A DNA stretch of 64,000 nucleotides. Origin: Pyrus communis (Eukaryota; Streptophyta; Magnoliopsida; Rosales; Rosaceae). The stretch lies in contig NC_084806.1 in NCBI RefSeq assembly GCF_963583255.1, forward strand, positions 16,534,317-16,598,316, read 5' to 3'. Shown in pieces: positions 1 to 64,000 of the stretch. Within the stretch, counting starts at the first letter, position 1. The number at the start of each line of letters is the position of its first letter. A model generated the notes under the pieces. The model was given only the letters and a program-made list of their open reading frames with translations, was not told the DNA's origin and searched no databases. A program made the position numbers and the translations under genes.

Positions 1-679
1 ATTATGAAGGATGAATGAATGGTGGTCAGGGATCCTTTTTGGTGCGGCAGAAACATATATTTAAAATGGAGAAACCCTAATTAATTTTGGAGAAGGATTT
101 GCAATCCAAATCCACAAGGAAAAAGGCTAACTAAATCATAATCCAAGAGGGAAAGGGAAAGACAGGGTGCTGCAGCATCCTTAAAGGAAAGGGAAAGGGG
201 ATTTGCGGCAAGGAAAGGGAATTCTAGAAGGATAGGTGCGACATCCCTCTTGGAATAGGATTAGACCTTCTAGAACATATATTTAAGTGTCCTAAATTAA
301 TTAAGGATCCTCTTGGCAGCTGGAACATAAGCAGGAAAAGATTAGGATTGACTAAGTCAAAATAAGGTAGTTTGACTCATGTTTCCTTCTTTATAACTGA
401 TTCCTTGTCTTCCAAGTCTTGAATTAATTTCTTCAACTCTTTAGCATATTCCTAGCCCTTCTTGAACTTCAATTTCGTCCATCCACCTTGTTCCATGCAT
501 GTGCTATCCATTCCAAGCCCAAAACTGCTATAAAATGCACCAAATTGCCTATTCTTGCCACTTTAGTCAATTGGACCTACAAACACATGAAAATAGCTTA
601 AATTACTATAATAAATGGAAACTAACTCACTAAATGCATGGAATTAAACTAACAAAGTCGCATAAATATGCTCCTATCA
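1..679 (-). mobile_element. Partial LTR of an Athila-like Ty3/gypsy element (cut by window edge)
   Basis: Read on the minus strand, the sequence from 679 leftwards starts TGATAGGAGCATATTTATG and continues with the AT-rich text I associate with plant Athila-type LTRs. The start is a good LTR terminus (TG). The other end lies outside the window, so length, target duplication and coding region cannot be seen. No ORF of note is present. The family assignment rests on memory of similar LTR starts and is an inference. Confidence 0.4.
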
Positions 680-879
680 CTAGGGAGGCATGATCTGTGG
701 CATTGGTTGAGTCGTTTTTAACGATAATTGTATCATGCCTCATATTGCAATTGAGTTGTGGCAACTTCAAGTAACCGAGTTTTAGGCGGCAATGGACGTG
801 GAGCATGGTGAGGGGGCTAGATGGGGATGGCAAGAAATGGTGGAGGTTATTCCTAGGCTGAGGTCAGCGCAAAGGGATG

Positions 880-1441
880 GAGGAAACCGGACTTTGGCAG
901 GTTAAAACTGAATTCTGATGCAACATGGAGGAAGGAGACAAGGGTAGGTGGAGTGGATTGGGCCCTGCATGACTTTGCAGGCATTCCAAAGTTGGTGGAA
1001 GGAAAAGGTGGGATTATTTCTTGTCATCCAGTATGGCTGAGGCCACTGCCATACGACAGGGCCTGGAGATGTGTGTTCTAAGGGGAATCGATGAACCAGG
1101 GGAGGTGCTGGAGGTGGAGTCCGATTCGAAAGGTTTGGTTCAAATGTTAAATAAGGAGATTCAAGCTGATGTGTTGATGGAGGTCTATTTGGTTGATATT
1201 TGGAATATGATGCGGTCATTTCAATCGGTGAAGTTTATCTTGTTCCTTCGACAATGCAATCGTGCAGCCCATATAGTGGCGGTCTCCGTTCTTAAGCATG
1301 GAAGAAGATTTGGTTAGAATGAATTAAGACCTAAATTTTTGTTTAATGTTCTAGTAGAAGATGCAAATGTTTTCATTCGTATTTAATTATTAATATAATT
1401 CTATCATTTGTCCATAAAAAATAAAAAATAAAAAATAAAAA
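880..1441 (+). pseudogene. LINE (non-LTR retrotransposon) 3' end: decayed RNase H-like domain and A-rich tail
   Basis: An open stretch at 1021-1317 reads like the plant RNase H-like domain at the end of L1-type LINE polyproteins. The block MAEATAIRQGLEMC is followed by an acidic VESDSKGLVQMLN segment and ends with a CNRAAHIVA motif. The upstream half of the domain (LKLNSDATW, near 903-930) is in another frame, so there is at least one frameshift between about 930 and 1021. About 100 bp after the stop comes a tail of repeated AAAAAT at 1417-1441, as expected for a LINE 3' end. No reverse transcriptase is seen upstream, so the copy is 5'-truncated and dead. An AEATAIRQGL-type RNase H can also occur in stand-alone host proteins, but the frameshift and tail favour a LINE. 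Confidence 0.7.
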
Positions 1442-3200
1442 GACAATTAGTTTGACAAATTTTTTTCAGGAAACAAAAATAGAACGTCCCCGGTCCCAAA
1501 GACCACGAGGCAACAGAAAACCCAATTAATTATTTGTATGATTACATTCCTCAAATAAAACATTATAACATGAAAGAAGAGTCGCCCCGACCCCGACAAC
1601 AAATCCAAAAGCAATACATGAATGAAAGATTGTGTCTTCGATGGTTCTTCTTTCCTGTGGTGGTGGCTTTGCGACGATGGTGTCACTATTTGGCAGGAGG
1701 TGGTTGGTTCCTTTGTTCAAATCTAGGATTTCTTTCCTTTATGATGTTATGACTCTGTTATTGGATATGGTTATGTGTTTCTTTATATTGGGGTTGTTTT
1801 GTATTGTGTATAAATATTTCTGTTTCTTTTTTTCGTTAGTGTAGTTATATATTGTTATCGATTATAACAAGAAAAAAAAATAATTGTGTAAAGAAAATCG
1901 CTGCTAACTATTCCAAAATTATATTATCAAGATGTAAGTCTAGAATAATAATTCTTCTTTATTCATTTTTGTGCTTCACTTGATGAAGAATAATTTGAGT
2001 CCACGTCGCATTATCTTACCATTGCAAATTCACAATCGTAATTTACTGCATCCGCATAGGTGGTCAATCCAACGGCCACCACCCGATATCAGGTTACCCC
2101 AAGAGACGACACGTGTCGTCATCTTCATAAAAGCGACGAGACGACTGAGGATTCACTACAAAAGGTCGCCCGGGCTGTTTATTGGGCCCCGCAAAATCAA
2201 CTAAACCAACGGGAAGTAGTTGCGTTGTGCCCCATTCGGTGGGAAGGAGATGGTTGGTTTGGTTACGAAATTGCCCTGCGGACTACGAGCCAGTAGTTGA
2301 TGAAAAAGATTTATTTTTTGTTTGTTTTTGGTACAAAGGAAGGCCTACAACGAAGGATCAAATCTTGCTAATTTATCCTCAACTATAAGTGTGCTGAATC
2401 CTACATTTGTCACCATGCATTGAAAATATATAAGACGTCATCAGATTAAAAAGAGGATGCAGAGGATCACAAGCCGACTAACCTAACATATATGCAATTT
2501 TAGAACCTTTTTTAACTAATTTTATTCAACTTGTCATTTGGAAAATATAGGCATGTTGAAGGATGCAATTTCACATCGAAAATATGACAGAAGTAACTAA
2601 TACTTATAAATGAATTGCTTCACTATTAACAACACTAAAGTTTGTTGTGATAGAACTCAACACATGCTGGGTTGTACATGTGGTAAAATTTGGACAGTAT
2701 CAATGTGATTAATAGTGGACCGCATACTTAACAAAACATAATCTCTAACTTAACCCTAGTTTTACCCTTACTATATCAAAATTGGTAAATACATATACTT
2801 CGTTGAGCATTCACGGAAGAGGAATTCAAAAATCAATTGGCACACAATATTCTAATCTATGTGCTATAGACTACAAAAAACCAATGGTTCGTTTGGGATT
2901 GTTTTGGGAATGGACAAAAGTGTTTTTGGCCAACTGAGAGTGCTGTGGATTACATTTGGAATATGAAGTTTAAAGTGTTTATAAATCTTAAAAGCATTTT
3001 TTCCTTTAGAGAAGAACCTGCTTGAAACTACGTAGAAGTGCTTCTACATTTCTAAAAGTCAAATTACATGAAGCCATAAACCAACGTCAAGGTTAGGGGT
3101 AGGGGCACTAACAGAAATTTAAAGACAAAATGAGGGGCACTATGGTAACTTCATGTTTAATGTCGAGTTACGCCTTCATGACAGACAGAAGCCAAACAGA
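1442..3200. other. Intergenic region upstream of the myosin gene
   Basis: No convincing gene. Short ORFs here lack recognisable domains. The stretch 2000-2390 is less AT-rich than its surroundings and holds a G-box palindrome (listed separately) and a TATA-like CATAAAAG about 10 bp after it. It could be an old promoter or exon relic, but I cannot name it. 2400-3200 is plain AT-rich sequence and probably includes the distal myosin promoter. Confidence 0.4.
2105..2120. promoter_or_regulatory. Perfect 16-bp palindrome centred on a G-box
   Basis: GACGACACGTGTCGTC is identical to its reverse complement and contains the CACGTG core bound by plant bHLH and bZIP factors. Perfect symmetry beyond the 6-bp core is uncommon by chance. 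It lies about 1.6 kb upstream of the myosin start codon, so a role in that gene is speculative. Confidence 0.35.
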
Positions 3201-3220
3201 GGCTGAGAGCGAGGAACATA

Positions 3221-3276
3221 GAGAGGGAGAGGGAGAGAGAGAGAAAGAAAGAGGGGGGAGAGAGAGAGAGAGAGAG
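3221..3276 (+). repeat. GA-rich microsatellite in the presumed myosin 5' UTR or proximal promoter
   Basis: Almost pure GA/GAA sequence about 410-460 bp upstream of the start codon, including a run of at least ten GA units. GA/CT tracts are common in 5' UTRs and core promoters of broadly expressed plant genes, where they can bind GAGA-binding (BPC) proteins. The transcription start was not located. Confidence 0.6.
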
Positions 3277-3684
3277 TGCCGAAGGAAAGCGCGCGCACGA
3301 GAGAAAATTAGAGGGAAAATAGTTGCAGAGGATCTTCTTCTATCTCTTTCAGGGAGGATAAAAGGTCCGCCATTGTTACCCCTCTGCAACAACATTTCCC
3401 ATGTGAGACCCCTCTTCCAATTCCCTCCAAACACACCAAATTACAATTTGCCACGCCAAGTCCGTAACAGTCGCAGCGACATTGTCGTCCTCTTACGTGC
3501 GTGCTGCTGCAGCTCTGAGCTTTGAGAAATTGGGCACGCATTGGTGGATTTGTTCCTACATTATTTCTCTGAAGAGAAGAAACCCCATGTTTTTTTCGAC
3601 ATTGGGTGGCGGCGGTTGCTGAAGGGTTCTAGGGTTTTGGGAGCTCTGCCTCGGATCTGAATCTAATCAGATTTTTCGTCTGCA

Positions 3685-18664
<14,980 letters not shown>

Positions 18665-19297
18665 GGCGGTCACTTCCACAACTTTCCTCTTTGTGGTACA
18701 CGTTTTGACAAGGATTTAACCGAAACTTCAGTTCTTTCAAGATCTGCCCCAAATTTTTCGCCACTTCAGGTGCTCATCTTCATTGTAACTTCCATTGTCC
18801 TGGGTGTAGTATTCTTATATCCAGTTAGAATTGTTAAATTATTTTAGGCTGGTTTGGATAGATAGAGGTGCAGGATAGGCTTCACAGCTTGATTTCATTC
18901 CATAACGGGACATCGATGCAGCATTCTTTATAGGGATGGTAGCAGGGAAGAATATTGTGAGTGTAGTTTGGGTGGGAGGAGTTGATCTCAAAAACTACTG
19001 CTTCTGCCACAAATCTTCATTTGTACAAAGTGGTAGAATGTATTACAGTACAAGGTACATATAGTGGATTTATTTGCCTCAATGCTTTGAGCAAAACCTG
19101 TTGCAGACACAGCTATTCTTCCTTATATTTTTCTTCTTGCTCTTTTGGTTCTCCGTAGAAACTGTAATTGAACTTTTATTGTGGACTTGGTGTATTATAT
19201 ACATATCAGAAATGTTCTCTTCGTTTCTCTTCGTCCTGATGTGACCAAGGAATATGGCCACTCACCTGTAGATTTGATATCAAGGGTGAAGAATAAA
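18665..19297 (+). other. Presumed myosin 3' UTR with AATAAA signal
   Basis: Sequence after the myosin stop codon has no ORF. A canonical polyadenylation hexamer AATAAA occurs at 19292-19297, giving a 3' UTR of about 650 bp if used. Earlier plant-type near-upstream elements could end the transcript sooner. Confidence 0.4.
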
Positions 19298-20758
19298 TGA
19301 ATGCGCTTTTAGTGTATTATTCTGAACTCTTGATATCTAATCCAAAGATTGACGACCATAAATCCTTAGATTTGAAGGCAAGTGTTTTAGAGAACAAAAC
19401 TCGTACAGAGTCTAGAAGTTTTGAATGGTAAAATCATTTTTCAGCATTATGTTTTGCAATTTTTGACATCATTGCAGAGCAATAATAATTTGAATATCAA
19501 GGCCACATGAAGGCTAGACAGGGTCTAGGAGAAAGGTTCTATATTTTGTGAGGAAGAGAAAGCTTAGGGAATTTGATAACAGGGTATTTTTGAGTTAATT
19601 TTCAAATCTTTTGATTGATTAAGGACATGCAAGGTTTTATCCTCGATCGTGAGTGTTATTTCTTTGTTTTGTTGGATGTGATTATGTGGCTAGGTTTTGC
19701 ATTGTTTTTCTGTAACGTTTATAATTGTGGATATTCCTTATCGGTGATGTTACAAAAGAATCATCTCTATATAATAATTAGAAACCCTAGCTCTACCAGA
19801 ACCCTCATCTAAGTCCAGCTGACTTCTTGTCAAAGAAATATTAGGTCTTCTTCAATTCGGAGAACTAGGGTGATTTTTGGGACAATAAGCATGAATATGA
19901 TAGTTTGTTGGAATAGTAAGAGAAATAAAAGAAAAATTAACAAAAATGATTCAAATTCTTTGAGTTGGCAGAAATCAGAGTAATCAAAACACAATTAGTA
20001 AAATGTCTAACTGAAAACACCTATGTGACAGTGAACAGTTTTCAATTTTTATTTCAAAGATTTGGATCAAAACACAATTTTTAAATTCAAAATTTTTGGA
20101 ATCAGAGTAATCATAAAACTTTTTTTATTGTTCTTTTATAACATTTGGTATATGCCTACGTGTAAGTCAATTAATTTTGTAGTATATACTATGTTCATCA
20201 TTCTTAATATACAAGTGTTGTGAAAAGCTATCAATGAACATAATAAAAGTACAAAAGGTAAATTACAAAATAGATAACACATAATTAAAAAAAAACAAAA
20301 GGTAAATTACAAGATACATTAGTTTAGTAAATCTCTAAGTTCAAAACTATTCGGATTCAAAATATTTGGGCTTCAAATCGAAATAGTAAACTTGAAAATT
20401 CCATTCCAACTTGCACCTCTACTGAGAACTAATTGTTCTAAAACACTTTCTCGCACAATACTCTATGTAAACGCTTGCCTTTGACAATTACAAACTTTTA
20501 CTAACTAGGCTTACTTAGACTCTGTTTGGTATTGTTTTTTTTTACCAAAAAACTGTTTCACTTTAAGCAATAAAAAATATTTTGTAAAAATAAAATATCC
20601 TTCTTATTTTAATACCAATGGTCTTTAGACAACAGTTTTTAAAAGCACCCAGTAGGCTGCTTTCATAAAAGTGCAGTTGTTAATGAATTTTTCCAATTCC
20701 TATAAACCCTCACTTGTATTTAAACTAACATTGTTAATCTTTCACACACATTTTCTCT
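19298..20758. other. Intergenic, no gene seen
   Basis: AT-rich sequence without recognisable coding signal, RNA gene or clear repeat. The stretch from about 20518 begins with a motif (CTGTTTGGTATTG) often seen at plant DNA-transposon edges, but no matching terminus or target duplication was found. Confidence 0.4.
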
Positions 20759-21035
20759 AACCACCACCACCACTGCCATCGCCCCTACCATCATTGTTAC
20801 CTCTGGACTCCCAACCACCACACTTAAATATTGACACCACCACCATGTCACCACCATTATTGTTGCCATAACTACCACCATCGACGCTACAACTACCATC
20901 GTTGCCACCACCACCACCATTTTTGCTTCCGTCACTGTCACCACAACCGCTACTATCACCATACCTCCAGACCCCAATCGCCACACCCTAATATTGACAC
21001 CCCCACCGCCGCCATTCCCACTAGGCCACTGCCAT
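20759..21035. repeat. Low-complexity CCACCA-rich tract
   Basis: Imperfect CCA/CCACCATCG repeats with a larger period: the phrase around CTCCCAACCACCACACTTAAATATT near 20806 returns in altered form near 20972, a period of about 166 bp. Open frames on both strands (poly-His-like on plus, Val/Met-rich on minus) are by-products of composition. Confidence 0.65.
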
Positions 21036-21494
21036 GCCCATTTTTCTTATACACAATTACAATACTTTTACATTAAAAATTATCAAACTTTTATAATGTT
21101 TTTCATACTTACAACACTTAAAAATAAAGTTTATCAAACATTTTACTGCTTTATTTTACTCAAGTGACACTTTACTGCAGTGATGAAGATGAGTGTTGCC
21201 TTTACACCACATCGTGGAGTGTTGCCCTTACACCATGGTGTGTGTTCGATTACACAATAGTTTAGCAATATTTTTCTTCACTTATAAAATGAAAGATCTT
21301 AGTTTCAAATTTACTAAATGGCAAGGTCAATACCAAATTAATTTTTTCAATCATATATTTCTGAGCCACTCATCCAACTTGATTTGGGTAAATCTTAAAA
21401 AAGAACAAAATTTTCTGTGGATATGGATGTATAATTTTCAGTTGGAGTATTATATTCTTATGGGTGGGTTCACCTCGTTAAAGAGATCCTCTCT

Positions 21495-21656
21495 GGATCT
21501 CTTCCATTAAGGCCACTGGATCAAGTGATCTGGGTCTTTGAGATTTTATCCAACGGTCAATCATTATAACTTTTAAGGGATCACATCAAGTTGGCCATTA
21601 GATAAAATTTCAAAAACCCGAATTACTTGATCCGATGACCTTGGTGAAAGAGATCC
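21495..21656. mobile_element. Fold-back MITE of about 162 bp
   Basis: The left half starting GGATCTCTTCCATTAAGG is the imperfect inverse of the right half, whose reverse complement starts GGATCTCTTTCACCAAGG. The inverted arms are about 75 bp each and nearly meet in the middle. No coding capacity. No clear target duplication was identified, so the superfamily is undetermined. Confidence 0.75.
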
Positions 21657-22249
21657 GACCGTAAATTATTTAGCTTGGCAGCACATGCTTTGGTAGAATT
21701 TCTTAAAAGCAATCGTTGACCAATTTATGAGCATTTGCTTAACCCTAGCTCCAAACCTCATGTGATCACATGTGTCCCCATGTAATTCACATCAGATTCT
21801 CTCCCGCAAAGGGGACAAATTTGACTCGATTTTAAATATACATATTCTGATACCATTTCAGTTATTACAGTTGTGGAGTTAGTTGCATTTGTATATCTGT
21901 ATATCGTACTACTGTTTCTGTTTTCTTAAACAATTAAGAAATTAGCTTAGGGGCATGGAGCATGCATGATCGATGATCCGTTTTCTGGTATATACATGAA
22001 TCATATGGAATTAATGTTGATGACTATCATATTGTTGTACATTTTCATTAATATTTTATTGGGGTCAAACTGAAGTTTCATTTAAATAAAATTAGATTAC
22101 AAGGGAGAGATTAACACTAATTAATACTAATTTATATGGTTCCAGGATCAAGTTATGCAACAGATGGATTTTTATCATCGTAGCGAAAATTGTGATTCTT
22201 ATTTGGAAGTTTTGTCAAATTTAGAGGGAGTATCCAAAAATATACTTGC

Positions 22250-22900
22250 TTGATCTTAATGTACTTTTTTTTCCCTTAGGATTTTTGCTGCCTGACTAGG
22301 TTTTAACGAGACACTAATTTTGACCTGGTCATACCTTTATGTGTGTTCTACTTGTGTCTAGAAGACGTTTAATTTTGACTTGATGCAACTTCTCACTTTT
22401 CTTCTTAGATTATGAGTTTTATCCTACCATAGGTTTTTACCATAGCGAGGTTTTGTGAGTTTTACAACCTATGCATTCTTCCATATGATTTGAGACTCAC
22501 ATTCGCTCATTGTGTTGACAACTTCATCAACTGAACTTATTTCATCGCTAAAGACCTGATGTGACATTTTTGTTTGAGTATTTACACATTCAATGGGGAG
22601 TGTTGCATTCCTCATTTGGTTAGGATTGTGATTGTGTATTCCTATTGGGAGTCTATAGGATCTTTTAGATAGTGTCCTATTTCAGTTGTATTCCTTGAAA
22701 TGCAAGGATTCTCTCTTCCTTACTACTATAAATAAATGCATAATGAGGTGAGATAATACACACCTCAAAATTCACCATTTCTCCTCTTGCCGCCGCACCC
22801 TCTCTCTATCTTCCTCTATACATCTCAGACAAGTACGAAACTTTCTATATTTTGGTTCACTCTAACCAAGTGTTTAATTTCACCCATGTATATTCAGTTA
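22250..22900 (+). mobile_element. Relic of a copia-like or TRIM retrotransposon: 3' end plus LTR
   Basis: At 22592-22600 a purine-rich AATGGGGAG precedes TGTTGCATTCC at 22601, the arrangement of a polypurine tract and 3' LTR start. The LTR-like part contains a TATA box (CTATAAATAA, 22726-22735) and a pyrimidine-rich downstream region. Upstream sequence (22250-22590) resembles the non-coding end of plant copia elements. No reverse transcriptase or partner LTR is present. The repeated block at 22822 and 22934 (112-bp period) near its end makes the right boundary unclear. Confidence 0.45.
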
Positions 22901-24419
22901 AATAGGTTTACAACAATTCATAATTTGTAAGATACATCACAGAGAAGTACGAAACTTTCTAGATTTTGGTTCAATCTAAGCTAGTGTTTAATTTCACCCA
23001 TGTATATGTACTAAAAAAAAAAAAAACGAAAATTTCACCCATGTATAAGCTGCTTTCAAAATCATCCTATTAATGTTTCTGTTCGATTCCATTGTACAAG
23101 GATTTATATTACTTAACTGTGGACATAATATAAGCCCACTAGGGGTCATTGCCCCTTTCAAAATTTTAACTAATGTAAAAGTAGATTCTAGCCAAAGAAA
23201 CACCTAGTCAGTCTCCAGGTTTCCGTCGTTTACCCACTCTGATTGAAGATATCTAAATGTGGCACATTACATAATTATTTAGTTACGACGTGAAAGCAAA
23301 AAGTACATAAATTTTTTCTATTTGCTTATTACATTCACATTAATGCTTCCAGTTACAACAACTTCAGCAAAAGTGTATTCACTAGTATGAATTTTGTTAC
23401 AAATCGGTTGTCCGATTGAATGGGAATGGATGAATAATTGGTTGTAAATTTTGAGAAACACTTATTCATTTTCCTTAAGTAATAATGAGCTTATTGTTCA
23501 ACGTTTCTAAAACATAAAACCTTGTCGAGGTAACGGATTTTTCAGTTTCAATTGATTGAAGCCAAGTTGATAAGGATTGAACTATGAAAAGTTGGATAAA
23601 TGTGAGGGATTAGATACCAAATAAGATATGTGCGACTGGATGGAAACATGGAATAATTTATTTCCGAAGATATATATCATATGCAACAATTATTTCAGTA
23701 TAGAATGAGAGCATTTGTGCTTATGGAGGAGTCAAAACGAGAGATCACATAGTCAAATCAAATTAGTGAAAGATTTGGGAAGCTATGGGAATGTGCTTGT
23801 GCAAATGATGGCTTATATATGGAGGCTTAATTTTGGGTAATTTTTCATTTCTTCTTCTCATGTTCCATGTGACCATTATTTCAATATGAAAAAAACAATT
23901 GAAACCCCACATTCACAAAGCAAATCAATGGGGATTAGATCTAGATCTCTCTCTCTCATAAAACATTTATATGTATTATATATATATATTATATGTGTAT
24001 GTGTATGTGTGTATACGTATTTTTAAGAGTTGTATATAAGTTACATCAAAGAGAAGGAGCTAAAGATTGCTAAAAGTTTAAACTAATTAGTACATTGTTA
24101 AGGCAGTCTTGTGACTAACGGTGATAGTTTTGAAAGACCAGCATGATTATACAAACTGAATTTCATACAAAGTTAGCGAGCTTGAGTTGACCATTACAAA
24201 CACAATTAACATGTTAACATGTCAAATACAAGTAACCCAATTTTGGCATTCAGTATTATATCAGAGAAAATGATTAGTGTTTGTTTTCAATTTCTTGATA
24301 TACATATATTTAATGTGTTTGTTAGCATCATGATCAAGCAAACTTTCATTTATGATTTTAAGTAATAATGTATTAGTGTTAGGTTTTAAGTTGGGAAATT
24401 CATACTCTAAATGACTTAC
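22901..24419. other. Intergenic, no gene seen
   Basis: AT-rich sequence with a short (TA)/(GTAT) run near 23970-24015. No ORF with recognisable domains, RNA gene or defined transposon end was found. Confidence 0.4.
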
Positions 24420-24862
24420 TATTGATCCTAAAAATTACAAAGCCTACGTGGTGTGCAGGTCGAGTAACTAATGAGCTAACTACATCCTTCGGTTGATGCG
24501 GGGCGTGCCAACTCGTTGACCGAGCTCGACTGAGGAGTAAAATTTGTTGATGTTGTGTTGAGCACGTTGCTGACTTCTTGATCTTGAGATTAAGGCCGAG
24601 GAATGAACAAGTCTCGGCCTTTGGGTTCTCGAGCCTGAAGACAAGGCTGTTAGATCTGCAAAGTTCATGAATCATAGGTGCCGGATTCGATCACAGTGAT
24701 TATATTCGTAAGAGTATAAGCATGTTGAATCGACACCAGATTATATGGACACAAGTACTCAAAGAAAATGTATGTCTTAATGGTAAATGTGGTTCGGCCA
24801 TTAGAATGCCGAACTCTGAAACTCACTTGTGAGTATCCAATCATAAAATCACTCAACGTCCA
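24420..24862 (-). repeat. Truncated 3' LTR of the minus-strand gypsy element
   Basis: 443 bp aligning end to end with 28914-29356. It holds only the downstream part of the LTR; the first roughly 700 bp (U3 and the TATA region) are missing, and the sequence changes abruptly to the PMD gene leader at 24863. The element end TCAATA is followed by the target-site copy. Confidence 0.8.
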
Positions 24863-27800
24863 TTTGCATTTTATGCCTTCAGAAACTTTGAAAATCCTCT
24901 TGCCCTTTCTACCTTCAAAATCCCAGAAAATCTCAGGCTTTTAAACTAGCAATCCTTCCTTCAAACCCAAACAATTCCAATCTTTATCAATGGCTTCCTT
25001 TATCTCACAGCTTTCTGATAAATGCAACAAATGCAAAGCCTTCATCGACCGGAGCACCATCAAAACTCTGCGTTTCGAGAGTGATCTGAGCACCACTCAT
25101 CAAATCTTGGGGCCACTCTTCAAGGATGCAGTACCATCGTCCATCACCACGCTCTTCAAGGCTCACTGCCTGACACCCTTGCTGCAAGGATTTGACTGGT
25201 TAAAATGGGACTTAACAAAGCCTCAAGGAGCCTGGCCTATGACCAATGCCAACTGGGCAGCCTGGGTCGTCTGTATGGAAAACTTCTTCGGGCAAGAATG
25301 GAAGGCTTTTGGTATTTATGATGCCATTAGACTTTTAACTAAGTCTCTGGTGCTCGGCCACCAATACCATGATCTTTCCCTTTGGCCCTCTCGGCCTCAC
25401 CATCCTTGATGTCTTAGCTATTCTTAGGACTTCTCCTTCTAGCATCCCAATAGATGCCGACCTCTTTGGATGCCCGTCGAATCTTGACCTCAAAGCGCTT
25501 TTCGACGAACGAGTCGTTGAGACGCTAAGTCGAGATAGTCAAGAACCTTTAAAAGAAGAGGTTCAGAAGTTACACAAGAACTTCTTTAATTACAACGCCC
25601 TCATCCTCCACTTCGCTGGCCGAGGGAAGGCGAGTCTATGGAAAAAGGAACATGAAGCCTTCATATTTTACTGGTACAAAAAATTTATTTGTTGTACCAA
25701 TTCAAACAAATGCCTGGTCGAAAATATACTAGTGGCTGAAGCCCTGGCTAGTGGTCATACCCTAGTGCTCAGCTCGGCTGTTCTTACCAATCTTCTTCGT
25801 TTCCTGGCCGAGACGACCATTAACAAAATCGACCCAAACCAGAATGGTCCTCTCTGGGTCTTCTAACTCTAGTTACAGGTCTATTGCGCCACACTTCGGC
25901 CAAAGATCCCCAACTTCCAACCCACTTCATCCTTCGGCCTTCAGTTGGCATCCCGGCCAGCGCCTCCTCACCAGGCCGAAAAAGTCATCAAATATTTCTT
26001 CGGCCTAGATGTCCTCTCTGATGACGAGTTTTTAGTGTGTCGTCGTTAAGAGCACCCCTCTTCCATCAGGCTTCCAACATCAGCATGGAGTGAAAGTGAA
26101 GATGCTGCTCTTTGTCAAAATTAGGGGTCGATCGTGTTAACACGTGACCTTCCCCTCGGTTGCGACTCTCGCCGAACAGGTTAGGAGGTTTACCACCCCC
26201 ACTTCACTGCCCGACAACTCGGCTACTTCCAAGGTTGCCTGGTGCCTCTACTTACTTCTCGCTCCCTCCTAAGCCGAGAACGTCTTTCTTGATCTTTAGA
26301 GAGGGAGTGTAGAGACTCCGAAAAAAAGTTTCAGGAACGATGCAACACATTCCGCCTCTGACCAACTCTTCCTGAATCTCTCAGCATTGACACCTTCGGC
26401 GACTCGTGGGAAGAGTATACGCAGGCCTTTTTTGGGGTTTCGATCTGAGATGTCATCAACAAAATTTTCGACAGTTGACCCAAGAAAACTTCTACCCCTC
26501 AATCCAAAGAAACGACCCGAGGTATATAGCTGGCTTTACCTTTATTTCTTCTTTTTATTGTCACTAAACCTTACTAATTTAATCTCGCTTTCTCAGATGG
26601 TCGAGCGTTGAAGAAAGCGGACGTGATTGCCGTAGCTGCGGCCAAGAAAAAATTTGCCCTTTCCAAGAAAAACAAAGCCGCTGTGCAATCCCTGCAAAGC
26701 AAAAAGCCTCGCTCGAAAACCGAGACGGCAGGTGAAGCTCCTCGACCCTCAAAATGCATCAAGAAATTGGCAAAGAAAGGGGAACGGGAGATTCATGTGA
26801 TCTCCAATCACACTACGGGAATGACCGCTCCTAGTGTCTCTCATCCCGTTCCGATCGTCCGGGCCTCGACGGAAGAACAACTAACACCGACTCGCCAAGC
26901 GGCCCGACCAGTCCCTGGGGCCGTGTCTGATCCAATGGCTGCTCCGCTGGTCGAAGAATCTGCAGTTCTAGGGCCTACAGATGCCCCTGTCCAGGAAGAA
27001 ATGGCCCCATCCGTCGGGACAAATCTTTCGGAAAAAACAATCGATTATCATCTTGGAAGAGGTATGATTATATCGCTAGTAACTCTCTTCATTTCATCAG
27101 ATTCACAAATATTAACAGCTTTTTATTTTAGGACGACGAAAGCGATGAAATTCCGTCGGCGAACCATACGCGGCCAATCAAAACTCCTACCATTAATCCC
27201 CTTCCAATGGTTGAGGCGGCCAACCCGGTCGACCCTCCTGCAGCGGACAGCGGGAAGAGGCCACTCGTCGAGCCTGAAGCGACGACGGAGATGTCGATCT
27301 ATTCGCAGGATCAAAACCTTGGCGTTCCTCCTTAAAAGGTCACTTCGGCTTTTGTAAGGCTCGATCCCTTTCTCTTGTTAATTTTACTATAACAAATCTG
27401 AACCTAGAAATTATTAAATGTCAGGTGCCCGACTATTCATTTCACCGACAATTCTACGCGCCTAAAGGTGTTATCTATATTTCCTGGCCACCTCAGTGGT
27501 CGTTGAACGTGGATAACCTCCATCAATCGCGTGAATTGAGGAGCAACCTTAAACACTAGGCTCGGCCATTGAGCACTCTGGGTTCGAGCAATGAACTAGG
27601 GGACATGGCCGAAGTCCCATCTTGGCAAGTTTAAAGCAAATTCCCTTATGCTATGTTCCTTATAATTTTTCTTCTGCTTAAAATCCTTTCTTGTGCAGCC
27701 TTCGTGGGAGGTCGAGCTTGACGCTTTTTTTCTGAGCACTTATGAAGCAGCTAGTTATTCTGTCGCGTCGGCCGAGCCTGCGGAGACCGTAGCCGAATCC

Positions 27801-28340
27801 CGTGCTTTTGCCAAGCTGCAAGAAATTCTATCCCTCTCTACCTCTCAGGTCATTCAGTGCAAGGGCCTTGACTCTGTAGGGGAGTGCCTAAACGACCTTG
27901 CACACGGCAGTTTCTTCAGCACTGAAAATGTCGTCTATTTGTTTGATCTTCTAGAGCGGACCCGACAACATTTTAGCACTTTTAAACAAGCTCTCCGGAC
28001 CGAGGACAACCTAAAGACGGCAAAGATTGCCCATGAAGCCAACCGGTCGGAAGTGGAGGCTATAAAAGCGAAGAAGGCACAGCTGACCGATTTTGACCAC
28101 CAAATCTTTGAGCTTCAACGTCAAATTACCGAGCTTCAACAACAAAGGTTGGATGTTGCTTCAGAGCTCGAGAGGGAATTCTAGATGAGTAAGGCTCGAC
28201 TGACAAATTTCGCGGCTAGCATAAAGCAGATCTAGCAGCTTCAACTTAACAAGAAGACGATGCAGGCCGAGATCATACTAAGCGAAGTAAGGTGGCTGAA
28301 GTTAAAAGTCGCTCTTGAAACCTTTCTCCCCTCGACCCCT
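24863..28340 (+). pseudogene. Decayed plant-mobile-domain (PMD, aminotransferase-like) antisense gene of the gypsy element
   Basis: An ATG at 24990 follows a short leader and opens a protein that frameshifts near 25370 into a second frame running to 25866. The two parts together show PMD-like features: WAAWVVCMENFF and GIYDAI blocks, then a FPFGPLGLTILDV block (the usual TLEDV position), then HEAFIFYWYKKFI and LAETTINKI. In-frame stops at 25864-25866 and 25870-25872 sit where Gln and Trp would fit, and another is at 26047-26049. Downstream pieces are a basic, disordered segment (26608-27050) and a coiled coil (27693-28184, heptad-like ELQRQITELQQQ). Introns may separate these pieces (AG/GT-like borders occur), so the original gene structure is uncertain. 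PMD proteins occur in plant gypsy and MuDR elements and in host MAIN/MAIL proteins. This copy is not functional. Confidence 0.65.
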
Positions 28341-28458
28341 TATAATTTTAGGAACCCTTTATAAATGTACTTGTAGGTCCTTTTACAAATTCAATAAAAT
28401 GATCTTTATTCTCTCATCTCCCATGTGACTAGATATTATTTCTTTAAAAATTTCCCAT

Positions 28459-28765
28459 TGATTGGTAGTTTGTGAATTAAGCCAGTTCGATCTTTGAGAT
28501 GGTAAGCCCCATTGCTGAGGACTTTATGGACTATGAACGACCCCCCCTCAAATTCGGCGACCACTTGTCGAATCTGGGGTCTTTAGTTCCCATAGGCAAC
28601 ATAGTTTGCCAAACCAACTCTCCTTCGCCGAATGTCTTTTATCTGGCTTGACTGTATTCGGCACTGAACAACCTACTTTGTTCGATTACTCACAACGAGT
28701 TTATACTTAGTTCGACCGGTAACATATCGTCGTGTCCATAGGTTAACACGTATGGAGTCGTTCCG
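28459..28765 (-). pseudogene. Ty3/gypsy integrase C-terminal remnant
   Basis: On the minus strand from 28765 the frame reads TTPYVLTYGHD, then LPVELSINSL, then after stops GEGELVWQTMLP and DKWSPNLRG. This is the conserved tail of plant gypsy integrases (PY-L-YGHDAVLP, GDLVWK-LP, GKWSPNWEGP). It contains two in-frame stops and at least one frameshift. Everything from gag to the integrase core is missing upstream. It fixes the element's orientation as minus. Confidence 0.75.
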
Positions 28766-28892
28766 ATGGTTACTTATGCTAAATCTTGTCCAGGGCCCTG
28801 TACTGGCAGGTCGGTCGTTAACTTTCCCATGACTGTTTTCTTTTTTACGGACCGTGTCTCAATGGTCATGAACTCCGAAGGTTTAGCACTGT

Positions 28893-28913
28893 GTCCTATT
28901 GGGCGTGCCAAAA
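28893..28913 (-). promoter_or_regulatory. Primer-binding-site region of the minus-strand gypsy element
   Basis: Immediately inside the 5' LTR the minus strand reads TTTTGGCACGCCCAATAGG. The plus-strand gypsy element at 54586 has the nearly identical TTGGCACGCCCAGTGGGAC at the same place, which supports both LTR boundaries. The primer tRNA was not identified. Confidence 0.6.
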
Positions 28914-30054
28914 TATTGACCCCAAAAATTACAAAGTCTACATGGCGTGTAAGCCAAGTAACTAATGAGCTGACTACGTCATTCGGTTGATGCGGGACGT
29001 GCCAATTCGTCGACCAAGCTTGGCCGAGAAGTAAAATTTGTTGATGTTGCGTTGAACGTATTGCTGACTTCTTGATCTTGAGATTGCGGCCAAGGAAGGA
29101 ACAAGTCTCGGCCTTCAAGTTCTCGAGCCTGAAGACAAGGCTGCTAGTTCTGCGAAGTTCACGAATCATCGGCATTGGATTCGGTCACAGTGATTATATT
29201 CGCAAGAGTATAAGTATGTCGAATCGACACCAGATTTTATGGACACAAGTACTCAAATGAGATGTATGTCTTGATGGTAAATGTGGTTCGGCCGTCAGAA
29301 TGCCAAACTCGGAAACTCACTTGTGAGTATCCAATCATAAAATCACTCGGCGTTCAATGCACCAAATGTCGTAACTCGTAACACCTTACCTTGCCGAGAA
29401 GGCTAATAAGATGACCTCTACCAATAAGGATTCGAAAACCTTTCTCGACCAAGACTTAGATAGGTAACCAGTCGGCCTAGACACAGTGATGTTTATCCAA
29501 ATTGAAGGTGCTCCTCGGTCGGCTGATTCTACATCAACAATGTTGTTTATCCAACCTAAAGATGTTCGCCGGTTGCCTTCACAGTGCTATTTATCCAAAC
29601 TGAAGATGTGTTGGCGAAAAAAAAATAAAAAAAATCTCAAAATGTTTGAGAGGTTTATGCAGGGCAATTGTGTATTGAATTGGAGGGGGCTTGAATGATG
29701 CACTCTGCTATCTATTTATAGCAACAAACCCTCCTTACGATCAAGTTGAAACCACACTCGGATTAGGACTCCTTATTCTGATCTGACTCTATCTCGACCA
29801 ATCCTACTCTTATTAGGACTTTGAACTCACCCCCCCCCCTGTTCAGGCCGTATTCATTGCCGATCGAGAATCCATATTGCATTAGGACCCCTTATCGTAC
29901 TAGGACTTCGACCCATCACTCCTTCTTGCAACAGGACTCGACCACCTTCACTGAACGACCTAGGACCGCCAGGCAACCCATACTATACTTGGAAAAGCCT
30001 TGGGCCGAACATAAATCTACGCTCGGCCCAATAATATTATTTTGGGCCCAAACA
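28914..30054 (-). repeat. 5' LTR (1141 bp) of the minus-strand gypsy element
   Basis: It begins TGTTTGGGCCC on the minus strand and ends TCAATA. A TATA box (TATAAATAG, complement of 29712-29720) is followed by a plausible transcription start. Near its start a near-palindromic GGGCCC/TAATATTA/GGGCC stretch lies at 30025-30049. It shares its last 443 bp with 24420-24862. Confidence 0.75.
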
Positions 30055-30141
30055 CTTACATACATTTTGAATTATATCTAATCATTGATGAAGTTTTCTT
30101 TATTTCTAAACGAAATCTAACACTTATACACTATTGTCATT

Positions 30142-30442
30142 TACTACTACAATCTAGTGATATTCTTCTTGAAAGTAAGAGGTTTTAGATTCAGTAATTC
30201 GCCAAAAACGAATTAGAATCACATTATTATGGCTAGCCCAGTGTGAGGCTTTGCTCACTAAAAAAAACCACTTAGTACTAAAGTCAAGTGGTATTCTTTT
30301 TCACTTGTAAGTAAGATGTCTTAGATTCAATTGTCGTGCAAAGGCGAATATGAACCACATTATTGCTAGCTCGTTGTAAGACTAAGCCTATCTCTTCATG
30401 TTAGTGTAGATAATATCATTTGTTTAACGAGAAAAAAAAACA
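30142..30442 (+). mobile_element. Two adjacent SINE-like copies
   Basis: Copy A (30142-30270) and copy B (30271-30442) are related head to tail. Each has a tRNA-like 5' part with degenerate box B (TTAGATTCAATTGTCG), a body reading GAACCACATTATTGCTAGC, and an A-rich end. The same family occurs at 30854-31008 and 34843-34993 (minus) and 40363-40555 (plus). The A-tail and box B suggest a tRNA-derived SINE; the source tRNA was not determined. Confidence 0.6.
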
Positions 30443-30853
30443 ACCTTATACACTATCAAGCAAACTTTATTATTCCAAGTAGATCATCGCTCTCCTTTTA
30501 GCAGGCTCATAGTAATATTGCAAGGCAGCTGGGAATGATGAAACATATCCACACACGTATGCAAGCACACACAACACAGGACACCGAAACCCATTTTCTC
30601 GTATATCAACAGTAATAATTTAGAGGAGGCCAGCATCACCATTTTGGAATGATCGATGCTTCTACTTATTCCAAGGCCCTAATATCATATTTCAAGAACT
30701 AAAACGTACTCATCATCTTAATCTCATATTTTCTAAAGTGTACACTTTCATAAAAGCAAGGTTGCATGCACGTGTGGTACCTCTTTTCCCTCCATATGAT
30801 ATTTAATTTCTTGTTTGCTGTAAAATTCATAATATTTTCCAAGTATTTACTAT

Positions 30854-31008
30854 TTTTTTTTTTTGAACAAATGATATTATTTACATTAAGAAAGAGGAGG
30901 TAGACTAGCAATAATGTGCTTCAAACACGCCTTTGGTGATAATCGAACTTAAGACCTCTCACTTACAAGTGAAAATAAATACCACTAGATCATAATACTA
31001 AGTGACAA
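30854..31008 (-). mobile_element. SINE-like copy
   Basis: Same family as 30271-30442 in reverse orientation. A T-run at the left end (30852-30864) is the A-tail, then come GCAATAATGTG and AAGACCTCTCACTTAC. Box B appears as GATAATCGAACTTAAG on the plus strand. Confidence 0.6.
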
Positions 31009-31439
31009 GTATTTAATCATTAACCGTTTGTTACAAGGAAACACTAGGATGATATTTCTGTTGTGGAAAATCATTAGGTGTACATGTCTTTTATTTATTC
31101 TGAGCCGACAGATCTCAAAATATTCTGTTTGATTTATTTTTTAAACTCAAAATTCTGAAATTTAAAAAACCTATAGAAATATTGGATAAAAATTGGAATG
31201 TATTTGAATATTTAGAATTCAATATGAAAATGTCAAAGCTCACTACATACACTTAATTATAAGCTTATTGATTTTAAATATGTTTTAGTTATTATTTATA
31301 TATCATTCAATATGCTTATATATGATTTTTTTTTTTTTTTTTTTTTTGGGGAACAATTACACATACATTCATACTATAAAACTATATTTTAAAAAAGAGA
31401 CTAAGTTTTTTTATTTATTTTAGAGAGAACTTATCCATG

Positions 31440-32385
31440 TGATATGACACACTCAGACCGAGATCAAGGCGTGCTGGCCGTCGCGTGGAAGTGACGTAAC
31501 CATGTGCACAGTGCGGAAGCTAATAAATAATAATAAAATTATGAATAAATAAAAACCAGCTATACACAAAGGAACATGTGCAAGCGAAAGTGTGAGAAAC
31601 AAAGTTCAGAACACGGAACACCTAGTGCAGTCCGGGAGAAACAACACTAAATAAACACACCCAAAGGTGGTCTTACACTGGTGATAATCTGTCAGATAAG
31701 CCGGGAAAATCCTCTGGGGAGCCACCAAAAGCGCTAGCCAAACTAAAACCTGGAGGGCGCAAAACAGAAAACGTGAGTGGGAAAAAACAAAGCTTTTCAA
31801 AAACCATTTCATAAACAAAGTTCTAACCCCTCGCCGTAAAACCTGTATACTTCCCAGAAAATATAATATATACATGTATATAAATCATGCTTAGTAATAT
31901 GCCATGCCAAATGCCTCGAAATAAAATGCAAGTACTTAGGTATGTCAAATAATGTCATGTAATTTGTCAGCCGAAGTCACCTAACGTGACCTGTACGGCT
32001 GAATCTAGAGCCCTAATCTCCAACTCACTAAATACACCTGCACACGAGTCGGAACCATCGAAAGTGGTATGTATGAAAGGACTGGGTGTATAATAAGTAC
32101 GCTCAAGTGCGACGATCATGTGAAGACTGGGCGAATAATCTCGGGTCACCTACGAGTCGGAACCACCTAAAGTGGTCTGTACGACAGGACTGTGCACCTA
32201 ACTTGGATCCAAGATGAGCGTGTGGTTCGGGAGGTGAACATCACGTGAAGGACTGTGCCCAACTCTGGGCGGGAGCACTAACACCAAGGGTGCAGGTTAT
32301 GAGCTCTCTATGCATCTCAAATCACTACTGAACATAAACATAAACCATAACTTACCTGACACTTACCTGTGCATCCGCAGCACCA

Positions 32386-32421
<36 letters not shown>

Positions 32422-33579
32422 ACTAATAATGCATGGCATATTAACGTATAAACGTTTCATTTCACTTTCTGGGAAAAACACAAGTATATAGGTATATACG
32501 GAAAACCAAAAGCCCACTCACTGGTATGTAGAAGGGTCGTAACCCCCTTGCCTTGAGTGACCGCGCTCGTCCTCGGGATAAGTCTCACCTATATGCGAAA
32601 CAACAAAAAAAAACGTAAATTTTAAAGCACATAACCAACAATACGAAATAACTTGTCATACAATGCTCAAATGGGGTATATGAATACACCAACGTGATCT
32701 ACTCAACCTCACGAACATCCCCATATTTTTAAAATAATTTTTCAACGCCACACGCTCCCCTACGCGCCGGCCAAGGCACGGCCACACGCTGACGGCGTCA
32801 GTTAACACCGTCAGGAATATTCCGTTAAATCTAACTGATGTCGTTAATGCCGCTAGGAATATTCCGTCCAAATTGATGGAATATTCCGTCATTTTCTCCG
32901 GCCAAACTCCAGCGCCATCGCTGGCGCCGGAAAACCGGGAAAAATTCAAAACTTCGTATCTCACTCGTTTTTCAACCAAATTTCACAAAATTGGTACCAA
33001 AATGAAGCTTACAACAAGAGGAACAAATCCATACCACTTTCAAGCACTAAAACCCACGGAATCTCGCCGGGAAAACACCACCAACTCCGGCCAAACCTGC
33101 AACTCACGATCCCGACGTCCAAAACCTTCAAACGATCCACCCCAAGCCTCCTAAGGACCTCACCAAGCTTCCTACAAGCTTGAAATTCCCAAAAACACAA
33201 AAATTAACGTGTGCATGAACAGTGACCAAATCGGGGGATCCTGATTTCGACGTGAAAACGAAGGTATCCTTACCTGAAATGGGTATGGTTGAACTCCTAA
33301 GGACCTCACGAGCACAACTGTGTAACTTGTTTCCTCGATCTGTGAAGGTTTCAAGGGTTTGTGGTGTTGTCCGTACAAAATGATAGGAAAAGGAGAGAGA
33401 GAGAAAGGGGGCTCGGGACAGATAGGGAGAACAGGAGAGAGGGATGGGGATGATGATGGATGTGTGGCTAGGATGCAACCAACCAATAACCCAAAACAAC
33501 CACACAAACAACAATTATCCATTAGGGGCAAAACCGTCATTTCAACCCTACAATACCAAAAGTCCGGGACAGGCTATCA
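31440..33579 (-). mobile_element. Solo LTR-like element, 2.14 kb, no coding capacity
   Basis: Termini are TGATA at the left and TATCA at the right, an inverted pair of the TG...CA type, flanked on both sides by CATG (31436-31439 and 33580-33583). Read on the minus strand it starts TGATAGCCTGTCCCGG. The interior has partly repeated modules (ACGAGTCGGAACCA at 32032-32054 and again near 32150), an (AT)n run at 32389-32418 and repeated GGAATATTCCGT motifs at 32814-32891, but no conserved ORF. The target duplication is 4 bp rather than the usual 5, so boundaries are provisional. The text resembles high-copy non-coding LTRs I associate with apple and pear genomes. Confidence 0.5.
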
Positions 33580-33654
33580 CATGATAAGTGATGTCATGGT
33601 TGTTTTTTAACTTACTTTTTCCTTTACATTTTAACTCTCTGTAATAAAAAGATG

Positions 33655-33935
33655 AGTCGCTATCTTCTCATTTGTACTATGTATTTCTCTCTCCTCATTC
33701 TTATATGTCATTTTTTTTCTCTACCGTCCTCCTTCCTATCCGTGTCTCTCTCTTTTTCTCTCCCTTCCTCCTTCGTCATTTCTCTATCTCATCCTCTCTC
33801 TCCTCCTTCTTCCTACCACACTCTCTCTCCTTCCTCCTCCTCATTCTTGGTCATTCTCTCTCTCTCCAATTTCTTTTCCATACTTCTCTCTCTCCTCTTC
33901 CTCTTCTTCTACATATTGTTTCCTAGATTTATGAG
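33655..33935 (+). repeat. CT-rich low-complexity tract
   Basis: About 280 bp of TCTCTC/TTCCTC polypyrimidine sequence. Long Ser/Leu-rich open frames here are by-products of composition. Confidence 0.8.
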
Positions 33936-34035
33936 CCTTTTTTTCTCTAAGAACGATTAGAATATTAGATCTTAGATTTTTTGTTTTAGTATATTTTTTA
34001 AGTATTTGATTTTGAGGTTTCGAATGATTTGGATG

Positions 34036-34315
34036 CATGAATTTTGAAATTGATCATGCAGAAATGCTAGAATTTGAAACTAGTCATGTAAAAGTCCTAC
34101 AAATTTTGAAACTGATCTTACAGAGTGCTGGAATTTTGAAATTCATCTTGTAGAAATGATGAAATTTTGAGATTGATTTTGCAAAAAGTGCTGAAGTTTT
34201 CAAACTGATCTTGCAAAAGTACAAAATTTTTGAAGTTGATCTTCGAAAAATGCATGAATTATGAAATTGATCTTGCAGAAATTAATGAATTGTAAAACAA
34301 GTCTTGTATAAGTGG
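34036..34315 (+). repeat. Degenerate minisatellite, period about 36-38 bp, about seven or eight units
   Basis: The phrase TTTTGAAATTGATCTTGCAGAAATG returns with changes every 36-38 bp (examples near 34043, 34095, 34135, 34168, 34199, 34232, 34262). Units differ by 15-30%, so the array is old. Confidence 0.75.
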
Positions 34316-36539
34316 ATAAATTAACTTTTACAGATCTAAAATAATTTTGAAGTTTTTATAGATGATGTCTGTTTGTAGTTTTGGCTTGGTTAAATTACAC
34401 GTCTATTAGGGCATGACTAGCAATTTAAAATTTTAGTTTGCTTGTTTTTTGGGTTAGGTTTGTCAGGGTTGTCTCTCCTTGAAATGATTCGAAACTAGTG
34501 ATGTTCTATGAAATGTGTTCTGTATTTTTGTCTCAATATGTAAAGCTCTTTGTTTTGTTTTTTGTTTTTTTTTTTTTTCCCTTCTCTTTTTACAATTACA
34601 ACTCCTTTAATATTACAAGAAAAAAATTGAGAACTAAAAATTTAATATGTAGAGAGAGTCTTGGAGATGGGATACTTTTGATCTTAGTATCGATGAAATA
34701 ATACAACTCCCATATTTTTGAAAATTTCGGAAATAATCTGATTCTGGAAAAGCCAAATTGGCATGAATTTTTAATATTCTAAAATACTGATTGTGAAATT
34801 GAAATTAATATGCATTTTTGAAACATTTTTTTAGTGAATTGTTTTTAAAGAAACGATATTATCTACACTAAGAGGGTAGAGGAGTTGGTTAAATATCTTA
34901 ATAGGCTAGTAATAATATGGCTCAAATTCGCCTTTGACAAAAATCGAACCTAAGACCTCTCACTTACGAATGAAGAGAAATACCATTAGACCGTTTTTTC
35001 TCCTATTCAGTTTTTTTTTCCAAAACGGATAATGCAGTATACTGAAACTACTCAAATTAAACCGTGAAGTTACCGGTGTATTTTTAGTGCAATGATAACG
35101 AAGTTGCAAAAATATAATATGCATGATTTTTTTAATAAAACATACGATATTCATTAAGCATAAAAAAGAAATTGTAATCTTTTCAAAGCTGAGCTTTTCG
35201 GTTTGCTCCCCTATGTGGTCAGCCTTCTTACCAATCTGCTCCCTTTCTCTTGATGGAATATAAACCTGACCTCCAGCTTAGCTTCGTTCTTCACTGGCGC
35301 TTGCCAGATGTATAACTCATCCCGCTCCAAAGGTCGATCACAAACTATAGAAGTGAACCTGTGAAAAAAAAAAATCTTACCGGAGTTTTCAACCCAAAAT
35401 CAAAGAAAAAAGAGATAACCATAACAAAAACTACAAAGAGATAATTTGCATGATATATACACCCACTGATTTTCCAAAACAACTTGAGAAGACTGACTAT
35501 AAGATGGATATAATTTTTTTCTCTAACTATATATATATATGAACCTAAAACTTGACTTACTTTGATGTTAATTATGCCAATGTATACTCAAACAGCTTGA
35601 GAAAACTGACTATATATGTTATTGGGAATCTCTTGTCAGTTTGACATGTTAGGCTATATTATAAATTTTGGTTACTAAATTAGGTTAAACCTTTAGAATT
35701 AATGTTTAGCCAGATCGACAATCTGAAAACTCAAGATATCAAAAATGAAAATAAAAAGAGAACAAACCCAGTTAATAGTCTTAAGCATAATGTGAATGTG
35801 CATATATTAATTAGCTTTCATAAAGGTCTATTGAGTTAATTGATGTTGATGAGAATGATAAGGTTCCCTATATAAATATCTCATATTTGATATAAGGATA
35901 TCTATTTTAAGGAGAGTGGGATATTCTATATTAAAGAGAGAAGAGATTGAGGCAAGCCACAAAATTAGTCAATCACTAACTATATAGATATAGAACTCAG
36001 CATAAATATTAATAATTCATTGAGTTTAACTTTAAACTTCTCACTTCCAAACCGTAAAATTAGTTGGTACCATTTTATCTCGTACTAAAAACTAGTTTCA
36101 AAGCAAGAATAAGGCATAGATGCATGTCGTGATTTCAAATTCCATTAGGTTTTGTGAGGCCTCCCCAGGTGCAAATGTGAATCTAGGACCCAAAATCACC
36201 TACTCCACGTGGTCGCACCATGCATGCATGTCCTCGTCAGCTTTGTCTCGATGAGAACGTATACGTTCGTTGAACTAGAGATATCCACGATCGATTCGTG
36301 TAAATTATATCTCTATTCAATTTCAAGTGGCTCTTGAGCCTTAATCACTTTCCTAGTTCTACTCCCGTTTCTTAATTCTTTCCCCTTTCTTAGTTCTACT
36401 CCTGTATATTTTTTCAGTTTTCGATCATAAAAGAAATTAGTTAAAAAGGAATTAACCAACACAAAAACACCAAACTAATTAAGGAAAAGTAAATTGTTTA
36501 CACACAAAAAAACACAAATTTCTAGCGATTTGGTCAAAC
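34316..36539. other. Intergenic, with one SINE-like copy
   Basis: AT-rich sequence with no gene seen. It contains the minus-strand SINE-like copy at 34843-34993, and a phrase CTTGAGAAGACTGACTATA (35481) echoed near 35594. Confidence 0.45.
34843..34993 (-). mobile_element. SINE-like copy
   Basis: Fourth member of the family described at 30271-30442. The plus strand shows AACGATATTATCTACACTAAG at one end and AATCGAACCTAAGACCTC (box B complement) near the other. Confidence 0.6.
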
Positions 36540-38650
36540 ATGCCTAAGTCTAGTACTCCGGTGATTACCTGAGATATTGCACGATTTTTCAATAACCCTT
36601 TGATTATGGGACAAACTCCTCTACTTTCAAACCCTAGATCTCAGTATCTCTCACTCGCTCGCACCTCTCATAAGTATCTCCCTTTAGTTTTTGTGATTTT
36701 TACATCTTTACCACAAAACTAATATTTCACAGCGAGTTAAGAATTAACGAGATTTATTTTTTGTGATATTTATTTTTTGTGATTTCTAGATGTTTTCGTT
36801 TCCTATGCACTACAAACATGGAAGACCTTGAGCTCCAAATATTAGGCTACGTTTTTTGTGATTTATAGTGTATAGGATACGAAAATATAGCTTATTATTT
36901 GGAGCTCAGGGGTGTTTGGGCATAAATAAAATAAGGCTTGATATGGAGCCTATCCATTTTTATTTACACAAAAGTCTCATGACTTCGACCGACCAACTTT
37001 GAAGTCCAAACCAGGGCTTGGACACCAACTCACTTCACTCTAACCTGCCTGAGGCCTCAGACTGAAATCCCTTCGAGCTGCATTTGCCACGGACATGATC
37101 AGGGTCCAAGAATATGTCTCCTTGAATGCCTATGCACGTGTCATCCGATGACGTTACTACCGCAGTCGTATGAATTGCCACAAGACATAGCTAAAGACCA
37201 CCTACCAGGAATTACAGTCACTATTAGCGCCAAATGACCAACCTACCTCTGCTCTAGCTTACCAGTATGATCGAGGTTGCTCATTCGCCATTGCCTATAG
37301 ATAGAGCTAGAGGCCCTCAAGCCCAAGACCTTCGTCAAATTCAATCTCTACGATTAAAAAAACCTTCAGTGGTTCTTCAATCAACCCAACTATTTTTTAG
37401 CACAAACCCAATTGCTCTTCAGCTAACCTTTCTTAGCTCCTCAACTACAATCTCAAAGCTTTTCTTCTTCAAAAAAAAAAAACCGTTGTCTACGATGCTA
37501 AGATCTAAAACTTTGAGAGCTCTACCACTCTATTGTATGATTCGAGTGATGTGCAATTCCAACCACCAAATTTCCTTTATGAGGCCCATGTTTTGTAGTA
37601 AGTGTAATCTGACACCAGTGATCTCGGTGGACTCCTCTAGCATATTGCACTCATGGTCTGGATCTTGCTAGAAATTTACTGCTTTTTATACATTTCCAGT
37701 TAATCCGCATTGAGGGTACACTTTCTGCTTGGTTACTTTGTTCTCAAAATTGGTTATGCTTGGTTTATCCGCATTGGGGGGTCACTTCCTGCTTATTACT
37801 TATTGTAGGCTTTGGCCAAACTTTGTCGCTCTATCCCTAGTTTTCAACAAAATATGAACAAGAGATTTGAGAACCTTTATGAACTGATTTTGAAATGTTG
37901 ATGGATGTTTGTGTGATTCCTTTTGGGACTTCCATCAAGATTGATCATGATTTCATAACGTATGGTTATACGATTTATATTTCTACTGAGATCAATGGAC
38001 TTGTTTTATTACTATCACATACATTGAATTATTATCACTCACACGAGCTTCGCAACTTATTCGGGTTTTTCTTTGCCCGGTGCACCATTCCCATGGTATA
38101 TGGGACGATTATGCAGGTGATAGAGCCAAGTAGATATGAGGAATTAGTGGGGTAGCTGTATGAGGCCAGAGAGCTTGGAGCAATTAGGTTACCCTTATAC
38201 CTTTCCTTGTATTATTTTTGGTTTATCTATATTCTAGTGAGGGTTTATGTGTATTTTGATGTACAAACCTTGTGTTTATATTTGAGGGAGAGACTCCACT
38301 AGCATAACTTATTTGAGTTTGGTTTCAGTATTTCTTGTATGTATTTACTTGCACCCCCTACATTCTAGTGTCACATGTCGATCTTGGACATATTTGGGGA
38401 TTAGGGTGTGGCACAAACACCATCTATTGGAAGCCTCCAATAATGACATGTCTATTCTCTCTTTTTCTGGAGCCATCTTGTGGCACCGAGACCAAAAACA
38501 ACATTCGGAGCAAATACTTGTTGAACACAATTCAGACCCCATCGGAGTTTTGACACCAACATCTTGCTTAATTTTTTCTTTACATTTATGTATCGAAAAT
38601 ATGCCAGACCTCTAAATACTTCCTCACTACACTTATATGCACTATATTAA
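36540..38650. other. Unclassified repeat-like region, possibly a decayed LTR retrotransposon
   Basis: No gene recognised. The base composition of 36960-37660 is less AT-rich than its surroundings, and a weak TATA-like CCTATAGATAGAG occurs at 37297. Two diverged copies of a phrase around AATCCGCATTGAGGGT lie near 37702 and 37767. An imperfect inverted repeat lies at 36830-36908. Terminal repeats or target duplications were not found. Confidence 0.3.
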
Positions 38651-39822
38651 AAAGGATAGTCATTAGCAAGGCTCTCTTACAGTTGTGTAGAAAGCAACAT
38701 CTCAAGTGATGTAAAACTCTTAACAGACGCCATATATAAACCTTACAAACTTGGGATCGCACACGAAGATGTCAGGATCAACAATGAAATCCTTAACCCA
38801 CTTGCTGTGGCGCTAACAATTAGTAATTGAATTGCCTTTGATACTATTTGTAACAATACATGCGTGCGTGCTAAAATATTCTAAACCCCTACCCATCACG
38901 CACATCATGTTGTAAGATCTTGCAATAGTACCTATGTAACTTTTATCTTTTCATCATTAGAATTAAGAAATTCAGAATGAGCCTTAATTCAAATAACCAT
39001 ATTAGATATATGTCAACAATCTGTGATATTATATATGCTAATAATAAATGCGAATAAATATATTACAGAGAATAAACAAAATGAAATAATATTTAAGCAG
39101 ATAAACAGAAGATCGAGGCTTGTGTACCGCAATGTCCTTGAAACAAAAATTTCGTCCCTGCTCAGTGCTTGTAGTTCTACGGATGTCTGCTTCATCAGGA
39201 TTCAACGATCTAAGTTAGAATTCCAGTATCGGAAAACTAGATTTCTGGCGAATTTCTGTGATACTCTCAGTATGCTTGGTATGTAGGGATTGATGATTTT
39301 CAGTTAATTGAATGATATGCAGTTGCATGTATTTGTAGTGAGCATGTCTGTTCGCAACAGACATGTTCTTGGGAGGTGACTGTTCAATGCAAAGGGTGTG
39401 TTGCTCCGTTTGTTTCTTAGATATTTTCATACGCTCTCAGACTTCATATGAAAAAAATGAGCCTGTAAATATAAAAAATAATTTAATTTAATTCGAAATT
39501 AATTAAAAAATTTAATCATTAGAGCCCCAAGGCCCAAGGTCCATTTTTTGATAATTATTTATATATTAATTTTGAATATATAATTAATTATATGTTAATT
39601 ATCAATTAATTAATACACTCCAAAATCCAAACTTAAGGGTGAACTTAATTTCATTCTCCACGGTCTATCACTCCAATCACTATCTATAAGATACAAAGTC
39701 TTATAAAATGAGAAAATCCTTTGGTAATGACCAATATGCGATAATGAAATTTTTACTCAAAATTTCCAACAAACCAAACACTGTTGCATTATACAGTAAC
39801 GCTTAGTACAGCTAGTAATCCT

Positions 39823-39960
39823 GGAAGGCCAGGTTTGGGGTTGGGTTTTTTGGCCGGGGAGGTGTTTTTGGGGGCGCCCCGGGGGGGGGGGGGGGGTGGT
39901 TTGGGTCGGGTCGGGGGGGGGGGGTGGGTGGTTTGGGTCGGGTCGGGGTTAGGTTGGGGA
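39823..39960 (+). repeat. G-rich tract with tandem GGGTCGG blocks (G-quadruplex-prone)
   Basis: Two runs of more than ten G alternate with two copies of a block reading TGGTTTGGGTCGGGTCGGGG (39897 and 39929), then GGGGTTAGGTTGGGG. Many separate G-triplets on one strand can form intramolecular G-quadruplexes. Such tracts are also prone to sequencing and assembly error. Confidence 0.8.
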
Positions 39961-40171
39961 CTTGGGGACTTGCATGCATTGCGTAGACTTGAATGCTAGC
40001 AACTTTTCATTTTTATTTTTTTTAGATTTTTTATATTACAATATTAGACGGGGTTCGAACCGTGTATTTTCTAGTTAATCCTTTTATCAGCTTTACTGAA
40101 ATTTAACTATATCTGAAGCCAGTTAATTATCATCATACAATTACAAAAAATATAGACAAGCTATAATTTTA

Positions 40172-40330
40172 GAGAACTTTAATGAAAAGCTTCCGATATT
40201 GTTCATTTTAACGAAAAACCATATTTTTACACTAAAAAATCAATCTTGGTACTATTCATTTTACCCTTTATTTTGTCCTTATAGTTAAAACTCAAAGTTT
40301 TCAAGTTATTTTCATTAGTTTTCCTATATT
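40172..40330 (+). mobile_element. MITE-like repeat, family 'AACTTTAACGAAAA', copy 1
   Basis: Shares its whole length with 41079-41212: an ACTTTAA-GAAAA start, ACACTAAAAAATCAATC in the middle and CATTAGTTTTCCTATA at the end. A third, inverted copy lies at 52690-52812. No coding capacity. Confidence 0.6.
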
Positions 40331-40362
40331 TTAAGTTAACCTCTAAAATTTTGACAATGTGT

Positions 40363-40555
40363 CACTAAGTACTACGGTCTAGTGGCTCTCTTCACTTGTA
40401 GGTTAGAGGTTTTAAGTTCGATTCTCGCTAAAGTTGAATTTGAACCACATTATTGTTAGTCCTTTATGAAGCTTAACCCACTCGTCTACCCCTTTAATGT
40501 AAATATTTAACCCACTCGTCTACCCCTTTAATGTAAATAATACCGTTTATAAAAA
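40363..40555 (+). mobile_element. SINE-like copy with a 33-bp internal tandem duplication
   Basis: Fifth member of the SINE-like family, with a clear box B (AAGTTCGATTCTCGC) and an A-rich end. The segment TTAACCCACTCGTCTACCCC is duplicated in tandem (33-bp period, about 40476-40541). Confidence 0.65.
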
Positions 40556-41078
40556 AAATTGACAATATTAATTGAACAACTAAACAATTCTTAATTTAAA
40601 TAGTTAATTTTTTTTAAGTTAACTTTTAAAGTGACAAAAAATAAACAATTTAAATCATTGTACAATATTGCAAGGTAAATAAAATGAAAAATGTTTCGGT
40701 AAGATGGTAGCTGATGGCAGGTGTCCCTAAAATGCTTCAGATAGAGCAACCAACCATCTACCATTGACTAGGCATCTCTCTCCTCTTTTGTCACATCAGT
40801 GGGTTTATGAGTCGTGTTGAAATGATAAGTCAATAGATTTAGTAGTAAATTCTTTAACCTGATGCCTTCATTCTTAAGGTCAGAGTCTAACTACCTACCA
40901 GCTAGTTATAAATTTAAAAAATTTATTTTATAATGTTCGAAGAGGTATAAAGTTTGAATCGTTCATTCTCACTGATTAAAAAAGTTAGCGTTCAATAATA
41001 TTACTAATAAAGAGGTCGTGGTTTAATGTCATTTTACGATCATTTTCGAGGAGAGTGTTGGTTAAAAATAATATATAA

Positions 41079-41212
41079 AAGGGAACTTTAACGAAAAATC
41101 ATATTTATACACTAAAAAATTAATCATTGTACTATTCACTTTATCCTTTATTTTATCCTTATCGTTAAAACTCAAAAATTTTAAATCTTTTTCATTAGTT
41201 TTCCTTATATAA
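41079..41212 (+). mobile_element. MITE-like repeat, family 'AACTTTAACGAAAA', copy 2
   Basis: Second direct copy of the family described at 40172-40330. It ends about 20 bp before the target duplication of the hAT-type element. Confidence 0.6.
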
Positions 41213-41497
41213 AAATCAGCTCTCCTTATTATCGTTGATGCTAGGCCTGGCAATTCCTGACACGATCCGATAACCCGACACGACACGAAATTAACAGGTG
41301 TTTGGGTCGACACGATAACGAATCGGGTTGTTATCGGGTAACCCGATAAGCACCTGTTAAGATAACGGGTTGATTCGGATATACATGTGGGTAACACGAT
41401 ACACGATAAGCAGAATATTATTTTCATAATTTTATAACCCTAAAAAAAATACTGTAATAATTATATATATTAATTTAACAGTTTTATATCCCTAAAA

Positions 41498-41529
<32 letters not shown>

Positions 41530-42065
41530 TAAATTTACCATAATAATTATACCCCCAAAATATTAACTATCTATAATTATATATATATATATATTAAATT
41601 TTGAATTAAATTTTATAAAAAACTATAATAATTATTAATTAATATGCGTTCATTGATTTGATTCCATAATTGATAATTTCATTCCATTCCCTACAGTGCC
41701 GCCATTTTTGAAGAAAAAGGGAGGGAAAATGAAAGTGATAAGAAAAGTTGAAAAGGAAACAAAAAAGAGAGGGAATTAGGGAAAGATGGGTAGGCATCGT
41801 CGGCTGTCAGAGAGAAAAGTCAAAATTATAAGAAAAGTTGAAAAGGAAACAAAAAAGAGAGGGAAAAATGAAAATTAATAGAAGTGGTGAGATTTTTTTT
41901 TTTTTTTTTTTTTTTTTTAAGTTATTAACTTTTTATCACATATATGACATATCTCACTATTTTTATAATGATTCACGTGATGTACTACTCCATATACCAA
42001 TCAATTATATGTACAAAATAAATAGATTTAAATCTACTTAATAAATATATATATATATACACACA

Positions 42066-45013
42066 CACACCATTGAACTTGATGGGATACGAATTCTCCG
42101 AAACTAATTTCAACGATCCCAACCGTCAAACTTGTTTGTATATGCTTCGTGATCACATCAGCAAAAAATTGCAAAAAACAAACATTCAGATATCAAGTAA
42201 CGGGACAAAGCTTTTCGACGGTTATAAACGAAAAATCATGATTTGACAGTTATTTTAACTTTGATTTTGATGATTTTTTACAGCTACACTCATTGACCCT
42301 ATATGAATACAATGAATGAATTTGATATTCAATTTAAAATATTTACACAAGTGGATACCACAAAATCTTATGTTATACTTGATGAAAGTATAAATAAACT
42401 CTAAGTGTTAGTCAATCTATTGTTTTTATGGGATACGAATTCTCCGAAACTAATTTCAACGATCCCAACCGTCAAACTTGTTTGTATATGCTTTGAGATC
42501 ACATCAGCAAAAAATCACAAAAAACAAACATTCAGAGATCAAGTAACGGGACAAAGCTTTTCGACGGTTATAAACGAAAAATCACGATTTAACGGTTATT
42601 TTAACTCCGATTTTGACGATTTTTTACAGCTACACTCCTTGACCCTATATGAATACAATGAATAAATTCGATCTTCAATTTAAAATATTTACACAAGTGA
42701 ATAGCACAAAATCTTATGTTATACTTAAAGAAAGTATAAATAAACTCTTAAGTGTTAGTCAATCTATCGTTTTGATGGGATACGAATTATCCGAAACTAA
42801 TTTCAACGATCCCAACCGTCAAACTTGTTTGTATATGCTTCAAGATCACATCAGCAAAAAATCACAAAAAACAAACATTCAGAGATCAAGTAACAAGATA
42901 AAGCTTTTCAACGGTTATAAACAAAAAATCACGATTTAACGGTTATTTTAACTCCGATTTTGGTGATTTTTTTACAACTACACTCATTGACCATATATGA
43001 ATACAATGAATGAATTTGATCTTCAATTTAAAATATTTACACTAGTGGGTACCACAAAATCTTATATTATACTTAATGAAAGTATAAATAAACTTCAAGT
43101 GTTAGTCAATCTATCGTTTTCATGGGATACAAATTCTTCGAAACTAATTTCAACCATCATAACTGTTAAACTTGTTTGTATATGCTTCGAGATCACATCA
43201 GCAAAAAATCACAAAAAACAAACATTCAGAGATCAAGTAAAGGGACAAAATTTTTTCACGGTTATAAACGAAAAATCACGATTTAACGGTTATTTTAACT
43301 CCGATTTTGATGATTTTTTACAGCTACAGTCTTTGACCCTATATGAATATAATGAATGAACTCGATCTTCAATTTAAAATATTTACACTAGTGGATACCA
43401 CAAAATCTTATATTATACTTAATGAAAGTATAAATAAAATCTAAGTGTTAGTGAATATATTGTTTTGATAGGATACGCATTCTATGAAACTAGCTTCAAC
43501 GATCCAACCATCAAACATGTTTGTATATGCTTCGAGATCGCATACGTCAAAATTTTCAAAAAACAAACATTCAGAGATCAAGTAACGGGCCAAAAATTTT
43601 CGACGGTTATCAACGAAAAATCATGATTTAACGGTTATTTTAACTCCGATTTTGATGATTTTTTACAACTACACTCCTTGACCCTATATGAATACAAAGA
43701 AAGAATTCAATCTTCAATTTAAAATATTTACACAAGTGGATACCACAAAATCTTATGTTATGTTTAATAAAGTATAAATAAACTCTAAGAGTTAATGAAT
43801 CTATTGTTTTGATAGGATACACATTCTACAAAACTAGTTTCAACAATCCAACCGTCAAACATGTTTGTATATGCTTCGAGATCGTATACGCCAAAAATTT
43901 CAAAAAACAAACATTCAAAGATCAAGTAACGGGACAAAACTTTTCGACGGTTATTAACGAAAAATCACGATTTAACGATTATTTTAATTCCGATTTTAAT
44001 GATTTTTTACAGCTACACTCATTGACCCTATATGAATATCATGAATGAGCTCGATCTTCAATTTAAAATATTTAAACTAGTGGATACCACAAAATCTTAT
44101 ATTATACTTAATGAAAGTATGAATAAATTTTTAAGTGTTAGTGAATTTATCATTTTAATGGGATACGCATTATACGAAACTAATTTCAACGATCCAACCG
44201 TTAAACATGTTTGTATATACTTCGAGATCACATAAACAAAAAATTGAAAAAAAACAAACATTCAGATATCAAGTAACGGAACAAAAGTTTTCGACGGTTA
44301 TCATTGAAAAATCATGATTTAACGGATATTTTAACTCCGATTTGATGATTTTTTACAGCCACACTCCTTGACTCTATGTGAATACAATGAATGAATTCGA
44401 TCTTCAATTTAAAATATTTACACTAGTGGATACTATAAAATCTTATGTTATACTTAATGAAAGTATAAATAAACTCTTAAGTGTTAGTGAATCTATCATT
44501 TTGATGAGATACGCATTCTACAAAATTAATTTCAACGATCCAACCGTCAAAGTTGTTTGTATATGCTTCAAGATCGTATACGCTAAAAATCGCAAAAAAG
44601 AAACATTCAGAGATCAAGTAAAGAGACAAAACCTTTCGACGGTTATCAATGAAAAATTACGATTTAATGGTTATTTTAACTCCGATTTTGATGATTTTTT
44701 TACAGCTACACTCCTTGACCCTATACAAATACAATGACTAAACTCGATCTTCAATTTAAAATATTTACACTAGTGGATAGCACAAAATCTTATGTTATGC
44801 TTAATGAAAGTATGAATAAATTCGTAAGTGTTAGTGAATCTATTGTTTTGATGGGATACGCATTCTATGAAACTAGTTTCAACGATCCAACCGTCAAACA
44901 TGTTTGTATATATTTTGAGATCACATACGCCAAAAATAGCAAAAACCAAACATTCAGAGATGAATTCGATCTTTAATTTAAAATATTTACACTATTGATA
45001 CCACGAAATCTTA
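42066..45013 (+). repeat. Tandem array of about 346-bp units (eight full plus a partial)
   Basis: The landmark GGGATAC (or its variant) occurs at 42084, 42430, 42777, 43124, 43470, 43814, 44160, 44506 and 44853, giving spacings of 346, 347, 347, 346, 344, 346, 346 and 347 bp. Adjacent units are highly similar. The last unit is shortened by an internal deletion near 44959, where CATTCAGAGAT joins directly to GAATTCGATC. Each unit has open frames of up to about 119 codons, but 346 is not a multiple of three, so the frame shifts from unit to unit. Confidence 0.95.
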
Positions 45014-45347
45014 TGTCATGATGATCGATGAAAATTGAGGATTTTGTAAAAGGAATAACATGCAAGCTCTGAGTTCCATTGGCAAGGTTTAAACTTTTGA
45101 GAAAGGCTTCACAACTTTGATAACAAAAACTTTTTCATTTTGCATATCCTTGCACATTTAGTATTTTGTAATAGATTAGTAGTGTATGGATGTTTGTTTA
45201 TTAGACTCTTATTTTCAAGTGTAGATGTAGTATTTAAACGACAAATGTGTTTTAATATTTTGAAGTAATATTTATGTGGCAATGTGTGGTATGTGCAAAT
45301 TTAAGGAAAAAAACATTTTTCTTAATGGGTCATAGCGGGTCATAATG

Positions 45348-45385
45348 GGTCGGGTCACTTTACCTGTTGGTAAAGTGACCCGACC
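45348..45385. repeat. Perfect 17-bp hairpin in the right end of the hAT-type element
   Basis: GGTCGGGTCACTTTACC, a TGTT loop, then its exact reverse complement. At the other end of the element a 10-bp perfect inverted pair, TTAACAGGTG (41291-41300) and CACCTGTTAA (41351-41360), encloses a nested CGGGTT/AACCCG pair. Confidence 0.9.
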
Positions 45386-45811
45386 TATTAAGGACACGTT
45401 AAGATAACAGATGTGACACGACACGACCCGTTAAGATAACAGGTGTTACACGAAAATGACACGAACACGACAGACACGATCCGTTTGCCAGGCCTAGTTG
45501 ATGCTTATGAAAAATTGTGGTGGTCAGAGCAGGAGGTGCATTGCACAGGCACAAAGGTTACATTCACCAACTTGTGTGGAGCCATTGACATGCCACTCGG
45601 TCAAAATTCATCAAATCAATAGCTAATATTATTAGCCTTGACAGAAAATCTCTTGCCAAATTGTATAATATCCAATGACTGTTTGATTAAACTTATACTT
45701 AAACATCACTTCCATACAAACCAATAAAGCATGTGCATATATAGCAACCAGTTTAGAGAGAGAGGTACCCCGATATTACGGAACACCTTCTACCAACTAA
45801 CCATTACCATA

Positions 45812-46222
45812 TGAGAAGATTGGGAAAATGGTTCTTAAAATTTGGCCTAAATGAAACTTTGGTCATTCAACTTATTATAATGTGGGTGAGTCTTCCCAGC
45901 CTCCAGAATGGGTAGATAACCTTGGTTTGTCACTAGTTGTCCTATTTTTTAAAGAACTTATTATAATGTGGAGTAATGGCCATTTTGACTAACTCCGGTA
46001 GAAATTTCATCCAAAATAAAGATTTTTTTTAACAAACAAACCAAAATAAAGGATTTAGAAAGGAAAAAAAATGGATGAAGGTTCTAACACAGTTAGTCAA
46101 AAGAATTATTGCTCCACATTATAACAAGTTCACGGACCAGTACTCTTAAATTTTTATAGTCCAAGAAATAAAGTTCCAATTAAGCTAAAATTCAAGAGTC
46201 ATTGCTCCAATTATCTCTTAAT
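45812..46222. mobile_element. Fold-back MITE, about 0.4 kb, with long inverted arms
   Basis: The reverse complement of 46070-46222 matches the left arm: GGAACTTTATTTCTTGG, TTGTTATAATGTGGAG and TTTTGACTAACT correspond to AAACTTTGGTCATTC, TTATTATAATGTGGAG (45958) and TTTTGACTAACTCC on the left. The left arm contains an extra segment of about 90 bp bounded by two copies of CTTATTATAATGTGG (45869 and 45958). Target duplications were not resolved. Confidence 0.65.
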
Positions 46223-47940
46223 AGATACATATAGGTTTTATATATATATGGTTCAAGTAATATTTATATGTGTATATATAAAAGGTGCTAACCACTCATT
46301 CACATACCTGAGTTCTGTGGCTCGTTTCCCTTGTGCTAATTGTATCTTTTTGTCTCCCTACACACTCCTAATTAATTATATCCTCTATTTTCGTTTGATT
46401 TATACAATTTAATGATAAAAAAATGTGTAAGAAGACAAGATTGGTATATGTGATTATCATTTCCATGTATAAAAACATAAAAATAAAAATGTCCACAAGC
46501 AAGATGAGGTTGATACCACATATAACAAATCATTCTGGTTCGCCCATTTGTTAAAAGGATGGCTTGTGAACCATCTATTTTTGTTGTTTAATTATGTGTC
46601 AACATTGTAGTTTTGCATTGTCAAATTCAACAAATTTTGTATGCAACTATATGAAAGGGATTTTGTGGCATTTTCCTTCGGTTAGCTTGTTTGTTGTCTT
46701 TGTTTAACAAAGACATTTCGGCTGGATAGTTCCTACTGCTTAACCTTCTGAAACTTTCGATGGCAATGACCTGAACATGTGTTAATAAAACTGTTAAATT
46801 GTGATGGGCAATATGTACATATGCGTTATATTTACCAAAAAAAATAAAAATAAAAATTTGACATATATATAGTTTATAGAAACTAATGATTGTTATGGGT
46901 TTGTAGCTAGATGTTTTCTGCAGAAAACCAAAGTCGGTTTGCTTATGATTTGATCAAATCTCCATCAAAGACAAATTTCAAGATTGCGTGGCCATGATTA
47001 TATTCCCAAACAAATACTTGTTATGTTATGCCCTCAATCAAAGCCTGGTCAATGAAGAAAGAGGAAGAAGTATACATACATACATACATATATATAGTCT
47101 GCACAAAAAGTGGGTTAAATATGGACATGTGCAGATCAATTAATGTTGGTTCTTGAGTTGCATTATTCAGTACTGATTGGACAAAACAATTTTGACTGCT
47201 GGAGGGGGAGTTAAAACCGAAGAAGTCACAAAACCAGTTGTAGCCTAAGTTTATAGGGCCGACTTATCTTATTGGAACCCAACCCTGGAAAAAGAAGGCT
47301 ACAAACCATGTGCTCCTTCACATAGGTTTGAGAGTATCTAATGTAGCATTGTTAACTTCTTGGTCACCACAAGTGGGTGGCTTGGCTTGTCGCCACCTAA
47401 GGTTGGAAAAGAAAAAAAGTAACGTGTAACTCGGTTGGTTAATAACATTCATTCTTTAAACTAGAGATTTTGTATTTGCCCTCCTCCTCCTCTTTCAAAT
47501 TAATATAGCTTGTATAGAAGAAAACAAAAATAAATAGACTAAGAAGCACACACTTCACTAAAGGTTTCAAGACACTTGAAGGTCTACTATAAATTCATTG
47601 ACAAAACGAAGAGTAATTGAACTCCTTATTAGAATGCAAATTTTGATAAACTTATATGGGACATCTGATCCAAAATGGAAAAAGAAAAAAAGAAAAGATA
47701 AACTTATATGGGACAATTGTTCACGTCCGGACAAGGTTGAAGTCGGAAAATACATAAGAACGTGATTGGGTTTGTATAGATTCATATTTAGTTAGGTAGG
47801 TTTCTAAATGCTAATTGAATTAATTAATGCAATGACACAAAACAAGACGGCCAAAACCTTATTATTTGATGAATGACCCTCAAAGGCTCAAACCATCATT
47901 TTCAAATCCCAGTCACATGCTTAGCTCTCAAGGCCAAGAA
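46223..47940. other. Intergenic and distal promoter of the YUCCA gene
   Basis: No gene seen. It contains a short CATA run (47076-47090) and a duplicated phrase GATAAACTTATATGGGACA (47646 and 47698). Confidence 0.4.
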
Positions 47941-47948
47941 CCCTCTCT

Positions 47949-48135
47949 CTCTATTTAAACCTCTCCATCCCTCTCTCCCCTCTCACACATCACTTCCTTC
48001 CAAAACATCTAACATTCCATTCTCTCTCTCTCTCTCTTTCTCCCCCTCCGTTCCCAAAACACCAACTCTCCAATTTTCACACTCTTTCTAATTTTGTGCA
48101 ACAAGTACTCCTGTCTCCCTCACCACATACCCCAA
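47949..48135 (+). promoter_or_regulatory. YUCCA core promoter and CT-rich 5' UTR
   Basis: A TATA-like CTATTTAAACC at 47949-47959 precedes about 175 bp of pyrimidine-rich sequence (CTCTCTCTC at 48021-48040) up to the first ATG. TATA plus a pyrimidine patch is a common plant core promoter. The exact start of transcription is unknown. Confidence 0.55.
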
Positions 48136-50077
48136 ATGGTTCACCAATCATTTGACCAAGATATTGATTTTTTTGCTAGGAAGTGCATTTGGGTGAATGG
48201 TCCTGTAATTGTAGGGGCAGGTCCTTCAGGCCTAGCAGTTGGTGCTGGCCTTAAAGAACAAGGCGTCCCCTTTATTGTACTAGAAAGAGCCGATTGCATT
48301 GCTTCTCTTTGGCAAAAACGCACATATGATCGCCTCAAACTTCACCTCCCCAAGCAATTCTGCCAACTACCCAATTTCCCATTCCCTGAGGACTTCCCAG
48401 AATACCCCACAAAAGACCAGTTCATCAACTACCTAGAGTCCTATGCACAACACTTTGACATAAGCCCAAATTTCAATGAGACTGTCCAGTCTGCCAAGTA
48501 TGATGAAACCTTTGGTCATTGGAGGGTCAAGACGAGTATTTCAACGAGCGACTCAAACCCTTCTTCCTTTGCCGAAGTTGAGTACATCTGCCGGTGGCTC
48601 GTGGTGGCAACTGGAGAGAATTCGGAGAAAGTAGTGCCGGAATTCGAAGGCTTGGAAGAGTTTAAAGGGAATGTCGTACATGCCTGTGACTACAAGTCCG
48701 GCCTCGCTTACCGTGGCAAGCAAGTACTAGTTGTTGGATGCGGAAATTCAGGCATGGAAGTCTCTCTTGATCTTTGCAATCACAATGCAAGTCCTTCAAT
48801 GGTGGTTCGAAGTTCGGTGAGTAATGAAATTTGACAAACCTTTTTCCTTCCACAGTTTGAGTTCGAATTTCATCAATGACTGGTTTTTAATGAAAGTTTA
48901 GTACCTTCGTTTATTTATTAATACAAAGTCAAACTTGAACTTAATGAGTTTCTTATTCCTCTATTTTTGGTAACAGGTTCATGTCTTGCCAAGGGAGATT
49001 TTTGGAAAGTCAACCTTTGAATTGGCAGTTTTGTTGATGAAATGGCTGCCACTCTGGCTTGCTGACAAGATATTGCTGATGCTGGCATGGCTACTTTTTG
49101 GAAATCTTGAAAAATATGGCCTGAAAAGGCCATCTTTAGGTCCTTTGGAGCTCAAAAACATTTCAGGGAAAACTCCAGTGTTGGATACTGGTGCCTTGAA
49201 AAAAGTAAGATCTGGTAAGATCAAGGTGGTTCCTGGAATCTCAAGGTTCTCTCATGACAGAGTTGAACTTGTTGATGGACAAATTCTTGAGATCGATTCT
49301 GTTGTTTTGGCAACTGGGTATCGGAGCAATGTTCCTTCATGGCTCAAGGTTAGGAATTTTTTTATTTTATTCTTGGAATATTTCTATGTTTATGTGTTTG
49401 GAAGCTTCTATTTTCAATTCAAATCCATCAGACGGTTATGGAAGTTATCCCTATTTCCGTACACCCTTTTATTACCACATATTTTTAAAATGGAAAAATA
49501 CAGGTTCACATAGACAATTATGATATTTTTTTTACTTAAATAAATGTTCTTTTAGTATTTGGACGATCAAGAATTGAATAGTCACTCATTTTTTTATTGA
49601 TATTGATGGTAGAGAATAAATGAATGTGTTTTTAACGTTTTAATCTCAACTCTTAAATCAAATTTCCAGGTAGGTGCAAATGATGTTTGATCACCACATA
49701 ACCAAAAGAACTAGACTTATCCGTAATCAGAATCTTGAAAGACTAAATTCCGATTATGAATTACACTTGCGTTTACAAACTGCATGTATGAATGAAATTA
49801 CTAAATGGCTTAAAACTAAATATTCGTTTGGAATGTTTATGTTGTGCAGGAAAATGAATTCTTTTCACGAGAAGGAATTCCTAAGAATGCATTTCCAAAT
49901 GGGTGGAAAGGGAATGCAGGACTATATGCAGTAGGGTTTACAAGGAGAGGACTATCTGGAGCCTCATTGGATGCCATTGGTGTGTCACAGGACATTGCCA
50001 AGAGCTGGAAAGAAGAGACCAAGCAGAAGAGAAAATCTGTTGCAGCTCGCCATAGGAGATGCATTTCACATTTCTAA
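48136..50077 (+). CDS. YUC: YUCCA-type flavin-containing monooxygenase (three exons)
   Basis: Catalyses the NADPH- and O2-dependent conversion of indole-3-pyruvate to indole-3-acetic acid, the last step of the main auxin pathway. Exons 48136-48816, 48977-49348 and 49850-50077 join in phase 0 to 426 residues, the normal family length. Visible motifs: FAD-binding GAGPSG (27-32); FMO signature [11 protein letters not shown] (176-186); NADPH-binding GCGNSG (201-206); LATGY (338-342); conserved C-terminal [16 protein letters not shown]. The N-terminal [18 protein letters not shown] and the sequence around [19 protein letters not shown] place it with Arabidopsis YUC3/5/7/8/9; I cannot resolve further. 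The first in-frame ATG is used. The C-terminus is basic ([16 protein letters not shown]), like AtYUC8. All key motifs are intact, so the gene looks functional. Confidence 0.95.
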
Positions 50078-50514
50078 ATATGGAGGACGCAAAAATGGCA
50101 GAGAAAATGGAATTGTCCTCTTTTTTTCCTTTTTTTTTTTTTTTTTTTTTGGGAAAACAAAAATTTGTTGGTGACTAATCAACCAAAACTGGTATCAGTT
50201 TATGTAGAAAATAATGTAAAATACAGAAGTTAGCCCTCTCCTGTAGAAAAAAAACCCCTAACATATGAAAATAATTGGGCATAAAAGGAAGATGTGGCTT
50301 ATTCTTTATTTCCTGTGGAATATTGTATTCAAATTTAATAATAATCCATTTCTAGTCAAATGAAGAGAATCTCCATCTCTATCACCCTCAATTATTTTTT
50401 TGATATTTTAACGGGAAATGATCTCCGCACTTATATTTTATTCTTTTGTACTCTTTTTTATTTGTTGATTGATTCTTCTTAAATTTATTTTGAAAAAAAT
50501 GGAGGTGTCAAAAT

Positions 50515-51075
50515 CTTTTTGCTACTGTTATCACTCTAGCTTATAGGACTCGAGCTTTAATGCAAAGAACCCAACACACTGCTTTGGTAGGGTAAACATA
50601 CATATGCTTTCTCTATTACTTTACACACAAGGTTTTTTTTGTGCTATTCTAATCACTTTAGCCTATAAGAGTCGAACTATATACAGAAAAGCCACCTAAC
50701 CTAATTCATATGTGCTTTCTTTATTACTTTAAACAAAGGTTTTCTTTTTTTATTCTAATCACTTTAACTTGTAAGACTTGAATTTACATGCGAACAAGTT
50801 GACACATTACCTTGACCAACTAATATAATCCACATCTTTTCTATTTGTTACATACCACACGAAGTTAATTTTGCTATTCTAAGCACGCAAGCCTACAAAA
50901 CTCAAACTTGAAACATACACATTATTCTGATCAACTGATCTAACTCACATTTGCTCGCATTACCCACAATGTTTGTTTTGCTATTCTAAATACTATAGCT
51001 TATAAAACTCAAACTTAAAACAGAAAAGGAAAAAAAAAAGGCACTGCTCTACCTAATCCTCATATTCGTTCTAAA
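50515..51075 (+). repeat. Degenerate tandem repeat downstream of YUCCA, period about 105-130 bp, about five units
   Basis: Units begin with variants of GCTATTCTAATCACTTTAGC (near 50521, 50643, 50750, 50872 and 50980), followed by TATAA-ACTCGAACTT and a later ACACACAA-GTTT element. Divergence between units is high, so the array is old. No coding capacity. Confidence 0.65.
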
Positions 51076-52310
51076 TTTACACACAAAATTGGTTCATCAA
51101 AACAAGTTGATCCACTAGTCATATCTGATGGGCTCTCTTTAACCCCAAGATGGGTCCACCAGGGGCCCAATAACTTCTGTGGGTCCCTGGTCCACCTCAG
51201 CTCAACATCAAAATCTTGTCAAAGTGATTCTGCTTTAACTGGTTTCAGAATTCAGATAGAAATAGGTTTGAGAGAGAGACTCCTCCCATGTTGTCTTGCA
51301 CATGGATAGAGCCCCACAGTGAGCATACATACAGCCCTTGGGGTTTTCAACATTTTCCATAAAACTTTCTTTTGGTCAACATTGGCATAAATCTTGACAC
51401 ATTCTGTTTGGAATATCACAAAACAATACTCTTACACCAAACAAAAGTTTTACAACTATAATTAATGCATAACTTCAAAAGTCCTTGGTGTCCTGGTATC
51501 CTATAATTCAAGATTTTTAACTGATAGATCTTGGTCATTGCATTTTAATCGCACTTATTAATCATAAGAAAGGATTCGGATTAGCTCCTAAAAGTGCGGA
51601 TTTAGCAACCAACAGTCTTCTACCCTTCTACTAATCTCTTTCCCTCTCTTCTAAATCTTTGACTAGCATGAAAAGCTTCTTTTTTAATTCCCTGGGAAGA
51701 AAAGATAAAAAGATAAATAGAATGAAAGATTTACTCTCTTCAGGAAATGGAATGTAGCAGTAAGGGACAACCCATATGAGTCTCCATGCTGTTTATTCAG
51801 ACATGCAGATAAAGCTAGAACACCTTAAATTTCTTTACAACCACAAACAAAAAGATTCTAAACAAAGAAAAACCATTTCAATCCTATTCCTTCATTTGCA
51901 TATGCTACTTGTGGCTCCCTCTTTTTTTCCAAGCAAAGAAGCAGAGCTTGTCTGCTCAAGTTTGCAGCATTTCAAGCCTACAAAATGAATTCTACAACTG
52001 CACTTTTGTCAATCCTCACTGGGATTTTCTAAGGTTCTCATTACTCGACCCTGCTATTGAAAATACGAAACCACATGGGGAGGCCACCACCCATATCCTT
52101 TCCTAGCTCCACCTGAAAACAGCCCATTCCTTCATGTTTGATAGATGCTTCATCCTTCTTCTTGATCTTCGACTGCAACCTCGTACTTTATTAGGTCTCT
52201 GCAACCATAGAGAGACATGGCAACCATGTATGAGCCAAAGGTTCAGCCTGACTTACCATGAGCTAGTACTGAACATAAAATTAATGTGCATGCCTGTAGA
52301 TAACAAAAGC

Positions 52311-52346
<36 letters not shown>

Positions 52347-52606
52347 TTATAACTGAATCTGCGTGCGTGTATGTGTTCCAAGAGCATTTATATCATCGAA
52401 TAAAATCAGTCACCAAATTTATTCACCAAATAATGTAGGAGATTACTTATCGATTTTCACATCACAAACTCTAAATTAAACCATATTTGCATGTCAGGAA
52501 TAGTTCAAGGAACACAGGAACACAGCCTATATGAGTGGGGAAAAAGTCATTTACTCAGTTAACCAATAATCTCAGCCACTATGATCAAACAAACATACAA
52601 AAAAAG

Positions 52607-52640
<34 letters not shown>

Positions 52641-52650
52641 AAAACTAACA

Positions 52651-52698
<48 letters not shown>

Positions 52699-53648
52699 TT
52701 AATGAAAAATGACAAATAAATGTATAGTGAATAGTATCAGAAAAAGGTAAAAATGTGATTTTTCGTTAAGAGTGAATAGTACCAGAAGTATTTTGTTAAA
52801 ACTTCCAAAAAAAACTATCTTAAGTTGCATTGGCTGAGAATGTTTGAACCACATATTATTGTACTTCGATGGCGTTTGCATCCATACAAACCCGGCCCAA
52901 ATTTCAAGTCAGTTTTAACACAAATTTGAGTTCATCCTTTCTAATAGATTAGGGTAATTTATATATAAAATAACTTTTAAAGTCAATTTTTTTTCCAGTG
53001 AAATTCTTGTAGATCTTGTAGAAAATGTAGAATGGAGCGTTGATTTGCTGTATATTAAGGCTAGCCGCACTGGTTCGAGTATTACATAGGCTCTTCTTTA
53101 GAGCATCTCTACCCATTGGTGGAATGAAAAGGTAATTAAAAAGCAAGGGCAATGAAATTGTTTTTACTATTCACTCTAAACAGTAATTGCCTTTTTGCAA
53201 GGATAAGGCCGATTTCTATTTACAAACATATTTTTTATTTTTCAATGTTTTCTTCGTCTTATCCCCACATATAATTATCATTGTAGATTTTGTTTAATTT
53301 TAAATGTTCAATTTGCAAGTGTGTTGAACTTTGTAAGTTTTTTAACGTTTTTAATAATTTTTAAATTTTTTTTAGATTTGGTTTAGATTTTTTAGAGTTG
53401 GATTAATACTGCCCATTTAAATTTTCAAAATTTTATAATCTCAAGCGCCACAAAGTGCCACGTGGCGCAACCCCAATTTTTTTTTAATGTTGGAAATCTA
53501 CAGTCCTGATCAACAAACCTTTGAAAATCCAACAGTTGTTGCACCTGATTTGAGCAAGTTGGCTCTGTGTCCTTCATGTGGGGTGGGTCGCCCTATTTGC
53601 AGGTGATCCACTCGAGCACAAGCCCATGTAATAATCGACAGGGCATCC
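51076..53648. other. Intergenic region with a possible 3' end of an unidentified minus-strand transcript
   Basis: On the minus strand a splice-acceptor-like TGTTTTCAG near 52117 precedes a short open stretch ending in a stop near 52063, and an AATAAA signal lies at about 51792. No upstream exons were recognised, so this is weak. Other contents are poly-A plus (TA)n at 52604-52695, a MITE-like copy at 52690-52812, and a G-box-containing GCCACGTGGC at 53457-53466. Confidence 0.25.
52690..52812 (-). mobile_element. MITE-like repeat, family 'AACTTTAACGAAAA', copy 3
   Basis: On the minus strand it reads GGAAGTTTTAACAAAATAC, then TACTATTCACTCTTAACGAAAAATC, then a second TACTATTCAC block. It is a rearranged relative of the copies at 40172 and 41079. 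Confidence 0.5.
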
Positions 53649-54581
53649 TGTAGACATCAAAATTTCGGTGAAATGAATGTTGACCAATAATTAAAATTTC
53701 AGCGCTCACGTGTCACATAAATTTTACATGTAGCGTGTGACTCAACGAAAAATCGAAATAAATTGGAAAAGTCATCAAATAGGACACGTGTCAATACCTG
53801 GCAGAAATGATTTATTTCATCTGATTATTTAAATCCAAAAAATCAAGTTTTGGAATTCTATAAATAGGAAGCCAAGACATTCATTTGAAAAAAAAAAAAA
53901 GAGAGGAAGAAGAGAAAGGAAGAGAAAGAAAGAAAGAAGGAAATTTACATTACACCAAAACTTTGAAGCTTTGAAACTCTAAAGCTCTCAAGCAAATCTC
54001 GAAGGACCAAGAAAGCTATCTTCGTTCTTCGTCAAATCCTCCTTCAAGGTCAAGCCCCGACGACCCTTGAAGAACTTCCACCGATTCAAGATCAAGCCCC
54101 GACGGCCCTTGAAGAAAGTGTTCATCATCCGTTCATCCTAAAGATCAAGCCCCGACGGCCCTTGAAGAAAGTGTTCATCATCCGTTCATCCTAAAGATCA
54201 AGCCCCAACGGCCCTTTGGATCAACAACCTCAACAAATTCACACATCCAATCGTTCTTCAAGATTAAGCCCAAAAGCCCTTGAAGATCCGCTCATCCATC
54301 AACCTTCAAGATCAAGCCCAAAAGCCCTTGAAGAAATCCATACACCCAGTCTTCAAGATCAAGCCCAAAAGCCCTCGAAGATCCGTTCATCAACTGTTCG
54401 TCCCTAGATCAAGCCCCGACGGCCCTTTGGATCAACAGCTCATCCACAAACCTACACCATACGAAGATAGAATCAGAGGATCAAATTACAAAGAGATTGT
54501 AACCCCAAAATCATTAAACACAAAAATATATTTTGTACACGGTATTCTTGTTTCTTGTTTCAGGAATTTTTCGTGTTCACA
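53649..54581 (+). repeat. 5' LTR (933 bp) of the gene-carrying element
   Basis: Starts TGTAGACATC and ends TTCACA. It contains a TATA box (CTATAAATAG, 53858-53867). The downstream half is built of tandem copies of a phrase around AAGCCCCGACGGCCCTTGAAG and its variant CAAGCCCAAAAGCCCTTGAAG (about 54040-54430). Confidence 0.9.
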
Positions 54582-54585
54582 AACT

Positions 54586-54603
54586 TGGCACGCCCAGTGG
54601 GAC
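54586..54603 (+). promoter_or_regulatory. Primer-binding-site region
   Basis: TGGCACGCCCAGTGGGAC lies 4 bp inside the 5' LTR, the expected position for the tRNA primer site. The gypsy element at 24420-30054 has a near copy in the same place. Confidence 0.65.
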
Positions 54604-54653
54604 AATCTCTACCTCTCATCTCTGTCTCCGTTCAAGATATTCAAGCACAGTCC

Positions 54654-57370
54654 ATGGCTTCAAACAAAGAACAAGTCATGACTATCGGCACTACCTCCAT
54701 TGAAAAACAGCTGGTTCAGATGAAGGAAACAATTGCAAGGCTGATAAAGACTGCAAGGAGAAAAACTTGCAAACCGCCGGACTCATCAACCGTTTGGAGA
54801 CGCAACATGGTGTCATAGTGAAACCAAGCTCTCTTCCAACTAAGAGGACCGAAGAAGGCTTCAACCCAAATGCCTACGAACTCATGTCAAAGGCTAGGCA
54901 TGACTTTGCTTCCTCTTCAAATCTTGGAAAGAAGGTTTCAAACACCGTCAACGACAAAGATCGCGACCTCACCGAGACTCAAAGGAAGTTGAAGGAGCAT
55001 GATTATGGAGTTGACAACAACAAAGCTGGACTTGGCTTCACACCAAATGCACCCGCGAAGATTTCAAGCAAAGTAAAGAAAGCTAGCGCTCAACACATCA
55101 ACGTGAGCATTGAACAAGACCAAGAAGAGCCTAAACCCTCCCCTCAGACGACGGTCTTCGATAAGATGAGCCATTCAAGCTCCAGAACTTCAGTGCTTAA
55201 TCGCATTGGTGGTCAAGACCGAACCTCTGTCTTCAAAAGGCTTACCGCGCCGACATCCCAAAGCTCTGTTTTTGAAAGGTTGTTAAACCCTAAGAAACAA
55301 AGCAACACAACTATCTCTCCTCTGCGACGATCAGCTTCAGAAAGATTTGAAGATAATGGTAAGCCTTTTGGAAAGAGGAAGACAACACCAAAGGAAGAAA
55401 AGCTCGATGGGTTAGGAGAAAAAGACGACGCTCGAAGCTCGATTCCTTCAAGGATGAAGCGCCAAGCAATCCTAGAGGTCGACACAAAAGGACCACTGAA
55501 GGTAAGGAGGCGCATCATCGTCCACACTGGCAAATCTTCATGCCAACAAACCCAAGAGAACGGCACTGAAGAGGAGATCCAAGATGTTTTCTACATCACG
55601 GTTCAAGAAGGTAAAGAAGACGAAAGCCCGAGGAAATACTCAGAGTCCCTACTCTCCGACGCTGAGTCGAGCGGCAGTACAACCATGCAAGTCATGACCA
55701 CTGGAGCAACTTCAATCGAGGAGCAGCTAGCTCAGATGAATGAAGTAATCGCAAAGCTCACACGGACTGTGGAAGAGAAGGACTTGCAGATTGCCGCACT
55801 TGTCAACCAACTAGATGCGCTGCCCGACGTGAAAGTCGACCCAAATGTTGGCCTATTAAAGAAAGAAGACGACGAAGAAGAGGAGCCACCAGCGGAGAAA
55901 GTTGAAGAGAAGCCGAAGCTAGACCAAGCAACGGCATTCATGGGATCTCTCTCTATCCAGCAGCTACAGGAGATGATCGCAAACACTATCAAGACATAGT
56001 ACGAAGGAAGCTCGCATGACTCCGTACTGTACTCAAAGCCTTACTCCAAGAAGATTGATGCTTTGAAGATGCCAAGGGGTTATCAGCCCCCAAAATTCAT
56101 GCAGTTCGATGGAAAAGGCAACCCGAAGCAACATGTCGCCCATTTCATTGAAACTTGCAACAATGCTGGGACAGAGGGAGACTACCTCGTCAAACAGTTC
56201 GTGCGTTCGCTGAAAAGTAACGCTTTTGACTGGTACACTGACCTCGAACCTGAGTCTATCAACAGTTGGGACCAGCTAGAAAGGGAATTCCTCAACCGTT
56301 TCTACAGCACTCGTCGTACTGTAAGCATGCTAGAGCTGACCAGTACGAAACAGTGGAGAGATGAACCTGTCGTCGACTACATAAATAGATGGCGTTCATT
56401 AAGCCTGGATTGCAAAGATCGGCTTTCTGAAACCTCCGCCATTGAGATGTGCGTTCAAGGCATGCAGTGGGGACTACACTACATCCTTCAAGGCATCAAA
56501 CCACGAACATTTGAGGAGTTAGCCACCCGCGCCCATGATATGGAGTTAAGCATCACCCGTCATGGGAAGAAAGAACAGATCGCTGACTACAAGAATGACA
56601 AAGTTTTAGGGCCAAAGGTGGATAAGGCTACGTGGAAACCCACCAAGGAAGCAATGACGGTCAACACAACTCCAGTCAAAATCCATACACGAAGCAAGGC
56701 GATTCAAACCGAAGCTTTTCGTGATCAAGAGATACGTAGACGCACTTTAAAGGAGCTTGAGAAGAAGACTTATCCATTCCCCGACTCTGACGTGGTTGCC
56801 ATGTTGAAAGACTTGCTTGACAAAAAGGTGATCGACCTACCTGAGTGCAAACGGCCAGAAGATATGAACCGTACTGACAGTCCAAGGTACTGTAAATTCC
56901 ACCACTTCATTAGTCATCCGACGGAAAAGTGCTTTGTGCTAAAAGATCTCATCATGAAGTTGGCTCAGAAAGGGATCATCGAGCTAGATCTTAATGATGT
57001 GGTGAAGTCAGACTATACCACCGTCACTTCTGGCTCTTTGAACTCAAAATCTTCACCTCAACCGCTGGGGGCATGCTCCAAAACCATGTCAGTCAAGTCA
57101 AGTGAAGTTGAAGGATGGACTTATGTCACTCCAAAGAAAATGCACAAGAAACATAGGTCTCCTCCACAAGTTCACCAATCGGAAAGGGGGCAAAGCAGCT
57201 ACCGTCAACCTTCAAAGCTACATGAAAGTGTTGAGGATGATGAAGTTATGACACAAAGATCGTCCGTTGCCATCACGATGCGCGATTTCTTCCCCAAAGA
57301 CTTCTTCAATCACTCAGTCAAGACTCCTTGCTATAAAGATTGCAAGGAATGCCTCTCTAAGATCGTTTGA
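54654..57370 (+). pseudogene. gag polyprotein of the gypsy element, broken by one frameshift and one in-frame TAG
   Basis: The ATG at 54654 opens a frame that loses one base near 54753. The protein then continues in a second frame to 57370, interrupted only by TAG at 55997-55999; the parts before and after that stop are in the same frame. Contents: N-terminal coiled coil (IEKQLVQMKETIARL), a charged disordered middle, a second coiled coil of the same type near 55730-55830 (IEEQLAQMNEVIAKL), the retrotransposon gag domain (about 56095-56540: [18 protein letters not shown] ... YTDLEP ... [10 protein letters not shown]), and a [14 protein letters not shown] zinc-knuckle-like motif near 56890. 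The first coiled coil is an imperfect duplicate of the second. Gag normally packages the RNA; this copy would give a truncated product at best. Confidence 0.88.
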
Positions 57371-57374
57371 CAAA

Positions 57375-57660
57375 TTCCAAAAGCTCCTCGTTCGCACGAG
57401 CCTAAAAGGTGACAACCAAAAGCTCCTTGTCTGCACGAGCTGAAACTGCAAACAGCACCAAACGCTCCTGGTCTGCACGAGCATAAAAGGCGACATCAAA
57501 AGCTCCTTGTCTGCATGAGCTGAAACTGCAAACGGCACCAAAAGCTCCTTGTCTGCACGAGTTGAAACTGCAAACGACACCACAAGCTCCTCGTTCGCAC
57601 GAGCCTAAAAGGTGATAACCAAACGCTCCTGGCCCGCAAGAGCATAAACTGTGTACGGCA
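57375..57660 (+). repeat. Seven tandem 38-42-bp units, each with a GCTC...GAGC hairpin
   Basis: Each unit carries a version of AGCTCCTTGTCTGCACGAGC, whose ends pair (GCTC/GAGC), followed by either CTAAAAGGTGACAACC or TGAAACTGCAAACGGCACC. The two unit types alternate irregularly. The array begins directly after the gag stop. Confidence 0.85.
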
Positions 57661-57914
57661 AAATCATCACCAAAATCATCATCAAAACCATCACTCATTT
57701 GAACTACGTTATGACTTGATCTCTTCTTTGGAAGAGTACGTAGGCAACTTGAAACTTCAAAACTTCAAGTAGAGTCACATCAAAATAAATAAATAAATGT
57801 TTCATTAAAGAAAGTCAATTTTATTACAAAAGAAAAGAAAAGAAAAAAAATATATATATATATATATACATATGTTATTATGTATTAAAAAAAAAATATA
57901 TATATTCTCTATTC

Positions 57915-57945
<31 letters not shown>

Positions 57946-58363
57946 CATGTTAAAGTGGGTTTGCCTACACTTAAGACCCATGCCAACTCAAAGAAACAGA
58001 AGTTGAAGTCTACAAGAAGGAGCAACCCAAATGCCAGGCTCATCCCTTCTCAAACACACAATTGTTTTGAGCTTGCTATGCAAGGAGCTCTGCTTCTTCT
58101 CCCACCAGGCCCGGGCCCAGCTCTCAAAGCCCAAACTGCGCTTTTCCTATATGCACTGAAAAAACCTTAAGCTTTAAGCTCTTCTCTCTGATTTCTCACA
58201 ATTCAACTCGAAAAAATGGCGTTTCATCACCACCAGCAGCAGACCTCTCACTTTCAGTCGGAACAAAAATGGCCAATCCCAGTTCGCGCCACCAGTCCAC
58301 CCCACTTGCGGGTTGATCCGTTTGGTTCCCCGAGAAAATTAATAAGAAACGCTGGGCAACCGA
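57661..58363 (+). other. A/TA-rich spacer, then a leader segment before the captured genes
   Basis: 57800-57950 is A-rich with three (TA)n runs. From 57955 the sequence becomes GC-richer and resembles a transcript leader, with CTCTTCTCTCTGATTTCTC at 58171-58190 before an ATG at 58216. The short reading frame from 58216 runs in a different frame from the BES1-like domain. Its source is not recognised. Confidence 0.4.
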
Positions 58364-58665
58364 ATGATGACGTCGGGAACGAGAATGCCGACGTGGAAGG
58401 AGAGAGAGAACAACAAGAAACGGGAGCGGCGGCGCCGGGCAATCGCCGCGAAGATCTATTCCGGGCTGTGGATGTACGGAGCTCCCGAAGCACTGCGACA
58501 ACAACGAGGTCCTCAAAGCTCTTTGCAACGAAGCCGGCTGGACAGTCGAAGAAGACGGTACCACTTACCGAAAGGGATGCAAACCCGTGGATCGCATGGA
58601 CATAATGGGGGGTTCTACCTCAGCAAGTCCATGTTCATCGTACCAGCCATCCCCGTCAACGGTGC
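58364..58665 (+). pseudogene. Captured N-terminal domain of a BES1/BZR1-family transcription factor
   Basis: From the ATG at 58367 (58364 is the adjacent ATG) the frame reads [18 protein letters not shown], then [16 protein letters not shown], the DNA-binding start of BES1/BZR1 homologues (BEH2-4 type). Near 58480 about seven bases are lost, and the match resumes in another frame with [20 protein letters not shown], then [16 protein letters not shown] and [14 protein letters not shown], where it stops abruptly. From memory, host BES1/BZR1 genes have an intron near the TYRKG codons; here that site is uninterrupted, suggesting an RNA-derived copy. Family members regulate brassinosteroid-responsive genes. 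This copy lacks the rest of the protein and is frameshifted. Confidence 0.85.
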
Positions 58666-59089
58666 CGTTTCAGAGACCCCCCTCCAGATTCAAAGACATC
58701 AACAAGAACCACGTCAGATTGGATCTGAACTCCATGGTGTCAACGCTTGTCAGTGATCTGGGCTCTGTCGACATCAATCTCAAAAAGCAGCGATCTGGTC
58801 TACTCAAGAAGCACAGAGATTCACAGTATCGATTAGTGGAGCTTCAGCTTGTCGTCCGATTCCCCTGCTTCACCATGACTGGTACTCCGCCGTCTCTGTT
58901 CACCATGGTTTTCCTGTGCAGGGGGAGTTGGGTGTCTTGAGAAGTTCTCCTCGATCTCATCCTAAGTCGCCGTCTCACTACCTTCGTTGTAGCCAACTGA
59001 AAGGACCGGCGAGATTCCGGGATGTGTCGCACCTCCATCGCCAAATCCATCATCAAATTTGCTAAAACACCCAGATTTCAACTCGGTGA
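58666..59089 (+). other. Captured segment of unknown origin
   Basis: GC content and open frames resemble coding DNA (for example a frame with [20 protein letters not shown]), but I recognise no family. It lies between the BES1-like and aldo/keto reductase-like pieces, so it may be a further host transcript fragment or the leader and transit-peptide region of the reductase. Confidence 0.4.
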
Positions 59090-59974
59090 GAGCCACCCAG
59101 GCGCCGAGCCAACTCGGTCAGGTGCGGCAAGGCAACTCAGGTCAGCGGCGAGACCCACCGAGTCACGGAGAAGAACGGGAACGATTCTCTGGACATATGC
59201 CGAGTACTGAACGGAATGTGGCAGACGAGTGGTGGCTGGGACAGAATCGACCGAGACGACGCCGTCGAGGCCATGCTCCGCTACGCAGACGCTGGCCTCT
59301 CCACCTTCGACATGGCAGACCACTATGGACCGGCTGAAGATCTATATGGCATCTTTATCAATCGAGTTCGTCAGGAGCGTCCACCAGAGTACTTGGAAAA
59401 GGTCAGAGGTCTTACGAAATGGGTGCCACCGCCTGTTAAGATGACAAGTAGTTTTGTAAGGGACAGTGTTAATGTTTCACGAAAGAGAATGGACGTGGCT
59501 TCCTTGGACATGCTTCAGTTTCATTGGTGGGATTATGCAAATACTGGTTACCTTGATGCACTAAAACACCTTACAGATTTGAAAGAAGGTAAAATTAAGA
59601 CAGTCGCCTTGACAAATTTCGATACAGAGAGGCTACAGATAATCCTAGAAAATGAGATTCCTGTTGTAAGCAATCAGGTCCAGCATTCCATTGTTGATAT
59701 GCGTTCTCAACAGAAAATGGCAGAGCTTTGTCAGCTCACAGGAGTCAAACTTATAACGTATGGGACAGTAATGGGCGGTCTATTATCTGAAAAGTTCCTC
59801 GATACCAACTTGAACATTCCTTTTGCCGGGCCTCCATTAAACACTCCCTCCCTCCAAAAGTACAAACGAATGGTTGATGCCTGGGGAGGTTGGAGTCTTT
59901 TCCAAGCTCTTCTTCAGACACTTAAAGGCATTGCTACTAAACACGGAGTCTCCATAGCTACACGTTGCAGATGA
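59090..59974 (+). pseudogene. Captured, C-terminally truncated aldo/keto reductase (chloroplast type)
   Basis: An uninterrupted frame contains DSLDICRVLNGMWQTSGGW (about 59182-59238), FDMADHYGPAEDLYG with the catalytic Tyr, VRGLTKWVPPP around the Lys region, LDMLQFHWW with the active-site His, and VALTNFD. This is the plant NAD(P)-linked oxidoreductase type of aldo/keto reductase. The frame breaks at VSIATRCR (59974), where VSIPTVAVKYIL would be expected, so roughly the last 80-100 residues with the cofactor phosphate site are missing. No introns interrupt about 800 bp. The match begins with a probable transit-peptide end upstream. Because the long frame is intact, transcription from the LTR could give a truncated protein, but it is unlikely to be an active enzyme. 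Confidence 0.85.
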
Positions 59975-60560
59975 GAGAGATTCTCTTCTTCGAAGATTTG
60001 CAGGGGATTTTAAGCAGGGTGCAGAAGGAGATGCAAGCTTCGTTCGTCTGGCTATTTCAACAGGTTTTCTCTCGGACTAAAGGCTCCGACTTTGGGAGTT
60101 GCAAAGGAAGCTGGGCGTGGCTTGGGAGTCCGAGAGGTCACTCCTCCTTCGATCATCGACCTCCTCACGGCTGTGCTCCATCTTCAGCTCTCCAAACTCC
60201 ATAGCCGCAGCAACAACATCCACTAACTACCTCAAGCTCCTCACTCTGGCCACCGTGGTCAAAATCGGCGAAGAACTTCAGTGACCGCTGTCAAACGACT
60301 AGCCGATCGCGAAGCTCGACGCTTCGCACTACTTCAAGATCTGGCTGCTTCTGCACCTCCGCCATGGCTGCTGCCTTTGAATGTGATCAACAAAATCAAA
60401 GTTTGTCAACTCACACCCAAAGATCTCATCCGTCTTCTTGCCTCTGCTGCTGCCTTTGAATGTGATTAACAAAATCAAAGTTTGTCAACTCACATCCAAA
60501 GATCTCCTCCGTCTTCTCTCGGACTCGGCCTGGGTTTTCACCCACAAACTCAGCCTTGCA
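59975..60560 (+). other. Further captured segments, one resembling a plant TPR-type protein
   Basis: Directly after the reductase break the frame reads FFEDLQGILSRVQKEMQASF then VWLFQQVF, which I weakly associate with a plant tetratricopeptide-type protein. It breaks at about 60077, and a GC-rich segment with a frame GVAKEAGRGLGVREVTPPS follows; I do not recognise it. Two tandem copies of a phrase around GCTGCCTTTGAATGTGAT (60370 and 60447, about 78-bp period) close the block. Confidence 0.45.
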
Positions 60561-60599
60561 GATCACCATATAAAGAAAAAAAAAATGATGGAATCTGAA

Positions 60600-60614
60600 T
60601 GGACAGCACCATCC

Positions 60615-60667
<53 letters not shown>

Positions 60668-60960
60668 TAATAAAAACAATGATGGTGCTTCTGGAACCAT
60701 GTGCAAAAAGAAATATATATATATATATATATATATAATAAAAAGAAAGAAAAAAACAATGATGGTGCTTCTGGCACCATCTGAAATATATATATATATA
60801 TATATAAATGAATGGTGGATCAGTGCCACCGAAAGCAAAGAAAAGTAAAAAAAAAATATAATAATAATAAAATAAAATAAAAAGGAATGATGATGGACGG
60901 TGATGTATATGTTTTATTTATATTTAGCACAATACACTGAATAAAATAAAGCATGTCCAT
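60600..60960 (+). repeat. A-run / (TA)n / ACAATGATGGTGCTTCTGG tandem modules
   Basis: A run of about 28 A and an (AT)n run are followed by ACAATGATGGTGCTTCTGG (60677), another A-rich and (TA)n stretch, the same phrase again (60755), and a diverged third copy. The short frames here follow from the simple repeats. Confidence 0.8.
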
Positions 60961-61051
60961 TGATCTCCGAGAAATTACAAGTGTGTACAAAAAAAAAAAA
61001 AAAAAAAAAAAAAAATGGAGCTTTCACAAAGGTTGTTCACGTGAAGCCCCA

Positions 61052-61633
61052 TTACTTGGGAAAAACTACAGAAGCGGGAGGCATCAAAGAAGAGGCCTCA
61101 ATACTTGGTGGAACGCTAGATGAGCCAGGAAAAATATGCCTCTGGAAGAAAGCCGCAAGCCTTTGACGGTCACTTTGCGTTCGACCATTGGATTCTTGCA
61201 GCTCATCAAGCTTCCTCTTCATGCCCGACGAATAGTTATTTGCAAGCACATGCAAACTTCTATTCTCGTACTTAAGCAGTTTGATCTCTTGCTTAAGACT
61301 TTCCACCTCCGCCATCAAGGATTCAACTTGGCGGGAGCGAACAAGTAGGCGTTGGCCCATGTTGGACACAGAGCCTGCACACTGAACACTGAGAGCGAGG
61401 GACTCTTGAACGGCCAACTCATCAGACCGTCCTGAAAGCAGCCGACTATCTTCAGGAGTGAGGAGGTTCCTAGCTACTATCGTAGCTGTTGTTGCGTCCT
61501 TCATCACAGAGTCTTCACCTGTAAGAGGACCGTTAGAAGATAAAAAAGAAGGGCGCCATACATTACCTTGACGGGGCACAACCGGATCGCTGCTGAGACT
61601 CAAATCTAAGCAAAGGTTCGATGAGTTAGTCAT
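61052..61633 (-). CDS. Antisense coiled-coil ORF of the Tat-like element (193 aa)
   Basis: An intact minus-strand frame of 193 residues lies opposite to gag between the captured block and the 3' LTR. It starts MTNSSNLCLDLSLSSDP. The middle (about 100-150) is a strong coiled coil (VESLMAEVESLKQEIKLLKYE), followed by NYSSGMKRKLDELQESNG and a short tail. Tat-lineage elements often carry such an antisense ORF before the 3' LTR; its function is unknown. It would need a promoter firing leftwards, perhaps in the 3' LTR region. It is the only undamaged long ORF of the element. Composition is less AT-rich than the flanks. Confidence 0.7.
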   Translation of the reverse strand: MTNSSNLCLDLSLSSDPVVPRQGNVWRPSFLSSNGPLTGEDSVMKDATTATIVARNLLTPEDSRLLSGRSDELAVQESLALSVQCAGSVSNMGQRLLVRSRQVESLMAEVESLKQEIKLLKYENRSLHVLANNYSSGMKRKLDELQESNGRTQSDRQRLAAFFQRHIFPGSSSVPPSIEASSLMPPASVVFPK

Positions 61634-61700
61634 TTTTCAAAGGTGTTCAAAGAGAAGGGATGGAGTAAAATTTCAAAGGGTCGGAGACAATTTTTCAAGA

Positions 61701-63390
61701 ATGGGCAATCTTCAGAGTGTGAATGTTGGGGTGATCAATACCGCTATAAAAAGCCAAGGCGACACGACCACCGATTCAAAAATCCAGATTTTCCTGCGTG
61801 AAGTTCGGCGACGCGTTCGCGGCTTTTCAGAAAACGCGTTCAACTTTGTCAAAAGATATCTGACAAAGTCGAAAACACGTGGAGGCCATCATCGCAACTA
61901 CACGTCTTTAGCCGACAAGCGCAAAGTTCGGCAACGCTTTCTCTGCTTTTCAGAAAACGCGTGCAACTTTGTCAAAAGTGGCGCTCGTTCAGAAATCGAA
62001 GAGGCGTCGTTCAGAAATCGAAGAGGCGTCGTTCAGATATCGAAGAGACGTTTGTCGACAAGGGTAAAAGAACAGTACCACCACTTGCTATTGAGAAATC
62101 CCTATACATGTCGACCTTCATCTCTTATGGCAAGGCAGACCTGAAGAAAATGCCCAACTCTTCCTCACCTCTGAGGGCGCACTCCCAGCAAAGCCTCTTG
62201 AAATACTCAATTTTTTCTCCCCCAGAGAAGATACCAGATACCTGGAGTACAGATGACCCAGGAGGAAACGGTAGATCAAAGCATGTGGAGACAACCACAA
62301 CAAATACATGTGCTGATTCAGTCGTCGTTTCTTCAAAAGCAAAGGTATCTCATATCATCAAGGGCGAAAACAAAGGTATCTCATATCATGCTTTTTCCCT
62401 GTCTTTTCCTTTGCCCTTGTTCTTACCTGCAGGACAAGGGGAAAGTGAGTAATCAGTCGGAACCTGAAATCAAACTTCTGACCTGGAATTGATTGCCTGG
62501 ATCCTTTGCCTGGTTGCTTACCTTGCATTGCTCTCGAGTACTCATCGTCACCGAGCAGTAATGTTCTGAAGCACCATTTAAATGCAAAGGTTGCATTCAA
62601 CTCCTGCATCAGAGGACAAATACTACAAGAGAAGATGCTAAACCTGCATAAGGAAATACCACCTATGCAAAGGGAGCAAGTAAGGCAAGTGAAAATGATA
62701 CATCGAAGCATGTGGAGACAAGCACAACAAATATATGTGCTGATTCATTCGATGCTTCTTCGAAAGCAAAGGTATCTCATATCATGCTTTTTCCCTGTCT
62801 TTTCCTTTGTCTTTGTTATTACTCGCATGGCAAAGTGAAAGAGAGCAGTCAGCGGCACTTGGAGTCAGTCTTCCGATCTGGAACCGACTACCTGGAATCT
62901 ATTCCTGATTGCTTACCTAGTATTGCTCTCGAGTAGTCATCTTCAACGATTGATACACTGCCAGAGAAGAGACAAGGAAACTTCAATCTTTCCGATTCGT
63001 ATTCAATACGAATTGGAAAGATTGAACAAAGAAACAGGTCAGCACCTCCACCTCGTACTTGCCTGCCATATCCTGAAACCGCTCGTAGACCTTCGGGGGG
63101 AGACCAAAAGAATCCTGCTGCTCAGTTCAAGAGTAGCACAAAGGAAAATCAACGAGTGGAGGAGACCAAAAGAATCTTCCAGCCCAGTTCAAGATTAAGC
63201 TTGTGGAAAATCAACGATTGGAGGAAACCAGAAAATCTTCCAGTCGAACTCAAGATCAAACCTCGATGGCCCTTGAAGAAATTTCCAGCCCAATTCAAGA
63301 TCAAGCCCCGACGGCCCTTGGGTTGACATCTACATTAAGGAACTTCAAAACGCATCTCCTACACGTGACAAGCACATGTCTACGACGCGC
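61701..63390 (+). repeat. Non-coding 3' region of the element with nested duplications
   Basis: Visible duplications: AGTTCGGCGACGC (61802) and AGTTCGGCAACGC (61925) begin copies 123 bp apart; a 22-bp unit GTTCAGAAATCGAAGAGGCG is repeated three times at 61986-62050; a block of about 290 bp from CATGTGGAGACAACCAC (62281) recurs from 62708 (about 427 bp apart); and GGAGACCAAAAGAATC recurs at 63097 and 63162. No conserved protein is seen. Confidence 0.7.
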
Positions 63391-63394
63391 CTTG

Positions 63395-63407
63395 AAGTGG
63401 GGGCATT
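63395..63407 (+). promoter_or_regulatory. Polypurine tract before the 3' LTR
   Basis: AAGTGGGGGCATT directly precedes the LTR start TGTAGACATC, the expected site for plus-strand priming. Confidence 0.65.
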
Positions 63408-64000
63408 TGTAGACATCAAAATTTCGGTGAAATGAATGTTGACCAATAATTAAAATTTCAGCGCTCACGTGTCACATAAATTTTACATGTAGCGTGTGAC
63501 TCAACGAAAAATCGAAATAAATTGGAAAAGTCATCAAATAGGACACGTGTCAATACCTGGCAGAAATGATTTATTTCATCTGATTATTTAAATCCAAAAA
63601 ATCAAGTTTTGGAATTCTATAAATAGGAAGCCAAGACATTCATTTGAAAAAAAAAAAAAGGAGAGGAAGAAGAGAAAGGAAGAGAAAGAAAGAAAGAAGG
63701 AAATTTACATTACACCAAAACTTTGAAGCTTTGAAACTCTAAAGCTCTCAAGCAAATCTCGAAGGACCAAGAAAGCTATCTTCGTTCTTCGTCAAATCCT
63801 CCTTCAAGGTCAAGCCCCGACGGCCCTTGAAGAACTTCCACCGATTCAAGATCAAGCCCCGACGGCCCTTGAAGAAAGTGTTCATCATCCGTTCATCCTA
63901 AAGATCAAGCCCCGACGGCCCTTGAAGAACTTCCACCGATTCAAGATCAAGCCCCGACGGCCCTTGAAGAAAGTGTTCATCATTCGTTCATCCTAAAGAT
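63408..64000 (+). repeat. 3' LTR of the gene-carrying element (first 593 bp; cut by window end)
   Basis: Nearly identical to 53649 onwards, including the TATA box (CTATAAATAG, 63617-63626). One extra G after the A-run near 63661 and one A/G change are the only differences in the first roughly 500 bp. Beyond that the tandem AAGCCCCGACGG modules follow in a different order from the 5' LTR. Confidence 0.95.

Follow-up and report, generated by a model that had tools for sequence, protein, structure and literature searches.

Fragments of several unrelated host genes in place of pol in a probable non-autonomous LTR retrotransposon of pear

Non-autonomous LTR retrotransposons of the TR-GAG class contain LTRs and gag without pol. 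The maize element Bs1, in the account of a recent review (PMC13317346), carries segments of three host genes, encoding a plasma-membrane H+-ATPase, a xylan endohydrolase and a β-1,3-glucanase, none of which is full length. Host gene sequence in intact LTR elements has been reported in numbers of 672 for rice and 1343 for sorghum (figures as given in PMC3726574), and a maize survey lists 425 LTR elements that hold gene fragments, of which none (0/425), under the conditions of that survey, has more than one standard nuclear gene (as reported in PMC2774510). Captured sequences usually share the sense of gag-pol, according to PMC7264820. In a survey of the Retand lineage, antisense TRP28 was recorded in 97% of the clusters that it describes (PMC11963269).

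We analyzed a stretch of 64,000 nucleotides from Pyrus communis (the window; all positions are those of the window, and + denotes its forward strand). It contains an element with the following features:

53649-54584, + strand: 5′ LTR, starting TGTAGACATC; its end is approximate and was set directly before the PBS-like TTGGCACGCCCAGTGGGAC at 54585
54704-57370, + strand: gag region, two ORFs in the same frame with a TAG (55997-55999) between them
57377-57604, + strand: minisatellite with units of 42/80 nt, separating gag from the captured block
61052-61636, - strand: antisense ORF, 194 aa long, lying past the captured block and ahead of the 3′ LTR
63408-64000, + strand: 3′ LTR, running out of the window, with the purine-rich GAAGTGGGGGCATT directly before it

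The paired LTRs start with TG and their inner edges are PBS-like and PPT-like as judged by eye, which identifies the element as an LTR retrotransposon; the target-site duplication and the end of the 3′ LTR are beyond the window. Where the two LTRs can be compared, 520 of 522 columns are identical, with one mismatch and one gap; the comparison applies to that part alone, the remainder carrying a variable minisatellite and the 3′ LTR leaving the window. At a substitution rate of 1.3e-8, the value applied to pear in PMC4668562, the single LTR substitution would correspond to an insertion age of roughly less than ∼0.1 million years, with a very wide error. This age is the date of the insertion and not of the captures.

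The gag region matches the Pfam family Retrotrans_gag above its cut-off (E 2.7e-14) and Ty3_capsid under its cut-off (E 1.1e-4), a gag of the gypsy type that marks Ty3/gypsy elements. This gag may resemble the Tat type. It is disrupted in this copy by the in-frame TAG, and an apparent frame change lies near 54740. No protease, reverse transcriptase (RT), RNase H or integrase was detected above the curated Pfam cut-off in the window ORFs tested (10 + 10 + 8 + 8, in partly overlapping sets with short ORFs left out); a match to the retro-peptidase family Peptidase_A17 within the gag ORF is sub-threshold (E 0.098; 13.1 bits, where the cut-off is 22.3).

Compared with TR-GAG elements, the pear element likewise has LTRs and gag with no pol detected in the ORFs tested, but its gag is broken and pieces of host genes stand at the place of pol. 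The antisense ORF has no Pfam family above cut-off, none in NCBIfam at E 0.01, and no match to TRP28 (PF04195) in Pfam at E 0.1. Its long 3′ internal region combines an antisense ORF with tandem repeats, as in the Retand/Tat elements described in PMC11963269; the pear element differs in that its antisense ORF is without a TRP28 match and there is no RT by which to place it, and its membership in Tat/Retand is a possibility. Judged jointly with the template-switching origin discussed below, the element is probably a Ty3/gypsy-type LTR retrotransposon of pear that is young and non-autonomous, with host cDNA fragments replacing pol.

The initial annotation, made from the DNA letters, had placed intronless fragments of host genes between gag and the antisense ORF: a BES1/BZR1-family N-terminus, an unknown coding-like segment, an aldo/keto reductase lacking its C-terminus, a possibly TPR-like piece and another unknown segment, with all recognizable pieces in the sense direction of the element. 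The pieces do stand in this order where no pol domain exceeds the cut-off (ORFs tested), and the BES1, reductase and TPR pieces all map to the + strand. The captured block is made up as follows:

57955-58363, + strand: stretch before the BES1 start codon, which could be the BES1 5′ leader or another capture
58364-58655, + strand: BES1/BZR1 homolog 4-like fragment, residues 1–100, frameshifted near 58481
58656-59065, + strand: segment between BES1 and the reductase, containing the probable lectin piece
58686-58793, + strand: probable legume-lectin-domain fragment, its reading frame continuing from BES1
59066-59959, + strand: aldo/keto reductase fragment, with a stop codon at 59087 and its C-terminus missing
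59950-59959, + strand: stretch of 10 nt shared by reductase and TPR, read correctly by both alignments, a microhomology-type join
59960-60078, + strand: TPR-protein fragment; the alignment to residues 241–285 of pear LOC103960770 spans 59944-60078
60079-60560, + strand: tail, holding a 79-nt tandem duplication at 60367-60517

The BES1_N domain is recognized in two overlapping frames (Pfam E 6.9e-29 and 9.4e-15), and residues 1–100 of a pear BES1/BZR1 homolog 4-like protein (P0015) align to 58364-58655, where a single deletion near 58481 shifts the frame. The N-terminus that had been proposed is therefore present, with the frameshift as an addition. The piece also matches BZR1 in the PDB, and of its 1014 protein matches the 120 listed all carry the BES1_N domain. 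The N-terminal part is kept and the C-terminal part (3′ end) is lost.

A protein search with a composite query of seven reading frames returned 99 proteins, comprising P0124 and P0241, which lead, and 97 others. The frame from 58216, in the stretch before BES1, has no relative in this search and no Pfam family. For the middle segment (58656-59065), the search returned P0124 only, which is this locus itself. Within that segment, 58686-58793 matches Lectin_legB with an E-value of 0.001 in the longer ORF and of 0.00025 by itself (21.1 bits, under the Pfam cut-off of 26.3). The next frame (STEIHSID, stop, WSFS, 58810-58866), for which Pfam reported nothing, may resemble L-type lectin receptor kinases. 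In the PDB, the BES1 frame of the middle segment has no match, and the joined lectin query gives weak matches, an unrelated sorbitol dehydrogenase being the best (E 0.042), followed by a lectin (E 0.68). No lectin is among the named matches of the composite search, in which protein lengths were ∼207–658 aa, so that many long receptor and lectin kinases were left out. A legume-lectin-domain gene is a probable fourth donor, judging from these matches; the segment first described as unknown coding-like has this weak legume-lectin match.

The reductase piece belongs to the aldo/keto reductase family (Pfam E 4e-56). It corresponds to 299 residues (40–338 of 408) of a Malus protein (P0133), with 97.3% identity over 59066-59959; the aligned piece contains a stop at 59087 and lacks one residue. 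Its matches number 6846 proteins, the best of which are plant proteins; many of the best relatives are named "flagellar radial spoke protein 5", one is described as like AT2G27680 and one is At1g06690. The C-terminal part (3′ end) is lost, as the initial annotation had it. Homology begins ∼20 residues into a second Malus protein (P0125), and the 5′ end may be called retained in an approximate sense. A reductase N-terminus upstream of 59066, sought by back-translation, was not detectable, with scores as good in 93 of 200 shuffles and at 44 of 200 random places.

An insertion of 40–114 residues between FDMADH and YGPAED is found in 29 of 119 other listed reductase proteins (the best of the 6846, among which fused models rank high and one is P0124 itself). 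In the Malus and Prunus models examined, the inserted residues look like the first exon of a neighboring paralogue, and this position should therefore be an exon border. The window DNA crosses it uninterrupted. From the protein alignments and the window DNA, an intron position is likely absent from the reductase piece, for this one gene, which was chosen after the fact. In a Brassica model (P0154), a block beginning MVDAWGG is duplicated, as seen by eye, which suggests that a second exon border may also be crossed. Protein models of the BES1 and TPR donors were likewise examined for exon borders and showed no clear one. The putative RNA origin of the captured pieces rests on the reductase piece; the fragments can be called intronless in so far as one position of the reductase indirectly supports it, a support that is limited to this piece.

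The possibly TPR-like piece proved to be 45 residues with 95.6% identity to residues 241–285 of the pear TPR protein LOC103960770 (P0242). It is internal, at neither end of the mRNA, and its relatives include At1g07280 and one protein described as like AT2G29670. Nine of the 97 other proteins of the composite search were mapped, and all nine match 59944-60078. At the join, the reductase can be aligned as far as 59959, whereas the TPR protein already aligns correctly at 59950. When 20,000 blunt joins between coding sequences were simulated, 2 shared at least 10 nt, a frequency that refers to one join, chosen after the fact and read from protein alignments and the window DNA. The tail (60079-60560) has no donor in the composite search, Pfam or the PDB. 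In all, protein alignment has identified three donors and a probable fourth, and gave none for 57955-58363 and 60079-60560.

Part of the block coincides with an NCBI gene model of Pyrus communis:

58605-59971, + strand: gene model P0124, made up of 58605-58907 and 59093-59971, with a GT-AG gap at 58908-59092

This model of 394 aa is 100% identical to the window locus. It comprises the final 17 residues of BES1, followed by the middle segment and the truncated reductase. Under the name "flagellar radial spoke protein 5-like", the model describes a chimera borne by a transposon and not an ordinary gene. Its source may be the very assembly that supplied the window, and hence it would offer no independent confirmation of the arrangement.

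A second pear arrangement is seen in P0241, a 208-aa protein of Pyrus ussuriensis x P. communis that bears the label DAHP synthase 1. Its residues 2–138 are a fragment of class-II DAHP synthase (Pfam E 1.5e-61; also PDB and TIGR01358), after which 58 residues match window positions 60014-60187 at 94.8%. Part of the shared stretch overlaps the TPR piece, read in a different frame. P0241 represents either a sister element with a DAHP-synthase piece at the place of the reductase, or a tail-bearing element in or beside a DAHP-synthase gene that was fused to it by the gene model. The residues of P0241 that precede the shared tail were compared with the start of the TPR piece in the window; a suggestive match at 59968-59988 was discarded, as matches equally good occurred in 33 of 500 shuffles and at 34 of 500 random places. 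A literature search for a link between DAHP synthase and retrotransposons gave nothing on point.

Like maize Bs1, the pear element is a single LTR element with fragments of several unrelated host genes; the Bs1 kind is marked by fragments of at least two unrelated host genes in one LTR pair, and here there are three donors and a probable fourth. The two elements differ in their donors, which in pear are BES1/BZR1, aldo/keto reductase, a TPR protein and probably a legume-lectin gene. In addition, unlike Bs1, the pear element has a downstream antisense ORF; a frameshift and a stop interrupt its chimeric frame, and in a related pear model another gene occupies about the same join. Host sequence within an LTR element is a feature shared with the captures of rice, sorghum and maize, whereas the maize survey has no multi-gene element. 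The orientation of the captured sequences in the gag-pol sense is the same in pear as that usually reported. Our literature search found no description of this pear element, and "captur", "transduc" and "gene fragment" do not occur in the text of the pear LTR survey as consulted (PMC4668562). To call the chain of unrelated fragments unusual, as the initial annotation did, is fair in view of the maize survey as reported, with no element of more than one standard nuclear gene under its conditions (PMC2774510), but Bs1 with its three genes, in the review's account, is a direct precedent (PMC13317346). The pear element is a dicot counterpart of maize Bs1 and belongs to a kind that is known but rare.

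Within one LTR pair lie pieces from three unrelated donors, each in the sense direction of the element. The best explanation, and one that we hold with good though incomplete confidence, is template switching onto spliced host mRNAs during reverse transcription of a pol-less pear LTR element. Host mRNAs would have been packaged with the element RNA in particles of a helper element. Reverse transcriptase would copy the element RNA from its 3′ end (minus-strand synthesis) and jump at short matches to one host mRNA after another, and then back to the element RNA. The outcome would be sense-strand, intron-free, 3′-truncated gene pieces between gag and the antisense ORF. In this form the element would then be copied by the helper in trans and would have inserted recently; several successive captures may have contributed. 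Template switching is supported by the absent intron position of the reductase, the stretch shared by reductase and TPR, the lack of A-runs of eight or more in 57961-60560 and the 3′ truncation of the BES1 and reductase pieces. What had been put forward as a plausible cause has therefore gained support, short of proof.

A DNA-level origin appears unlikely. In this scenario, the gene fragments either entered a pol-less element aboard a DNA transposon (Helitron, Pack-MULE or CACTA) or were joined as DNA to form the cargo. Gene fragments are captured more often by other DNA elements, Helitron captures in maize numbering 1194 in the figures of PMC2774510, and the AT-rich simple repeats flanking the block could hide termini. 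However, the reductase piece has no intron at a conserved exon border that it spans, which is unexpected for capture of genomic DNA; the recognizable pieces all follow the sense of the element; and among the 25 longest of 222 inverted-repeat pairs, the ones on either side of the block consist of AT-rich simple repeats. Read-through transduction, by which the element RNA ran into neighboring genes and was spliced and copied, the pieces being acquired at genomic places, would also yield sense and spliced RNA, and the captures of Bs1 are called transductions in a recent review (PMC13317346, in the part concerned with Bs1). It would need at least three unrelated donors beside the element at different times, yet the pieces lie between gag and the antisense ORF and do not adjoin an LTR, and the reductase/TPR join is inside both coding regions with shared sequence. 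We consider this origin improbable to a marked degree.

The reductase piece appears processed, as would be the case if several independent LINE-made processed pseudogenes had landed successively in the element. LINE-made retrocopies usually keep their 3′ ends and lose their 5′ ends, the opposite of the BES1 and reductase pieces, from which the 3′ ends are missing. The lack of A-runs noted above and the direct joining of the reductase and TPR pieces through shared sequence also argue against such insertions, for which we see little likelihood. An assembly artefact is very improbable. The arrangement was seen in a single exact copy, and false joins could arise from a collapsed repeat; against this, P0124 is 100% identical across BES1/middle segment and reductase, an argument that is weak if it derives from the same assembly, and the same TPR/tail join recurs in a different pear record (P0241).

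The second pear model with the same tail hints at repeated capture. We propose tentatively, as a possibility that falls short of an even chance, that a pear family of pol-less LTR elements captures host mRNAs repeatedly at a shared junction. A common TPR/tail module would be joined to a reductase piece or to a DAHP-synthase piece, and successive jumps would swap the 5′-ward cassette, building different multi-gene chimeras on one scaffold. Multi-gene LTR fusions have rarely been documented, with maize Bs1 as the standard case. The pear element is a young case with near-identical LTRs and identifiable donors, in which the junctions, the donor introns and the order of capture could be read with little decay.

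Several repeats lie within the pol-less Ty3/gypsy-type element. In the ORF translations of its gag region, a coiled-coil-like motif seems to occur twice in the N-terminus, at 54680-54790 and 55690-55810, the two versions reading TTSIEKQLVQMKE and TSIEEQLAQMNE. The tail of the captured block of host-gene pieces contains a tandem duplication at 60367-60517, with a unit of 79 nt and 95% matches, which repeats the reading frame with LLPLNVINKIKVCQL. Further downstream, in the 3′ internal region, the segment 62266-62554 is duplicated directly, and imperfectly (73%), at 62693-62949.

Outside the element, self-comparison of the window identified a satellite-like tandem array at 42079-44964, consisting of roughly eight copies of a unit of ~346 nt, with self-matches at this spacing showing 86–89% identity. 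A pair of direct repeats of ~443 nt each (24420-24862 and 28914-29356; 87% identity, spacing 4.5 kb) could possibly represent the LTRs of another element.

Among the listed gene models of this plant aldo/keto reductase (the 119 best-scoring of 6846), an insertion recurs at one shared, probable exon border in 29, namely P0121, P0122, P0123 and 26 others. The inserted part of the Malus and Prunus models resembles the first exon of a paralogue, and these models apparently represent tandem neighbour genes merged into one.
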